DNA of 64,000 nt. Source: Gammaproteobacteria bacterium. GTDB lineage: Bacteria > Pseudomonadota > Gammaproteobacteria > Enterobacterales > Psychrobiaceae. Where the stretch lies: contig JABSRT010000004.1 in the NCBI GenBank assembly GCA_013214945.1, positions 1-64,000 of the forward strand, in the 5' to 3' direction. Shown here one piece after another: positions 1 to 64,000 of this stretch; position 1 is the stretch's first letter, and each line of letters opens with the position of its first letter. The notes below the pieces were generated by a model. The model did no database searches, was not told the origin of the DNA, and saw only the letters and a list, made by a program, of their open reading frames with translations. A program made the position numbers and the translations under genes.

Positions 1-82
1 CAATTAATTGTGAAATAGTTTGAGTCATATACGCTCCCTTTACATAAGCCGCATTAGATCACAAAATTAACGGAATTAATGG

Positions 83-96
83 TATGGACCCTCTCC
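83..96 (+). repeat. left subterminal inverted repeat of the IS
   Basis: The sequence TATGGACCCTCTCC is the exact reverse complement of 1440-1453. It begins inside the left core copy, as expected for an IS1111-type end. Confidence 0.88.
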
Positions 97-164
97 GCTC
101 CACTTTCAGCTTCAAAAGAGCCAATATAGGTGTTGAGCATCTATATAAAAGAAGAGAGGGTCAC

Positions 165-1190
165 ATGAACAATATAACAATTGGTTTAGATATCGCCAAA
201 TCTACTTTTCATTTGGTTCAGATGGACAAAAACGGCAAGTTGCTTAAAAGAAAACAGCTGACTAGGAAAAAAGTCGCTGATTACTTTGTTAACTTAGCGC
301 CTGGTATTGTCGTTATGGAAGCTTGTGGCAGTACTCACTATTGGACAAGAGTACTTATTCGTTGTGGGCATGTGGTGAAAGCTATCGCGCCACAGTTTGT
401 TACACCATATCGAAAAGGCAATAAAAATGACTATAACGATGCCGAAGCAATAGCAGAAGCTTCACAGCGAAAGAACATGCGTTTTGTGCCACTTAAATCT
501 TTAGAGCAGCAAGATATTCAAATGGTGCACCGAGTCAGAGAGCGGTTAATGAAAAACAGAACGGCGCTGAGTAATCAGATACGGGGGCTGTTAGCAGAAT
601 ACGGGTTGGTTATTCCAAAAGGTGTTCATCATCTGAAATCTCAATTACCAGGATTGATTGAAGCAGCTGACAATGAATTAAGCGTTAACGCCAGACGTTA
701 TTTTAATGATTTATATGAAGAATTAAACAAACTAGAGCAAGAGATAAAAGTCGTTGATAAAGAAATATTAAGCATATGCAATAAGTATGATATTTGTAAG
801 CAGCTTAGTACGATGAATGGCATAGGCCCAATTAACGCGACAGCCTTATATGCAGGTATCGGCGATGGTAAAGATTTTAATAGCGGTCGTCATCTTTCCG
901 CTTGGCTTGGCCTTGTCCCTCGGCAACATTCAACTGGTGGTAAAGCCAATTTGATGGGAATTAGCAAGCGTGGAAATACCTATTTACGAACGCAGTTAAT
1001 TAATGGTGCACGCTCCGCGTTACGACACTGTGATAATAAAACAGATAGGGTCAGTTTATGGGCTAAAGCCATAAAAGGGCGAAGTAGTTTCAATAACGCG
1101 ACGGTAGCACTGGCCAATAAAATGGCAAGAATGGCTTGGGCGATGTTACATCACCAAGAAAACTACAAATTTAGCAACACTCAGAAGTAA
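165..1190 (+). CDS. IS110/IS1111 family transposase (DEDD recombinase)
   Basis: This 341-residue protein catalyses excision and insertion of the element. The N-terminal RuvC-like domain shows the DEDD residues D9 (GLDIAKS), E52 (MEACGS), D89 and D92 (KNDYNDAEA). The C-terminal Transposase_20 domain (about residues 210-290) has the motif around S256 (QHSTGGK), which in IS110 enzymes holds the catalytic serine. I chose the ATG at 165 because a purine-rich ribosome site (GAAGAGAGGG, 151-160) precedes it. The longer frame from 84 starts inside the left inverted repeat and has no family support. The length is normal and no frameshift is visible, so the enzyme is probably functional. Confidence 0.93.
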   Translation: MNNITIGLDIAKSTFHLVQMDKNGKLLKRKQLTRKKVADYFVNLAPGIVVMEACGSTHYWTRVLIRCGHVVKAIAPQFVTPYRKGNKNDYNDAEAIAEASQRKNMRFVPLKSLEQQDIQMVHRVRERLMKNRTALSNQIRGLLAEYGLVIPKGVHHLKSQLPGLIEAADNELSVNARRYFNDLYEELNKLEQEIKVVDKEILSICNKYDICKQLSTMNGIGPINATALYAGIGDGKDFNSGRHLSAWLGLVPRQHSTGGKANLMGISKRGNTYLRTQLINGARSALRHCDNKTDRVSLWAKAIKGRSSFNNATVALANKMARMAWAMLHHQENYKFSNTQK

Positions 1191-1439
1191 GCAGAACGTA
1201 AGGACCTAGTAGTAAGATTTACCTTTTTATTTGCTCGATAATAGAGATTGATGGGATACAGTTCAGCACTGCCCTATAGGAAACCTTATAATACCAAGGG
1301 CTGTAAATAAGCCGCGAGAATTGATGAGGTGATAGGGGCGGAAATCCATCAGGGCTAGAGGCAATAATATTGCCTCATAAAAAGCCGGATATATGGCTGC
1401 AATGTACTCTATTTCAAAGATCTAAATTGTCTTGCAATA
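1191..1439 (+). ncRNA. candidate bridge/seek RNA region of the IS
   Basis: Non-coding DNA lies between the transposase stop and the right inverted repeat. IS1111-type elements transcribe a guide RNA from this side that pairs with target and donor DNA (established for the family). Here TAATACCA (1289-1296) is complementary to the right side of the target (TGGTATTA, 1456-1463). GAATTGATG (1318-1326) matches the left target side (GAATTAATG, 73-81) with one G-T wobble. ATATATGG (1389-1396) equals the right element end (1451-1458). The RNA boundaries and fold are not determined. Confidence 0.55.
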
Positions 1440-1453
1440 GGAGAGGGTCCATA
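1440..1453 (+). repeat. right subterminal inverted repeat of the IS
   Basis: GGAGAGGGTCCATA is the exact reverse complement of 83-96 and lies just left of the right core copy at 1455-1461. Confidence 0.88.
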
Positions 1454-1470
1454 TATGGTATTAGAATAGA

Positions 1471-1498
1471 GCCTCAGTCGAAAGACTGGGGCTTTTTT
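1471..1498 (+). terminator. rho-independent terminator, rRNA-operon-like
   Basis: A nine-base-pair stem (GCCTCAGTC/GACTGGGGC, one G-T pair) closes a GAAA loop and is followed by six T. The stem-loop resembles the E. coli rrnB T1 terminator (CAGTCGAAAGACTG core). It probably belonged to a transcription unit left of the window that is now separated from it by the IS. Confidence 0.85.
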
Positions 1499-1690
1499 CG
1501 TTTTAAGTCTATAAAGAATACTAACGGGTGTTCGTCGCTGACGGAGTCAGTGCGAGATATTGCTCGTAGCCACGCAAAGAACGACTTAGCCACCGCTCTT
1601 GCACATCCTGTGCTCGCGGCACTCGTGCATCTCGGCAATGTGCTCCATGCATTGCTCTACCTCTTGCATCCATGCAGTCGCTTGCACATC

Positions 1691-1757
1691 ATTGCCAATT
1701 AGCTATTTAGTAAAAGGCTCCGCTCTAACGAACGGAGCCTTTTGCGCATCTAGATTT
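1691..1757 (+). repeat. direct repeat copy 1
   Basis: A 67-bp segment is repeated about 226 bp downstream with roughly ten differences. It ends in the words GCGCATCTAG and ATTTGG, which are shared with the second copy. It contains the hairpin at 1712-1743. Confidence 0.8.
1712..1743 (+). terminator. hairpin terminator, likely bidirectional
   Basis: A perfect 11-bp stem (AAAAGGCTCCG/CGGAGCCTTTT) closes a 10-nt loop. The run of T on one side and of A on the other suits termination in either direction. Confidence 0.75.
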
Positions 1758-1916
1758 GGTTAATTGCAATGACAGGTATGATGCCACAGGCTTAAAGCGC
1801 CTCGGTAATTGCTCCTGTATTATCCTAATTACGCCCATCCTTGGGCTAATGCATTGCTCTACTACCGACATCCATGTCGGCGAGCTAGTCAGTGAAACAT
1901 GGTTAACGTAGACGGC

Positions 1917-1986
1917 ATTACCAATCGCCTATTTTGTAAAAGGCTCCACTCTAACGAACGCAGCCTTTTGCGCATCTAGCATTTGG
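1917..1986 (+). repeat. direct repeat copy 2 (degraded hairpin)
   Basis: This is the second copy of the 1691-1757 repeat. The hairpin arms now carry two mismatches (GGCTCCA against CGCAGCC), so this copy has probably lost terminator strength. Confidence 0.75.
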
Positions 1987-2026
1987 AGGGTACAACTGTG
2001 CTTAATTAACTTAACCACCACCCTAA

Positions 2027-2053
2027 TGATAATGTGAGTAGATATCATTATCA
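2027..2053. promoter_or_regulatory. inverted repeat upstream of the two-component genes
   Basis: TGATAATG (2027-2034) and CATTATCA (2046-2053) are perfect inverted copies 11 bp apart, about 70 bp before the response-regulator start. The half-sites use Fur-box words (GATAAT/ATTATC), but the spacing is wider than a classical Fur box. It could be a Fur site or an autoregulatory site of the downstream regulator. Confidence 0.5.
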
Positions 2054-2122
2054 CTTCGATATGTGTTGATACTAAAATCTCAATTGATTAATATCTTACA
2101 CTTTGTTCTTAGAAGTAAGGTG

Positions 2123-2809
2123 ATGAATGTGCAGAACATTTTAGTGATTGAGGATGACGCTATTCTCAACGAACAGCTGGCTGAGTTGTTAAGGTCGAAA
2201 GGTTATGAAGTCGAGCAATGTTTTGACGGTGAGCAAGGCTTGTTGCGCGCTGCTTCGCGCCAGCATCACCTTATTTTACTTGACGTGATGTTACCCGAGC
2301 GCGATGGTTTTTCATTATTAAAAATATTACGCAAGTCCTGTCAAACACCGGTCATCATGGTGACCGCAAAAGGTGCCGAACAAGAGAAAATTCAAGGGTT
2401 TAGTCATGGGGCTGATGATTATGTGGCTAAACCTTTTAGTACCGTAGAGTTGCTGCTGCGAATTGAAGCATTATTACGGCGCAGTCAATATGTGCAAAGT
2501 GAATTGTCAAAGATTGAAATACAGCTTGATGGCCTGACGATTAACCATCGTCAGCAAAGCGTGGTTGTTAATAAAAAGACCTTAGAGTTTACCCCTATTC
2601 AATTTAAACTGTTGTGGGAATTAGTGCTTAATCGCGATGAGGTTCTCAGTAAAGCCTATTTATATCAACGTGTTTTGAATAGAAATATGGCCGCTTATGA
2701 TCGCAGTCTCGATATGCATTTAAGCCGAGTGAGGCGCAAATTAAATGACGCCAAGTGGCAAGGTGATCGGCTGCAAACAAGTCATGGTAAGGGGTATTGT
2801 TTAATATGA
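2123..2809 (+). CDS. OmpR-family response regulator, PfeR/PirR-like
   Basis: This 228-residue DNA-binding response regulator has a receiver domain with acidic pair D11/D12, phospho-acceptor D54 (LLDVMLP), T81 and K103, then a winged-helix OmpR-type effector domain (about residues 130-228). The ATG at 2123 fits the receiver N-terminus. The frame is open upstream to a GTG at 2063, but those residues are not receiver-like. It overlaps the kinase gene by four bases (ATGA) and lies before a TonB receptor. By analogy with Pseudomonas PfeR/PfeS it probably controls that receptor in response to a siderophore. The functional pairing is inference. Confidence 0.85.
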   Translation: MNVQNILVIEDDAILNEQLAELLRSKGYEVEQCFDGEQGLLRAASRQHHLILLDVMLPERDGFSLLKILRKSCQTPVIMVTAKGAEQEKIQGFSHGADDYVAKPFSTVELLLRIEALLRRSQYVQSELSKIEIQLDGLTINHRQQSVVVNKKTLEFTPIQFKLLWELVLNRDEVLSKAYLYQRVLNRNMAAYDRSLDMHLSRVRRKLNDAKWQGDRLQTSHGKGYCLI

Positions 2810-4146
2810 ACCGTCGCTTATATTGGAAGTTGTGCTTAGTTATTGCAACCGCAGTGGTAGCGCTATTTTATGTCATCAGTTTGCTGACCTCTCAAACAGA
2901 AGACGGTATGAGTTATTTAGCACTCGACGACCGACAAAAGTTAAACGAGTGGGGCGCGCAAGCAGAACGTTTATACCTTAATGGTGACCAACAGGCGCTT
3001 GATAGCTGGGCTAATGCATTAGCAGAACAAGAAGAAACCTCGGTCGTTATTGCAAGTCATAAAATCACCCACTTGGCAGGATCAAAAGCGATGGAAAGGC
3101 TGCATGATGGTTACAATATGGGGCGTAATGTCGAGTGGAAAATACATTTATATTTTACTGCTAATCCTGTGATGGAAGTGCCATTCAAAGCTAAAGAGGC
3201 GAGTTTTTTGATCCGTTTACCCGATCGAATGAGGCCTGGCGTTTATTGGCGGCACACCAAAGTTGCGTTTCAAATTATTTTACCGACCATTCTATTGGCG
3301 TTGCTCACTTTCATGCTTTATCGGCACATTTTAAAACCATTATCGCAATTACAAATCGCGACAAAACATTTCAGTAAAGGAGATTTCCAGACCCGCGCTC
3401 AAGAGCTAGTAGGCGATCGCAATGATGATTTCTCAGATTTGGCCAGTGCATTTGATCAAATGGCAATCCGAATTGGTGAACAGATTATTAGCCAGCGCCA
3501 ACTTATTGCTGATTTGTCTCATGAATTACGAACGCCATTGACCCGTTTAGATATTGCATTAGAGGCGGTAAAATCGACTGCTGATGTCGCTGATAATATC
3601 GATCGGATCGATCGTGAATCTAAACATATTCGAAAATTGGTGGAAGACACCCTCAATCTCGCTTGGCTTGAAAATGAACAACCCGAATTACAGCAAGAGT
3701 CGCTTGAGTTAATTGATTTGCTTGATGTGTTAGTGGAAGACGCTAGATTTGAGTTTCCTGATCGACAGATCGTGTGTGATTTTCTTGATAGTGCGGTGGT
3801 GGAAAATAGCAGTCATCGTGCCGCAGGGCAGGGTATAGAAAACATTCTGCGCAATGCGTTACGTTATACCCCAAGCGGTAAAACAGTCACGATTAAGGTG
3901 TCTGAAAATGATAATGACGTTTATATCAAGATTATTGATCAAGGCCCAGGGGTGCCCGATAAATATTTAGCCACTATCTTTAAACCTTTCTTTCGCGTTG
4001 ATAAGTCTAGAGCGGCGCAGGGCAATAGTTTCGGCTTAGGCTTGGCGTTAGCAAGACGTCAATTAGCGGCAATTAGAGCACAAGTCATCGCGAGCAATGT
4101 CGCCACTGGGGGTCTGCTAATGACGATTAAGGTGCCTAAGGCCTAG
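2806..4146 (+). CDS. sensor histidine kinase, PfeS/PirS-like
   Basis: This 446-residue membrane kinase is the likely partner of the preceding regulator. It has a first transmembrane segment (about 7-27), a periplasmic sensor of about 125 residues, a second transmembrane segment (about 153-172), a HAMP linker, an H-box with H239 (LSHELRTPLTRL), an N-box (NILRNALRYTP) and glycine boxes (DQGPGVP, GLGLALA). The ATG at 2806 overlaps the upstream stop codon, which indicates translational coupling. An upstream TTG at 2797 is less likely. All catalytic boxes are intact. The ligand is unknown, and iron-siderophore sensing is inferred from the next gene. Confidence 0.88.
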   Translation: MNRRLYWKLCLVIATAVVALFYVISLLTSQTEDGMSYLALDDRQKLNEWGAQAERLYLNGDQQALDSWANALAEQEETSVVIASHKITHLAGSKAMERLHDGYNMGRNVEWKIHLYFTANPVMEVPFKAKEASFLIRLPDRMRPGVYWRHTKVAFQIILPTILLALLTFMLYRHILKPLSQLQIATKHFSKGDFQTRAQELVGDRNDDFSDLASAFDQMAIRIGEQIISQRQLIADLSHELRTPLTRLDIALEAVKSTADVADNIDRIDRESKHIRKLVEDTLNLAWLENEQPELQQESLELIDLLDVLVEDARFEFPDRQIVCDFLDSAVVENSSHRAAGQGIENILRNALRYTPSGKTVTIKVSENDNDVYIKIIDQGPGVPDKYLATIFKPFFRVDKSRAAQGNSFGLGLALARRQLAAIRAQVIASNVATGGLLMTIKVPKA

Positions 4147-4211
4147 TTATATACCTGCATAACAGTGGTTTCAAATGTAACAATTGTAAAAGCGCTTTCA
4201 ATTTTGCTGTA

Positions 4212-4230
4212 AATGGTAATAATTCGCACT
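4212..4230. promoter_or_regulatory. candidate Fur box before the TonB receptor
   Basis: AATGGTAATAATTCGCACT resembles the Fur consensus. I count 12 of 16 matches to AATGATAATCATTATC. It lies about 40-60 bp before the receptor start, a usual place for iron repression. No footprint can be inferred from sequence alone. Confidence 0.45.
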
Positions 4231-4271
4231 CAATAAGTTAGTTGATGTGAATTTTTACATAAAGGCAGGTT

Positions 4272-6260
4272 ATGAAACCAATGTATTTGAATAAGCGTTT
4301 AACACCACTGGCAATCGCCGTTTCTTTAGCGCTGACCCCAGCAACGTCGATAGCACAAGAAATGAAACAAAGTGATAAAGAACAAATTGAAGCTCTGGTA
4401 GTGGTTGGCCAAGCAACCAACACCGAGATAACAGCGGAAGATTTGGAAAAATATCAAGCGAATAATTTATCTGAAATATTTCGTCAGGATCCTGCGGTCA
4501 CTGTCGGTGGTACTGGTATTGCACAAAAGATCTTTGTGCGTGGTTTAGAAGATACCCAATTAAATGTCACCGTTGATGGTGCGCCTCAAACCAGTAGCTT
4601 ATTTCACCATGTTGGTCGTGTTTCGATTGAGCCTGAGTTATTACAAGCAGTTGAAGTGCAAGCCGGGGCTGGTGAAGCCACCAGTGGCGCGGGCGCTATT
4701 GGTGGCTCGATTCGTTTTAAAACAAAAAATGTCGATGACTTGCTTGAGGATGACAAGCAATTTGGCGGCATGATTAAAGCTGGTTACTTTAGCAATGATG
4801 GTCTTAAAACCAGCGGTACGCTGTATGGTAAATTAAATGATAACTGGGGCTTGTTAGGCTCTTACGTCAAAGTCGATAGCGATAACATCGAAGATGGCAA
4901 GGGCAACGAGATATTTGGCACAGCCGCAGAGCAAAGCATGGGCTTTGTAAAAATTAACGGTGAGCTTAGCGACAACCAGACCATTAGCCTCAGTTATGAA
5001 AATCGTGTTGAAGAAGGTGAGCTTAGCAGTAAACCTAACTGGGTCATTTTAGAGGGTGCTACTTTATATCCGATCACTGGCGAGCGTGATACGTTGGTCT
5101 TTAATCATCAGTGGTTAGCCAGTGAATTAGTCAACTTAGAAACAAGCATTTACCATACTCAATCGTCTGTTACCCAAGATGGCAGGTGGGGGCTTTTTGA
5201 AGGGCAAGTTAAATCTCATGGTTTCGATATTCGCAATACCAGTCACTTAGCCGCTCATTCATTAACTTATGGGCTCGAATACCGCAAAGATACCGTCGAT
5301 TCAGGCTCGCTTGAACCTGGTGGCGGTGAAGAAGCACAAGAAACAGGCACAGTCGCTGGCCTTTATATTCAAGACCACTGGCAGCTGCATGATGACTTAC
5401 TTTTGAGTTTTGGGCTACGTTATGATCAATACGATTTAGAGCAACAAAATACCGGCAGCACCATTGATAGCGATGGTTTTAGTCCTAATGTTGGCCTTAA
5501 TTACGATATTAATAATAATTGGCAAATAAACTTAAGTTATGCACAAGCAATGCGTGGCAAAGAAGTTGGCGACGCTTTCACCCTTAATGGCGCCGTGATT
5601 GATCCTGAATTAGCCGCTGAAGAAGTTGAAAATACGGAAATTGGTTTAATTTATCAACAGGACAATTGGCAGGTATCGGCCGCGGTTTATCAAAGTGATA
5701 TTGATAACGTGATCTTGGATCAAAATGGTCAAGGCACTTATTATGAAAATGTCGGTACCTTGAAAACCAAGGGCTTTGAGTTAAAGGCAAACTATTGGTA
5801 TCAAGGTTTAGAGCTTGGCGCTAGCTTTAGTCACAATGATATCAAACTCAATGGCGATGATGTGGAAGGTTATGAGCACGTTGGTTTAGGTAATGCCCGT
5901 GGTGATACCTGGGGCCTTAATGTTAACTATGCTTTGTCTAACGATATCGAGTTTGGTTGGCACTTTAGCTACGTTGAAGATTTAAACAATCTTGAAGTAT
6001 TACAGCGTGCTATTGAGTTAGGCTGGACCGACGCAACCTTGATGCTCGATAAAGATGGTTACCAAGTTCATGATGTTTACGTGCAATGGTTACCACTAAG
6101 CAACGATACATTAACGGTTAACTTGACGGTGAAAAACCTGTTTGACGAGCAATATCTTGATCATTCGAGTGTCGGTGATTACAGCGAGGTATTTGCGACG
6201 GTTTCCGGAGTCTACGAAGCCGGGCGAGACGTTCGTTTATCGCTTAGTTATAAATTCTAA
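4272..6260 (+). CDS. TonB-dependent outer-membrane receptor
   Basis: This 662-residue receptor probably imports a ferric siderophore. It begins with a signal peptide (basic start, hydrophobic core, cleavage near residue 28, SIAQ-E). A TonB-box-like stretch (EALVVVGQ) follows, then a plug domain with the typical GAGEATSGAGAIGGSI motif, and a 22-strand-type barrel that ends in an aromatic residue (KF). It follows the two-component pair and a candidate Fur box and precedes a PepSY-type membrane protein, which supports iron uptake. Substrate identity cannot be read from the sequence. It could also be a haem or other catecholate receptor. Confidence 0.92.
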   Translation: MKPMYLNKRLTPLAIAVSLALTPATSIAQEMKQSDKEQIEALVVVGQATNTEITAEDLEKYQANNLSEIFRQDPAVTVGGTGIAQKIFVRGLEDTQLNVTVDGAPQTSSLFHHVGRVSIEPELLQAVEVQAGAGEATSGAGAIGGSIRFKTKNVDDLLEDDKQFGGMIKAGYFSNDGLKTSGTLYGKLNDNWGLLGSYVKVDSDNIEDGKGNEIFGTAAEQSMGFVKINGELSDNQTISLSYENRVEEGELSSKPNWVILEGATLYPITGERDTLVFNHQWLASELVNLETSIYHTQSSVTQDGRWGLFEGQVKSHGFDIRNTSHLAAHSLTYGLEYRKDTVDSGSLEPGGGEEAQETGTVAGLYIQDHWQLHDDLLLSFGLRYDQYDLEQQNTGSTIDSDGFSPNVGLNYDINNNWQINLSYAQAMRGKEVGDAFTLNGAVIDPELAAEEVENTEIGLIYQQDNWQVSAAVYQSDIDNVILDQNGQGTYYENVGTLKTKGFELKANYWYQGLELGASFSHNDIKLNGDDVEGYEHVGLGNARGDTWGLNVNYALSNDIEFGWHFSYVEDLNNLEVLQRAIELGWTDATLMLDKDGYQVHDVYVQWLPLSNDTLTVNLTVKNLFDEQYLDHSSVGDYSEVFATVSGVYEAGRDVRLSLSYKF

Positions 6261-6280
6261 CGCCATTGTCCTTAAATTAA

Positions 6281-6317
6281 AGTGACTACTGCATTGGGTG
6301 CAGTAGCCACTTTTTTT
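6281..6317 (+). terminator. rho-independent terminator after the receptor
   Basis: A 13-bp stem with one mismatch (AGTGACTACTGCA/TGCAGTAGCCACT) and a short GC-containing loop is followed by seven T. It lies between the receptor and the PepSY-type gene, so the latter may depend on read-through. Confidence 0.85.
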
Positions 6318-6337
6318 GTTTTAAGTGAAAAATAACC

Positions 6338-6892
6338 ATGAAAGCGAAACAACGATTATTATGGATGAAATTACACGCCTATTTTGCCTGTTTTTTTCTG
6401 CCAATCACGCTACTTTATATCATCACTGGTATGTTATATTTTTTTGATATTGAAGGCGAAAATACTGCCGAATTTGAATATTTGGTACCATTAGCACAGG
6501 GTTGGCCAGAGACAGATCTGGCGGCTAAAGAAATTGTATTGGTCAGCTTAGCCGATAAAAACCATGCTCAATTACCAAGTGATTATTATTTATATAAAGG
6601 TACTCACGATTGGTATGGTCATGAGCAAGAGGTTAATTTGGTACCTACGGATGATAAAAAGATCGCAAAACTTATTGTTAACGAACATGATTTTTTAAAA
6701 CAGTTACTGATTATTCATAAGGGTTATGCTGGCAATCTGTTTAAGCTGTTTTCGATAATGTTTGGTTTTAGTTTGGCTTTTAGTGTGATTAGTGGCGTGG
6801 TAATTACCTTGCAATTACCGCAGTTTAAAAAGCCATCTGTTATTGCGATCTCGATGGGGACGTTGGTGTTAACAAGTTTGTTTTTTCAATAA
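6338..6892 (+). CDS. PepSY-associated membrane-helix protein
   Basis: This 184-residue inner-membrane protein starts with the pattern of PepSY-TM proteins (WMKLHAYFACFFLPITLLYIITG). It has a first helix at about 15-36, a soluble periplasmic part, a second helix around 138-160 (LFSIMFGFSLAFSVISGVV) and a third near the C-terminus. Proteins of this type are often encoded beside TonB receptors and are thought to help ferric-siderophore reduction or export of electrons. It is shorter than the four-helix PepSY-TM proteins, so it is a minimal member. The role is inferred from context. Confidence 0.8.
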   Translation: MKAKQRLLWMKLHAYFACFFLPITLLYIITGMLYFFDIEGENTAEFEYLVPLAQGWPETDLAAKEIVLVSLADKNHAQLPSDYYLYKGTHDWYGHEQEVNLVPTDDKKIAKLIVNEHDFLKQLLIIHKGYAGNLFKLFSIMFGFSLAFSVISGVVITLQLPQFKKPSVIAISMGTLVLTSLFFQ

Positions 6893-7001
6893 AATGTAAC
6901 AGACGAGCTTAAAACGTTTATCGGGTAAAATATTTAGCGTAACGCTCAACAGTCGCGCGTTGAATGATTCTAGTAATAATGATGATTAAATAGATTATTG
7001 T

Positions 7002-7017
7002 AGACGTCTAGATGTCT
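7002..7017. promoter_or_regulatory. two tandem MetJ (met) boxes
   Basis: AGACGTCT (7002-7009, perfect consensus) is directly followed by AGATGTCT (7010-7017, seven of eight). MetJ binds tandem eight-base met boxes. The position 47-62 bp before metA predicts repression by MetJ with S-adenosylmethionine. Confidence 0.85.
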
Positions 7018-7063
7018 TTGTTGTAAGTTGTAATCATTATTTTTGAATCTTAAGTAGAATATT

Positions 7064-8002
7064 ATGCCGATTAACCTGCCTGATAGATTGCCTGCGGTTG
7101 AGATCTTGCGTGGCGAAAATATTTTTGTGATGAGCGAAAGCCGCGCCAATACTCAACAAATACGTCCAATGAAAGTGCTTTTACTTAATTTAATGCCCAA
7201 TAAAATTGAGACTGAAACGCAAATATTACGTTTGCTGTCAAATAACCCATTGCAGGTTGATGTCGAGTTTCTTAGGATCCATAACAAAGAATCAAAAAAT
7301 ACTCCGCAAGATCACATGGACTCTTTTTACCGAAATTTTGAACAAATAAAAAACACCAATTTTGATGGCTTAATTATTACCGGCGCACCGCTGGGAAAAA
7401 TAGATTTTGATCAGGTTAACTATTGGCAGCAAGTTAAACAAATTTTCGATTGGTCGCAGCAGCATGTAACATCAACTTTATTTTTATGTTGGGCAGCTCA
7501 TGCTGCATTTTATCATTTATATGGGCTTAAGCGTTTTGTCAGAAAAGAAAAAATAGCCGGGGTCTTTCTTCATCATCGACGCAAGATTCATGATCCGTTG
7601 TTGCGAGGCTTTGATGATGAATTTTGGGTGCCACATTCTCGCTTTGCCCAAATGGATGTTGAGCAATTAGCTGCGCATCCTGATCTCGAAATACTGGCTG
7701 ACTCAAGCGACGCCGGCGCTTATATCGTGGTAAGTAAAGACCGACGAAATTTGTTTGTGTTAGGACACCCAGAATATAGCGTAACGACGTTAAATGACGA
7801 ATACCAGCGTGATATTATTGCCGGAATTAAGCCCGAGGTGCCAAAGGGTTATTATCCGGATGATAACCCGAACAATACACCGTTGGGGCGCTGGAGTGGC
7901 CACGCCAATCTGATGATCAATAACTGGTTAAATTATTATGTATACCAAATAACACCATATGACTTGTCCGATCTAAATACCATGACGCCATGGGAAAAAT
8001 AG
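7064..8002 (+). CDS. metA: homoserine O-succinyltransferase
   Basis: This 312-residue enzyme activates homoserine with an acyl-CoA, the first committed step of methionine synthesis. The catalytic residues are visible at the E. coli positions: C142 (LFLCWAA), H235 and E237 (LGHPEYS). Residue 111 is glycine ([10 protein letters not shown]). In characterised members glycine here goes with succinyl-CoA and glutamate with acetyl-CoA, so succinyl transfer is predicted. Two MetJ boxes lie upstream. A weak hairpin (8031-8054) follows the gene but lacks a close T run. Length and motifs are normal. Confidence 0.96.
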
Positions 8003-8213
8003 CAGCCTATCTTAAATGTTGTGGCCCATAATTGGCGTTTGTTTTGTCGCCAATACTATCCTTTTTGTGGCGGCTACGTTACCATAGCCGTTGTATTAAT
8101 TTGATGTCAATCAAGCCTATGGTTTAACGGTGGGCTCTCAAACCAACACCAATCATAATTGGTATCTCCTGCGTTAATCAAAAATTCGGATGTAGCATAA
8201 TGGCTAGGGTTTA

Positions 8214-10073
8214 ATGGCAATATCGAAAATTATTTATCTGCTAAAGATCATCGGATCCTTAGTGCTAACTTTTACATTTTCTTCATTTACCTTTAGCCAA
8301 GGTGAACAAGCAGAACTGACATCAAAGTCTCGGGTTCAACAAACCCGATCGATTGACCAAATGCTCGATCAGGCAGAATTGAGCATCAATACCAACATGG
8401 TCGAAATGGAAAAGCTATTAACTGTCATTTCAAATATGGCTAAGCCACTTGATCAATTGCAGCGTCATCGTTTAATGCTGTTGCAAGCTAATCAACTGAT
8501 TTTAGAAACTGAATTTGAACAAGCCGATGCCATTCTCGAGCAGCTGATGCGGCAGCAACCCAATACTACCACCATGATTAGGGCCACCTATTTTCGGGCG
8601 CACATTGCTGATATATTAGAAAATTATGGTCAAGCCTTTTCATATTTACATCGTTTGGATCAATATCCGCGACTGGCAATTTCCCGTCATCAACAGTTTA
8701 AAACATTGACCCTCGCTACTAATTTATATAGTAAAGCAAATGCATATGCTCTGGCTTTAGATTTCGCTCGTCGGGCTTTGTCTATTGCTCGCCAGGGGAG
8801 CTCTGCTCAGATGATGTGTTATGCATTACGTTCAATAACCAACATTTATATAAACTCTAAAGAATACGATAAAGCCAAGAGTTATGCGTCGCAATCTATC
8901 GAGTTTTGTACTGATGCTAAAGAGCCAACAGCCTTAGCTAATTCTTATGTCAATCTGTCTTATTGGTATCGAGAGCACCAGGATTATACTCAGCAGCGAC
9001 AGCTACTGACGCAGGCCATTACACTGTATCAGCAGCAGCATTTTAAATTGAGTATTAACTTCGCTAGTTTGTTATTAGTTGAATCCTATATATTAGATAA
9101 TGACTTTGTTAATGCCGGCAAAATTATGACTAACGTCTTTAGTGACGTAGAGCAATTAAATGTGCTGAGTGAGTTGATGTTAGGTTATCGACTGAAAGCG
9201 ATGTTGTTTGAACACTCAGGGGATTGGCCACAAGCGATGGTCTATTTTAAAAAATTCTTAGCCGCAGCATCGGATGTGAATGGTAACAGCAGCAAGCTTA
9301 ATCAAGCTTACTTACAAATGCGTTTTGACAATAAAATCAGTCAGCAATCTAAAGTTATTAATCAAATTGAGCATAATAATATTAAGCTGATGATCAAAAT
9401 TGAGGGGCTAACCAATATTTTAATCGTCGTTTGTGCATTACTCGTTTTATCAATATCATTTTATTGCTTTACTTTTTATCGACGAAGTAAAACGATGACA
9501 ACGGTCGAGCGCAGCAATTTTGATGAGTTGACTCAACTGTATAATGCTGATTACGGCTTTAGTTTAGCTAAAACTATGCTTGAAAATAGTGAGAGTAGCG
9601 AGCTACCTTTTGGGGTTGTGTGCATTAATATAGATTTCATGAGCGCGGTTAACAACAGCTTTAGTCATGACTTTGGTGATATTTTATTGCAAGCATTTGC
9701 CAGTAAAATTAAATGTTTAGTCAGTGATGACGGCATTGTTATTCGCCATAGCGGTGACTCTTTTATTGCCTGTACCCGTAGCTTAGATACTGAACAACTG
9801 ACCGACTTGATTATAAAAATTCATCAATGCCTCGATGGCATAATGATCGATCGACAAAAGATTATTGTCAGTTGCTCGATTGGTTGGACATTGGAGCACG
9901 GCGAGCAGTATTCAAATGTCGATCAAGAGTTATCCCTGTTAATCGACCACGCTACTGAGGCGCTTGAGCAAGCCAAATTTAGTGGCCGAAATCAATGGCT
10001 GCGTTATCAGCCAGCGAAATCGAATGAGCCTTTTACTGAACTTAATATACGCCGTATTAGTGATAGTTTTTAG
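8214..10073 (+). CDS. TPR-repeat membrane protein with degenerate GGDEF domain
   Basis: This 619-residue protein has an N-terminal signal or anchor, a helical TPR-like region (about 40-390, periplasmic by topology), one transmembrane helix (about 398-422) and a cytoplasmic GGDEF-type domain (about 430-610). The signature loop reads S513-G-D-S-F517 instead of GGDEF. The fourth position, the catalytic acid, is serine, so cyclase activity is doubtful and a sensory or scaffold role is likelier. It converges on lapD 29 bp away. The family of TPR-GGDEF proteins is common in Alteromonadales. The start ATG has only a weak ribosome site. Confidence 0.82.
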   Translation: MAISKIIYLLKIIGSLVLTFTFSSFTFSQGEQAELTSKSRVQQTRSIDQMLDQAELSINTNMVEMEKLLTVISNMAKPLDQLQRHRLMLLQANQLILETEFEQADAILEQLMRQQPNTTTMIRATYFRAHIADILENYGQAFSYLHRLDQYPRLAISRHQQFKTLTLATNLYSKANAYALALDFARRALSIARQGSSAQMMCYALRSITNIYINSKEYDKAKSYASQSIEFCTDAKEPTALANSYVNLSYWYREHQDYTQQRQLLTQAITLYQQQHFKLSINFASLLLVESYILDNDFVNAGKIMTNVFSDVEQLNVLSELMLGYRLKAMLFEHSGDWPQAMVYFKKFLAAASDVNGNSSKLNQAYLQMRFDNKISQQSKVINQIEHNNIKLMIKIEGLTNILIVVCALLVLSISFYCFTFYRRSKTMTTVERSNFDELTQLYNADYGFSLAKTMLENSESSELPFGVVCINIDFMSAVNNSFSHDFGDILLQAFASKIKCLVSDDGIVIRHSGDSFIACTRSLDTEQLTDLIIKIHQCLDGIMIDRQKIIVSCSIGWTLEHGEQYSNVDQELSLLIDHATEALEQAKFSGRNQWLRYQPAKSNEPFTELNIRRISDSF

Positions 10074-10102
10074 CCCTAAGGCTTCAGACCCTAGTTGGTC
10101 AC

Positions 10103-12037
10103 TTATACCGCTATCGTGCTAATGTCTTGCGGTGGTGCAATAAAACCTTGAATGCCATCAACCCGCAAGCTTTGAAAATTAATCAGTTGGTCGCTGTCTT
10201 CGATTGCTGTTGCAATGACTTCAATATTTAACCCTTTTAGCACATTGATTAACGCGCGACACAGTTCATTGTTATGCTCAGATCTTTCGTAGAAAGCAAA
10301 AGCTTGATCCAATTTTACGTAATGTGGTTTTAATTGTTGCAGATAAGTCAGTGAGTCCATTTGCCGGCCACAATGGTCGATGCCAAATTTAGCGCCGTTA
10401 TCTCTAATCACTTCACATAAAATTTGACATTGATCCAAGCTACTGTTGACTGCCGATTCTGGTAACTCAAAATGAAGAGCATGTGCTTGAGGCAACTTTC
10501 TTAAAAATTTAGCGAGCCATTGATGAAACTGTGGGCTGTTAATACTGTCATGGGTTAAATTAATGGCTAAAGGTTCGTAGCACATTTTCACCACGTCTTG
10601 TTGCACTATTATTTCTAATAAACACTGATCTAGGTTATGACCTAACGAAAACAATTCAATATAGGGCACAAATTGGCTAGCACTTATGCGTTCACCATCG
10701 ATATTTAAGTGGCAGTATATTTCACGTTGAATGACTTCGTTAGAGTCGATATGGGAAATAGGTTGCCATTGTAATAAAAATTGTTTTTGACTAATAGCGG
10801 TGACCAATATTTCTCGCCATTGTTCTTTGCTATATTTTTGTTGCTGGTGCTGCGCATCGAACCAATGGCTAATTCGGTGTTCTTGAATTGCTTGCTGCAG
10901 TGCGTTGTCTGATTGAGATAAAATATCAGTCAAGGTTGTGCCAAGCGCTCGTTCGCTAACCCCCAGTGCAAATCCCTGATTGGGTTCGCAGCCCGCTTTT
11001 GACATTTCTTGATTAATTAGACGTATTAGTGACTGCAGATAAGTCTCTAGTTGATGGCGATCGCCTTTGGTGACTAAGAAAGCAAACTCGGTATTGGCAA
11101 TTCGAGCAATGACACAATCGGCTTGCACTAGCAATTCGCTTTGCAGCCGTTTTGATAATACTTTAATCGTTTCATCGCGCACCTGATAGCCATATTTACT
11201 ATGAATTTCATCTAGCCAATCAAATTTAGCGAGGATCAGTCCGCCATCCCCAGGATCTGCTAACCAACTGGTTATTTGGCCTGAAAGGTGCTGTCTGTTT
11301 GGCAACCCAGAAACCCTGTCGGTTAAATTGATCAGTTTCAATTTATTAACTTCATCGTCTAAGGTAACAAACACGTTTTTGAGTTGATCTGATATGGTAT
11401 TAATTGCCGTGACGACCTCTTTTAGCTCCGTGGTTTTTGGCATGATTAATTGTTGGGTAAATTTTTGCTTAGCGATTGCTTTGGCGTATTCACTAATACG
11501 ATATAGCGGCATTAATATTTGTTTTAATCTGACATGTAATATCACTATCACCAGCACCAGTAATATCGCGAGTACGACTAAGGCCATGCTCATAATACGC
11601 CATAGCTCTTGATAAGCTAAGGCTGGGTGGGCCTCAACTTTTAGCGTTGCCAGTTGAACTTGTCCCGAGCTTATCGTTATTGTTTTCGTCAGATCACCAA
11701 ATAATTCAAGCGCACTGAACCATTGCGGCACACCGTGTATAGTTACTGAGTTGCGCCAGATTTGTTGCTGATTATCGGTCAGCCAAGTCAAGGTCACTTG
11801 GCGATAAAAGCCCCCTTCGGAAATCACTTTAATTAATTTTGTCGCACCGACTTGATCTCCTGTTTCTAAATGAGGTTGTAAAATTAGGCCTAATGATACA
11901 CTGGTATTGTTGAGATCCAGTGTCATCTGGTTATTCATAAAATCACGGGTTTGGCTAAATTGAAAAAAGACTAAGCAGAGCATCACTAATAACATCAAGC
12001 CAAGCAGCAAGGAATAAATTTGTTTAAATAAGGTCAT
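10103..12037 (-). CDS. lapD: LapD-like c-di-GMP receptor controlling adhesin release
   Basis: This 644-residue inner-membrane protein has the LapD layout: first transmembrane helix (about 7-28), periplasmic LapD/MoxY-type domain (about 29-150), second helix (about 150-170), HAMP, then degenerate GGDEF and EAL domains. The GGDEF loop reads N315-T-E-F and the EAL signature reads E439-I-Y, so both activities should be lost while c-di-GMP binding can remain. In Pseudomonas, LapD bound to c-di-GMP sequesters the protease LapG and keeps LapA on the surface. The length matches LapD (about 650). It follows the secretion genes on the same strand after a 146-bp gap. No lapG lies beside it, which is unusual. 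Confidence 0.88.
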   Translation of the reverse strand: MTLFKQIYSLLLGLMLLVMLCLVFFQFSQTRDFMNNQMTLDLNNTSVSLGLILQPHLETGDQVGATKLIKVISEGGFYRQVTLTWLTDNQQQIWRNSVTIHGVPQWFSALELFGDLTKTITISSGQVQLATLKVEAHPALAYQELWRIMSMALVVLAILLVLVIVILHVRLKQILMPLYRISEYAKAIAKQKFTQQLIMPKTTELKEVVTAINTISDQLKNVFVTLDDEVNKLKLINLTDRVSGLPNRQHLSGQITSWLADPGDGGLILAKFDWLDEIHSKYGYQVRDETIKVLSKRLQSELLVQADCVIARIANTEFAFLVTKGDRHQLETYLQSLIRLINQEMSKAGCEPNQGFALGVSERALGTTLTDILSQSDNALQQAIQEHRISHWFDAQHQQQKYSKEQWREILVTAISQKQFLLQWQPISHIDSNEVIQREIYCHLNIDGERISASQFVPYIELFSLGHNLDQCLLEIIVQQDVVKMCYEPLAINLTHDSINSPQFHQWLAKFLRKLPQAHALHFELPESAVNSSLDQCQILCEVIRDNGAKFGIDHCGRQMDSLTYLQQLKPHYVKLDQAFAFYERSEHNNELCRALINVLKGLNIEVIATAIEDSDQLINFQSLRVDGIQGFIAPPQDISTIAV

Positions 12038-12183
12038 GGGGCTAGTGCTCCAGTTCTTGCTGGTGCGAATTTGTGAACATTAGCAGCACCATTGGGTATT
12101 GATCTATACTGGCGGAATTAACCATTGTAATAACTACCTTTTATCTGATGGAACTTGAGTCGAATATGAGTACGCCGCGGTTA

Positions 12184-12807
12184 TTAATACTCTATTTGGT
12201 CAACGGAATAAATTGTCCAAATCATTTGGTCAACCTGCGCTGTTTTGCTCAGTTGCGCGACAATACGTCGATTAATCCGGTGATCTTTATCGGTATCTCC
12301 GTAAGCTTTGAGGCGCTCAAAGCCATAACCTATGGTTGATATTTGCAGCGGTTCAATATCAAAGTCATTAATTAAGACCGTTGCCAGTGCTTGTGCACGT
12401 TGCTGTGACAGCCGCTTATTTTCTGCCGCCAAGCCGACTTTGCTAGTATGTGCTTCGATTAACACTTTGTTATCGGGATCGTCGGTTAAGAACTTGGCAA
12501 CTTGCTCTATTTGTTGGTAATCATCGCTGGGAATAATGGCGGAGTGATTAGCAAACTTTATATCTAGGGTTAAACGCTGGTTAGTTGCTTGACTATTGCT
12601 ACAACCAAGATTATTAATCTGGGCACCAAGCATTGTTTCAATGCATTTGTCACGAGCTCCAATCACACCATCGTGGTCAAGATCACTGAGTTCTTGTAGT
12701 TGCTCGATGTTATCCATATTCGCTAATTTTAGATCGGCACAGGCTGAGGTCACTAGCACTGTTGCGCCAATGATTAATGCTTGGACCTGTTGTGAAAACT
12801 GATTCAT
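12184..12807 (-). CDS. OmpA-family lipoprotein of the adhesin operon
   Basis: This 207-residue outer-membrane lipoprotein has a signal peptide ending in the lipobox VTSAC, a calcium-binding-like motif (DLDHDGVIGARDKC) and a C-terminal OmpA-like peptidoglycan-binding domain (about residues 80-190, motifs HTSKVG, LSQQRAQAL, GYGFERLKA, INRRI). It overlaps the end of the TolC-like gene by four bases and is the last gene of the tightly spaced secretion operon. OmpA-type proteins often accompany type I secretion systems for giant adhesins. Here it may anchor the outer-membrane channel to the wall, which is inference. Confidence 0.87.
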   Translation of the reverse strand: MNQFSQQVQALIIGATVLVTSACADLKLANMDNIEQLQELSDLDHDGVIGARDKCIETMLGAQINNLGCSNSQATNQRLTLDIKFANHSAIIPSDDYQQIEQVAKFLTDDPDNKVLIEAHTSKVGLAAENKRLSQQRAQALATVLINDFDIEPLQISTIGYGFERLKAYGDTDKDHRINRRIVAQLSKTAQVDQMIWTIYSVDQIEY

Positions 12808-14192
12808 TGGACATTTCCTCGGTGGTAATTATGCTCTCCTTGCCAAGTGCTGGATCGAGTAATCCGAAATGAATCGAGCAAGACTCCTGTGGCGTTGAGC
12901 AAGCGATATCTGGCATCGAGCTCACTAAACTGGCTTGCTAAGTAATCTTGACGTGCTTGAAATAATTCATTTTCGGTATCGAGTAAATCAAGCAGGCTGC
13001 GTTGGCCGAGATTAAATTGTTGTTCGTAATAGCGCTGAGTCTCCTTGGCTGAGATCACATGTTGCTTAATGAAATTGAGCTGTGAGCCCAACATTTCATA
13101 AGCATTCCAAGCCAGTTCAAAGCCTTCGGTTACTTGACGATGCGCTCGAATATTAATTTCATTAGCTTGGGTTATTTTATAGGCGGCGTCGCGTTCTTGC
13201 GCGCGAGTTTTACCGCCAGCGTAGAGGTTATAATTAAGCCTTATCATAGCGGTGAAGTCATTGTCATGGCCGCCAACCCCTGAGCCATCTTCACCACGGG
13301 TATCATTATTTGTATTGGCGCTCAACTCAAAGCTAAGTTGTGGGTAATAATCGGCGTTAATTACCTTTTTATACGACTGTGCGGCGTTAATATCTTGCGC
13401 AGCTGATCTAATGACTAGGTGGTTTTCCTGTGCTTGGATAAGGCCGGCATCTAAACTGGTTGGCAACATATCGGCATCTGGAACCGGAATGATTAAGTCA
13501 TCGGCCGCGGTATTAGTTAGGCGTTTAAACTGGCTGCCGGCATCGTTAAAATTATTACGGGCTGCAACATTATTAGACTGAGCGCGGGCTAAGCGACCTG
13601 ACACTTGAGATAAGTCAGCGACGCTGCCAAAACCCGAATCAGTACGTTCTTTTATTTGCTCATAAATAGCACGGTGATCCGAGACGTTTTTGTCTGACAG
13701 ACTTAATAACTGCTCGGTCTTTAAATAATTTAGATAAGATTTAGCAACCGACAATGCTAAATCTTCAGCGGTACTTAGCAGCGTTAATTGCTCGGCATAT
13801 GCCTCGAACATCGTGCGCTCAACATCGTTACTGGTCCGCATGCCATCAAATAATACTTGTCGTAAGCTCAAGCCAAATTCACCACGCATTAAGTCGGTGG
13901 TATCGTCACCGGCTCCTGAGGCGCTACGACGACTGCTCGGGGTATTGGTATATTCATAACCATAACCAGCGTTGAGATCGATCGTGGGTAAATAGGCCGC
14001 TGAGGCGATATCTACTTGTTGTTCGAAACTTTTGAATTTAGCGAAAGATTGCCGAATATCAGGGTGGGTATCTAATGCCAGCGCGACCACTTGCTCTAGG
14101 CTTTGTGCCGCGACATTGGTGGTCAATAGGGTGCTTAAGCACCAAAGACCCACTGATAATTTACTCGGCTTTAAAAATATTCTATCGTCCAT
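12804..14192 (-). CDS. lapE: TolC-family outer-membrane channel of type I secretion
   Basis: This 462-residue outer-membrane channel is for adhesin export. It has a signal peptide (cleavage near NVAAQ-S), two OEP repeats of the TolC fold (about 35-230 and 245-440), a periodic helical tunnel, and the typical C-terminal motif QARQDYLASQFSELDARYRLL. It lies 43 bp after the membrane-fusion gene and overlaps the OmpA-like gene. LapE of the Lap system is the closest functional counterpart. Confidence 0.9.
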   Translation of the reverse strand: MDDRIFLKPSKLSVGLWCLSTLLTTNVAAQSLEQVVALALDTHPDIRQSFAKFKSFEQQVDIASAAYLPTIDLNAGYGYEYTNTPSSRRSASGAGDDTTDLMRGEFGLSLRQVLFDGMRTSNDVERTMFEAYAEQLTLLSTAEDLALSVAKSYLNYLKTEQLLSLSDKNVSDHRAIYEQIKERTDSGFGSVADLSQVSGRLARAQSNNVAARNNFNDAGSQFKRLTNTAADDLIIPVPDADMLPTSLDAGLIQAQENHLVIRSAAQDINAAQSYKKVINADYYPQLSFELSANTNNDTRGEDGSGVGGHDNDFTAMIRLNYNLYAGGKTRAQERDAAYKITQANEINIRAHRQVTEGFELAWNAYEMLGSQLNFIKQHVISAKETQRYYEQQFNLGQRSLLDLLDTENELFQARQDYLASQFSELDARYRLLNATGVLLDSFRITRSSTWQGEHNYHRGNVQ

Positions 14193-14235
14193 GATCGCTC
14201 CATCTGTCTTACTGTTTATTCAAATTTATGGCGTT

Positions 14236-15609
14236 TTATCGTTCGCGTAGTGCGGCTTGTTTCGCGCGTAATATTGGGTTTAAGATGTATTCTAAAATAG
14301 TTCGTTTACCGGTGATTACATCAACACTGGTCATCATGCCCGGTATAATGCTCATGTCTTCATTGGCTTTATTTTTAATGCTCGAGGCATCTGTTCTGAC
14401 CCGAATTATATAATAACTAGTCCCATCATCGTCTTGGGTGGTGTCGGCACTGATGTGCTCAACCTCGCCTGTCAGGCCGCCATACCGGGCAAAGTCATAA
14501 GCGGTTATTTTTACCACTGCTGGTAATCCTGGATAAATAAATCCGATATCCCGTGGTTTTATTTTTGCTTCAACTAATAACATATCATCGGTCGGTACTA
14601 TTTCAATGATCGTTTGCCCTGGCTGAATAACACCACCTAAGGTATTAATGTGGATTGTTTTGATGGTTCCGATGACTGGTGAAGTAATTAATGCTTTGGT
14701 TACTTTGTCTTTGACCCCGACCTGTGCTTCAGTGATCTTAGATAAACTACTTTGCAACTCATTAAGTTGAGCTCTGGCTTCGGTACGGTAGACTAAAACG
14801 GTGTCACGGCGTTGCAAGATACTTTCTTCGACGGATGCTTGCAGTTTAGGCTTTAACAAACGCACTGCGCTTAATTCCCCTCTAATATCATTAACACTGC
14901 GTTCGAGTTTAAGTAATTCAATTTTAGGGACAATATTTTTTTTAGCCAGCGGCCGAGTTAATGCTAATTCTTTTGAAGCTAAATTGTAGCTGGTTTTCAA
15001 GGTTCTTATTTTAGACGATAATTCGGTTACTTCTTGAATTCTTTGTAAGATTTGTCTTTCTTGAATCGCAACTTGATTAATTATGCTATCTAGCCGGCCA
15101 TCGTATTCGTTCTGTTGACGCTTGACCAACGCTGGAGATTTTAGGTTGAGATCTTCAGGATAGACCAATGTTTTCTTGGTAATGGCTATCTGTAACTGCC
15201 AATCACTTGCCTCGCCAACGAGAATGCTTGAAAGCTCAGCTCGTAGTCGAATTATGTTCGCTCTTAAACTATCTACTTCTTGTTTTTGTTGGGCAAAATC
15301 AGATCGGAAACGGGTGTCGTCAATGCGAGCTAAGGGTTGCCCTTGTTTGACCTGCATGCCTTCTTTAACAAATAATTTTTGTAAAACCCCGCCGTCTAAA
15401 CTTTGAATAATTTGAATTTGAGAGGAGGGAATTATTTTACCCTGTCCGGTTGTTACCTGTTCCAGCGACGAAAAATAAGACCAAGTTATAAAACTTAAAA
15501 TAAGCGCAGCTAGCGTCCAAATGGTTAAGCGATGCAAGCTCGGTACTTCGGTCAGTAAAGCGCCGTAGACATCGTCGGCCATGGAGATATCTTGTTGGGT
15601 TACTTTCAT
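14236..15609 (-). CDS. lapC: HlyD/LapC-type membrane-fusion protein
   Basis: This 457-residue periplasmic adaptor links the ABC transporter to the TolC-like channel. One N-terminal membrane helix (about 30-48) is followed by a lipoyl-like half motif (SLDGGVLQKLFVKEGMQVKQ), long coiled-coil helices (about 95-280), and a C-terminal beta-barrel with the HlyD signature (GLPAVVKITAYDFARYGGL). Its start codon overlaps the lapB stop by four bases, so translation is coupled. Length and domain order are normal for the type I secretion HlyD family. Confidence 0.93.
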   Translation of the reverse strand: MKVTQQDISMADDVYGALLTEVPSLHRLTIWTLAALILSFITWSYFSSLEQVTTGQGKIIPSSQIQIIQSLDGGVLQKLFVKEGMQVKQGQPLARIDDTRFRSDFAQQKQEVDSLRANIIRLRAELSSILVGEASDWQLQIAITKKTLVYPEDLNLKSPALVKRQQNEYDGRLDSIINQVAIQERQILQRIQEVTELSSKIRTLKTSYNLASKELALTRPLAKKNIVPKIELLKLERSVNDIRGELSAVRLLKPKLQASVEESILQRRDTVLVYRTEARAQLNELQSSLSKITEAQVGVKDKVTKALITSPVIGTIKTIHINTLGGVIQPGQTIIEIVPTDDMLLVEAKIKPRDIGFIYPGLPAVVKITAYDFARYGGLTGEVEHISADTTQDDDGTSYYIIRVRTDASSIKNKANEDMSIIPGMMTSVDVITGKRTILEYILNPILRAKQAALRER

Positions 15610-17780
15610 GAAGCCACCTCGGTATTGAGCTGGCCATTTTTCAACTGCTGTAATACCGCATCTTTTGAGCCATCAGCAATTATTCGTCCCCGGTCTAACA
15701 CAATAACCCGGTCGACTAAGCTCAGTAGGTGCATTTTATGGGTAATTAATATCATGGTGCGATCTTTGACCGTGGCTGAAATTGAGTTGATAAATAGTTT
15801 TTCAGCGCGGGCGTCTAGACTTGCGGTTGGCTCGTCTAACAATAAAATAGCGGGGTCATTCAGAGTCGCGCGGGCCAAAGCAATTGATTGACGTTGACCA
15901 CGAGATAATGCATTGCCGCCTTCACCCACTTGTTGATCTAACCCTTGGCTGTCCTGATCGGTAAATAAACTGACACCTGACAATTGCACCGCACGGATCA
16001 GTTGATACTCGGTGACTTGGCGGGTACCGAATAATATATTATCGCGAATAGAGCCGTGAAATAAGGTGATATCTTGCGGTAAATAACCAAAATTTTGGCG
16101 TAAGTTACTTGGATGTATTTGCTGGTGGTTGAGGCCATCAAAGCGTAAATTGCCTGCGGTAGGTTGATAAAGTCCCAGTAATACCTTGGCTAGCGTCGTT
16201 TTTCCTGAGCCATTACGGCCGATGATCGCAATTTTTTCGCCAGGCTTGATTGCGATAGACATCGGATACAATGCTGGTTTTTCACACTCAGGATAGGTAA
16301 AGCCTAAATGTTCGGCATCTATTCGCCCTGCTAGTTTGCTGCGGCCGACTAAATGCGCTTTGTTTTCAAACTCACCTTGTTGATCCATTAAACTATTAAG
16401 TTGTCTGAGCGCGCTAATTGTTTGATTTGAACGAGTCAGTAATGAGGCTAGTTTTGCCATCGGCGAAATCGCTCGGCTCGACAGCATAACTGCGGCAATA
16501 ATACCGCCCATCGAGATCAGATTTTCAGAGACGCGATATACCCCCATAACGACAACCCCAATTACCGTGACTTGCACAATAAAGCTGGCAACGTTAGTGA
16601 CTGAGTTAGTAATTACTTTCGACTTGAGTTGCCAATTTGAAGTATGGCCGATCATTTGCTGCCAGGCGTTTTGAATCACACCTTCGGCGCCGTTGGCTTT
16701 GATCGATTCAAGCGAGCTTAAGCACTCAATTAAATGGCCATGGCGCAAGCCAGAAAATTTATTGGTTTCTTCAATCGCTGCCCGCAACTTAGGTTGCATT
16801 AAAAAAGTGTAACCAAGAATGATCACCGTGGCGACAATAGGGAACAGCACTAAATCGCCGGCGACGAGATAAATAATGAACATAAATAAGGCGGCAAAGG
16901 GTAAATCGACCAAGGCGGTAATAGTCGCGGAAGACAAAAAGTCACGGACGCTATCAAATTCACTTAATTGGCGCGCCATTCCGCCAATACTCGGGGCGCG
17001 TTTTTCCAGAGGAATGCCAATTACTTTTGAAAATAGCTTTGCTGACACCTGAATATCCACTTTTTTTCCAGCGACATCAATCAGGTAACCTCTAAGTTGT
17101 TTTAAAATAAAATCAAAAAGATAGGCAATACCGGCTCCGATAGCGAGCACCCACAATGACTCAAATGCGAGATTAGGCACTACCTTGTCGTAAATATTCA
17201 TTACAAATAACGGTGAAACCAAGGCAAAAATATTAATCAAAATTGAAGCAATAATTACATCGCGGTAAATAGAGGCTGATTGCTTAATGTGTTGCAATAA
17301 CCAATGCTCAGAAGCATCGTTGACATGAACATCAAAATCTAGATCACCACGATATTGCTGTTTGATCAAGAAGGCATAACCAGCATAGCTAGATTCTAGC
17401 TGAGCAAGGGTTAATAGCTCTTGGCCGCCAGTTTCTGGTAAAGATACCGTCGCTTGATTGGTTTTATTGTTGATTTGGTGAAGGATGCAGGCTTTTTGAC
17501 CCTTTAGTAATAAAATGCAGGGCAATAACATTGCGGGAAATTCATTGAGCCCTTTACGGGTTAATTTTGCGCTTAGTCCTGCTCTTGCTGCAGCTTGGGG
17601 TAATAGCTCGGGCGATAAAATATTGCCATTAAAGGGCAAGCCAGCGGCGAGCGCTTGAGCGGAGCAGGGGTTACCAAAATGCTCACTTAATAACACGATG
17701 CTATCAAGCAATGGATCATCACTAACCTGTTGGGCAGGATTAATTGTCCACTGATCTAATTTTGCAGATGAAGTAAGCAC
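15606..17780 (-). CDS. lapB: type I secretion ABC transporter, LapB-like
   Basis: This 724-residue fused permease and ATPase exports the giant adhesin. The N-terminus (about 25-140) is a C39-peptidase-like domain without an obvious catalytic set, as in LapB and HlyB, so it should bind rather than cleave substrate. Six membrane helices (about 165-445) follow. The ATPase domain has Walker A (IGRNGSGKTTL), signature (LSRGQRQSIALAR), Walker B (ILLLDEPTASLD) and H-loop (ITHK). The start is GTG, preceded by an AAGGA-like site 12 bases upstream. It lies 176 bp after the adhesin stop codon. Confidence 0.93.
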   Translation of the reverse strand: MLTSSAKLDQWTINPAQQVSDDPLLDSIVLLSEHFGNPCSAQALAAGLPFNGNILSPELLPQAAARAGLSAKLTRKGLNEFPAMLLPCILLLKGQKACILHQINNKTNQATVSLPETGGQELLTLAQLESSYAGYAFLIKQQYRGDLDFDVHVNDASEHWLLQHIKQSASIYRDVIIASILINIFALVSPLFVMNIYDKVVPNLAFESLWVLAIGAGIAYLFDFILKQLRGYLIDVAGKKVDIQVSAKLFSKVIGIPLEKRAPSIGGMARQLSEFDSVRDFLSSATITALVDLPFAALFMFIIYLVAGDLVLFPIVATVIILGYTFLMQPKLRAAIEETNKFSGLRHGHLIECLSSLESIKANGAEGVIQNAWQQMIGHTSNWQLKSKVITNSVTNVASFIVQVTVIGVVVMGVYRVSENLISMGGIIAAVMLSSRAISPMAKLASLLTRSNQTISALRQLNSLMDQQGEFENKAHLVGRSKLAGRIDAEHLGFTYPECEKPALYPMSIAIKPGEKIAIIGRNGSGKTTLAKVLLGLYQPTAGNLRFDGLNHQQIHPSNLRQNFGYLPQDITLFHGSIRDNILFGTRQVTEYQLIRAVQLSGVSLFTDQDSQGLDQQVGEGGNALSRGQRQSIALARATLNDPAILLLDEPTASLDARAEKLFINSISATVKDRTMILITHKMHLLSLVDRVIVLDRGRIIADGSKDAVLQQLKNGQLNTEVAS

Positions 17781-17956
17781 TGAAAATATAGTTCCTTTAT
17801 ATAATCATGACGTTGGCACAAGAGAATAGCAACCAAACTAGCATATTTATTGAGCTAAGTAATAAATTCTTTTATTGCGCGCAGAGATAACTTTGTTACG
17901 TTGCGGTGATTATCGCAGTGGCTAGCTAGTATTTGCCACTGCGAAAATCCTTATCC

Positions 17957-20900
17957 TTAGTCGATAAAGCCATTGCTAAGATCGTCATCAAGGCCAATCA
18001 ATCGGTCGTCGGCCGCGGAGCTGATGATTAAAGGCCCATCTGAATGATTGAGTAAACCGTTAATTAAGCTGGAACCGTCGCTAGCATATTGGCTTAAATC
18101 AACGTCTTCTAATACCATCACTTGGGCGATTGGTGAGCTTTCATCACCAGCATGGATTGCGAGCGTGGTATCACCGTTGTCAAAATTTATCGCTAAATAT
18201 AGGGTTAAGCTCCCGTCATTATTAACCGATAATACGTCGCTTAAGTCGAGTTTATCACCTTGTGAGGCATCAAAGTCGCTGATATAGGCGGTGGTTGGGC
18301 TCGTCGTTGAACTGGTCTCACCTAACCATTTGAATATTTCTGCATTGTTGCTGCTTGCAGGGGATTGATCAATTTTTATGTCGGCATATTCGGCTAACAT
18401 GTCGCCCACATGAGTCATTGCGTCGTTTTCATCAATCGCTTGTCGGCCCGTTTGGTCAAAGATAATCGCCGCTAACTCTTGCTCGCTAATCGTTGCTAGG
18501 TCGAAATTGGTATCTGAAAAAGCGTTATGCATGCCTTGGGTTATCACGATGCCATCGTAAGCGTCGTTATTATCATCTAATGATTGCAACAGCACTGCCA
18601 TATTTTCTACATATTGATCAGTCATGTCTTGGCGGTTTATTTGGGCAATGTCTTGTAAAAACACCTGACTATCGTTAATTTTAGCCATGTCGACATCACC
18701 TAGTTCGACTTTGCCAATGTTAAAGCTAACGATGTCACCCGCGTTAAATTCAAAGCCGCCTTGCGCTGTGGTTAGGCCGCTAATGCCCGATGAGGTGGTA
18801 TATTCAAGCCCGGCAATTATCCCATCGATAACGGTTGCTGTACTGGTGGTGCCGCCAGTGGTTAAGAGGTATTTTTGTGCGGCCCAATCGTAGAGGTAAG
18901 TGGTATTGTCACCGCCAAAAATTATTTTTTCGGCACTGGTTATTTTTAGATCAACATTATTCGTTGCGGTAGCTGTTAGGTGAGTTAAGTGAATGCTTTG
19001 AATGCCATTAGCAACAGTGACAATTGAACTGCCACCTAAACCAAAATCAAAATCAGTCGATGACATTTGTGAAAGTATTAAGGTGTCTTGACCATCTCCG
19101 AGGTTGATAGCTTTTGTTGCTTTGGCAAATTGACCATCAATAGTAAGGGTATCGTCTCCGGTGCCCATGTCGATTTCACCAGCGGTAGTACTGCTCGTAG
19201 TGAGGTTTAGTCGGTCTATTATCAAAGTATCATCGCCAGCTCCCATCTTGATAATTGCATGGCTTCTTATTTCATGCGCGATAAGTTGATCGTTGCCAGC
19301 GCCAGTATCAAGCTTGACCTTGGAACCGATCGAGGTGCCAACGTTGACCGTATCATCACCAGTACCCATTTGGATCTGAGCTTTGTTGGTTATATGGGTG
19401 GCAATATTAATGCTGTCATTACCACTGCCAGTATTTATTTTGATATCGCCGCTGATTAGGCCGCCTAGGGAAATACTGTCGTTGCCAGCGCCTGTATCAA
19501 CTTGGGCGTCACCTTTTATTGATTTTCCGACCGTAATAGTGTCATTGCCAGCGCCAGTTTCAACGACGGCGGTACCTTCAATATCATAATTACCAATTAC
19601 CTCAACGGTGTCGTCTGCGCCACCAGAGATAAATGATTCGTTTTTAAGGTCTCGTTGTTCACTCCACGTTTGGCTGATATCTATGGTACCTGTGGCTGTA
19701 ATACCGCCAATAGTAAGGGTTAATGCTTCAATGTTTTGATCGTTGTCATCTGTTATGGCTAGATGAGCGGTAAAACTTGAGATGCCTGCTGGCACGGTAA
19801 TAGTGCCGTTGTTATTGAGGGTAACCCCGTCACTAAAAGTAAATTGGGCGTAATCAGCTGCCGTGGTTTGCAGGTTGGTTATGTCGATATTGTAGGTTTG
19901 TGCGGTGGCAGCGATCCCATTCATTGTAATATCAAAAATTAATTCACCGCCATTACCGGTGGCAGCATCGCTAATAGTTGTCACTTGCTGGGCCAACTCA
20001 TTTAGCGAAAACTCGATGGTAAAGGTTAATTGCAACGGGGTTGATTTATCGCCATCACGGTCAACAATGACCACTTGCAGCTGGTCGGAGTGATCGACGC
20101 GGGTCGAATCATTAGTTTCTACTCGGTAAGTATAAGTTCCTGTATCAAAGTTAACGCTGTAGATACCATCTAAACCAGCGAACTCTTGAGTTGGGTTGTC
20201 TTGATCGTAGGCATAACTGACACCATTTATGGTAATAGTATCGACATGGCCTCCATCGGCGCCAAAATCGACTAAGCTATCGGCGTTATCATCAATTAAA
20301 AGGTTACCGCCAGTTGTGGTTAAAATATCATCTAATACCGCATCGGTTAAATCAACAAAGTCCTCAACATGAACCAAAGGGCGATATACCTGGCCTTGGT
20401 CACCTTGAGCATTAAGGGCGCCATCTGTCACTCTGGCAATACTTTCTTGATAAGAAATATTCGAATTGTTAATGCTATAAGTAAATAGCGCATCGACTGG
20501 GCCGCTCTCAAGAAAACTTTGCCAGTGGGTCAGGGTGTTGGTGTAGTTACTGGCGTTAACGTTCTCGCCACCATCACCAAAGTAATAAATTGCATCTTGG
20601 GTCGCCGGTTGATAACCGCTATTGGTGCCATAGACTTCGCCCATTACTGTGTTGAGGCCTAGCGCAATGTCGGTCGAACCACCGCGGCTAATATCTAAGT
20701 TTTCAGGATAATCCGAAATCCAGCCGGTGGTTGTCGTATCTCTACTGCTGTTTGGGTGCCTAAATATTACAATATTTATGTTCACATCACTAAACTCTTG
20801 ATATTGAGTAATTAGCGCCTTAACTGCGTCGACCGACGCTGTCATGTCTGCATCGGACATGCTGCCTGATGCGTCAAGAATAAAGGTTAAGTTGGAGCTG

Positions 20901-23900
20901 ATTGTGTCAATTTCTATCGTTACCGTTTGATCTTCGCCGATCACAGGACTGTCATCAATGACTTTAACGGTCAAATTTGCGCTAGTAATAGAGTTGTCGT
21001 TATGGCTGAGCTGATAGCTAAATGTTTCGTTAAACACATCTTGACCATTAGCAATCGAATGATTGACCGGGTTATTAAGGGTGTAGGTGTAGTGGCCAAA
21101 GTTGGCTGAGTTAACATCAGCATTGACGGTAAGGGTATTACCTTGCAATGTGGTGACTGTAAGCACACCGTTTACTGGGCTAATCCCGTTTATTGACTCG
21201 ATGGCAGTTACTGAATTTATACCACTAAATAATACGCCACTGACGCTGGTATTGTGCGCAGCGTCGCTAGCTAAAGTGCCATTAATTAATCCTGCTTCAT
21301 AAGCGCTTTGTTCTGGATTTATGGTAATACTGGCAGTGGCTGGACTTTGATCGATTAAGCCACTGTTGTCTCGCGCGCTATATTGAAAGTTGGTATCGCC
21401 GTTCCAATTATTGTCAGGGATAAAATAGAAGGTTAGGCTTTGATTGGTCGCAGGGTAATATATGGGAGCGTTACTGTCATCGGTTAGCCTAACTAATGTG
21501 GTAAGGCTGGTATCTGTGTATAAAGTGCCATTAGCTGGCAGGCTGCTCAGCGTGAAACTGATCACTGTGCCATCAATATCTTCCCCAGTTAAGTTTATCG
21601 CTACGGTAGTATTCATTTCACCTATTTGGGAGGTACTATTGGTTAACGGGGCATCATCACTGCCATTGACCGTAAATGTTAATTGGGTGGTTGACTGATC
21701 GCCATCACTGTCTTGCAAGGTATAGCTGAAGATGTCGGTTGGCTGATCGCCGGCACTTAACTGCTGGGCCGCTTGGGTTAAGACATAGTTGTAATTACCA
21801 TTGCCGTCGATCGTTAGGGTGCCGTAGGTACCGTTTATTGCGGTATTAACCCCGGCGGTGATAGCACTATTGGTGGTACCAGTGCTAACGCCGATAAGCT
21901 GCGTGATATCGACTCCTAATTGATCTTGGGTCGCATTGGTGCCATCAATGACATTGCCGGTGATATTGGTTTCATTTTCATTAACGGTACGGGCATCGGC
22001 GATGGCTTGTGGCGCCGTATCAGTGGTTAAAACACTAAGATAGTCACTGCTGCTAAGCCCTAAAACGTCGGTGACGTTAAGCGTTATATTATCTATGACA
22101 TCGCCATTGCTGTGATCTTTAGCGCCACTGACCTGATAGCTGTAACTCACGATGCCCGTATTGGCATCATAGTCATTAATAATCAGGCTGCCGTTTTCAT
22201 CGCTGGTGGCGACAGTAACCGGGTTAGCGCTTAAATCGTTTAACTGAGCAAGCGTAATAGTGGTGCCATCAAGAGTAATGCTAGCTAGGCCCGCATCAGC
22301 GTTGATGGAAAAACTACCTGATATGGTCGCTGATGCATCTTCGCTAATGCTGCGATCACCCGCGGCGCTGCCATTGTTATCATTTACATTGATAATTGGT
22401 GGCGCGTCGGTATGACCGTTAATGGTAATGATGACTTGCGCGGTGGTGATATCGCCATCACTGTCTTTTATCTGATAACTAAAGGTCTCAGTTAATGGCG
22501 ATGAGTTGTCGTTTAAAGCGTTCACAGATGCATTGTTATTATCAACTACATACTGATACGTGCCATCAGCATTGGCGGTAAACGTGCCATATTGAGCGGT
22601 CGTACTGGTCCAGTTACTAAACTGGACGGGGCCATCGAATGCGCTGTCATTGCTCAATGCTTGCTGTAAGCCTGTCGAGGCCGTACCGTCTTCGGTTAAG
22701 CTGTGAGTTTCGTTTTGGCCGACAGGAGTCGTGTCTGCAATCAAAATACTAAGATAGTCACTGCTGCTAAGCCCTAAAACATCGGTGACGTTAAGCGTTA
22801 TATTATCTATGACATCGCCATTGCTGTGATCTTTAGCGCCACTGACCTGATAGCTGTAACTCACGATGCCCGTATTGGCATCATAGTCATTAATAATCAG
22901 GCTGCCGTTTTCATCGCTGGTGGCGACAGTAACCGGGTTAGCGCTTAAATCGTTTAACTGAGCAAGCGTAATAGTGGTGCCATCAAGAGTAATGCTAGCT
23001 AGGCCCGCATCAGCGTTGATGGAAAAACTACCTGATATGGTCGCTGATGCATCTTCGCTAATGCTGCGATCACCCGCGGCGCTGCCATTGTTATCATTTA
23101 CATTGATAATTGGTGGCGCGTCGGTATGACCGTTAATGGTAATGATGACTTGCGCGGTGGTGATATCGCCATCACTGTCTTTTATCTGATAACTAAAGGT
23201 CTCAGTTAATGGCGATGAGTTGTCGTTTAAAGCGTTCACAGATGCATTGTTATTATCAACTACATACTGATACGTGCCATCAGCATTGGCGGTAAACGTG
23301 CCATATTGAGCGGTCGTACTGGTCCAGTTACTAAACTGGACGGGGCCATCGAATGCGCTGTCATTGCTCAATGCTTGCTGTAAGCCGGTTGAGGCAGTAC
23401 CGTTTTCAGTTAAGCTATGTGCTTCGTTTTGGCCGATTGGAGTCGTGTCAGCTATTAAAATACTCAGATAGTCACTGCTGCTAAGCCCTAATACATCGGT
23501 GACGCTAAGCGATATATTGTCAATCACATCACCATTGCTGTGATCTTTAGCGCCACTGACCTGATACCTGTAACTCACCATGCCCGTATTGGCGTTGTAG
23601 CCATTAATAATGAGCGTACCGTTTTCTTCGCTGGTGGTGATTGTCACGGGGTTGGCGCTTAAATCGGTTAACTGAACAAGGGTAATAGTGGTGCCATCAA
23701 GGGTAATGCTAGCCAGTCCTGCGTCCGCGCTGATAGTAAAGCTACCAGAGATGGCAGCAGAGGCATCTTCGCTAATGCTGCGATCACCCGCGGCGCTGCC
23801 ATTACTATCATCCACAATGATACTTGGTGGCGTGTCGGTATGACCGTTAATGGTAATGACAACTTGGGCGGTGGTGGTATCACCATCGCTATCATTTATC

Positions 23901-25399
23901 TGATAACTAAAGGTTTCAGTTAAAGGAGAAGAGTTGTCGTTTAAGGCATTTACCGATGCATTTTTATTATCAAGTACATACTGATAAGTGCCGTCGGCAT
24001 TGGCGGTAAACGTGCCGTATTGGGCCGTTGTGCTGGTCCAGTTATCAAACTGGACGGGGCCATCAAATGCGCTGTCATTGCTTAATGCTTGCTGTAAGCC
24101 TGTTGAGCTGTTTGCAGCGTCCTCGGTTAAGTTATGAGCTTCGTTTTGGCCGATAGGAGCCGTGTCTGTTATCAGAATATCAAGGCTGTCATTAGTGCTG
24201 GTGCCTTGGGTATCACTAACAATAATATTAATGTGGTCGATAACCTCGCCATTGCTGTGATCTTTAGCGTCGGTCACTTGGTAGCTATAAGTTACGACAC
24301 CGGTGCTGGCGTCATAACTAGTAATGATTAAAATGCCGTTTTCATCGGTAATAATAGTGACCGGACTGGTGGTTAACGCCTCAAGTTCAGCCACAGTGAT
24401 GCTGGTATTAGCGATAGTGACTTGCACTAAACCAGCTTGGGCGTCGATCGTAAAAGTGCCCTCGACAGGGGCTGTGGCATTTTCACTAATTGTGTTGTCG
24501 CCGGCCTCTGTAATATTAAGGTCGCTGACGTTAAGCGTTGGTCTGGGTTCATCAACCGCCGTGACGGTAATAGTGGCAGTGGCTGAACTGTTATCTATTT
24601 GGCCGTTGTTATCTTGGGCCCGATATTCGAAAGAGGTCGTGCCATTCCAATTACTGTCGGGTACAAAATAAAAATCAAGCGCTTGATCTGTTGCATCGTA
24701 GTTACTGCCAACAACGACTAAGGTTTCAAGTGATGCGTCAGTATAAAGTAGACCGTTGATGGGTAAGTTCGTTAATTGAAAGCTCGTTACTGCGCCGTCG
24801 CTGTCGCTACCCGTTAAGGAGATGATGATTGAATTAGCATCTTCAAGCCCGGTCGCTGACGTTGAATTGGTTGTTGGCGCGATATTGCCAGATGCTGCCA
24901 GAGTACTGCTAGTAGTAGATCCTTGCTGATCAAAAGCTAGCGTATTGGCCCCGACTGGCCCAACAGTATCATAACGAGCTTCGGCTAACGTTTCTGCTCC
25001 GGTCCGGTTGATGGTAATAAATCCTAGCCCTTCATTGCCCGCTTCATTGCCCGCTGCAGTATCCGGTAAATCAACCACGTCATCGCCAGATTCGATCAAT
25101 GCCTGAATATCAGCTATTTCAGCAAGTAAATCATTGGAAGGCTCTTGAGTTGAATTTGGATTCGGACTTGCTTCATCCATTGACTGTTCGGTCATTTGTT
25201 CTAGCGCGATGCCAGAAATAACCTGCTGCGTGCCATCTGCTAAAGCTAGGGTAATTTGGGCGTCATCGGCTATCACCACGGTGGCGCCTTGCCTTATTTG
25301 ATCGCCTAGATTGAGGCTTGGGCCAGTTGCATTGATAAGATTAGCTTGGCCAACCAAAGTAATGATCTGCGCATTTTGCGAGGCAATGAAAGTCTTCAT
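17957..25399 (-). CDS. giant LapA-like type I secreted adhesin
   Basis: This 2480-residue cell-surface adhesin is encoded directly before its own secretion system. Residues 1-70 form an N-terminal retention-module-like domain. T114-A-A-G117 matches the LapG cleavage consensus. Ig/VCBS-like domains follow, including three tandem 238-239-residue units (about 413-1127) and further cadherin-like domains. A von Willebrand A domain begins near 1500 with MIDAS motif D1509-A-S-G-S. A Calx-beta-like segment (about 1800-1900) precedes nine GxGxD-type repeats spaced mostly 21 residues (about 1926-2105). The acidic C-terminus should carry the secretion signal. The ATG at 25399 gives the conserved start of retention modules. 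Function as a c-di-GMP-gated biofilm adhesin is inferred from LapA. The name LapA is not applied because repeat content differs. Confidence 0.93.
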   Translation of the reverse strand: MKTFIASQNAQIITLVGQANLINATGPSLNLGDQIRQGATVVIADDAQITLALADGTQQVISGIALEQMTEQSMDEASPNPNSTQEPSNDLLAEIADIQALIESGDDVVDLPDTAAGNEAGNEGLGFITINRTGAETLAEARYDTVGPVGANTLAFDQQGSTTSSTLAASGNIAPTTNSTSATGLEDANSIIISLTGSDSDGAVTSFQLTNLPINGLLYTDASLETLVVVGSNYDATDQALDFYFVPDSNWNGTTSFEYRAQDNNGQIDNSSATATITVTAVDEPRPTLNVSDLNITEAGDNTISENATAPVEGTFTIDAQAGLVQVTIANTSITVAELEALTTSPVTIITDENGILIITSYDASTGVVTYSYQVTDAKDHSNGEVIDHINIIVSDTQGTSTNDSLDILITDTAPIGQNEAHNLTEDAANSSTGLQQALSNDSAFDGPVQFDNWTSTTAQYGTFTANADGTYQYVLDNKNASVNALNDNSSPLTETFSYQINDSDGDTTTAQVVITINGHTDTPPSIIVDDSNGSAAGDRSISEDASAAISGSFTISADAGLASITLDGTTITLVQLTDLSANPVTITTSEENGTLIINGYNANTGMVSYRYQVSGAKDHSNGDVIDNISLSVTDVLGLSSSDYLSILIADTTPIGQNEAHSLTENGTASTGLQQALSNDSAFDGPVQFSNWTSTTAQYGTFTANADGTYQYVVDNNNASVNALNDNSSPLTETFSYQIKDSDGDITTAQVIITINGHTDAPPIINVNDNNGSAAGDRSISEDASATISGSFSINADAGLASITLDGTTITLAQLNDLSANPVTVATSDENGSLIINDYDANTGIVSYSYQVSGAKDHSNGDVIDNITLNVTDVLGLSSSDYLSILIADTTPVGQNETHSLTEDGTASTGLQQALSNDSAFDGPVQFSNWTSTTAQYGTFTANADGTYQYVVDNNNASVNALNDNSSPLTETFSYQIKDSDGDITTAQVIITINGHTDAPPIINVNDNNGSAAGDRSISEDASATISGSFSINADAGLASITLDGTTITLAQLNDLSANPVTVATSDENGSLIINDYDANTGIVSYSYQVSGAKDHSNGDVIDNITLNVTDVLGLSSSDYLSVLTTDTAPQAIADARTVNENETNITGNVIDGTNATQDQLGVDITQLIGVSTGTTNSAITAGVNTAINGTYGTLTIDGNGNYNYVLTQAAQQLSAGDQPTDIFSYTLQDSDGDQSTTQLTFTVNGSDDAPLTNSTSQIGEMNTTVAINLTGEDIDGTVISFTLSSLPANGTLYTDTSLTTLVRLTDDSNAPIYYPATNQSLTFYFIPDNNWNGDTNFQYSARDNSGLIDQSPATASITINPEQSAYEAGLINGTLASDAAHNTSVSGVLFSGINSVTAIESINGISPVNGVLTVTTLQGNTLTVNADVNSANFGHYTYTLNNPVNHSIANGQDVFNETFSYQLSHNDNSITSANLTVKVIDDSPVIGEDQTVTIEIDTISSNLTFILDASGSMSDADMTASVDAVKALITQYQEFSDVNINIVIFRHPNSSRDTTTTGWISDYPENLDISRGGSTDIALGLNTVMGEVYGTNSGYQPATQDAIYYFGDGGENVNASNYTNTLTHWQSFLESGPVDALFTYSINNSNISYQESIARVTDGALNAQGDQGQVYRPLVHVEDFVDLTDAVLDDILTTTGGNLLIDDNADSLVDFGADGGHVDTITINGVSYAYDQDNPTQEFAGLDGIYSVNFDTGTYTYRVETNDSTRVDHSDQLQVVIVDRDGDKSTPLQLTFTIEFSLNELAQQVTTISDAATGNGGELIFDITMNGIAATAQTYNIDITNLQTTAADYAQFTFSDGVTLNNNGTITVPAGISSFTAHLAITDDNDQNIEALTLTIGGITATGTIDISQTWSEQRDLKNESFISGGADDTVEVIGNYDIEGTAVVETGAGNDTITVGKSIKGDAQVDTGAGNDSISLGGLISGDIKINTGSGNDSINIATHITNKAQIQMGTGDDTVNVGTSIGSKVKLDTGAGNDQLIAHEIRSHAIIKMGAGDDTLIIDRLNLTTSSTTAGEIDMGTGDDTLTIDGQFAKATKAINLGDGQDTLILSQMSSTDFDFGLGGSSIVTVANGIQSIHLTHLTATATNNVDLKITSAEKIIFGGDNTTYLYDWAAQKYLLTTGGTTSTATVIDGIIAGLEYTTSSGISGLTTAQGGFEFNAGDIVSFNIGKVELGDVDMAKINDSQVFLQDIAQINRQDMTDQYVENMAVLLQSLDDNNDAYDGIVITQGMHNAFSDTNFDLATISEQELAAIIFDQTGRQAIDENDAMTHVGDMLAEYADIKIDQSPASSNNAEIFKWLGETSSTTSPTTAYISDFDASQGDKLDLSDVLSVNNDGSLTLYLAINFDNGDTTLAIHAGDESSPIAQVMVLEDVDLSQYASDGSSLINGLLNHSDGPLIISSAADDRLIGLDDDLSNGFID
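22024..24165 (-). repeat. three tandem 714-717-bp coding repeats
   Basis: Three in-frame units of the adhesin lie at about 23452-24165 (oldest-looking), 22738-23451 and 22024-22737. The offset between matching bases of the last two is exactly 714 bp. Over about 600 bp (22067-22670 against 22781-23384) I see no difference by eye. The first unit differs at many third positions. This indicates recent duplication or gene conversion. Confidence 0.9.
25049..25060 (-). other. predicted LapG cleavage site codons (TAAG)
   Basis: Codons 114-117 read ACT GCA GCG GGC, that is Thr-Ala-Ala-Gly. LapG cuts between the two alanines of such a motif, about 110 residues from the N-terminus in Pseudomonas LapA, and the position here is nearly the same. 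Confidence 0.75.
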
Positions 25400-25421
25400 G
25401 AGTAACGTACCTTATTTATTA

Positions 25422-25451
25422 TATCAATTAATCCAAGATGATTAATTGATA
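25422..25451. promoter_or_regulatory. 12-bp inverted repeat upstream of the adhesin
   Basis: TATCAATTAATC (25422-25433) and GATTAATTGATA (25440-25451) are perfect inverted copies with a 6-bp spacer. They start 22 bp before the adhesin ATG. The site could be an operator or, if transcribed, a stem covering the leader near the ribosome site. Confidence 0.6.
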
Positions 25452-25512
25452 AGATTCCCTAATAATGTGACGAAAATTGTGTTGAAACGACGCAAATCAT
25501 TTGGTCGCTGGC

Positions 25513-25534
25513 TGATAACCCGAGTCGGTTATCA
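25513..25534. promoter_or_regulatory. 8-bp inverted repeat upstream of the adhesin
   Basis: TGATAACC and GGTTATCA are perfect inverted copies, again with a 6-bp spacer, about 115-135 bp before the adhesin start. Outer words CATTTG and CAAATG extend the symmetry. It is a candidate operator for a dimeric regulator. Confidence 0.5.
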
Positions 25535-25818
25535 AATGGTAATGACTAACAATATAACAAGAAGAATTAATCTAAAATTAACGAACATGGTGCGCTTAAT
25601 TTTTATCGTTTTTTATGGTGCTACTGCGCTGTAGATGTTTGGTTGAAATTTCCTCTATTGATTGATTATACAGTTCATGAGAGCTGAGTAAATCGCTAGA
25701 AAATATTTTAATGGGATAATTTTTTAGTAATGATAATGGCTGATATTTTGAAGATATTGGGCTTGATTTCGCCCAACATTACTTAACGTCGTCTAATTTA
25801 TTAATTTTTAACCGTGGG

Positions 25819-26472
25819 TTATTGTAATTTTTTTCTGATAAATAGTTCTAAAGTATCAATTGCTTGCTCTAAGTGCTGTGGCTGATTATAGCCACTTTTT
25901 ACCCGCGGTTTTAGATCATGATCGCCGTCGGCTAGCCATAACCATTGGATGTCGCTAGGTAATTTATATTCTTCTACTTCGGTTTGATTACCCAATTTGT
26001 CTCGATCGCCTTGAATGATCAGCAGTTTCGACTTAATGAGCGGCAGGTGCTCGGTCCGCAATTTTTCAGGCTGGCCAGCGGGGTGAAATGGATACCCTAA
26101 ACAAGCAACACCTTTGATCGACTGTTTTAGCTTTAAGTCTGAATTTTCAGTCGTGCCTGACGCTAACTCAGCCAGTAATAAGGTGGCCATTCGTCCACCC
26201 ATCGATTTGCCACCAATCACCATTGGGCAATCAAGTTGCTTAAGCAGTTGGCTGTATTGGGCAATTAATTTAGGCGCTCGCTCGGGCGGCCGTCGAGTAC
26301 CATTGTCGACCCGTTGTTGCATGTAAGGAAAATTGAAACGAGCGACTCTAATTCCTCTGGCTGCTAGCCCTTGGGCGATTGTGGTCATAAAAGTTGAATC
26401 GGCCGGAGCACCAGCGCCGTGGGCGAATACAAATAGCGGACCATTTTCTGGGCCATTAAAAATTAGCGTCAT
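25819..26472 (-). CDS. alpha/beta hydrolase of the KANL3/Tex30-like type
   Basis: This 217-residue cytosolic hydrolase has unknown substrate. It shows the oxyanion-side motif FAHGAGAPADS, a nucleophile elbow with S90 (GGKSMGGR), and the likely acid and base near the C-terminus (IIQGDRDKLG, DGDHDLKPR). The family is widespread in gammaproteobacteria and has no firm assigned reaction. It lies 13 bp after the cbiB-like gene on the same strand and may be co-transcribed with it. No signal peptide is seen. Confidence 0.82.
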   Translation of the reverse strand: MTLIFNGPENGPLFVFAHGAGAPADSTFMTTIAQGLAARGIRVARFNFPYMQQRVDNGTRRPPERAPKLIAQYSQLLKQLDCPMVIGGKSMGGRMATLLLAELASGTTENSDLKLKQSIKGVACLGYPFHPAGQPEKLRTEHLPLIKSKLLIIQGDRDKLGNQTEVEEYKLPSDIQWLWLADGDHDLKPRVKSGYNQPQHLEQAIDTLELFIRKKLQ

Positions 26473-26485
26473 GTTGCTCTCTTAA

Positions 26486-27469
26486 TTAGGCTGGTAATCT
26501 TATTAGGTCAAGCGCCAGCGATGTGGTCAATGCCACAATTAACATCAATAGCCAGCTATTGCGCACTTGCTGACAAATTCGGATAACATCTGAAATATGG
26601 CTAATAGTAGGCTGGGGTTGATAACCCAAGACTGGGCGTCTAATTTTAGTTGTTTGATAGATCACTGCACCGCCAAGTTGACAGTTTAAGGCTAATGCTA
26701 CCACCGACAGCAGCAAGCCGTTGCCGAAACGATGCCATTGCTTTGCCTGGACGAGACTTTGACTTATCGCCGAGAAGTTGCCAAACAAAATCACAATATT
26801 AAGCGCGATTAAGCAGCGACAAGGCAAACTAATGATCTGACTTAAATAACTAGCGCTGCGGCCAAAGAAACGATAATTGGTTAACTTAGGATTCCAATGG
26901 TTCGCTAAGCTCGTCACGGTGACAGCTGCAACCGCGGGATAAATACCGCCGCAGGCAAAGATTAACAATGGATTAAAATAAGCACTTGCCAGACGTTGTG
27001 GCAGTGCTTCAATCGCGGCTTTTACGATGCCGACGGTTGATAAATTCGAGGTTTGACGCAGGCATAATAATTGAAGCTGCTCACGGGCTAATATTTTATG
27101 CCCTTGTTTGATACTGCGAGCAACCCCCTGGGTTTGTTTAAACTGTGCCCGACTTGACAGCAGCAGCCATAACATCACTATTTCGTAAAACCAGCTCACC
27201 GCAGCAAAGGACATAAGGGTCCAAGTAAATCCGATAATCAATGCCAGTAATAACAGTAATAAACTTGTGCCCGCGAGTCGTTGGTGACTGCTTGAACGCT
27301 GGTTGACACGGCGACTTAACTGTTGAGCGAGATATTTAAAAAAAACCCCAGGATGATAGGCCGATGGCACCGTGATAAACCGGTCAAGCAACAGCACGGC
27401 AAGCAGTTGCAGTGCTCGGATTGTAAAATCGCCGAGCACTAAATTTGACAGGTTAAATGCAGTTAACAA
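26486..27469 (-). CDS. cbiB: CbiB/CobD-family membrane protein
   Basis: This 327-residue polytopic membrane protein belongs to the family that attaches the aminopropanol arm to cobyric acid in cobalamin synthesis. The family hallmarks are present: an early LLLDR helix followed by a proline/histidine segment (YHPGVFFKYLAQ), a region with TSNLSTVGIVKAAIEALPQRLASAYFNP, and the C-terminal RRPVLG. No other cobalamin gene is nearby, so it may serve corrinoid salvage. The start codon appears to be TTG at 27469 because an upstream stop lies only two codons away and no suitable ATG follows. The gene order mtnN-cbiB recurs in Vibrio and Shewanella relatives. Confidence 0.8.
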   Translation of the reverse strand: MLTAFNLSNLVLGDFTIRALQLLAVLLLDRFITVPSAYHPGVFFKYLAQQLSRRVNQRSSSHQRLAGTSLLLLLLALIIGFTWTLMSFAAVSWFYEIVMLWLLLSSRAQFKQTQGVARSIKQGHKILAREQLQLLCLRQTSNLSTVGIVKAAIEALPQRLASAYFNPLLIFACGGIYPAVAAVTVTSLANHWNPKLTNYRFFGRSASYLSQIISLPCRCLIALNIVILFGNFSAISQSLVQAKQWHRFGNGLLLSVVALALNCQLGGAVIYQTTKIRRPVLGYQPQPTISHISDVIRICQQVRNSWLLMLIVALTTSLALDLIRLPA

Positions 27470-27502
27470 TGCGCGTTATCCATGGTCAAAACGAACGTTT
27501 AA

Positions 27503-28222
27503 TTAAGCTTGGCTTAGGTTAGCGTTTTGACATAGCGGCAGCATAGCAACGATCATGTCCGCTGAGTTTTTAGCCGCTGTTACTAAATATTCTTCAAACG
27601 TTTGACCGCTTTCCTTGCCCGCGATATCAGATAGAGAACGGATGACAACAAAGGGTAGGTTAAACAAGTGACAAACTTGAGCGATAGCTGCCGCTTCCAT
27701 TTCCGCCGCTTGCATGGTTGGGAAATTAGCGCGTGCTTTTGCAACGTTCGCAGGATCTGACATGAAAGTGTCACCTGTTGCAATTAAACCCGTAACAACT
27801 TTAACGTTGCTTGGTGAGTTAGCGACAGCTTCTGCTGCAACGCGTGCGAGTTCTGGGTGCGGTAAGAAAGCAGCAGGCATTTTAGGCAGTTGTCCAATTT
27901 CGTAACCAAACACTGTTAAGTCAGCATCGTGATGGCGTACTTCACTACCGATTACGACATCGCCAACGTTTAAGCTCGGATCGAAACCGCCCGCTGAACC
28001 AGTATTGATGATGCAGTCAGGTGCATATTTCTCAATCAGTAATGTAGCCGAAACCGCTGCGGCAACTTTACCAATGCCAGACATGCTAACTACCACGTCA
28101 TGGCCGTTAATTTGGCCGCTGTAAAACTCGATGCCCGCGTAAATTTCGGTCGTTAGGTTGTCGATTTGATTGCGTAAAACAGCAACCTCTGGTTCCATAG
28201 CGCCGATAATGCCAATTTTCAT
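27503..28222 (-). CDS. mtnN: 5'-methylthioadenosine/S-adenosylhomocysteine nucleosidase
   Basis: This 239-residue cytosolic enzyme hydrolyses methylthioadenosine and S-adenosylhomocysteine to adenine and the thioribose or ribosyl product, feeding methionine salvage and, through the latter, autoinducer-2 precursor formation. Catalytic residues are visible: E12 (MEPEV), E176 (EMEAAAI) and D199 (SLSD). Length and start fit the family. It lies 33 bp before the cbiB-like gene on the same strand. Confidence 0.95.
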
Positions 28223-28240
28223 CGCGTAATTCCTAATAAT

Positions 28241-28275
28241 AAAAAACCGATCTTAACGTAGTTAGTTAAGATCGG
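28241..28275 (-). terminator. terminator of the gltBD operon
   Basis: Read on the minus strand, an 11-bp perfect stem (CCGATCTTAAC/GTTAAGATCGG) with a 7-nt loop is followed by six T. It lies just after the gltD stop and before mtnN. Confidence 0.9.
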
Positions 28276-28299
28276 CTAGCGGATATGGCGGTTAAAGTT

Positions 28300-29742
<1,443 letters not shown>

Positions 29743-29746
29743 CTAG

Positions 29747-32700
29747 TTACCCCGCTTTTACATCAAGTGTTAGCACTTTGTTGGCCGTTGGCAACATCGT
29801 GGTTATATTGGCTGTGGTTGGCTTTACTAATAAAAACTTAGGTAGCCAATAGCTGAAGTTGGTTAATATTTCATAAGCGCGCTGACTGCCCGTTAACTGG
29901 TAATGCTCTTTGATTAGGTCCTTGAGATGATTTTGATAGGCTGGGTGTGCCAATGGAATAGCTTCGGCACATTCATGATTCATGCGCTGATTAATGTTGT
30001 CATCTTCGTCAATAAGGTAAGCAAACCCGCCGGTCATGCCGGCAGCAAAGTTAACGCCGGTTGTGCCCAAGCACACGACGACGCCAGCGGTCATGTACTC
30101 ACAGCCATTATCACCCATGCCTTCAATAACAGCCACGGCCCCTGAATTTCGAACGCCAAAACGTTCGCCTGCTTGGCCGGCGGCGAACAGCTTGCCACCC
30201 GTTGCGCCATATAAGCAAGTATTGCCAATAATACTGGCTTGATGCGATTTAAAAGCGGTGCCCAGCGGTGGGTGAATAACTAATTGACCTCCCGTCATGC
30301 CTTTGCCGACATAATCATTGGCATCGCCAACAATCGACATATGCAGGCCACCGGTATTCCACACCCCAAAACTTTGGCCGGCGGTACCAGTAAATTTTAA
30401 CTCAATTGGCGCATCGCTCATGCCTTGATTGCCATGATGGGTTGCCACTAGGCCACTGATGGAAGCGCCGACCGAGCGGTCGGTATTGCGAATATCAAAA
30501 TGAAATTGGCCACCAGACTTTGCGGTGATCGCACTCGTTAAGTTGAGTCTGAGCAGCTTATTCATTTGGCCTTCGTCATAGGCCGGATTATGTTCTTGCC
30601 AAAAAACCCCACAGTTTGGTTTAGGTTGTGGCTGATATAAAATATCAGATAAGTCGAGTTTGCTCTGCTTAGCTGTTTGCCCGGCGATGACTTCAAGTAA
30701 CTCGGTACGGCCAATCAAATCAGTCAGTTTTTCGACCCCGACCGAGGCCATGATCTCGCGGATATCTTGTGCGAGCGCCTCAAAATAGTTGGCGACCATT
30801 TCTGGTAGGCCGTGAAAATTTTGTGCACGTAATTGAGGGTTTTGGGTGGCAACACCGGTAGCGCAGTTATTAAGGTGACAAATTCTAAGGTATTTACAGC
30901 CTAAAGCGACCATCGGAGCTGTACCGAAACCGAAGCTTTCTGCGCCTAAAATAGCTGCTTTAACGACATCGAGTCCGGTTTTTAGGCCGCCATCAACTTG
31001 CAGTCTGACCTTGTGGCGTAAACCGTTTTCAACCAAGGCTTGTTGAACTTCGGCTAATCCTAGTTCCCACGGGCTGCCAGCATATTTAACCGAGGTTAAC
31101 GGGCTAGCACCGGTGCCACCATCGTAACCTGAGACGGTGATTAGATCGGCATAGGCCTTTACTACCCCGGTAGCGATGGTGCCGACGCCAGGTTCTGAGA
31201 CTAATTTAACTGAAATTAGCGCTTTAGGATTGATTTGTTTTAAATCAAAAATTAGCTGGGCTAAATCTTCAATCGAGTAGATATCATGGTGTGGAGGTGG
31301 TGATATTAGGGTGACGCCAGGCGTTGCATAACGCAAAGCGGCGATTTCGGTCGACACTTTATCACCGGGTAATTGGCCACCTTCACCAGGTTTAGCCCCT
31401 TGCGCGACCTTAATTTGGATGACTTCGGCGTTCATTAAATAATGGGCGGTGACCCCAAATCGACCAGACGCGACTTGTTTTATTTTTGAGTTACGCTCGC
31501 TATTAAAGCGCAATGGATCTTCGCCGCCTTCCCCTGAATTTGATTGGCCACCGAGCCGGTTCATTGCCACGGCTAGTGCTTCATGGGCCTCGGGGCTTAG
31601 TGCACCAATCGACATCGCCGCACTGTCAAATCGTGGAAACAATTTGCTGGCCGCTTCGACTTTATCTAGCGATATTGGTTGGTCAGATGGCTTAAGGGCA
31701 AATAAATCGCGAAGCGTCGCGATTGGGCGATTGTTTACCGCTTTGGCAAATGATTGATAGTCTTGATAACTGCCGCTTTTGACCGCTTTTTGTAATAACT
31801 GCACAACATCGGGGTTATAACAATGGTATTCACCGCGATGGTCATATTTTAATAAACCGCCGTGATCTACTTTGCGTCGTTTGGTGTAGGCTTTTTGACG
31901 TAAAATTAATTGATCGGCAGAGAAGTCGTCAAAATCAGCGCCTTTAATGCGATTGGTTACGCCATTAAAACATAAATCGACCACTTCATTGGCCAAGCCA
32001 ATCGCTTCAAATAATTGCGAACACCGATAACTCGCGATGGTTGAAATGCCCATTTTTGACATGATTTTCATCAAGCCTTTGTTAATGCCTTTTCGGTAAT
32101 TGATAACCGCTTCTTTTGGCGACTTATCAATTTTTCCATGCTCAACCAGCTCGAGCAGAGTTTCATAGGCTATATAAGGATAAATAGCGGTCACACCAAA
32201 GCCTAATAAGACTGCGAACTGATGCGGGTCGCGGGCGGCCGCCGTTTCAATAATGATGTTGGAATCACAACGCAGGTTGTTGTTGACGAGGCGATGTTGC
32301 AATGCGCCCACCGCCATTGCCGCTGGGATCGGGATGGTATTGGCACTGATATCTCGATCGGATAATAAAATTAGGGTCGCACCTTGCTCGGCACTTAATT
32401 GCGCTTGGTCGCATAAATTAATAATGGCCTGTTCGAGGCCGATGTCAGGATTGTAATTAATTGAATGCTCGGCCATTGGATATAGCTTAGCGTCGAGTTG
32501 ACGCAGTTGTTCTAAATCGCTGTAGACTAAAATTGGTGAGTCAAACAAAATACGGTTGGCGTGACCTAAGGTTTCTTTAAACAGATTTTGTTCATTACCG
32601 ACACACGTGACGAGTGACATAGTGTGCGCTTCACGTAACGGATCGATGGCCGGATTAGTGACTTGAGCGAATTTTTGACGGAAGTAATCAAACACCGATC

Positions 32701-34201
32701 GTTGCTGGGTTGATAACACGGCCATTGGCGTATCATCGCCCATTGAAGCGGTTACTTCTTGGCCGTCTCGGCCTAGAATGCTCAGCACGTCGTGAATTTC
32801 TTCTTTACTGTAGCCAAATTGCTTGTGATAAATAGCCAGCTCATCGTCGGTCAGGCTACGTTGGCCTGAGGTTGACTCGATGCGTTGCTCAAAAGGGGTC
32901 AGCCGTTTGGTGTTGTTCGCCATCCATTGTTGATACGGGTGGCGGCTTTTTAATTCATTATCGATATCAAAGGTTGAAGTGAGTTTACCGGTATAGGTGT
33001 CGACGACTAGTAGTTCACCGGGTCCAACGCGGCCTTTCTCTAACACCTCATCGGGTTGGTAGTCCCAAATGCCAACTTCAGAAGCTAAAGTCAGCACGCG
33101 ATCTTTGGTCACAACGTAACGTGCTGGGCGTAAACCATTGCGATCAACAGCGCAGGCCACATGACGACCGTTGGTCATGACAATGCCTGCGGGTCCATCC
33201 CATGGTTCCATGTGCATCGAGTTAAAGTCATAAAATGCGCGCAAATCATCATCCATAATCGGGTTAGATTGCCACGCTGGTGGAATGAGCATGCGCATTG
33301 AGCGATATAAATCCATGCCGCCCACCAGTAAAAGTTCTAACATATTATCTAACGATGATGAATCCGAACCGCTGGCGCTTACAAAGGGAGCTGCGTCTTG
33401 CAAGTCTGGTAATAACGGCGATTTAAATTTATAAGCGCGGGCTTTTGCCCACAAACGATTGCCTGAAATGGTATTAATTTCACCATTATGGGCTAAGAAC
33501 CGAAAAGGCTGAGCGAGCGGCCATTTTGGTGACGTATTGGTTGAAAATCGCTGGTGGAATAAACAAATTGAACTTTTGGTGCGTAAATCGGCTAAATCGA
33601 GATAAAAAGCCGCTAAATCAGCCGGTTTAACCAGTCCTTTATAGATTGTTACCATCGATGAAAGGCTCGCAATATAGAACTCGCTATCATTGGTAATACG
33701 TTTTTCCGCGCGGCGACGCGCCATATATAGGCGTCGTTCGATATCTCGGCTAATCCAACCTGCAGGGGCGTTGATAAAGACTTGTTCAATCACTGGCAAT
33801 TCGGCCAAGGCGATTGGTCCAAGCACGGCTTTATTGATTGGCACTTCACGCCAACCGACCACCGCCATGGTTTCCTTTTCTAGCTCTTCGACTAATATTT
33901 GGCGGCTTTGCTGGGCTAATACGGGATCGGTATTTAAGAAACACATGCCAACAGCGTATTTTTTGCTAAGCGACCAGTTATTTTCGGCGGCAACGCTCTT
34001 AAATAGCTCTTCAGGTCGTTGCATTAATAAGCCACAACCATCTCCCGTGATACCGTCGGCAGCAATGCCACCTCGGTGTTGCATGCGGTCTAGACCATAG
34101 ATTGCGGTTCTAATGATACGGTGACTGGGGTGGCCATCCATTTGGGTGATAAGACCAAAACCACAATTGTCTTTTTCAAAGGCTGGATTAGTTAATGCCA
34201 T
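29747..34201 (-). CDS. gltB: glutamate synthase (NADPH) large subunit
   Basis: This 1484-residue enzyme makes two glutamates from glutamine and 2-oxoglutarate. Domains in order are a class II amidotransferase (catalytic cysteine C13 after a short propeptide, DNCGFG), a central domain, the FMN-binding synthase domain with a 3Fe-4S cysteine set (CKYLRICHLNNCATG), and a C-terminal GXGXG beta-helix. A good ribosome site (TTGGAGG) precedes the ATG at 34201. It forms an operon with gltD. Length is typical. Confidence 0.97.
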   Translation of the reverse strand: MALTNPAFEKDNCGFGLITQMDGHPSHRIIRTAIYGLDRMQHRGGIAADGITGDGCGLLMQRPEELFKSVAAENNWSLSKKYAVGMCFLNTDPVLAQQSRQILVEELEKETMAVVGWREVPINKAVLGPIALAELPVIEQVFINAPAGWISRDIERRLYMARRRAEKRITNDSEFYIASLSSMVTIYKGLVKPADLAAFYLDLADLRTKSSICLFHQRFSTNTSPKWPLAQPFRFLAHNGEINTISGNRLWAKARAYKFKSPLLPDLQDAAPFVSASGSDSSSLDNMLELLLVGGMDLYRSMRMLIPPAWQSNPIMDDDLRAFYDFNSMHMEPWDGPAGIVMTNGRHVACAVDRNGLRPARYVVTKDRVLTLASEVGIWDYQPDEVLEKGRVGPGELLVVDTYTGKLTSTFDIDNELKSRHPYQQWMANNTKRLTPFEQRIESTSGQRSLTDDELAIYHKQFGYSKEEIHDVLSILGRDGQEVTASMGDDTPMAVLSTQQRSVFDYFRQKFAQVTNPAIDPLREAHTMSLVTCVGNEQNLFKETLGHANRILFDSPILVYSDLEQLRQLDAKLYPMAEHSINYNPDIGLEQAIINLCDQAQLSAEQGATLILLSDRDISANTIPIPAAMAVGALQHRLVNNNLRCDSNIIIETAAARDPHQFAVLLGFGVTAIYPYIAYETLLELVEHGKIDKSPKEAVINYRKGINKGLMKIMSKMGISTIASYRCSQLFEAIGLANEVVDLCFNGVTNRIKGADFDDFSADQLILRQKAYTKRRKVDHGGLLKYDHRGEYHCYNPDVVQLLQKAVKSGSYQDYQSFAKAVNNRPIATLRDLFALKPSDQPISLDKVEAASKLFPRFDSAAMSIGALSPEAHEALAVAMNRLGGQSNSGEGGEDPLRFNSERNSKIKQVASGRFGVTAHYLMNAEVIQIKVAQGAKPGEGGQLPGDKVSTEIAALRYATPGVTLISPPPHHDIYSIEDLAQLIFDLKQINPKALISVKLVSEPGVGTIATGVVKAYADLITVSGYDGGTGASPLTSVKYAGSPWELGLAEVQQALVENGLRHKVRLQVDGGLKTGLDVVKAAILGAESFGFGTAPMVALGCKYLRICHLNNCATGVATQNPQLRAQNFHGLPEMVANYFEALAQDIREIMASVGVEKLTDLIGRTELLEVIAGQTAKQSKLDLSDILYQPQPKPNCGVFWQEHNPAYDEGQMNKLLRLNLTSAITAKSGGQFHFDIRNTDRSVGASISGLVATHHGNQGMSDAPIELKFTGTAGQSFGVWNTGGLHMSIVGDANDYVGKGMTGGQLVIHPPLGTAFKSHQASIIGNTCLYGATGGKLFAAGQAGERFGVRNSGAVAVIEGMGDNGCEYMTAGVVVCLGTTGVNFAAGMTGGFAYLIDEDDNINQRMNHECAEAIPLAHPAYQNHLKDLIKEHYQLTGSQRAYEILTNFSYWLPKFLLVKPTTANITTMLPTANKVLTLDVKAG

Positions 34202-34553
34202 TGCGCTACCTCCAAGGAACTATTGATGCAGATGCTATGCAAAAAGGTAGTGATTACTACAACTGCGCTATAGCTTACAAATGTTAAAAACGAGTGACTA
34301 AAAATATCGCGGATAATAAACTAAGTCAAATCGAGGTTAGTCTAATGTACAATTGAAATAAATGAATCTCGGGATGTGTTATTTTGCTATCTTGTTGTAT
34401 TTTAAGTGTTTGTTTTTGTTTGCTGTTTTGACTTAAGCGGGTGGAGAGGTTGATGCTGACTTGATGCTAAAAGGGGGATGTTAGGTTGTTGTTGCTTTAT
34501 TGTGTTGGTTAAGCCAGCGCGTAGATGCTGGCTTAACTTATTAGGTGAACCAA
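34202..34553. other. non-coding region between gltB and folE2
   Basis: This 352-bp gap holds the gltB promoter on the minus strand and the 3' side of folE2. It shows AT-rich DNA and one perfect hairpin (34508-34537). No gene, riboswitch or clear operator was recognised. Confidence 0.6.
34508..34537. terminator. perfect stem-loop after folE2, no T run
   Basis: GTTAAGCCAGC and GCTGGCTTAAC pair perfectly over 11 bp around an 8-nt loop, 17 bp past the folE2 stop on the minus strand. There is no T tract on either side, so it is at best a weak or factor-dependent terminator, or a 3'-end protecting hairpin. Confidence 0.45.
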
Positions 34554-35477
34554 CTACGCACTGTAGCCCGATTCGACACCTTTGACCGTGATAGATACCG
34601 CATCATGGGCATGGAGCGATTCATAATGGTTTATTCTGACCCAGTAATCTGGATAATCAGTGCCATTGAGGCTATGTTTTATTTTTCGAGCTGCGTCTTC
34701 ACAAAACATTAAATTAGCGGCGTTTAAGCGGGCAAACTCTTGTTCATCTTCGCGCTTAACGGCGGCTTGCACTGGTGTTTTCAGCGTTTGCTCAATTAAA
34801 TCGATTAGTGACTTAATTGGAAATTGTTCGATGTCTAAGGGCAATTTAATTTTTATTTGGGCGATACTACGCTGACTGTGCGGGGTCGCAATAATCCCTT
34901 CACTGGTACCTAACCATGCGACAACCTCATCTTGGCTTAGTTGTTGGTGCTGCGAAAACTGTTCAATAAATGCTTGTTGAATTAATTGACGTGATAAAGC
35001 TGCAGAGCAAGGACAGGTAGATGAGTAAGGAATGTCTACGCTTAACTCTAATTGGACTTGTCCCGCCTTATGCTGGCCGGTCAGTACGATAGGGTATGCT
35101 TTCCAGCCCATTTTTTTACTTAATAAAGACGGGCGGCGCAGGTGATAATCGAACCTAAACTCAAGTTTAGCCTGATCACTTAAGTCGTCATGACTGGCAA
35201 TGAAATCGTTTAATACACTAGAGACATTTTGTGGCGATAGCGTTTGTTCATTGGCTAATTGATCAACTCGCAAAAACAGTCTAGACATATGAATGCCTTT
35301 GGCCTGCGGTACGGTTAAATTAACAAAGGCTGCTACTTTTGCGGCAACAACTTGCGGTGCTTGATCTTGTGCTTCAACCATAATGGGCATTTCAATATGG
35401 TCCATTCCAACCCATTCTAAGTTGCCTTCGGTTTGAGCATTTACATTGTTCGCAATATCTGGCATTTGGTGAGGCAT
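34554..35477 (-). CDS. folE2: GTP cyclohydrolase FolE2 (type IB)
   Basis: This 307-residue enzyme makes dihydroneopterin triphosphate from GTP, the first step of folate synthesis. It belongs to the metal-flexible FolE2 family, unrelated in primary sequence to zinc-dependent FolE. The active-site cysteine segment STCPCSAALSRQ is present. I chose the ATG at 35477 because a GGAG site lies nine bases before it. The longer frame begins with TTG at 35495 and overlaps that site. FolE2 is often induced when zinc is scarce, but no Zur box was seen. Confidence 0.93.
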   Translation of the reverse strand: MPHQMPDIANNVNAQTEGNLEWVGMDHIEMPIMVEAQDQAPQVVAAKVAAFVNLTVPQAKGIHMSRLFLRVDQLANEQTLSPQNVSSVLNDFIASHDDLSDQAKLEFRFDYHLRRPSLLSKKMGWKAYPIVLTGQHKAGQVQLELSVDIPYSSTCPCSAALSRQLIQQAFIEQFSQHQQLSQDEVVAWLGTSEGIIATPHSQRSIAQIKIKLPLDIEQFPIKSLIDLIEQTLKTPVQAAVKREDEQEFARLNAANLMFCEDAARKIKHSLNGTDYPDYWVRINHYESLHAHDAVSITVKGVESGYSA

Positions 35478-35790
35478 TAATAATGGCTCCGACAATTGAT
35501 GTTAAGTAGCCATAATCTAAGAAGTAAGCTTAATAGTTACAGCGGGTGTATGATTTTTTGAACGCGGATTATATCACGCTATCCCAGCGCAAAACTATGG
35601 TTTGCGTTGGATAATTTTTATGATAAAAACACCGACCATAAGATGATTAGTTTGAAAATGACAAATAATGGCTATTTGTTATTAATATCGGTATTTAACT
35701 TGATTTTATTGACTATCGGCAATGGCTGACACTGAGGTTTTCTGGTATCTTGAATAAGTATATCAGCGAGTTAGCCTAGGGAAATTATAA

Positions 35791-37587
35791 ATGATTGTAT
35801 CAAGGATGGTTGTTTGGTTATTTTTGTTCCTTAGTATTGCTGTTGAGGCCAAGAATAACGTTAATGAGAGTGACGACCAAGAACGTGCCTATCAGCTAAT
35901 GTTAATTGGCAGTGATTTAGCATTTTGCCGCAGTAGTGACCTAACCCAATGTAATAATCAACAGTTGAGTGAACTTGCTTTTTCATTCGGTCGCCAAGCG
36001 ACTTTATACCGGGTATCACCGGTCCAAGTTGAACGACTAATGGCGAGCCGACTGTGGCACTTTTCGCGTCAGGCATTTCGTTATGATTTAAATTTAGTGC
36101 TGTTAGCGTTAGCCAAAACATCCAGTAATGACACTTTATCTAAGTTTCAGTTAGTGACGCTTTTTCGCGCCATAAAGGTGGTCAGTCAAGGGCGCCATTT
36201 AAGCGGTTACTCGCTCTTTTCCCAACTGACAACTGCTGAACTAAGTATGTTATTCGATCATTTCGAGAAGCCTCAAGTTGATAGCTTTACTAATCGAATT
36301 AAAGAAAAAGTTAATTTAACCGATAAATACGACAAGCCAGCGATGGTGTTATACAGCACCATTGTTGAGCAAGCTAGAGCTGTTGGTAAAAGCAAACAGC
36401 CGAATATTTTGTTGATAACAGCCGGCCAGCGCGATCCTTTTAAAAATGTCGATAGCTTTACTTCCTTGTTTAATCAGTTAGGTGCTAAAGCGAGCTGGCT
36501 ACCATTAGACAGTGCGTTAGCGAGGTTACTCGATGAAAAAACTGGATGTAATCAGCTGCCTTCGTACCGTAATAATGTCAGTAATAATTATCAACGGGCT
36601 CGAATTTATCCCGATTTAGTTGAGCGGCAAAATGAATATTGCAACCAACCATTTAAAATGATCGAGGATATCACGGCTGCTGATGCCGTGGTTTTTATCG
36701 GCAGCTCAGCTGTTTTGTTACGTAATACTTTTGTTAATGCCAAAGGGCAGCCTTCTTTAGCATTACAGTTGATTGAATCGAAGATGTTAAATAACAAACT
36801 ATTTGTTGCCTCTATCGGTGGCGCTACCTTGGCGATGACCGGTGGTCTAGATCAAAATGAGCAACCCGTGGTAATGATGGTTGATGGTGATAGTGAAATG
36901 GCCTTTACTAAAGGGACGTCAACTTATACCGGCTGTGAAACAGCGAGTCGATGCCGCGTTAGTGATAATCGTCGAGTGCGTTATAATCCCGCTGGTGGGC
37001 TTGGCTTGTTTAAGTTGGGAGTTATTGATAGCAAGATTTCACGTGAAAGTAACTTTGGTCGTTTAGCTAAAGTGAGCTTCGATAGTAACAATCAATTGGG
37101 GATTGGGCTAGATCAGCTAACCGGTTTATTGGTGCGAACGAATAAAGGGACAACGTCACTCAAAGTTGTCGGCAATGGTGGTGTAACAATCGTTGATCAT
37201 GCTGGTACCGTGGCGAGCAACCAAGCAATGGAGCTCAATAATATTGGTTTGAATTATTTAACCCCACAGGATCAAGCGGAAATTTCAAACCAAGGCATCA
37301 ATTTTAGTTATGCTAATTGGAAAAAATCTCCATTGCAGTTTGAAGGTGGTGTAGCTAAATTTGAGAGCTTATTTCGCAGTGACAACTTCGTTAAATTTAC
37401 GCAGCAAGCTTGTATCACTAGACCAAAACAATGGCTTGGCTGGGCGGGTAAAAATCATCAATTCAAAATTGTCTTGGCTAAAAACCAGAAAAGCACGGTT
37501 GTTTTTGGTGGCTTAATGTTGGATGGGACTTACAAAATATACTGCTCTTTTGATCAGCTTGAGTTAAATATTACCCGACAAAGATAG
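35791..37587 (+). CDS. secreted protein with cyanophycinase-like (S51) domain
   Basis: This 598-residue protein has an N-terminal signal peptide (MIVSRMVVWLFLFLSIAVEA), a helical N-terminal region (about 30-190) and a glutamine-amidotransferase-like domain (about 200-450) resembling cyanophycinase and peptidase S51. Family landmarks are the strand NILLITAG, a segment around S341 (ASIGGATLAM) where the S51 serine motif should fall, GLGLFKLGVID, and GIGLDQLTGLLV. The nucleophile context S-I-G-G differs from the usual S-A-G-A, so activity is uncertain. The C-terminal 130 residues are unassigned. It appears to stand alone with its own GGGA ribosome site. The substrate is unknown. Confidence 0.68.
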   Translation: MIVSRMVVWLFLFLSIAVEAKNNVNESDDQERAYQLMLIGSDLAFCRSSDLTQCNNQQLSELAFSFGRQATLYRVSPVQVERLMASRLWHFSRQAFRYDLNLVLLALAKTSSNDTLSKFQLVTLFRAIKVVSQGRHLSGYSLFSQLTTAELSMLFDHFEKPQVDSFTNRIKEKVNLTDKYDKPAMVLYSTIVEQARAVGKSKQPNILLITAGQRDPFKNVDSFTSLFNQLGAKASWLPLDSALARLLDEKTGCNQLPSYRNNVSNNYQRARIYPDLVERQNEYCNQPFKMIEDITAADAVVFIGSSAVLLRNTFVNAKGQPSLALQLIESKMLNNKLFVASIGGATLAMTGGLDQNEQPVVMMVDGDSEMAFTKGTSTYTGCETASRCRVSDNRRVRYNPAGGLGLFKLGVIDSKISRESNFGRLAKVSFDSNNQLGIGLDQLTGLLVRTNKGTTSLKVVGNGGVTIVDHAGTVASNQAMELNNIGLNYLTPQDQAEISNQGINFSYANWKKSPLQFEGGVAKFESLFRSDNFVKFTQQACITRPKQWLGWAGKNHQFKIVLAKNQKSTVVFGGLMLDGTYKIYCSFDQLELNITRQR

Positions 37588-37700
37588 TGGCGCGAGCTAA
37601 TGATAGTGATAGCGGCGTTGATCAAAAACTGCTGCAAATTGGTATTAAACTGACCAAGGTGATAAAATTGTTTTTTTACGATAAATAGTTTAATTACCTT

Positions 37701-38072
37701 ATGGCTTCATTAGTAAACGTGGCGCAGGTTCCGGCGCTAGATCTAGATATATTAGTTCAATACACTCAGGCCATTGGTGGCCAGGCTTTACTAGGCAGTG
37801 TTGATATTTTTGAACTACATTTCCCGCAATATATTGATAGCTTAATTGCTTATCATCAGGCTGGTGATAATAAGTTGCTGGTCGAAGAAGCGCATAAAAT
37901 GAAAGGTGCAGCTGGTTCGGTTGGTTTACGTCGTTTGTGTCAACTGTCGCAAAAAATCCAAGATAACTCGGCCGCTGATTGGTTAGATAATTACCCTGAT
38001 TATATCGATAGTATTAAGCAGTATTATGCTGGTGATGTTGCTGAGTTACGCGAATACTTAATCGCGAGTTAA
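37701..38072 (+). CDS. HPt-domain phosphotransfer protein
   Basis: This 123-residue cytosolic protein is almost entirely a histidine phosphotransfer domain. The phospho-acceptor is H65 in the motif EEAHKMKGAAGSVGLRRL, which matches the HPt module of hybrid kinases. It converges with arcA across a shared terminator. In Shewanella the Arc pathway uses a separate HPt protein (HptA) because the ArcB-type kinase lacks this domain. This gene is a candidate for that role. The link to ArcA is inference from position and family. Confidence 0.82.
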   Translation: MASLVNVAQVPALDLDILVQYTQAIGGQALLGSVDIFELHFPQYIDSLIAYHQAGDNKLLVEEAHKMKGAAGSVGLRRLCQLSQKIQDNSAADWLDNYPDYIDSIKQYYAGDVAELREYLIAS

Positions 38073-38165
38073 CTGGAACTAGTTGAGGTCAATTGCCTTG
38101 ATAGTCGGATTTGTCATCGTTATTAAGAAAGAACTCACAGATATTATAGAGTGAGGATCAGACAT

Positions 38166-38195
38166 AAAAAAACCCGAGCTTAATCGGGTTTTTTT
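38166..38195. terminator. bidirectional terminator between HPt gene and arcA
   Basis: A 12-bp stem (AAAAAAACCCGA/TCGGGTTTTTTT) with a 6-nt loop gives a T run in both directions. It serves two convergent genes. Confidence 0.92.
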
Positions 38196-38211
38196 GTGCT
38201 TGGCTTACGGA

Positions 38212-38928
38212 CTATTCAGCCTCTAACTTGCCACAAAAGCGATAACCTTCACCGTGAATAGTGGTAATTATCTCACTGCTGCTTGGGTGTGACTCAAAAT
38301 GTTTTCTGATCCGGCGAATGGTAACATCGACGGTGCGATCATGAGGTTTTAGTTCGCGGCCGGTCATTTTTAACAATAAATCGTTACGCGTTAAGATCTT
38401 GCCAGGGTTTTCTAAAAATTCAACCATGGCTCTAAATTCACTGCGTGGCAATTTGAAGTTCTCTTGCGTTGGGCTAACTAGCGAACGCGAATTTACGTCA
38501 AGCACCCAGTCATTAAAGCGGTAACGTTCGACCATTGAAGGCTGCTTTTCTTCAACCGGGTTACGAGTGCGACCTAATAAGTTACGGGCACGAATCGTAA
38601 GTTCGCGCGGATTAAAAGGCTTGGTGATGTAGTCGTCAGCGCCGATTTCAAGACCTAAAATTTTGTCTACTTCGTTATCGCGTCCGGTCAGGAAAATAAG
38701 TGCGATATTATCTTTTTCTCTTAACTCTCTGGCGAGCAATAAACCATTTTTACCCGGTAGGTTTATGTCCATTATAATCAATGAAATCGGTGCTTGATTA
38801 AGCAGTCGGTTCATTTCATCGCCGTCGTTTGCTTCATGTACAATGTACCCCTCAGCTTCGAAGATATTTCTTAATGTGTTTCTAGTAACTAACTCATCTT
38901 CAACGATTAGAATGTGAGGGCTTTGCAT
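38212..38928 (-). CDS. arcA: aerobic respiration response regulator ArcA
   Basis: This 238-residue response regulator controls the aerobic/anaerobic switch. The receiver is close to E. coli ArcA ([19 protein letters not shown], with D54 as phospho-acceptor; [20 protein letters not shown]), followed by an OmpR-type DNA-binding domain. The ATG at 38928 gives exactly the E. coli length of 238 and has an AGGTG site seven bases upstream. The frame extends three codons to a GTG, which I do not favour. It is monocistronic with a terminator. Confidence 0.97.
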
Positions 38929-39232
38929 TTTGGGCACCTAAATATTTAGCAGTAATAGAGCAAACAATAACAGCAAAGTTGTTGTAATTGCTTATCTTAT
39001 GTAAGAATAACGATTGTAATAGCTATAGTAGTCTAAATGTTTGATTATAGCCAGCTATAGCTTAACTTAGGGGTGGTTTTTGCGTGAAACTTCACACTAA
39101 ATATTAGTAAGTAAAGTGTCTAATTGTCCGCTGAGATTGCTAATTCATCTTGGATATATATTGGTTCTAATGCATTCTTAGTCGTCACGGTGGCGTTAAA
39201 CTAATGATTAATTAATTTGTGAGGGTCAATCG
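38929..39232. other. arcA promoter region
   Basis: This 304-bp non-coding gap divides divergent arcA and the DUF3293 unit. It is AT-rich, with a TAGCTATAG...CTATAGCT symmetric element around 39020-39062. No ArcA or other operator could be assigned with confidence. Confidence 0.5.
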
Positions 39233-39289
39233 ATGATTAAAGCTAATAATGTATCGTTATTGCTAGACGCGCGATTACGGCTAGCGTGA
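39233..39289 (+). CDS. 18-codon upstream ORF coupled to DUF3293 gene
   Basis: This short ORF encodes MIKANNVSLLLDARLRLA. A strong ribosome site (GAGGG, 39221-39225) lies seven bases before its ATG. Its stop codon overlaps the next start (TGATG), and the next gene has no ribosome site of its own. It may be a leader that couples translation, or the displaced N-terminus of the DUF3293 protein after a frameshift. Translation is not proven. Confidence 0.45.
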   Translation: MIKANNVSLLLDARLRLA

Positions 39290-39696
39290 TGGGTAGAAAC
39301 CAGAGCCATCATCTTTGGTATTTGTATCAAGGCACCTATTTCAAAGGTGTTAATCGCGAGCTGCTCGGTGATAGCTTTGTCATTATAACGGCTAACAATC
39401 CTCATGGCGCGTTGTTAGAGAGCCAGAGCAATATCGAGTTAAACCTGTTGCTGCAAGCCAAACTAAAGCAGCTGGGGTTGTCATATCTACGGGTTTTAGC
39501 GGGTAATTTTGATTTTAGTCATGCTGAAGAAAGCTTGGTGGTGAATTGTTCACTAAAGCAAGGCGTTAGCTTAGCGACGATGTTTAACCAAAATGCCATT
39601 TTTAGCATTGAGCGTGATGAACTCAGCTTAGTACCTTGTCTGCTCAGCGGGGTTGAGCAGACAGTGGTGGGTTCTTTTATCGAGCGTTTACGTTAA
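39289..39696 (+). CDS. DUF3293-domain protein
   Basis: This 135-residue protein matches the DUF3293 family by the motif FVIITANNPHGALLESQSNIELNLLL cut here to its core FVIITANNPHG, followed by a conserved pattern of a short helix and beta strands. Function is unknown. The ATG at 39289 overlaps the stop of a short upstream ORF. A GTG at 39286 is the only other nearby start. The gene ends four bases inside the convergent rsmC gene. It lacks signal peptide and membrane helices. Confidence 0.72.
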   Translation: MGRNQSHHLWYLYQGTYFKGVNRELLGDSFVIITANNPHGALLESQSNIELNLLLQAKLKQLGLSYLRVLAGNFDFSHAEESLVVNCSLKQGVSLATMFNQNAIFSIERDELSLVPCLLSGVEQTVVGSFIERLR

Positions 39697-40739
39697 GTTC
39701 TTGCTGATATGATTTTAAATTTAGTGTTAGTTGCGATGAGCTCTTGCTTGGCAAAATGACGATCAATAATCGGCTCATACTTCAAGAAGTTATTTGCCAC
39801 GATTCGCAGTTGGCCACCATCCATTAATTGGCTTGGCGCCTGGCTCATAAACTGTTCAGGCACTTTATAATCTGTCTTGATCCCGGTATGAAACGGCGGA
39901 TTAGACACGATAGTGGCGAATTTACCGTGAGTATCCGAAAAGCCGTCAGAAGGATAAACTTTAGCGCTAATGCCATTGGCGGCTAACGTTAAGGTGGCCG
40001 ACTCAATGGCTAAGGCATCAATATCAACCAGTTCAAGCGGAATACCTGGGCGTTTTAAGCCGATGTAACTGCCTATTACGCCACAGCCACAACCAAAGTC
40101 GAGCGTTCGTTTCATTTTAAGATGACCAAGATTTTCAAGTAATAACTTAGTGCCAAGGTCTAGTTCACCATGGCTAAATACGCCCGGTAACGAATGAATA
40201 TTGATGGTGATACCATCTAATTCTATTTGGTATTGCTTGAGCCAATCTTGTTTAACAAAGCTTGCGACTTGGGTGTTAAACTCGGCTCGGATCAAAGAAC
40301 AATGGCGTGCTGAATCTATTTTTGTAGCGCCGCTTACATAGTCAGTTAGCAGTTTTGCACTAGACTTAATGCCGCCTTTATTATCACCGACTAAATAAAT
40401 TTCGGCCCCTTGTTCTAGGTGAGGTAATAAATTGGCCAGTAAATATAGCGCACGCTGCTTGGCTTTTGGCCAGTAAAGGATCAGTTGTTGCCACGGTTGG
40501 TGATCTTTGTTGTCGTAATAAGCGCCAAATTGCAGCTCAACATTGTCACGGTTTAATGTGCGTTCAACCGTAATGTGATTATGATAGTCATGACCATAAG
40601 CCATTATTTGGCTGGCGCCGGACTGAGCCAGGGTGTCGATAAAACTATCATCGTTAAAACCTGCGACTAATACGCGTTTGTTTTTAAATAGTTCTATATT
40701 TCGTTCTAGCACTTGACTAGGGTTTGATAATTTTGACAT
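39693..40739 (-). CDS. rsmC: 16S rRNA (guanine-1207-N2)-methyltransferase
   Basis: This 348-residue enzyme methylates G1207 of 16S rRNA in the 30S subunit. It has an N-terminal non-catalytic methyltransferase-like half and a C-terminal catalytic half with the SAM-binding motif (LDFGCGCGVIG) and the catalytic motif NPPFHTG, diagnostic for RsmC/RlmG-type enzymes. The length suits RsmC (E. coli 343). It overlaps the convergent DUF3293 gene by four bases. Confidence 0.92.
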   Translation of the reverse strand: MSKLSNPSQVLERNIELFKNKRVLVAGFNDDSFIDTLAQSGASQIMAYGHDYHNHITVERTLNRDNVELQFGAYYDNKDHQPWQQLILYWPKAKQRALYLLANLLPHLEQGAEIYLVGDNKGGIKSSAKLLTDYVSGATKIDSARHCSLIRAEFNTQVASFVKQDWLKQYQIELDGITINIHSLPGVFSHGELDLGTKLLLENLGHLKMKRTLDFGCGCGVIGSYIGLKRPGIPLELVDIDALAIESATLTLAANGISAKVYPSDGFSDTHGKFATIVSNPPFHTGIKTDYKVPEQFMSQAPSQLMDGGQLRIVANNFLKYEPIIDRHFAKQELIATNTKFKIISART

Positions 40740-40893
40740 GGGTATCTAAATCGGATGATAGCTAATGGCAGGCATTATAACTGATTAAGCGAATAAAAGG
40801 GCTGGCAAATGGAGTTTTATCATCAATAGCTGCGCTGGTGCACAGCAAGCAAGATGTTAGCAGTGAAACGAAATATAACTGAGGCTGTGCTGC

Positions 40894-41223
40894 TTAATAC
40901 ACACTTTGCAGTAACGTGAGCAGTTCTGGTTGTGTTAGGCGATATTGGCTGACGAGCTGGCGAATAAGTTTAAAATCATCAGCGGTATTACCTTGTTCAA
41001 ACAAGGTAATTAGCTTGCTTTTATCACTTTTACATAAGCAAAATTGGGTGTTGACACCGTTGTTATTAAAGCTGCTGTAAATTAAGTTAGTGCAAGGGTC
41101 TTGTCGCTCGGGTAATTGCAAACATTGCTGAGCCGGTGAGTGAGATTGTGCGATGCTGCTAACGCTAAAACCGAGCATAAGCAGGGTGGTTATGGTATAG
41201 CCTAACTTCATTATGTTATTCAT
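40894..41223 (-). CDS. small secreted cysteine-containing protein
   Basis: This 109-residue protein has a clear signal peptide (hydrophobic segment 8-24, cleavage near SIAQ-S). The mature part of about 84 residues holds four cysteines (C34, C44, C62, C64), which suggests two disulphides in the periplasm. The family is not recognised. It stands alone between rsmC and bolA. Confidence 0.65.
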   Translation of the reverse strand: MNNIMKLGYTITTLLMLGFSVSSIAQSHSPAQQCLQLPERQDPCTNLIYSSFNNNGVNTQFCLCKSDKSKLITLFEQGNTADDFKLIRQLVSQYRLTQPELLTLLQSVY

Positions 41224-41342
41224 TCGCTAGCCTGCGCAGAGTGATGATATATATAGATTGTAGCTAATTACGATAACAATGCCATTAAATAGTTGGCTTA
41301 TCTTGTTGCTAGAAAGAGCAATGTAATTGGTATAATAAGTCA

Positions 41343-41367
41343 GGCCCTAAATATATCACTTAGGGCC
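41343..41367. terminator. candidate terminator after bolA
   Basis: GGCCCTAA and TTAGGGCC pair perfectly over 8 bp around a 9-nt loop, 12 bp past the bolA stop on the minus strand. The following T run is weak, so the strength is uncertain. Confidence 0.45.
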
Positions 41368-41378
41368 GATGTCGCAGA

Positions 41379-41702
41379 TTATTTTCCGCCGCCTAAGCAA
41401 TTAGGCGATTGTGGCATTTCTTTTGAGCTTGCTTGCCATTGCGCTGGAGTAAGGGTGTGCAATGCCAATGCATGAACAGGACCTGCTAACTCTTCGCTCA
41501 GTACCTGATAGACCATTTGATGACGTTTGACCATACGAGCTTCGTCAAAGGCTGATGTCACAATAGTGACCTTAAAATGGGTTTCAGAATTTGGTGGCAC
41601 TGAGTGCATATGAGATTCGTTTTCAACCAATAAATAGTGCGGTTGCAGTTGCTCGGTTAGTTTTCGCTCGATGGCCGCTTTAACGGGTTGTGCTTGACTC
41701 AT
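41379..41702 (-). CDS. bolA: BolA-family protein
   Basis: This 107-residue protein matches E. coli BolA in length and motifs: LVENESHMHSVPPNSETHFKV cut to its core SHMHSVPPNSETHFKV, RHQMVYQVLSEEL, and VHALALHTLTP. BolA proteins partner monothiol glutaredoxins in Fe-S trafficking and act in stress morphology. The C-terminal tail ends in GGGK. Its start overlaps the gshB stop by four bases (ATGA), so it is translationally coupled to glutathione synthesis. Confidence 0.92.
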   Translation of the reverse strand: MSQAQPVKAAIERKLTEQLQPHYLLVENESHMHSVPPNSETHFKVTIVTSAFDEARMVKRHQMVYQVLSEELAGPVHALALHTLTPAQWQASSKEMPQSPNCLGGGK

Positions 41703-42664
41703 GATTGTTCCTTTTTGTGGCCAAGGCGAACTTCGATAGCATCCATTAACGCGCCAGTAATGTCGATATCAAAAGCGGCTTCTATTTCTTTGATGCAAGT
41801 TGGGCTTGTGACGTTAATTTCGGTGACTTTGTCGCCAATAACATCAAGACCAACGAAGATTAACCCTTTTTCTTTGAGTTTAGGCCCGATGGTATTGGCA
41901 ATCTCCCAATCGGTTTCTGTTAACGCCCTTGCTTCTCCACGACCTCCTGCGGCTAGATTACCGCGGGTTTCGCCTTTAGCAGGGATCCGTGCCAAGCAAT
42001 ACGGCATTGGCTTACCATCAATAATCAGAATGCGTTTGTCACCATTGCTAATATCTGGCACAAAGGCTTGCGCCATCGTATAGACAGTTTCGTGTTGAGT
42101 GAGAGTTTCTATAATCACCCCAACATTAGGATCGCCCGCTTTTACTCTAAATATTGATGCGCCACCCATGCCATCAAGCGGCTTTAGGATCATGTCTTGG
42201 TGCTGCTGATAGAACTGACGAATTTTATCACTGCGTCGTGTTACTAAGGTGGCTGGGGTTAGGTCAGCGAACCAGGCTGTGTATAGTTTTTCGTTACAGT
42301 CGCGCAAGCTTTGCGGTTTATTGACCACCAACAAACCATAATCTTCAGCGCGCTCAAGTAGGTAGGTAGCGTAAATAAACTCAGTATCAAATGGCGGATC
42401 TTTGCGCATCAATAGAACGTCCAAATCACTTAACCGGATTTCTTGTTCATTACTTAGTTGGTACCAATCTTGTGGGTCTTGTTTAACACTCAGGTTACGC
42501 ACTCGAGCATAGGTATGACCGCCTTCAAGATATAGGTCATTCATCTCTAAATAATAAAGTTCGTAACCGCGAGCTTGGGCTGCCATTAACATTGCAAAAC
42601 TACTGTCTTTTTTGATATTGATGTCTGCAATGGGATCCATCAATATGCCGAGTTTAATTGTCAT
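41699..42664 (-). CDS. gshB: glutathione synthetase
   Basis: This 321-residue ATP-grasp enzyme joins gamma-glutamylcysteine and glycine. The N-terminus (KLGILMDPIADINIKKDSSFA) and the ATP-grasp motifs (KPLDGMGGASIFR, DVIGDKVTEINVTSPT) are characteristic. Its length equals the usual 315-320. It lies 27 bp after rsmE, a common order in gammaproteobacteria, and overlaps bolA. Confidence 0.96.
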   Translation of the reverse strand: MTIKLGILMDPIADINIKKDSSFAMLMAAQARGYELYYLEMNDLYLEGGHTYARVRNLSVKQDPQDWYQLSNEQEIRLSDLDVLLMRKDPPFDTEFIYATYLLERAEDYGLLVVNKPQSLRDCNEKLYTAWFADLTPATLVTRRSDKIRQFYQQHQDMILKPLDGMGGASIFRVKAGDPNVGVIIETLTQHETVYTMAQAFVPDISNGDKRILIIDGKPMPYCLARIPAKGETRGNLAAGGRGEARALTETDWEIANTIGPKLKEKGLIFVGLDVIGDKVTEINVTSPTCIKEIEAAFDIDITGALMDAIEVRLGHKKEQS

Positions 42665-42691
42665 AACTTTTCCTATCTAATAATCGTGTAG

Positions 42692-43423
42692 TTAACCCAA
42701 ATCACCAAAGCGGGTTTGCAGGGCACTAATAATGGTGAGACCTGCAGTTTCTGTGCGTAAAACGCGCGGGCCGATCAATACCTCGTCAAACCCCTGGCTC
42801 GCGGCCAGTTCAATTTCTGGATCTGACAAACCGCCTTCAGGCCCTATTAACAATCGAATACCATGGCTTGGTTCGGGCAGCGTATTAATGGAGTACTTGG
42901 CTCTTGGGTGTAAATTTAGTTTTAGTTCATTGCTTGGCTGCGCTAGCCATTGATCTAATGGCAAAGGCGGATTAATGGTCGCAATCGTGTTACGGCCACA
43001 TTGTTCGCAAGCTGAAATAATTATTTTTTGCCACTGATTTAGTTTTTTTTGCAATCGCTCGCCGGTTAATTTGACCCCACAACGCTCACTAAATAACGGC
43101 GTTATTTCGGTCACACCTAATTCAACGGCTTTTTGAATCGTCATTTCCATTTTATCGCCACGAGATATTCCTTGGCCTAAATGAATGGCCAGTGGTGATT
43201 CAAGATCAATATCTGAAAATGAGTTCACTTGGGCTTTGACATTTTTCTTGCTTGATTCTGTTAGGCAGGCGCGATATTCACCACCTTGGCCATTAAACAA
43301 AATAATTTCAGCACCAGTGCTCAGGCGTAAAACTCGCCCGACATGATTAGCGGCATCTGCTTCAAGTGCTATTTCGATATTAACGCTCAAGTCTTGTGAG
43401 TAATATATTCGTGGAATTCTCAT
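42692..43423 (-). CDS. rsmE: 16S rRNA (uracil-1498-N3)-methyltransferase
   Basis: This 243-residue SPOUT-fold enzyme methylates U1498 of 16S rRNA. It has the N-terminal MRIPRIYYS start, the catalytic-domain motif [14 protein letters not shown] and the C-terminal [16 protein letters not shown]. The ATG at 43423 gives exactly the E. coli length. The longer frame to 43504 has no family support. It heads the rsmE-gshB-bolA operon. Confidence 0.94.
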
Positions 43424-43595
43424 GGTGAATCTTTGACGATGATGTAATAAAGGCATTATAACCAAAATACGCAACTGACCAATAAATATTGAAGATTTGG
43501 CCACGATATCTTCAATTTTTAGTCGATGAAACAGTTTTATTGCGCATTAGGTTCTATTATTAATAACAAGCATAAAAAAATATGACAGGGAAGCT

Positions 43596-44966
43596 ATGAG
43601 CAATTCACTATATACCAAATTCGTCAGTGGTTATTTATTTCCATTACATGAGCAATTAAAGTCGCATCGCAGTGTCGCCATTCGAAAATCATTAGAGCAA
43701 TCGCAGTGGTTAACCACAGAAGAAATATTAACGGAGCAAAGCCGTCGGTTGCATCGTTTCATTAATGAGGTTTATCACAATGTACCTTATTATCGGACGA
43801 TGTTAGATTCACTCAATCTAAAACCGCAAGATATTCAAACGGTTGCTGACTTAGCAAAACTTCCCTTTATTACCAAGCCACTGATTAGTGAAAACTTTGA
43901 GCAAATAGTCTCGACTAAAGCCGGGAAAATGATCAAAGGCTGTACCGCTGGATCATCAGGCACGCCGTTATCGTTTTTACTGGGTATGGATCGGGTAAGT
44001 CATGATGTTGCACAAAAGTGGCGAGCGACTAGGTGGTGGGGGGTTGATATCGGTGATAAAGAGCAAGTTGTCTGGGGGTCGCCGATTGAACTCGGCGCGC
44101 AAGATCGGATTCGTCAAATTCGCGATCTTATGTTTCGAACCCAACTGTTGCCTGCTTTTGATTTGACGCCAGAGAAAATACAGCAATTTTTAGAACGCAT
44201 TCAATCTTATCGGCCTAAAATGCTGTTTGGTTATCCATCAGTTTATGAAGTGTTAGCAAAGTATGCGGTCACCCACGGTGTGGTTTTAGACAATTTAGGG
44301 ATAAAGGCCGTTTTCGTTACTTCTGAGTTGTTGTATCCTCAACAACGGCAATTAATTGAGCAAGTCTTCGGTTGTCCGGTTGCTAATGGATATGGCGGTC
44401 GTGACTCGGGATTTATTGCTCACCAGTGCCCTGAGGGCGGCATGCACATTTCGGCGGAAGATATTGTGGTAGAAATTGTCGATCCTGATGGTAATACAGT
44501 GGCAAATGGTAACAGCGGCCAAGTCGTAGTCACTCATCTAGGCGCCGGTGACTTCCCATTAATTCGTTATCGTACGGGCGATGTCGCAAAGATATCATGC
44601 TCATCTTGTCCATGTGGTCGTGGCTTGCCAATGCTTGAAGATATTCATGGCCGAACGACAGACTTTGTAGTGGCGCTCGACGGTCGGTTAATGCACGGGG
44701 CCGCGTTAACTTATGCAATGAGAGAGTTAGCAGATATTGTTAATTATAAAATAATTCAGCATTCTAAAGAATTAACTCAGGTATTACTGGTGACTAAATC
44801 AGGTGAGTTGTCGCTTGCTATTGTTGATGAAATTAGAACTCAATTCCAGCAAAGGTTAGGCCAGGATGTCGCGATTGAAATTGAACTAAGAGATGAAATT
44901 CCGGCTGAGAAATCAGGGAAATATCGTTTTTTAGTCAGCCATGCCGTCACTGATAGCGTGATTTAA
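43596..44966 (+). CDS. phenylacetate-CoA ligase-like (CapK-type) adenylating enzyme
   Basis: This 456-residue cytosolic enzyme of the AMP-forming ligase family has the P-loop (TAGSSGTPLSF), a YGGRDSGF motif, LIRYRTGDVA, and a cysteine set (HQC then CSSCPCG) that in PaaK-like relatives binds zinc. CapK-like members are encoded in capsule and exopolysaccharide loci and may supply acyl groups. It converges on prsR with a 40-bp gap and has a good AGGGAAG ribosome site. A role in modifying the XrtA polysaccharide is inferred from position only. Confidence 0.8.
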   Translation: MSNSLYTKFVSGYLFPLHEQLKSHRSVAIRKSLEQSQWLTTEEILTEQSRRLHRFINEVYHNVPYYRTMLDSLNLKPQDIQTVADLAKLPFITKPLISENFEQIVSTKAGKMIKGCTAGSSGTPLSFLLGMDRVSHDVAQKWRATRWWGVDIGDKEQVVWGSPIELGAQDRIRQIRDLMFRTQLLPAFDLTPEKIQQFLERIQSYRPKMLFGYPSVYEVLAKYAVTHGVVLDNLGIKAVFVTSELLYPQQRQLIEQVFGCPVANGYGGRDSGFIAHQCPEGGMHISAEDIVVEIVDPDGNTVANGNSGQVVVTHLGAGDFPLIRYRTGDVAKISCSSCPCGRGLPMLEDIHGRTTDFVVALDGRLMHGAALTYAMRELADIVNYKIIQHSKELTQVLLVTKSGELSLAIVDEIRTQFQQRLGQDVAIEIELRDEIPAEKSGKYRFLVSHAVTDSVI

Positions 44967-45006
44967 TCATCGCTATCAGCGAGTTTGTTCAGCTAGTGTT
45001 TCGGCG

Positions 45007-46395
45007 TTAATTCGCGGCTGGACTTAGTTCGTTAATTTGATATTTTTCGACCAAAGAATAAAGCGTTGGTCTGGTTATGCCAAGCTGTTCCGCTGTTTTT
45101 GACATATTTTGATTGCATAGGCCATAGGCCGCAATAATCGCCTTACTTTCAGCCTTTGCTCTAACTTCTCTAAGAGTAGCGACCTGCAGTGGCTGATTAG
45201 ATAGTTCAAGCCCAAGTTCGTCGGCGTCAATGATTGGGTTATCTGCCATAATTACGGCTGATTTAATTTTGTTTTGCAACTCTCGAATATTACCAGGCCA
45301 CGAATGAGACATTAACGCTTGAATCGCATTTGCGGTAAACCCTTTGGTGCGATAATTGAGTTCTTTGCTATAAAGTGTAAGAAAGGCTTTAGCTAACAAA
45401 ATGATGTCACTATCACGTTTTCTCAACGGAGGGATCTCGATGCATATTTCGTTGATCCTGTAATACAAATCTTCTCTAAAAGATTCTTGCTCGATCATGG
45501 CGGTCAAATTGCGATGAGTCGCGCAAATAACCCTCACATCGATGGTTATTTCTGTGCGTCCACCGACTCGTTCAATGCTTCTCTCTTGTAAAAAACGCAG
45601 CATTTTGGCTTGGAGATTAAGCGGCATATCGCCTATTTCATCTAAAAATAGGGTACCGCCCTCTGCACATTCAATTTTACCTTTGGTCAGTTTGTTGGCA
45701 CCAGTAAACGCGCCTTTTTCATAACCAAACAATTCACTTTCTAACAGGTTTTCAGGAATTGAGGCGCAATTTATTGCAATAAAAGGTTTGTTTTGGCGAT
45801 CACTTAAATGATGAATTGATTTAGCTAATACTTCTTTGCCTGTACCGCTTTCACCAAGTAGCAGGGTCGATATATTATTCTTGGCTATGCGTTCAACCAT
45901 TCTGATGACTCTTTGCATCGGTTCGCTCGTACCAATCAGTGTTGAGTCAGTCGATTGGAATAAGTTTAAGCGGCGGTTATCTAGCTCTAGCTGATGAATA
46001 TTAAAGGCGCGGTCGATGACGTGGCCTAGAATTTCTGGTTCGACTGGTTTTTGAAAAAAATCACTGGCACCTAAAGCGATTGCTGTTACCGCATGACTTC
46101 TATCGTCGTTGCCTGTGATAACGATCACTTTGGTATGAGGACAAAAATTCAATATGGCAGTTAACGTCGCCAAACCTTCGCTGGCATTAGTAGGATCGGG
46201 TGGCAAGCCCAAATCTAGCGTGATTACACTAGGTTGGTGTAGTTTTACCTGTGCTAATGCGGCCTCGCGATTCTCGGCCGTGATGACGTCATAATCAGTA
46301 AAGCTCCATTTTAATTGTTTTAAAATGCCTGGGTCGTCATCAATCAGGAGTAATTTTTTTTTCGATGCTTTTTGCATTTGCATGATTTCATCCAT
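45007..46395 (-). CDS. prsR: PEP-CTERM/XrtA-system sigma-54 response regulator PrsR
   Basis: This 462-residue transcription activator has a receiver (acidic pair around D20-D21, phospho-acceptor D61 in TLDLGLPPDP), a sigma-54-interacting AAA+ domain with Walker A (GESGTGKEVLAKS), GAFTGA loop (YEKGAFTGANK) and Walker B (GGTLFLDEIGDMP), and a C-terminal Fis-type helix-turn-helix (MSKTAEQLGITRPTLYSL). Receiver, locus and gene order fit PrsR of exosortase A systems. It overlaps prsK by eight bases and closes the minus arm. It should activate sigma-54 promoters of matrix genes. Confidence 0.93.
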   Translation of the reverse strand: MDEIMQMQKASKKKLLLIDDDPGILKQLKWSFTDYDVITAENREAALAQVKLHQPSVITLDLGLPPDPTNASEGLATLTAILNFCPHTKVIVITGNDDRSHAVTAIALGASDFFQKPVEPEILGHVIDRAFNIHQLELDNRRLNLFQSTDSTLIGTSEPMQRVIRMVERIAKNNISTLLLGESGTGKEVLAKSIHHLSDRQNKPFIAINCASIPENLLESELFGYEKGAFTGANKLTKGKIECAEGGTLFLDEIGDMPLNLQAKMLRFLQERSIERVGGRTEITIDVRVICATHRNLTAMIEQESFREDLYYRINEICIEIPPLRKRDSDIILLAKAFLTLYSKELNYRTKGFTANAIQALMSHSWPGNIRELQNKIKSAVIMADNPIIDADELGLELSNQPLQVATLREVRAKAESKAIIAAYGLCNQNMSKTAEQLGITRPTLYSLVEKYQINELSPAAN

Positions 46396-48412
46396 AGTTC
46401 GAGACCATTGGAATGGTCAGGATAATACTTGTCCCTTGATTTATTCTACTATTAACAACAATTTCGCCGTCGATACTTTCAATAAAATGCTTTGCTTCAT
46501 AGGCACCAATGCCCATACCAGCATTGCCTTTAGTCGTATCAAAAGGCTTAAATAGTCGCGTTCTAATAAATTCATCACTCATACCGCAACCAGTATCAAT
46601 AACGGAAACTGAGCAGTTAGAATCATACTGTTTTAAGTGTAATTCAACTTTGTCATTTTTTCCTGTCGCTTCTAAAGAATTTTGAATTAAGTGGCAAAGA
46701 ACATTCGACAGCTTATCACTGTCAATCAACAACTTTATGTCTGGAATAATAGTTAAATGGCTAATTTTTAGTGAATAACTCTGACTTATTTCAATCAATA
46801 GTTGGGTGATGTTAACTGAGCTGTCTGAGTGATTATTAACATTTTTCTTTCGCAGTTGGTTAAGCATTTTATTGATTTTGTTGACCGAATTGGCAACAGT
46901 ATCAAAGGTATCAGCGATAAATTCAGGGTTGTCTTTATGCTTGATTGAGTTCGACGATATGAGAGATAACTGACCAACAACATTTTTCAAATCATGGACT
47001 AAGAAAGCCGACATTTGGTTAAATGTGTCGAACTGTTTTGTTTCAGAGATTTTAATGCTTGCTTCGTTTAGCGCGAGATAACCGGCCAGTTGCTGACTGG
47101 CGGTCATTAGTAAATCCCGATCTTCATAATTTAACAATTCTTTATGGCTTGGTCGAGCTAAGATAAAGTAACCATAGATTATGTGATTAGAATAGATCGG
47201 TACAATAATTTTTAGTGGTCGGCCAATGAGTTGGTCCAGACCGTGTAAATGGCTAGGATAAACGTCAGGGAAACGTTCATATTCATCAAGGTCAATAATC
47301 CATTTCGAATTTTGGTGTTGATATTTTGTGATAAATTCGAGCCACGGGCTAAGGTCTTGCTGATAATTAATGTTCGCCAGCGCCTGTTGAGAATTTTTTG
47401 CCTTGATCAAAATACCTTGCTCAATATCAAATAACTGAATGATTGCAAAAAGAGCCGTGTGATAAAAATTATCGCTTGGCGGTTTAGCTAGGCATTTGTT
47501 TAACGTTATCCATTGTTGGCGGTAATCGTAGCGGTTAGCAAAAAAATGTTTACTAATAAATACTTTTATTTTCCGCCTGAGCCGTTCATTAATAAAAAGG
47601 GCGACAAAGATGGTTAGCGCTAAACAGATAAAGGTTAACTGGGCATAAATACTCCATTGGCCACCGACTAAGTTAAGGTAATAACCTGTTGCGGCCATTA
47701 ATGTCAGATAAAGCGAAATTCCAAGCAAAATAGTTGAATGAAATACCACTTCTCTTGAAATAAAAATACGAACACCTAATGACTTAAATCGCTTAATCCC
47801 AACCAACAATACAGGGGCAAGCAACAGGTGTAGCGTCGCCCTAAGATAAAACAGATTAAAATCGATGCCACGCAGTAAAACTGCTGTTGAATATAAAATC
47901 ATATCGATAAGGGCGATGGCGGCAATAAACACGGCAATTGGCTTAAAGCCCCAGCGGAAACTAGAGCTGCCCTGACGGTAAAGAAACTCGACCATTATTA
48001 ACAGCGCGATAGCTTGGATTAGTTGGGCAAAGAACAGCCATACCGTATCGTTATTGAGCTTTAAAATGAACGCAATGTCCACTACTGCGGCGGTGAACGG
48101 GACTATATAATACCAAGACAATCGATGATTAAATTTGAAAAGTTCAAATATGTTGTCACTTTTAGTGAGCAAACTCAGGCATAGCAAGCCCCAAAAAGTA
48201 TTTTTAACTAGCTCTGACAAAAAAGTAAAATAGGTCGGTACATTATATTTTATGCTGATAAAGACATGAAAGCTCCAAAAAACACTTGCCGCGATTGCGC
48301 CAAATAATATTTTAGAATTTAACGTTTTAAGCCCGGTGGTAATCAGTAAAAATAATAAAAATGAAAAAAACACCCCGGCAATAAAGTAAGTGTATACCCC
48401 AACCGCGTCCAT
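46388..48412 (-). CDS. prsK: PEP-CTERM/XrtA-system sensor histidine kinase PrsK
   Basis: This 674-residue membrane kinase is the partner of PrsR. About nine to ten hydrophobic helices (about 7-270) are followed by a GAF-like domain (about 290-440), an H-box with the unusual core VHDLKNVVGQL, an N-box (IQNSLEATGKND) and glycine boxes (VIDTGCGMSD, GMGIGAYEAKHF). This layout is that of the PrsK family of exosortase A loci. It ends eight bases inside prsR, so the pair is co-expressed. The signal it senses is unknown. Confidence 0.93.
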   Translation of the reverse strand: MDAVGVYTYFIAGVFFSFLLFLLITTGLKTLNSKILFGAIAASVFWSFHVFISIKYNVPTYFTFLSELVKNTFWGLLCLSLLTKSDNIFELFKFNHRLSWYYIVPFTAAVVDIAFILKLNNDTVWLFFAQLIQAIALLIMVEFLYRQGSSSFRWGFKPIAVFIAAIALIDMILYSTAVLLRGIDFNLFYLRATLHLLLAPVLLVGIKRFKSLGVRIFISREVVFHSTILLGISLYLTLMAATGYYLNLVGGQWSIYAQLTFICLALTIFVALFINERLRRKIKVFISKHFFANRYDYRQQWITLNKCLAKPPSDNFYHTALFAIIQLFDIEQGILIKAKNSQQALANINYQQDLSPWLEFITKYQHQNSKWIIDLDEYERFPDVYPSHLHGLDQLIGRPLKIIVPIYSNHIIYGYFILARPSHKELLNYEDRDLLMTASQQLAGYLALNEASIKISETKQFDTFNQMSAFLVHDLKNVVGQLSLISSNSIKHKDNPEFIADTFDTVANSVNKINKMLNQLRKKNVNNHSDSSVNITQLLIEISQSYSLKISHLTIIPDIKLLIDSDKLSNVLCHLIQNSLEATGKNDKVELHLKQYDSNCSVSVIDTGCGMSDEFIRTRLFKPFDTTKGNAGMGIGAYEAKHFIESIDGEIVVNSRINQGTSIILTIPMVSNYG

Positions 48413-48434
48413 GTGACTTCCTCGTTAGGTGGGG

Positions 48435-49418
48435 CTATTGCTTGCTTAATAGCAGCTCTAATTTCTGATTTAATTGCAGCATCTGCTCGGTAGCTTGCGT
48501 TAATTTTTGCTCTAATGTATTGCTATAATCGGTGTTAGTTTTCTGCAGAGCCGGTTGAACAATAGTAGCCGCGCCTTGTGGTGGTAACTCTTTGGATTGA
48601 GCCATGGTCAGTTCGCCAGACATCTCGGCGATAACACAATCAACAGCTTCAATATTAAAATAGTCTAACTCTTCAATGAAACCAAATAACATTAATCTAT
48701 CCATAAATAAATTAATCATGCGTGGTATCCCCTGAGTTTTTGCATGAATAATCGAAAACGCACTGTACGAGATTAATGACTCGCCTTGCCAACCGGCTTG
48801 GATTAATCGATGTTGAATATAGTTCCTAGTTTCCTCAAGGGTTAAGGCTTGCAAATGACACGAAGCAATAATCCGTTGCCGAAACTGTTCCATACCGGGC
48901 GATTGAATGATCATTCTTAATTCATCTTGGCCTAGTAAAAAGCTTTGAAATAACGGGTGCTTGCCTACTTGAAAATTTGACAGCATTCTAAGTTCTTCAA
49001 CCGATTCTGCGGGCAAGTTTTGTGCTTCATCAACCAATAAAACAGCGCGTTTACCTTGTTGATGCAAGGAAAGTAAAAACTGTTCTAAATCATGTAACAG
49101 TGATGTTTTATTTTTGGCGTCTGAGCTTATGCCAAAGGATAATACGATCATCTCGAGCAACTCAGTCGGGTTTAAAATGGTTGTGACTAACTGAGCGGCC
49201 ACTATATTGTCTCGGTCCACTTGTTCTAGCAGTGAGCGAGCTATCGTTGTTTTTCCTGTGCCAATAGCGCCGGTTATTACAATAAAACCTTCACGTTGCG
49301 ATAAGCCATACTTGAGATAACTAATGGCTTTTTTATGATGATCACTCGAATAAAAAAATGCAGGGTCAGGGCTAAGCTGGAAGGGTTTGTGTTTTAATCC
49401 ATAAAACGCTTCATACAT
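48435..49418 (-). CDS. XrtA-associated ExeA-like ATPase
   Basis: This 327-residue AAA-type ATPase resembles ExeA/GspA and the family assigned to exosortase A loci. It has the N-terminus YEAFYGLKHKPFQLSPDP, Walker A at 50-57 (GAIGTGKT), Walker B (AVLLVDEAQN) and a C-terminal glutamine-rich coiled-coil-like tail (about 285-327). It sits 4 bp after the beta-barrel-like gene and before prsK in one operon. It likely acts in the cytosol in polysaccharide assembly or channel placement. The exact role is unknown. Confidence 0.9.
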   Translation of the reverse strand: MYEAFYGLKHKPFQLSPDPAFFYSSDHHKKAISYLKYGLSQREGFIVITGAIGTGKTTIARSLLEQVDRDNIVAAQLVTTILNPTELLEMIVLSFGISSDAKNKTSLLHDLEQFLLSLHQQGKRAVLLVDEAQNLPAESVEELRMLSNFQVGKHPLFQSFLLGQDELRMIIQSPGMEQFRQRIIASCHLQALTLEETRNYIQHRLIQAGWQGESLISYSAFSIIHAKTQGIPRMINLFMDRLMLFGFIEELDYFNIEAVDCVIAEMSGELTMAQSKELPPQGAATIVQPALQKTNTDYSNTLEQKLTQATEQMLQLNQKLELLLSKQ

Positions 49419-49422
49419 AGTA

Positions 49423-51003
49423 TTAAAATTCCTGAGTAAAAGAGATTAAAAATCGATTTTCATCATAGGATTGCAGTGTTCCTGTTGCTTGCCTTTGATA
49501 GCGAGAAATCGAAACCAGCCCTATGGCATCTTTGGCTAGTTTTCGTGAGTAGTTAATCGCTAACGTTTTATCGATAGCTTTAGCTTGAGAAGCTTGGTTC
49601 TTATCTGTGGTGCTATCTAGATAAGATAACGTTAGGCTAATGTTCGAGCGCTTGTTCAAACGATACCCGGCATTTATCACGATTGAGTTATCATGGCTTT
49701 CGCCTTGAGCGTCTAAGTCATATCTAATACTGCGAACAAAAGTGGTCACCAAATTGACTCGCCGCTTAGTATAAGTAAATGTACTGGTTAAACGCTTGTC
49801 TAGAGTGGTGCGTTGGCTCTCTTGGGCGCCAACAATATCGATCTCAAAGAGCTGTTGATCCGGCCCTAGGATCGGGCTTAATGAGGATGAGAAATAGCAG
49901 TCGTTAATATTGAAATCGCTTTGGGCGGGACAGATTAAGTTTCCTATCGAGTTCGACTGGAATTGTGAGATATTGTAACTATGTATTTCTTCGTGGTAAC
50001 TGATTACCGCGGAAAACCGTTTGAGGCGGTAACTAAATTGCACATCATAGTAGTCACCGTAAAAACGTTTGCCAGTCGTTAGGTATAATTGGGTTCTTTT
50101 ACTTGGTTTTATCGTCAATTCGATACTAGAAAAGTCACTATTGATGTCATCTAAACTTTTGTTATAAGAAAGTTTTATGTCAATGTTCTTACTTGGGAAC
50201 CAGCGCAGTCCTGCCCCATAACTTGATGATTCAATATTGGCGGTTGAGCTACTACCCAGATCGTTGTCTTGCTCTGAATACTGAAGAAAAACCCAATAAT
50301 CCTCAAGAAAACTCCAGCCCATGCTCGCAGCATATTGGTGAAAAATTTGCCGTTCAAAATTGGTGTCGCCGTCAGAAACTAATTGATTTCTATTGGCCGA
50401 TACATTCCAATAACTTTTGGTGTGCCCGCTGGTGTTATTTAATGCAATGGAGCTAGAAATAGCTTTTTTATTATTAAATTGGTCCTGACTTTGACCGCTA
50501 ATTTTATTGGCTTTTAAGTCAATGTTATAGAGTAATATATCGGGAATAGCTGAATTTAAAGATGTACTAATAGTGTAATTGGTCGTCGAACTTTGTGAGG
50601 GAGTAACTAAGTTCCCTTGACTATTAATACCATCAGACAGGCTGTTTAAGGTACGTGTTTTATCCGCGGACAAATTAATAAGCCATTGCTCATCTAATAG
50701 CTTAAAATTCAATTTACCTGAAAAATAATCAGTTGTATCATTCGAATCACTGTCGGAGTGATAGCTCACATTCGCCAGTTTGTATAATAAACTGGCGTCA
50801 AGCTGCTTACCTGTTGTCTTTAGCTGTAAGCTAGGGTTAAGTTCGGTAATAAATGTTGACGTGGTGCCTTGCTGCGTATGGAATAAATTATCTGTGAAAG
50901 ACTCTGTTATATTGACACTTGGTGTCAGGCTCCACTTCCCTGCAGTAACCGAGCAACTAACTAAAACAACTGGTAATATAACCAATGCCTTTTTATAGCC
51001 CAT
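49423..51003 (-). CDS. XrtA-system outer-membrane-type protein
   Basis: This protein of about 526 residues has a signal peptide (MGYKKALVILPVVLVSCSVTA) and a long beta-rich body ending in phenylalanine (FLISFTQEF), as expected of an outer-membrane barrel. It corresponds to the conserved TIGR03016-type protein of exosortase A loci and may be the outer pore or scaffold for the polysaccharide. I placed the start at ATG 51003, which begins the signal peptide. The frame is open upstream to 51033. It overlaps the end of the tyrosine kinase gene by 11 bases. Confidence 0.85.
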   Translation of the reverse strand: MGYKKALVILPVVLVSCSVTAGKWSLTPSVNITESFTDNLFHTQQGTTSTFITELNPSLQLKTTGKQLDASLLYKLANVSYHSDSDSNDTTDYFSGKLNFKLLDEQWLINLSADKTRTLNSLSDGINSQGNLVTPSQSSTTNYTISTSLNSAIPDILLYNIDLKANKISGQSQDQFNNKKAISSSIALNNTSGHTKSYWNVSANRNQLVSDGDTNFERQIFHQYAASMGWSFLEDYWVFLQYSEQDNDLGSSSTANIESSSYGAGLRWFPSKNIDIKLSYNKSLDDINSDFSSIELTIKPSKRTQLYLTTGKRFYGDYYDVQFSYRLKRFSAVISYHEEIHSYNISQFQSNSIGNLICPAQSDFNINDCYFSSSLSPILGPDQQLFEIDIVGAQESQRTTLDKRLTSTFTYTKRRVNLVTTFVRSIRYDLDAQGESHDNSIVINAGYRLNKRSNISLTLSYLDSTTDKNQASQAKAIDKTLAINYSRKLAKDAIGLVSISRYQRQATGTLQSYDENRFLISFTQEF

Positions 51004-51826
51004 AGTAATTTCCATATCCGTAACTATATCCATTTCCCTGACGTTTGCGTTCGTTGGACTTGTTTAAAATAAATCCAATCGCTAGTTCAGGATCCAGTAA
51101 CTTGATTGCCTCATTAATACTGGCAGTTTTTGTTCTAGCTTCTTCCACAACCACTACCGCTTGGCCGCTCAGGCTCGCTAAGACTTGAGTTTCACTAACC
51201 CCTAACAGTGGTGGCGAATCAAGAATGATAATGCGATCTGGGTAGCGAGAAGCTAACTCATTAGCCAGCACTTCCATTCTATCACTGCTTAATAACTCGT
51301 GAGTCAGGTGATGACGACTACCAGCCGGTAACAATTTTAGCTTATCAATATTAGTACTATATATGACCTCTCCGATATCATCTATGTTTCCGAGTAAAAA
51401 ATCTAGTAAACCGCTAGTTGATTCATATCGCAGTTCTTTGCCGATACTTGGGTTAACGACATCGGCATCAACTAATAGCACTGTTTTGTCTTGCTCTAGT
51501 GCAATACTTAGCGCTAAATTGATCGAGTTAAACGTTTTCCCCTCGTTCGGTACCGTGCTAGTGACTAAAATTATATTAGGTTTTTTTAGCAAGTGTGATG
51601 ACTTACCGAAAGCATTAAGTAACAGTTTTCGCTTGATAAAGCGATACTCTTCATTGATTCGACTGCGCTCTGACCGGTTAGTGATCATGTTATTCTCGGC
51701 CAGCATATTGATATCGATATTAATGAAACGCTCACACTGTTCGGTGGTCACTGTTCTTTCGACTGTTTTAGCGGCTTGGCCGAGATTTTTATTCTGCTTT
51801 TGCAGTGCTCTTTCTATAGTGTTCAC
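50993..51826 (-). CDS. XrtA-associated tyrosine autokinase (BY-kinase)
   Basis: This 277-residue bacterial tyrosine kinase domain is encoded separately from its membrane partner. It has Walker A (STVPNEGKTFNSINLA), Walker A' (LLVDADVVNPS), Walker B (IIILDSPPLLG) and a tyrosine-rich C-terminus (YSYGYGNYYGL) for autophosphorylation. It controls chain length with the preceding Wzz-like protein. The start is GTG with a GGGAG site seven bases upstream and overlaps the chain-length stop (GTGA). The last codons overlap the next gene. Confidence 0.93.
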   Translation of the reverse strand: MNTIERALQKQNKNLGQAAKTVERTVTTEQCERFINIDINMLAENNMITNRSERSRINEEYRFIKRKLLLNAFGKSSHLLKKPNIILVTSTVPNEGKTFNSINLALSIALEQDKTVLLVDADVVNPSIGKELRYESTSGLLDFLLGNIDDIGEVIYSTNIDKLKLLPAGSRHHLTHELLSSDRMEVLANELASRYPDRIIILDSPPLLGVSETQVLASLSGQAVVVVEEARTKTASINEAIKLLDPELAIGFILNKSNERKRQGNGYSYGYGNYYGL

Positions 51827-53418
51827 GATATAACTCCCTGGGTCACATTACGAATTTGAGGTGTTAAGGTGTTTGTAGTTTCGAGTAAGATCAATCCGCC
51901 GTACATTAATATTAGGATAACGAGCAGGCATGCAAAGAGGAGACTTTTCAGTTTGTTTTTGCGTGTCAATCCAGCATTACCATTTAATGAGACAGAGCCA
52001 AGTACCGGGTAGCCTGATATTTGAGATAACTGAAAAGGGGTTAAAATAACGGCATTGAATTGACTTAAAATGAAGGCAAAACTGATACCAGTGCCTAAGC
52101 CGACAAATAACACTAAGGTATTTAGTACGACGCGATTGGGCCCTACAGGTTTTGTTTTTGCCCGCGGAGGATCAATAACTTTAAATTGAATATCATCAAC
52201 CGATAAATCCGCTTTTTCTGCCAGTAATGCTGACTCACGTCGGCGCAGCATTTCTTCGTATTTTTGTTTAGTAATTTGATAGCCACGATTGAGAGCAGTT
52301 AACTTCGCCTCTATTTCAGGGATTAGGTTTATTTTGCTTTTTAAATTGGTCACTTTTTGTTGATAATTTTCGACTCTAACATTAATAGCTGCGATATCAT
52401 TTTCAAGGTTAATGACATTAAGTTTCATTTCTTGGAATACCGGATTTTGGTTGAGTCCTCCTGAGCCATTAGCACCATTGCTTTGGGCTATTTTTGCCAA
52501 TTCACGAAGCTCTTTACGGCGGTATCGTTTAAGTTGATAAATGCGCTGTTGCACTTCTTTTACGTCTGGGTGCAGTTGGGTATAACGTAATACTAGCTGA
52601 TCTAAATTTTGTTCGAGTTGGGATATCCGCGCATCATATTCGCTAGGAAAATTACGATTAATAATTGGATTTAATATGCCAAAAGCTGGACTTTCCCCAA
52701 TCAGTTGTGATTTTGCTAGCTTCAGTTGGGTTAGTTTTTCCTGTAATAGTAGTTGTGATGTTTCAAAATTATCTTGATATTGTTTGAGAGTCTTATAATA
52801 ACCATCGCCACTACTGATTATTAAGTGGCCATTAAGTTGTTTAAATTCAGTCAATTGCTGCTCACTGTGGGTTAGTCTTTGCTCATAGTCGTTAATTTGA
52901 TCGTCAAGGAAATTTCTTGCGGTGACTGTATCTGAACGAGTTTGACCAACCGTATTCTCCATAAAGACTTTAAGTACGGCTTTAACGACATTGGTGGCTT
53001 GTTCGGGATTATTACCAGAATATGAAATGGTGTAGAGATTCTCTCGACTGGTCGCTGTAATTTTTATGTTTTTAGCCAAACGATCAACCAACTGCTCAAA
53101 TTCTTTTTGGTTACTGGCTAAAATATCCATATCGACCATTCGAAGAATTTTTTCGACATTGGGTCTACTTAGCAGCGTTTTTACCATTAAATGTACTTGT
53201 TGTTGCTGATTGGCGCTAATCGTGAGGCCTCGTAATAACGGCTTTAGCAAGGATTGAGTATTGACATATACTCTGGCGCTTGCGCTATATTGATCCGGCA
53301 ATGTTGTGATAGCTATCCATCCGCTGATACAGACTAACCAAGAGAAGACAACTATATATCTCTTTTTTAGCCAGATACCGCGAGCAACAGTCCATATTTG
53401 CTCGTATAATTCCTGCAT
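51823..53418 (-). CDS. XrtA-system polysaccharide chain-length determinant (Wzz-like)
   Basis: This 531-residue inner-membrane protein has an N-terminal helix (about 20-38), a Wzz-type periplasmic domain with long coiled coils (about 150-400), a proline-rich motif before the second helix (VIDPPRAKTKPVGPNR), and C-terminal helices (about 427-450 and 487-507). It fits the chain-length family of exosortase A loci. The cytosolic kinase is a separate downstream gene, overlapping by four bases. It sets polymer length during export. Confidence 0.92.
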   Translation of the reverse strand: MQELYEQIWTVARGIWLKKRYIVVFSWLVCISGWIAITTLPDQYSASARVYVNTQSLLKPLLRGLTISANQQQQVHLMVKTLLSRPNVEKILRMVDMDILASNQKEFEQLVDRLAKNIKITATSRENLYTISYSGNNPEQATNVVKAVLKVFMENTVGQTRSDTVTARNFLDDQINDYEQRLTHSEQQLTEFKQLNGHLIISSGDGYYKTLKQYQDNFETSQLLLQEKLTQLKLAKSQLIGESPAFGILNPIINRNFPSEYDARISQLEQNLDQLVLRYTQLHPDVKEVQQRIYQLKRYRRKELRELAKIAQSNGANGSGGLNQNPVFQEMKLNVINLENDIAAINVRVENYQQKVTNLKSKINLIPEIEAKLTALNRGYQITKQKYEEMLRRRESALLAEKADLSVDDIQFKVIDPPRAKTKPVGPNRVVLNTLVLFVGLGTGISFAFILSQFNAVILTPFQLSQISGYPVLGSVSLNGNAGLTRKNKLKSLLFACLLVILILMYGGLILLETTNTLTPQIRNVTQGVIS

Positions 53419-53480
53419 TGATCACACTCTCTCAATCAAATTAATTGGTAAACTACGTAAAATCTTTTCTAAGTACTGAT

Positions 53481-54125
53481 TTAAAACCATGCCTCAGGAA
53501 TGATAATGATATCGCCAGGCAGCATGTCTGCATTAGCCGTGATATCACCAGACTTTAATAAATCATCTAATGCAATCCGGAACGTTACTTCTTTATCATG
53601 AACGACCCGAATTAAGCGGGCGTTGTTACCGTCAGCAAACTCGGTTAAGCCGCCTACTACTACCATGACATCCAATAGGGTCATATTTTTTCGGTAACTG
53701 ATTGCGCGTGGATTTGATGCTTCGCCGACAATTCTAATTTGCTCACTAAAGGGACCAACAAATTTACTAACGGTTACAGTGACAATGGGGTCTCGGATAT
53801 ATTTACTTAGTGTTTGTTCTATTTCTCTTGCTAGCATGCTGGGCGTTTTACCAGCCACACTAATATCCTCAACTAAAGAGGTCGTAATTTTACCGTCGGG
53901 CCTAACTTGAAAGCTGCCTGATACTTCGGGATTGCGCCAAACAAATATTTGTACCGAATCACCTGCACCGATTAAATATTTATAATTATCGACCGAGGTC
54001 GTTAATGAAGGCTGAATGGTGGCGTGCTTAAGCTGTTGAAGAGAGGATGTGCATCCTGCAAGTGTCACTAAACTTAAGCCAAAAATAACGCTTAGTGTGT
54101 TAATTCCCTTTCTTTTTAAAATCAT
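53481..54125 (-). CDS. XrtA-system polysaccharide export lipoprotein (Wza-like)
   Basis: This 214-residue outer-membrane export protein has a lipobox (LVTLAGC) in its signal peptide, a Poly_export domain (YLIGAGDSVQIFVWRNPEVSG) and an SLBB-type domain (VGEASNPRAISYRKNMTLLDVM). It is shorter than E. coli Wza, which is usual for the exosortase A family. It starts the minus-strand operon with a GGAGAG ribosome site. It should form the outer-membrane exit together with the downstream barrel. Confidence 0.93.
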   Translation of the reverse strand: MILKRKGINTLSVIFGLSLVTLAGCTSSLQQLKHATIQPSLTTSVDNYKYLIGAGDSVQIFVWRNPEVSGSFQVRPDGKITTSLVEDISVAGKTPSMLAREIEQTLSKYIRDPIVTVTVSKFVGPFSEQIRIVGEASNPRAISYRKNMTLLDVMVVVGGLTEFADGNNARLIRVVHDKEVTFRIALDDLLKSGDITANADMLPGDIIIIPEAWF

Positions 54126-54540
54126 AAAAATCTCTCCATTTATTTAAACTAATTAAGCCTCCTAGTTGACGCAAAATTAGTCCCTTGTCTGTGTCAAATT
54201 ATAAAAATTGTGGCAGAGTGAAACTACACTCTCTTAATAGTAGTCCCTAATATATATTTTGTGTTTAAAATTCTGTCACAGCCTAAAATTTATGAAGAAC
54301 GATTTTTTAGATGCCCATTGTAGTTACATGAGATAGTAGCGGCAGTATAAAAAACAAACAGCAATAACAAAGGTAGCGGACCCTCTGAACTAAGTCCAGT
54401 ATCTCGGTGTTAGTCGCCGAGCAGGATTTGTTATGGGCGGATGCATATTTATATAAATTTTTTGAACTGGCTTGTTTTATCGTGACTGTCGACTAGATTT
54501 AACTGGAACTATCTGTTGTTAGTATTGATGCCAGCAGGGA
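54126..54540. other. divergent promoter region of the XrtA locus
   Basis: This 415-bp non-coding gap separates the two divergent arms. It contains one sigma-54-like promoter pattern for the minus arm and a GGTAGCG word (54372-54378) followed by a CTCGG...CCGAG hairpin on the plus arm. No gene is seen. Confidence 0.7.
54171..54184 (-). promoter_or_regulatory. candidate sigma-54 promoter of the minus arm
   Basis: Read on the minus strand, AGGGAC and TTTGCG give the required GG-N10-GC spacing. The -12 part (TTGC) is perfect; the -24 part (GGGAC against TGGCAC) has two differences. Position about 46 bp before the first gene fits. PrsR at the end of this operon is a sigma-54 activator. Confidence 0.4.
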
Positions 54541-55980
54541 ATGAAATCAAAAGGAATTAGGAGAAGGTGCTTGTCAAACGTTGATCCAGGTTATTTAAAT
54601 AAAAATGGTAGGGCATTAATGCTTTTTGAAACTGTCCTTATTTTGATCTTGATGCTGATGCTCTCAGAAACATTTGTTTCCACCTTTAAAATGTTAGGTT
54701 TTGAGTATCCAATTGATTATAACGTCCAGCAGGCGGTATTTACTTTTGTCATTTCAGCTCTGGTTGTGTCCTTTTCACTTGGCTTGTACCGTAAGAATCT
54801 ACGAGAAAAGTTTGGCGCTATCCGCCATCGAATATTGGTCAGCTTTTTGGTTGCTATTGTTATTAGTTTTCTATTAACAGAGCCACCAGCTTATAACTGG
54901 CAGGCATTTTTACCAGTTACTTTCGCAGCCATAATAACCCTATTGATTGTATGCTATTTACGCTTCCAGTTACTTAACTTAACTGTATCACATACGATTA
55001 AAAGGCGTGTTTTGATCCTAGGCTCAGGGTCACGTGCTTTTTCGATTGAGGATCGCACGCGTCGTGAAGTTGACCGTCGTCAGTTTATAATCCATGCCTA
55101 CCTCAAATATCCTAAAGATAAACCTAACATGATCAAGCGTGATGAAGTGTTAGTACTTGATATGCCATTAGAGCAGTATATACAGCAGCATAATATCGAA
55201 CAGGTTGTTGTGGCTACCGATGAACGGCGTGATAACTTACCATTTATCGACCTGCAAAAATGTAAAGCCCGCGGTGTGAGTGTCATTGATGTGGTGAGCT
55301 TCATTGAAAATGAAACTGGCCAAATTGCTATTGATTTGGTTAATCCTGATTGGATTATATATTCTGAAAAATTTGCGGGCAGTAATAAGTTTAATTTAAG
55401 CTGTCAGTGGTTATTTAATTGTGTGATGGCCGTGGCTATATCCGTTCCTGCTATCCCTGCAATATTGTTAGCTGCTATCGCAATTAAGATTGAAGATGGT
55501 ATTCGCGCCCCGGTTTTTTACTCGCAGACTCGAATTGGCAATGGTGGTAAGTTATTTAATATTCTGAAATTACGTAGCATGACGATTAACGCCGAAGTTA
55601 ATGGCGCTCAATGGGCTACATTAAATGACTCTCGGGTTACCAGGGTTGGTCAGTTTATTCGTAAGTACCGCTTTGACGAATTGCCACAATTGTACAATAT
55701 TTTAAAAGGTGAGATGGTATTCGTTGGACCGCGGCCTGAGCGGCCTGAGTTTGTTGAAAAGTTATCAGAATCAATACCATTTTATAATGAACGTCAGCAT
55801 GTTAAGCCAGGTGTTACTGGTTGGGCACAAATTCAATATCCTTATGGCGCGAGTGATAAAGATTCATTAGAAAAGTTAACTTTTGATTTATATTATATAA
55901 AGAATCGCAGTTATTTATTTGATCTTTTTATCATATTACAGACAGCCGAGACGGTTTTATATACTCGTGGTGCTAGGTAA
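54541..55980 (+). CDS. XrtA-system undecaprenyl-phosphate sugar transferase (EpsB-like)
   Basis: This protein of up to 479 residues starts polysaccharide synthesis by moving a sugar phosphate to undecaprenyl phosphate. Four to five N-terminal helices (about 25-145), a Rossmann-like middle (about 150-265) and a helix (about 285-310) precede the catalytic sugar-transferase domain (motifs FYSQTRIGNGGKLFNILKLRSM cut to core KLFNILKLRSM, RKYRFDELPQLYNIL, GPRPERPEF, KPGVTGWAQI). The annotated start at 54541 has a ribosome site too close. ATG 54619 has GGTAGGG at good spacing, so the start is uncertain. Confidence 0.9.
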   Translation: MKSKGIRRRCLSNVDPGYLNKNGRALMLFETVLILILMLMLSETFVSTFKMLGFEYPIDYNVQQAVFTFVISALVVSFSLGLYRKNLREKFGAIRHRILVSFLVAIVISFLLTEPPAYNWQAFLPVTFAAIITLLIVCYLRFQLLNLTVSHTIKRRVLILGSGSRAFSIEDRTRREVDRRQFIIHAYLKYPKDKPNMIKRDEVLVLDMPLEQYIQQHNIEQVVVATDERRDNLPFIDLQKCKARGVSVIDVVSFIENETGQIAIDLVNPDWIIYSEKFAGSNKFNLSCQWLFNCVMAVAISVPAIPAILLAAIAIKIEDGIRAPVFYSQTRIGNGGKLFNILKLRSMTINAEVNGAQWATLNDSRVTRVGQFIRKYRFDELPQLYNILKGEMVFVGPRPERPEFVEKLSESIPFYNERQHVKPGVTGWAQIQYPYGASDKDSLEKLTFDLYYIKNRSYLFDLFIILQTAETVLYTRGAR

Positions 55981-55992
55981 ATCTAGCTACAC

Positions 55993-56871
55993 ATGGAACA
56001 GAGTGGGAGAAACCTTTTGATTAAAAATACAATGGTTAATGCTTTAACTGTCGATGTCGAAGATTACTTTCAGGTCGCGGCGTTTTCTAAGCAGTTTCCA
56101 TTAAGCAGTTGGGATGCTCAGGAACTACGGGTTGAGCGCAATACCTATCGTTTGCTCGAACTTTTTGAACGTCATCAGGTGAAAGCGACATTCTTTACCC
56201 TTGGTTGGGTTGCAAAGAAGTGTCCAAACCTGATCAAAGATATCGTTGATTCGGGTCATGAGCTGGCGTGTCATGGTTTTTGGCACCAAAAAGTTCATGA
56301 GCAAACTCCGGCACAGTTTCGCGAAGATTTATCGGCGGCCAAGCAGGTATTAGAAGACATTTCAGGTCAGCCTGTGATTGGCTATCGCGCGCCGAGCTTC
56401 TCGATCAATGAAGACAGCTTATGGGCATTTGATATAATTAAAGAACTTGGATTTGTTTACAGCTCCAGTACTTATCCGATTAATCACGATCATTACGGCT
56501 CGCCAGACTGGCCGAGGTTTCCATACCAAGCTGTTGATTCTTTAATCGAAATCCCTGTGTCTACGTTAAATTGGCGTGATAAAAACTGGCCAATATCAGG
56601 AGGTGGTTATTTTAGGCTTTATCCTTACATGTTCAGCCGTTGGGCTTTGGCTAATTATTTGGCGACAGAACAGCAACCAAGCATTTTTTATATGCACCCA
56701 TGGGAAATTGATTTGTTGCAGCCTCGCCCGAGTAATATTCCGCTCAAAGCTAGGTTTAGACATTATCTAAATTTGTCTCGGCTTGAGGGCCGGCTTGAAC
56801 GCTTATTGGTAGATTTTCAATGGTCGACAATGCAAGACGTTTATAAGCAACATTTTATTAGTAATAATTAG
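55993..56871 (+). CDS. XrtA-system polysaccharide deacetylase
   Basis: This 292-residue NodB-type deacetylase has the DUF3473 C-terminal domain typical of exosortase A loci. The metal and catalytic residues are in VDVEDYFQV (D), ATFFTLGWV, ELACHGFWHQKVH (histidines) and GYRAPSFS; the C-terminal FYMHPWEID carries the last conserved histidine. It likely removes acetyl groups from the nascent polymer. A downstream ATG at 56032 (MVNALTVDVEDY) is closer to the usual family start, so the first 13 residues may not be translated. Confidence 0.9.
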   Translation: MEQSGRNLLIKNTMVNALTVDVEDYFQVAAFSKQFPLSSWDAQELRVERNTYRLLELFERHQVKATFFTLGWVAKKCPNLIKDIVDSGHELACHGFWHQKVHEQTPAQFREDLSAAKQVLEDISGQPVIGYRAPSFSINEDSLWAFDIIKELGFVYSSSTYPINHDHYGSPDWPRFPYQAVDSLIEIPVSTLNWRDKNWPISGGGYFRLYPYMFSRWALANYLATEQQPSIFYMHPWEIDLLQPRPSNIPLKARFRHYLNLSRLEGRLERLLVDFQWSTMQDVYKQHFISNN

Positions 56872-56878
56872 GATTGAT

Positions 56879-57919
56879 ATGACAGGGAATGTGGATTTGC
56901 TCACCGTTGACGGTTATGAGCAATGGGATCAATATATAGATCAACATCAAGCAGGCAGCTTTTATCATTTAACTGGTTGGAAGCGGCTGATTGAATCAGT
57001 ATATCGTCATCAATGTTATTTCTTAAGATGGTCTGAAAATGGTCAAATAAAAGGGGTACTGCCTTTAGTTGAACAAAAAAGTTTGCTCTTTGGTCACTCT
57101 TTAATTTCAACTCCTATTTGTGTACTCGGTGGTGTTGTTGCAGATTCGTCGGATATTGCGCAAGAGTTAGTTTGTTACGCTAAGTTGCTGGCCGATGAGT
57201 TAGCTGTTGATTACTTGGAGTTGCGCGGTGCCGCTGCTAGTGATATTAGTGCGAATATGGTGCAACCCGAACAGCAGGGGCATGTCATGATTGGTTGCAT
57301 GCTTGGGCATAGCCCTGAAGCTATTTTGGCAGGAATAAAAAAGAAGCAACGTGCCGTGATACGCCAATCACTCAATAATGGCTTAACCACCAAAATCGAA
57401 TCTGACGTTAATAATCTTTATCATATCTACTCGACTAGCGTTCGAAATTTAGGCACCCCAGTTTTCCCTAAAAAAGCATTTGTTGAGTTAAAAAAAATAT
57501 TTGGTTCACGGTGTGAAATATTAACGGTATTTGAAGGTGAACAAGCGATTTCAAGCGTAATGAGTTTTTATTATAAAGGCCAGGTGCTGCCACATTATGG
57601 TGGTGGAGTAGCTAAAGCCCGAGCGTTAAAAAGTAACGACTTTATGTATTATCAATTAATGTGTCACGCTCAAAAGCAAGGTTGTCATTATTTTGATTTT
57701 GGACGTAGTAAGCTTGATAGCGGATCTTTTCGCTATAAAAAACATTGGGGCATGGATATTACCCCGATGTGTTATCAGTATTACTTAGTAAAAAGCACAG
57801 GGTTACCATCATTATCAGCGAGTAATCCTAAGTACAAAATGCTAATTAAGCTGTGGCAGAAGTTACCACTGGCTGTTAGTCAGCAAATAGGCCCTATGTT
57901 GGCCAAACATCTCGGCTAA
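56879..57919 (+). CDS. XrtA-system FemAB-like acyltransferase
   Basis: This 346-residue GNAT-fold protein resembles the FemAB-related family linked to exosortase A. Visible parts are the N-terminal motif FYHLTGWKRLIESVY, a central KKQRAVIRQSLNNGL segment and the C-terminal YHYFDFGRSKLDSGSFRYKKHWG-type core, of which FDFGRSKLDSGSFRYKKHWG is present. FemAB enzymes add amino acids to glycans; here it may add an aminoacyl or acyl group to the polysaccharide or its lipid carrier. It follows the deacetylase by 7 bp. Confidence 0.9.
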   Translation: MTGNVDLLTVDGYEQWDQYIDQHQAGSFYHLTGWKRLIESVYRHQCYFLRWSENGQIKGVLPLVEQKSLLFGHSLISTPICVLGGVVADSSDIAQELVCYAKLLADELAVDYLELRGAAASDISANMVQPEQQGHVMIGCMLGHSPEAILAGIKKKQRAVIRQSLNNGLTTKIESDVNNLYHIYSTSVRNLGTPVFPKKAFVELKKIFGSRCEILTVFEGEQAISSVMSFYYKGQVLPHYGGGVAKARALKSNDFMYYQLMCHAQKQGCHYFDFGRSKLDSGSFRYKKHWGMDITPMCYQYYLVKSTGLPSLSASNPKYKMLIKLWQKLPLAVSQQIGPMLAKHLG

Positions 57920-57931
57920 GGAAAAGGTTTA

Positions 57932-59455
57932 ATGGAAATGAACCCATTGCACAGTGCAGCGAAGGAACAGCAATCATCAAGCGCGAGTAATTTACGCAAT
58001 ACTTATATTGGCGTATTGATAGTCGCAACATGGGCAATGTTATTTTGGTCAACTATCGTAGCCACTATTACAATCTGGTCGACTTCTGAGACTTTCGCTC
58101 ATGGTTTTGTCATTTTACCTATCGTTGGTTGGCTCTTTTTTCGTGACCGCGCACAATTTTTACGGGCCAATGTCGTTGGCTCTTACTGGGGAATGGCTGT
58201 TACCGTCGGTTTTATTTTATTGTGGCTAATTGGTCAGTTGCTCGAAGTTTCTGTATTTCGTCAGCTCGGCGTGTTTGGTGGGATAGTCGCCAGTTATTGG
58301 ATGGTGTTTGGTGATGATTTTGCCAAGCATTACAAATTCCCGCTGTGTTATGTCATTTTTGCAGTGCCATTTGGTAATGCGATTATTCCGTTGTTACAGC
58401 ATATAACGGCGGAAATAACGGTGTTTATGCTGCAGGTAAGTCAGATCCCCGTTTTTTATGAAGGTTTATATCTTACCATTCCATCTGGCAAGTTTGAGGT
58501 GGCTGTTGCTTGTTCTGGCATTCGTTATTTGATCGCCTCGCTGGCGGTAGGAACCTTGTACGCTTATCTTAATTATCGATATTTTTATAAACAATTACTC
58601 TTTGTGATCTTAGCTTTCTTTATTCCGATTATTGCTAACGGTATTCGTGCTTACCTTATCGTAATAATTGCTCATTTGTCGGATATGGAATATGCGACAG
58701 GGGCTGATCACCTGGTGTATGGTTGGTTATTTTTTGGGATTGTTATCTTACTGATGTTTTATCTTGGCAGTTTCTTTTGCGATAGCGAACCAGAGGCTGA
58801 ATCGCGGTTGATTAGCTCAGAACAAACTCAATTTAACGTTTGGCCGACTATCATGGTTGCAATATCTGGATTGGTGGCGTTGCTTTTTAATCGCACTATT
58901 GACTCAGTTGTTCCGCCACAACAGCCGGCAATTATAAAGTTATCAGCACCATTTAACATGACGCCACGAGAGCAAACATTATGGGGAATTGATTTTTCAC
59001 ATTCACTTGCAATGTATTTAGGACGTAGCACAAATAAGGTTGAGTTATATGTCGCTAAATTTGCAAATAGGCAAACCCAAGGTGAACTGCTGACATCGAC
59101 TAATTTGTTGTACGATCAGCAATATTGGTCTTTAGTTGCCAAGACAATAGTGAAATTGCCAGCCACAACAGGTTCAATGGACTTTATTGAGCTGCAATTG
59201 GTCAATGCGCAAGGGCTGCATCGACTGGTTCGTTATAGCTATCTTATCGATGGTACTTTTATCGCCAGTCAAGCTAGGGTTAGGTTATCTCAAGGGTTAT
59301 TGGCACTAACGGGGTCATCATTACCGTTATATGTTGTGGCTGTGTCAGTCGCTCACCCGTCGAGTCCGCAAGGATTAATTCAAGGGCAGCAGCTATTATC
59401 ACAATGGGTAGCAGAGCAGCCATTGTCATCTATTAAGAGCGCTCAATCATTATGA
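57932..59455 (+). CDS. xrtA: exosortase A with fused EpsI domain
   Basis: This 507-residue transpeptidase-like membrane enzyme should cleave PEP-CTERM sorting signals. It has about eight helices (residues 23-290). The catalytic triad is intact: C194 (VACSGIRYL), R239 (ANGIRAYL) and H260 (GADHLVYGW). Residues about 305-507 form an EpsI-type periplasmic domain, as is common in exosortase A. It starts 12 bp after the FemAB-like gene and overlaps the next gene by four bases. No PEP-CTERM substrate is encoded in the window. Confidence 0.95.
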   Translation: MEMNPLHSAAKEQQSSSASNLRNTYIGVLIVATWAMLFWSTIVATITIWSTSETFAHGFVILPIVGWLFFRDRAQFLRANVVGSYWGMAVTVGFILLWLIGQLLEVSVFRQLGVFGGIVASYWMVFGDDFAKHYKFPLCYVIFAVPFGNAIIPLLQHITAEITVFMLQVSQIPVFYEGLYLTIPSGKFEVAVACSGIRYLIASLAVGTLYAYLNYRYFYKQLLFVILAFFIPIIANGIRAYLIVIIAHLSDMEYATGADHLVYGWLFFGIVILLMFYLGSFFCDSEPEAESRLISSEQTQFNVWPTIMVAISGLVALLFNRTIDSVVPPQQPAIIKLSAPFNMTPREQTLWGIDFSHSLAMYLGRSTNKVELYVAKFANRQTQGELLTSTNLLYDQQYWSLVAKTIVKLPATTGSMDFIELQLVNAQGLHRLVRYSYLIDGTFIASQARVRLSQGLLALTGSSLPLYVVAVSVAHPSSPQGLIQGQQLLSQWVAEQPLSSIKSAQSL

Positions 59456-60543
59456 AGCCAATTCATGTTTGCCATGTTGTCTATAAATTCGCTACTGGTG
59501 GGCTTGAGAATGGCGTGGTTAATTTAATTAATAAATTACCCGCCGAGGAATTTAGTCACAGCATTATTTGTATCAGTAATGCTGATCCAATGTTTGTGAA
59601 AAGATTGGCGCGACCAGAGATAAAAATATATGAGTTGGAGAAGCTACCTGGGCGTTCTATTTCCTATTTAGGGCGCTTAAGGGCTATTGTTAAGCAATTA
59701 AAGCCGTCGATAGTGCATACCCGAAATCTTTCGACGATAGAAGCGCAAGTAGCCTGTATCGGGCTGGGCGTATTACGAGTTCATGGAGAGCATGGCTGGG
59801 ATGGTCCACTGGCTAAATTTAATCGCAAGCATATTTGGTTGAGACGTTTAATTCAGCCTTTAATTGACCGCTTTATTGTTTTGTCCGGCGAGTCTCAGCA
59901 ATATTTAGCGCAACAAATTCTCATTGATCCAGCTCGAATTCAATTAATCTGTAATGGCGTTGATAGCGAGCTATTTACAAATCCTCCTAAATCCTTAGCT
60001 GAAAATTTTAATATCATTGCGGTCGGTCGTTTAGTAGATGTTAAAAATTACCCCTTGTTACTTAATGCGCTAGCAAAAATTGTGCATGAGCTTGGATATA
60101 ATAATGTCCAATTAACTATCGTCGGTGATGGCAGCAATCGTGAGCAATTAACTGACCAAATAGCGAGCCTAAAATTAAATTCACATTGCCATTTACTTGG
60201 CGATAGATCCGATATTGCGCCGTTATTGGCGCAAAGTGATGTTTTTGTACTGGCGTCGACTGCGGAAGGCATATCCAATACGATATTAGAATCAATGTCG
60301 ACCGGCACTGCCGTGATTGCGACAGATGTTGGTGGTAATACTGAGCTGGTCGAGCATATGAAAACGGGCTTAATAACCGAGTCGAACAATCTGGTCGCTA
60401 TGGTTGATGCGATAGAATATTACCTTAAAGATATCAGTTGTTGCCACCAGCATGGCATTAATGGGCGGCAACGAATTGAGGAAAATTTTAGTATCAGTTT
60501 GATGGTTAACAACTATGCTGAGTTATACCGTCGTTTAATATAA
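59452..60543 (+). CDS. XrtA-associated GT4 glycosyltransferase
   Basis: This 363-residue cytosolic glycosyltransferase of the GT-B fold resembles the exosortase-A-associated sugar transferase family. Motifs are FATGGLENGVVNLINKLP, HGEHGWDGP, the donor-site stretch VGRLVDVKNYPLLLNAL and the C-terminal ASTAEGISNTILESMSTGTA (EX7E-type). Its start overlaps the exosortase stop by ATGA. The sugar it transfers is unknown. Confidence 0.9.
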   Translation: MKPIHVCHVVYKFATGGLENGVVNLINKLPAEEFSHSIICISNADPMFVKRLARPEIKIYELEKLPGRSISYLGRLRAIVKQLKPSIVHTRNLSTIEAQVACIGLGVLRVHGEHGWDGPLAKFNRKHIWLRRLIQPLIDRFIVLSGESQQYLAQQILIDPARIQLICNGVDSELFTNPPKSLAENFNIIAVGRLVDVKNYPLLLNALAKIVHELGYNNVQLTIVGDGSNREQLTDQIASLKLNSHCHLLGDRSDIAPLLAQSDVFVLASTAEGISNTILESMSTGTAVIATDVGGNTELVEHMKTGLITESNNLVAMVDAIEYYLKDISCCHQHGINGRQRIEENFSISLMVNNYAELYRRLI

Positions 60544-60561
60544 TAAATAACAGGATGTTTT

Positions 60562-62451
60562 ATGTGTGGGATTTCAGGGATATTTGATTTAAAAAAAATT
60601 GACGACATTGACCGTAATATTTTAGAAAAAATGAATACAGCTCAAGATCATCGAGGGCCCGATGCCGATGGTTTTTTCTTTGCGCCAGGTATCGGACTTG
60701 GCCATCGCCGTTTATCTATTATTGATCTTGCTGGTGGCCATCAACCAATGTTTAATGCCAGTGGTGATATCGGCATTGTTTTTAATGGCGAGATCTATAA
60801 TTTTAAACAACTGGCTGAGCAGTTAATCGAGTTAGGGCATAAATTTGAAACGCGCAGTGACACTGAAACGATTCTGCATGCTTGGGCCCAGTGGGGAGTG
60901 GATTGTGTAAGCCACTTGCGGGGCATGTTTGTTTTTGCATTGTGGGATAAGCGCCAAGACAGCTTGTTTATGGCACGAGACCGATTGGGCATTAAACCGC
61001 TTTATTACACCCTGTTAGAGAATAATCAGTTCATTTTTGGTTCAGAACTGAAGGTGCTTAAACAGCACCCGCAATGCTCGCGCGAATTAGACCCTCAAGC
61101 GATAGAAGATTATTTTACCTTTGGTTATATCCCTGAGCCAAAATCAATTTTCAAGCAAGTTAAAAAATTAGAGCCGGGTCATACCATTTTACTCGAAAAA
61201 GGCTCGTTGCAGGTAAAGCCAGTTCAGTATTGGGATGTACAATTTGATGTAAGCTTACACCCGCTAGGACACAGTAAGGATCAACTCATTGAGCAGTTTA
61301 AACAGGCTGTCGATGTTCGTTTAGTATCTGAGGTACCGCTTGGGGCTTTTTTATCTGGCGGTGTTGACTCGTCTGGTGTCGTCGCAATGATGTCATCGTT
61401 ACAGCAAGAACCCGTTAACGCCTGTTCAATTGGCTTTGATGCTAAAGGGTTTAATGAAACAGATTTTGCCACTGAAGTTGCACAGCGCTACAAAGCAAAA
61501 CATCAGATAAAAGAAATTAGTAGCGATGATTACGTACTAATCGATAAACTTGCCGACTTGTATGATGAGCCTTATGCCGATAGCTCGGCTTTACCGACTT
61601 ATCGCTTGTGTGAAATGGCGAGAGCGCAGGTTACTGTTGCGCTCTCGGGAGATGGTGCCGATGAGTTAATGGCCGGATATCGGCGTTATCAATGGCATCT
61701 TAAAGAAGAGAAACTACGTCAACTATTGCCATTGAGTTTCAGAAAGCCGGTGTTTGGTTTTCTTGGTGCTGTTTATCCAAAATTAGACTGGGCACCAAAA
61801 TTTCTACGTGCTAAAACTACCTTTCAATCGATGGCATTTGACTGGATTGAAGGCTATCACAATAGCATGTCAATTTTGCGCAATGACGAACGCCAGCGCT
61901 TATTTAGCGCGGAATTTAAAGCCTCGTTGCAAGGTTATAATAGTGTGAGCGTTTTTAAACATCACGCCAAAAACTCAGCGACGACAGATCCGTTATCACA
62001 AGTTCAATACATCGATATGAAGACTTATTTGGTCGGAGATATATTAACTAAAGTAGACCGGGCTAGCATGGCACACAGCTTGGAAGTACGAGTTCCGCTG
62101 CTCGATCATCAGTTTATTGAGTGGGCTGCCAATATTCCATCGAGTGAACGGTTAGCACAAGGGCAGGGTAAAGCGGTGTTTAAGCAAGCCTTAGAGCCTC
62201 ATTTACCTAATGATGTGCTTTATCGTCAAAAAATGGGCTTTAGCATCCCTCTAGCTCAATGGTTTAGAGGACCGCTTAAAGAAAAGCTCGAACAAGGATT
62301 ATTGTCTAATATCATGCTCAATAGCGGTATCTTTGATCCTGCAGCGTTAAAGTGGCTGCTAAAAAGCCATATCAATGGTTCTAGAGATAATAGCGCAGCA
62401 CTGTGGTCGCTATTAATGTTTGAGCGCTTTTTAGCAAGCGAACTAAAATGA
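60562..62451 (+). CDS. XrtA-system amidotransferase, asparagine-synthase-like
   Basis: This 629-residue protein has an N-terminal class II glutamine amidotransferase domain (catalytic C2 in MCGISG, then DHRGPDADG and GHRRLSIIDL) and a C-terminal asparagine-synthase domain with the ATP pyrophosphate loop SGGVDSSGVVAM. Members in exosortase A loci are thought to amidate a sugar acid of the polysaccharide. It lies 18 bp after the glycosyltransferase and overlaps the next one by four bases. Length is typical. Confidence 0.93.
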   Translation: MCGISGIFDLKKIDDIDRNILEKMNTAQDHRGPDADGFFFAPGIGLGHRRLSIIDLAGGHQPMFNASGDIGIVFNGEIYNFKQLAEQLIELGHKFETRSDTETILHAWAQWGVDCVSHLRGMFVFALWDKRQDSLFMARDRLGIKPLYYTLLENNQFIFGSELKVLKQHPQCSRELDPQAIEDYFTFGYIPEPKSIFKQVKKLEPGHTILLEKGSLQVKPVQYWDVQFDVSLHPLGHSKDQLIEQFKQAVDVRLVSEVPLGAFLSGGVDSSGVVAMMSSLQQEPVNACSIGFDAKGFNETDFATEVAQRYKAKHQIKEISSDDYVLIDKLADLYDEPYADSSALPTYRLCEMARAQVTVALSGDGADELMAGYRRYQWHLKEEKLRQLLPLSFRKPVFGFLGAVYPKLDWAPKFLRAKTTFQSMAFDWIEGYHNSMSILRNDERQRLFSAEFKASLQGYNSVSVFKHHAKNSATTDPLSQVQYIDMKTYLVGDILTKVDRASMAHSLEVRVPLLDHQFIEWAANIPSSERLAQGQGKAVFKQALEPHLPNDVLYRQKMGFSIPLAQWFRGPLKEKLEQGLLSNIMLNSGIFDPAALKWLLKSHINGSRDNSAALWSLLMFERFLASELK

Positions 62452-63521
62452 ACATTGCTGTCATTGGGCCGATACCACCACCGAGTGGCGGCATGGCGAT
62501 GCAAACAGAGCAGCTGTGTCGGTTATTGGAACAAGCGGGGCATGAGGTAACGGCCATAGCTACAAATAGCGCCTATCGTCCGCAGTGGATCGGACGGGTA
62601 TTTATGCTGCGCGCATTGTTCCGGCTATTTCACTATTGTTGGCTGCTACTTTCGCAGTTAAAAAAACAGCAAGTAGTTCATCTAATGGCTAATTCAGGTT
62701 GGTCATTCTATCTGTTTGCAATGCCAGCGATTTATATCGCCTCATGGTATAAAGTGCCAGTTATTGTCAACTACCGTGGTGGTAATGCTAAGCCGTTTTT
62801 TGCTAAATCTTGGCCTTACATCAAAGGTGCCTTTCACCGTGTTGATGCTATTATTGTGCCAAGTGAATTCTTGCGTCAAATATTTAGTCAATACGACTTA
62901 CCGTCGCAAGTCGTGCCTAATATTGTCGATTTATCAATTTTTGATTATCAAGAACCTGACCTGTCGGTTGGCTGTTTGCACCTTGTAGTGACTCGAAATT
63001 TAGAGCTTATTTATGATAACGCCACAGCAATTAAAGCCTTTGCACTCTTTTGCAACAATCATCCTAATACAAAGTTAACGATAGCAGGCAGTGGCAGCGA
63101 ATTAACGGCATTAGAGCAGCTAACCATACAGTTGGAAGTCAGTGATAAGGTTAACTTTGTTGGGCGGTTAAGTCGCAGTGAAATCGCTAAACTGTATCAA
63201 TCATCCGATATTTTATTAAATACCAGTATTGTCGACAATACCCCCAATTCTATTATTGAAGCATTAGCATGTGGCGTTATTGTTATCACTAGTAATGTCG
63301 GAGGAATTCCATTTTTAGTTAAAGATGGTTGCCAAGCGTTGCTTGTTCCGCCAGAACAGCCGACAGCCATTGCACAAAAACTGGCATTGGTTATTGCGGA
63401 CCTTAAGCTGAGTTTGAAGTTAGCGCAGGGGGGACGTGAGATGGTGCAGCAATTTTCACCATTGGAGGTTATTCCATTACTTGAACAAATCTACCACAAG
63501 GTGATAAATCAAGATGCGTGA
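62448..63521 (+). CDS. GT4 glycosyltransferase
   Basis: This 357-residue glycosyltransferase has the GT-B start MNIAVIGPIPPPSGGMAMQ, the linker VVPNIVDLSIF, and the donor-binding segment SDILLNTSIVDNTPNSIIEALACG. It is part of the plus-arm operon, overlapping the genes on both sides (four and eight bases). It is a generic GT4 member. Donor and acceptor sugars are unknown. Confidence 0.88.
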   Translation: MNIAVIGPIPPPSGGMAMQTEQLCRLLEQAGHEVTAIATNSAYRPQWIGRVFMLRALFRLFHYCWLLLSQLKKQQVVHLMANSGWSFYLFAMPAIYIASWYKVPVIVNYRGGNAKPFFAKSWPYIKGAFHRVDAIIVPSEFLRQIFSQYDLPSQVVPNIVDLSIFDYQEPDLSVGCLHLVVTRNLELIYDNATAIKAFALFCNNHPNTKLTIAGSGSELTALEQLTIQLEVSDKVNFVGRLSRSEIAKLYQSSDILLNTSIVDNTPNSIIEALACGVIVITSNVGGIPFLVKDGCQALLVPPEQPTAIAQKLALVIADLKLSLKLAQGGREMVQQFSPLEVIPLLEQIYHKVINQDA

Positions 63522-64000
63522 TATTGTACTGTTGGTCATTATCATTGGTCTGATCATTATGACCTTAAAAAAACCATTTTATGGGGTGCTTACTTGGTGT
63601 TGGATTAGTTATATGTTGCCGCATAAATTGTCTTGGGGTTTCATGTTGCATTTCCCTTCGGCCCAGCTTGTCGCAATCGCGTTTATAATTTCCTTGATGT
63701 TAAGTAAAGAGAAAAAAACGATTAATTGGCACTCTCCCATTGTCTGGTTATTGATCTTTAATCTATCGATGTTGCTATCGACACTGATTGGCTCGAAAGA
63801 TTTTGGTGCCTTGCAAATTTACACTCAAACTTTAAAAGTGCAGTTTTTTACTTTTCTAATTTATATGATGTTAACTAATCGCGAGAGGATCGATCAGGCG
63901 TTGTGGGTTATTTGCGCTAGCATTGGTTTTTATGGCGTAAAAGGCGGGATTTTTGTTATATTAAATGGTGGTAAAGATCGCGTGTGGGGACCGCCAGGTG
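63514..64000 (+). CDS. O-antigen-ligase-like protein of the XrtA system (partial)
   Basis: The gene begins with ATG at 63514, eight bases inside the previous gene, and runs off the window. The 162 visible residues are hydrophobic: MRDIVLLVIIIGLIIMTLKK, KLSWGFMLHFPSAQLVAIA, LWVICASIGFYGVKGGIF, and end in RVWGPPG. These match the N-terminal half of the putative O-glycosylation ligase of exosortase A loci, a Wzy/O-antigen-ligase relative. It may polymerise the polysaccharide or transfer it to sorted proteins. Confidence 0.88.
   Translation, partial: MRDIVLLVIIIGLIIMTLKKPFYGVLTWCWISYMLPHKLSWGFMLHFPSAQLVAIAFIISLMLSKEKKTINWHSPIVWLLIFNLSMLLSTLIGSKDFGALQIYTQTLKVQFFTFLIYMMLTNRERIDQALWVICASIGFYGVKGGIFVILNGGKDRVWGPPG

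Follow-up and report, generated by a model that had tools for sequence, protein, structure and literature searches.

Lap-type adhesin systems are controlled through a protease and its receptor: c-di-GMP-loaded LapD holds LapG, and a drop in c-di-GMP frees LapG to cut the adhesin at a TAAG site and release it, as outlined in two reports on Shewanella (PMC8938473, PMC4523816). The window analyzed here, a 64,000-nucleotide stretch of a gammaproteobacterial contig, carries an operon of this type, which an earlier sequence-only reading had described as a complete Lap adhesin circuit with LapG missing. The locus raises the question of what became of the protease, for which that reading had offered two answers, namely a lapG gene elsewhere or another protease doing the job.

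The operon and its adhesin

Open reading frames and family matches placed the parts of the operon collinearly on the minus strand of the window, in the order adhesin, ABC exporter, HlyD, TolC, OmpA-like protein and LapD; all operon positions given below are on this strand. The adhesin (17957..25399; 2480 aa) is a giant type I-secreted protein (TIGR01965), in which an N-terminal retention module (retention_LapA, NF033682; 65 bits versus a cut-off of 50) is followed by VCBS/cadherin-like repeats, a vWFA-like region and a C-terminal type I secretion target domain (TIGR03661). A dedicated exporter is encoded within the operon, consisting of an LssB-type ABC exporter (15606..17780; TIGR03375, 909 bits, cut-off 693), a periplasmic adaptor of the type I HlyD family (14236..15609; TIGR01843, 446 bits, cut-off 209) and a TolC-type outer membrane channel (12804..14192; TIGR01844, 325 bits, cut-off 225). 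The OmpA-like protein (12184..12807; 207 aa) is possibly a lipoprotein, judging by eye from Cys23 after TSA. The intact reading frame of lapD (10103..12037; 644 aa) encodes a single membrane protein with a periplasmic output domain (LapD_MoxY_N, PF16448; 116 bits, cut-off 25), HAMP, a degenerate GGDEF and EAL; its match to the NCBIfam LapD equivalog, 255.8 bits, lies under the strict cut-off of 1020. Coordinates and family matches thus confirmed the collinear arrangement described earlier, including the position of the adhesin TAAG at residue 114. A gene for a TPR-GGDEF protein was also observed on the plus strand (8214-10073), its end separated by 29 bases from that of lapD; its product is a possible source of c-di-GMP for the receptor.

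The substrate sites of the adhesin were then compared with those of LapG-bearing congeners, using the cleavage motif definition ([T/A/P]AAG) and the name "targeting helix" as given in PMC13090378. The consensus LapG cleavage motif is intact as TAAG at residues 114-117 (25049..25060; context DLPDTAAG), and LLAEIADIQALIESGDD, residues 91-107 (25079..25129), stands at the position of the targeting helix and is near identical to the segment in those congeners. Two retention modules were detected in the window's genome, one in this adhesin and one on contig C15, and both adhesins carry IQALIESGD..(D/V)DLP.TAAG, as do LapG-bearing congeners. A relaxed pattern for the cleavage segment matched 11 of 12 loci; the motif reads AASG in G001, and one of the G007 loci has TASG. 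The second adhesin (G000 C15:1-1813, locus L048), whose retention module has ATAAG, runs off the contig end.

Decay of lapG in its ancestral slot

When the whole genome to which the window belongs (4,699,491 bases in 59 contigs, completeness listed as 100%) was searched with the LapG family PF06035, zero matches were obtained. The same search detected lapG in all eight congeners, each of which had a LapD match adjoining the LapG match. Moreover, the LapG protein of the congener G003, used as a query against the window's genome, gave nothing real, its best match scoring 13.8 bits (E 0.08) with stops inside. The absence of LapG from the window therefore holds, by PF06035, for the entire genome, and the genome-wide check for LapG-type proteases that the earlier reading had proposed came out negative.

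In all eight congeners and in all five Colwellia-type loci, the ompA-like gene is followed by lapG and then by lapD, lapG being directly upstream of lapD and within a few bases of it. (The Colwellia-type loci were fetched by LapD similarity; five were used, a sixth being the G008 contig again.) In the window, the slot that is filled by an intact lapG in 13/13 compared loci is a 146-bp gap (12038..12183). With a profile built from 13 LapG proteins, this gap scored 48.3, a value reached by none of 10,000 dinucleotide shuffles (mean 21.8, sd 3.2, maximum 46.9) and by none of 1740 other 146-nt tiles of the window (maximum 36.7). The matching segment, KVVITMVNSASIDQYPMVLLMF (12075..12140), aligns with LapG KMRITMVKAVTLDQYHMVVAYY (10 of 22 residues), and it sits in the correct strand, place and order for lapG. 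Pro replaces the His of QYHM, which, given the C-H-D family and the conservation of this column, we take to be the His of the catalytic triad, and an in-frame TAA (12143-12141) stands immediately before the segment.

A second piece, CTGGAGCACTAG (12042..12053), matched the 3' end of LapG (..LEF-stop in Colwellia-type loci) by junction comparison, at the same distance to the lapD start. The bases before lapD read CTGGAG, 3 bases, a stop, 4 bases and ATGACC, with the spacing of Colwellia-type lapG 3' ends. This piece was probably kept because it resembles, and may be, the ribosome-binding site of lapD. The remnant also holds a 27-codon frame on the minus strand (ATG at 12125, TAG at 12042, 4 bases before the lapD start), which may keep translational coupling into lapD.

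Given that a remnant occupies the ancestral slot, lapG was lost rather than relocated, having decayed in place. A lapG gene elsewhere, the first of the two answers offered earlier, is refuted for the present assembly by both negative genome searches and the remnant; "missing" remains correct for an intact gene, but what stands at 12038-12183 is a decayed remnant.

The distribution of the two genes was examined among 394 genomes of the order. LapD_MoxY_N was found in 188 and LapG in 188, with both in 186. LapG occurred without LapD in G149 and G160, both weak, and LapD without LapG in the window's genome and G018 only. G018 was not accepted as another Lap system lacking LapG: its PF16448 match is weak (26.2 bits, cut-off 25), the output-domain pattern is absent, and inspection by eye of 11 kb of surroundings revealed unrelated frames, among which neither an adhesin nor an exporter was recognized. 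The operon in the window is therefore the only clear example of a Lap operon without LapG in this 394-genome sample. Second, divergent LapD genes were seen near polysaccharide-type genes in two congeners (G002:C16:111325-112316 and G004:C54:29801-30169; L033, L036), that of G002 beside a short LapG match (a 124-aa frame) and that of G004 without an adjoining one. Short frames with a LapD output domain (192 and 184 aa) were found near oppositely oriented LapG matches in G020:C66 and G044:C31, possibly LapD-like proteins without a cytoplasmic module.

Divergence of the LapD receptor

In the window's LapD, the LapG-anchoring Trp of the GWxQ loop is replaced by Gln at residue 126 (11660..11662), giving GQVQ. 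Trp was present in 12/12 aligned LapG-bearing relatives, and also in 25/25 other distinct output-domain segments found on both strands with a pattern permitting any residue here. This Trp (W125 in P. fluorescens LapD, W126 in L. pneumophila CdgS9) is described as the main LapG anchor, and W125E is reported to abolish LapG binding and function (PMC3032553, PMC4359373). Its replacement next to a lost lapG provides evolutionary support for those mutant and crystal results. The parts of a complete Lap circuit are thus present, as the sequence-only reading had it, but functionally the circuit is not complete, since LapD is without its LapG-anchoring Trp.

A second replacement was found at residue 443 (10709..10711), where His stands in place of the Arg aligned with P. 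fluorescens R450, an Arg present in 12/12 relatives. R450 is described as lying at the c-di-GMP-binding centre of LapD (PMC3032553); H443 points to a weaker c-di-GMP input more than to re-tuning of the switch. For E262, the salt-bridge partner in P. fluorescens LapD, the alignment has a gap. Overall, the 12 LapG-bearing relatives share 239 invariant positions, and the window's LapD differs at 32 of these (periplasmic 10, TM/HAMP 8, EAL 8, GGDEF 2, elsewhere 4). Counted in the same way, C. piezophila departs at 29 positions, mainly in EAL and GGDEF, and the other congeners and Colwellia/Pseudocolwellia at 0 to 8. A model predicted from 7 sequences displayed an ordered fold (mean pLDDT 76, pTM 0.40), so that the LapD fold has probably been retained.

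Because synonymous sites were saturated (pS about 0.8), formal dN/dS was unusable, and relative rates were employed instead, counting window-only against G003-only changes with Colwellia L025 as the outgroup. LapD as a whole gave 109:45 (p 2.5e-7), with 28:3 in the periplasmic domain (p 7e-6), 22:6 in TM/HAMP (p 0.0025), 36:19 in EAL and 16:10, not significant, in GGDEF. The corresponding counts were 32:36 for HlyD, 44:41 for TolC and 24:30 for OmpA; ABC was mildly faster too (47:27, p 0.02). A second outgroup, Pseudocolwellia L030, produced the same pattern, with TolC at 52:30 (p 0.015). By these counts, the rate shift is greatest in the LapG-facing part of LapD and in the segment transmitting to that part. 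Relative to G003, pN/pS of LapD was 0.29, with synonymous sites saturated, and that of ABC, HlyD and TolC, which are intact, conserved and constrained, was 0.13 to 0.27. LapD is open and under constraint, and therefore may still do something.

G003 was chosen as nearest relative mainly because its exporter is so similar to that of the window (84% identity for ABC), the exporter tree being weakly supported near the window, where one node has a support of 56, and not uniting the congeners. In this tree (L031-L040, L025-L030), the operons of G002 and G005-G007 were nearer C. piezophila, with G003, G004 and the window apart. The split suggests that operons have been exchanged or that the genus has two or more operon lineages, the nodes near the window being weak.

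No acceleration was detected in either adhesin over the docking helix and TAAG (57 columns), where changes numbered 5:4, 7:5, 6:4 and 6:4. The unaccelerated substrate segment is the only result that fits poorly with a simple loss of lapG. It could reflect a loss that is recent on this scale, another (structural) role of the segment, cutting by something else, or too few residues (57) to tell.

Possible fates of the release arm and comparison with known systems

A third answer, absent from the earlier reading, fits these data best, namely that the release arm was lost and that LapD is drifting from LapG binding. We consider it fairly probable that the window represents a natural lapG-loss lineage, in which the operon is otherwise conserved, LapD is uncoupled from LapG and the adhesin is probably permanently retained. 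In this lineage, lapG was lost from a bpf/lap-type operon, leaving a short remnant where it stood, after which LapD, its frame kept, its docking Trp gone and its periplasmic and HAMP regions changing faster, would have drifted from LapG binding. The exporter would still secrete the adhesin, and the retention module would still plug the TolC channel. Without LapG, the adhesin would stay surface-bound irrespective of c-di-GMP, as in lapG deletion strains made in the laboratory, and gating of release by LapD would have ended, with nothing left to hold or free. With the protease a fragment and the main grip of the sensor lost, cells of this marine bacterium are therefore probably unable to detach by the normal route.

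Reports on Shewanella mutants bear on the retention step. Deletion of bpfG in S. putrefaciens is reported to leave biofilm close to that of the wild type and to bring BpfA back to the surface in a crp background (PMC8938473), and a catalytic-site mutant of BpfG in S. oneidensis is reported to form more biofilm under anoxic conditions (PMC11455927). However, the S. oneidensis bpfG deletion is described as having reduced biofilm, with BpfA absent from the supernatant (PMC4523816), and therefore loss of LapG need not raise surface adhesin; because of this contrary outcome, we infer, rather than assert, constitutive retention.

The second of the earlier answers, that a different periplasmic protease has replaced LapG and cuts TAAG, with the LapD output face altered to hold the new partner, would account for a TAAG and preceding helix that are intact in two adhesins and not accelerated. 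It would likewise suit a LapD that is open and constrained and whose changes are concentrated in the periplasmic and HAMP regions, GGDEF being not significantly faster. However, no candidate emerged among the transglutaminase-core (PF01841) proteins, the family examined, and H443 at the c-di-GMP-binding centre suggests a weaker input, not re-tuning; we regard replacement as unlikely. A rewiring of LapD after lapG loss, such that its fast-evolving face holds a new protease cutting TAAG in both adhesins, would make this a Lap switch with its protease replaced, and appears quite unlikely. Two PF01841 proteins are encoded in the window's genome (C14, 671 aa; C36, 702 aa). By eye, each is a large membrane protein of another type with multiple helices, and C36 has no Cys at the usual place; they were set aside for now as LapG substitutes. 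Neither is a special candidate, given their large size and membrane character and the presence of the family in 7/8 LapG-bearing congeners.

Alternatively, the whole operon may be on its way out, with lapG lost first, LapD decaying and the adhesin perhaps no longer made or exported. The departures of LapD at 32 of 239 invariant positions point in this direction, as does a report that BpfG is needed for BpfA export in S. oneidensis (PMC4523816). Against this, ABC, HlyD and TolC are intact and constrained, the 2480-aa adhesin frame is open with its processing segment conserved, and LapD evolves below the neutral rate, which together make wholesale decay improbable. Finally, a lapG present in the cell but absent from the assembly, or moved past recognition, is very improbable: repeats did break the assembly of 59 contigs, since the second adhesin is cut by a contig end, but the ancestral slot holds a remnant, the LapD anchor Trp is gone, the genome is recorded as 100% complete and both types of search were negative.

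Loss of lapG followed by drift of LapD remains the preferred account. LapD-LapG pairing is nearly exceptionless (of 394 genomes, 186 have both, and LapD stands alone only here and in one weak hit). The lineage amounts to a natural experiment, in which the protease and the binding Trp of the receptor are gone and the substrate sites are still present. It allows tests of whether the targeting helix and TAAG serve any purpose besides LapG cleavage and whether LapD has functions beyond holding LapG, and it offers a view of life with a non-releasable adhesin outside the laboratory. A literature search of partial coverage, confined to titles and abstracts, found no natural loss of lapG with LapD kept.

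Among known systems, Shewanella Bpf (bpfA, aggA-C, SO4321, bpfG, bpfD) is described as having the same seven-gene plan (PMC4523816, PMC8938473), with bpfG between the OmpA-like gene and bpfD, where the window has a remnant. The Lap system of P. fluorescens (LapA, LapBCE, LapG, LapD) has in common with the window a retention-module adhesin with TAAG, a type I exporter and the LapD domains, whereas the window is without LapG and has Gln at the W125 position and His at the R450 position. The Dvh system of Desulfovibrio vulgaris, as presented in PMC13090378, is also without the LapD Trp anchor, but it retains DvhG, a LapG-type protease, and has a receptor with a different architecture (dCache, HD-GYP). 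Engineered lapG or bpfG deletion strains likewise combine adhesin and receptor without the protease (PMC8938473); in contrast, the loss in the window is natural and fixed in one genome of the species, and the receptor has changed since. Because LapG and the LapG-docking Trp, two defining features, are both lacking, the operon is filed as a variant, descended from Lap/Bpf after loss of the release arm.
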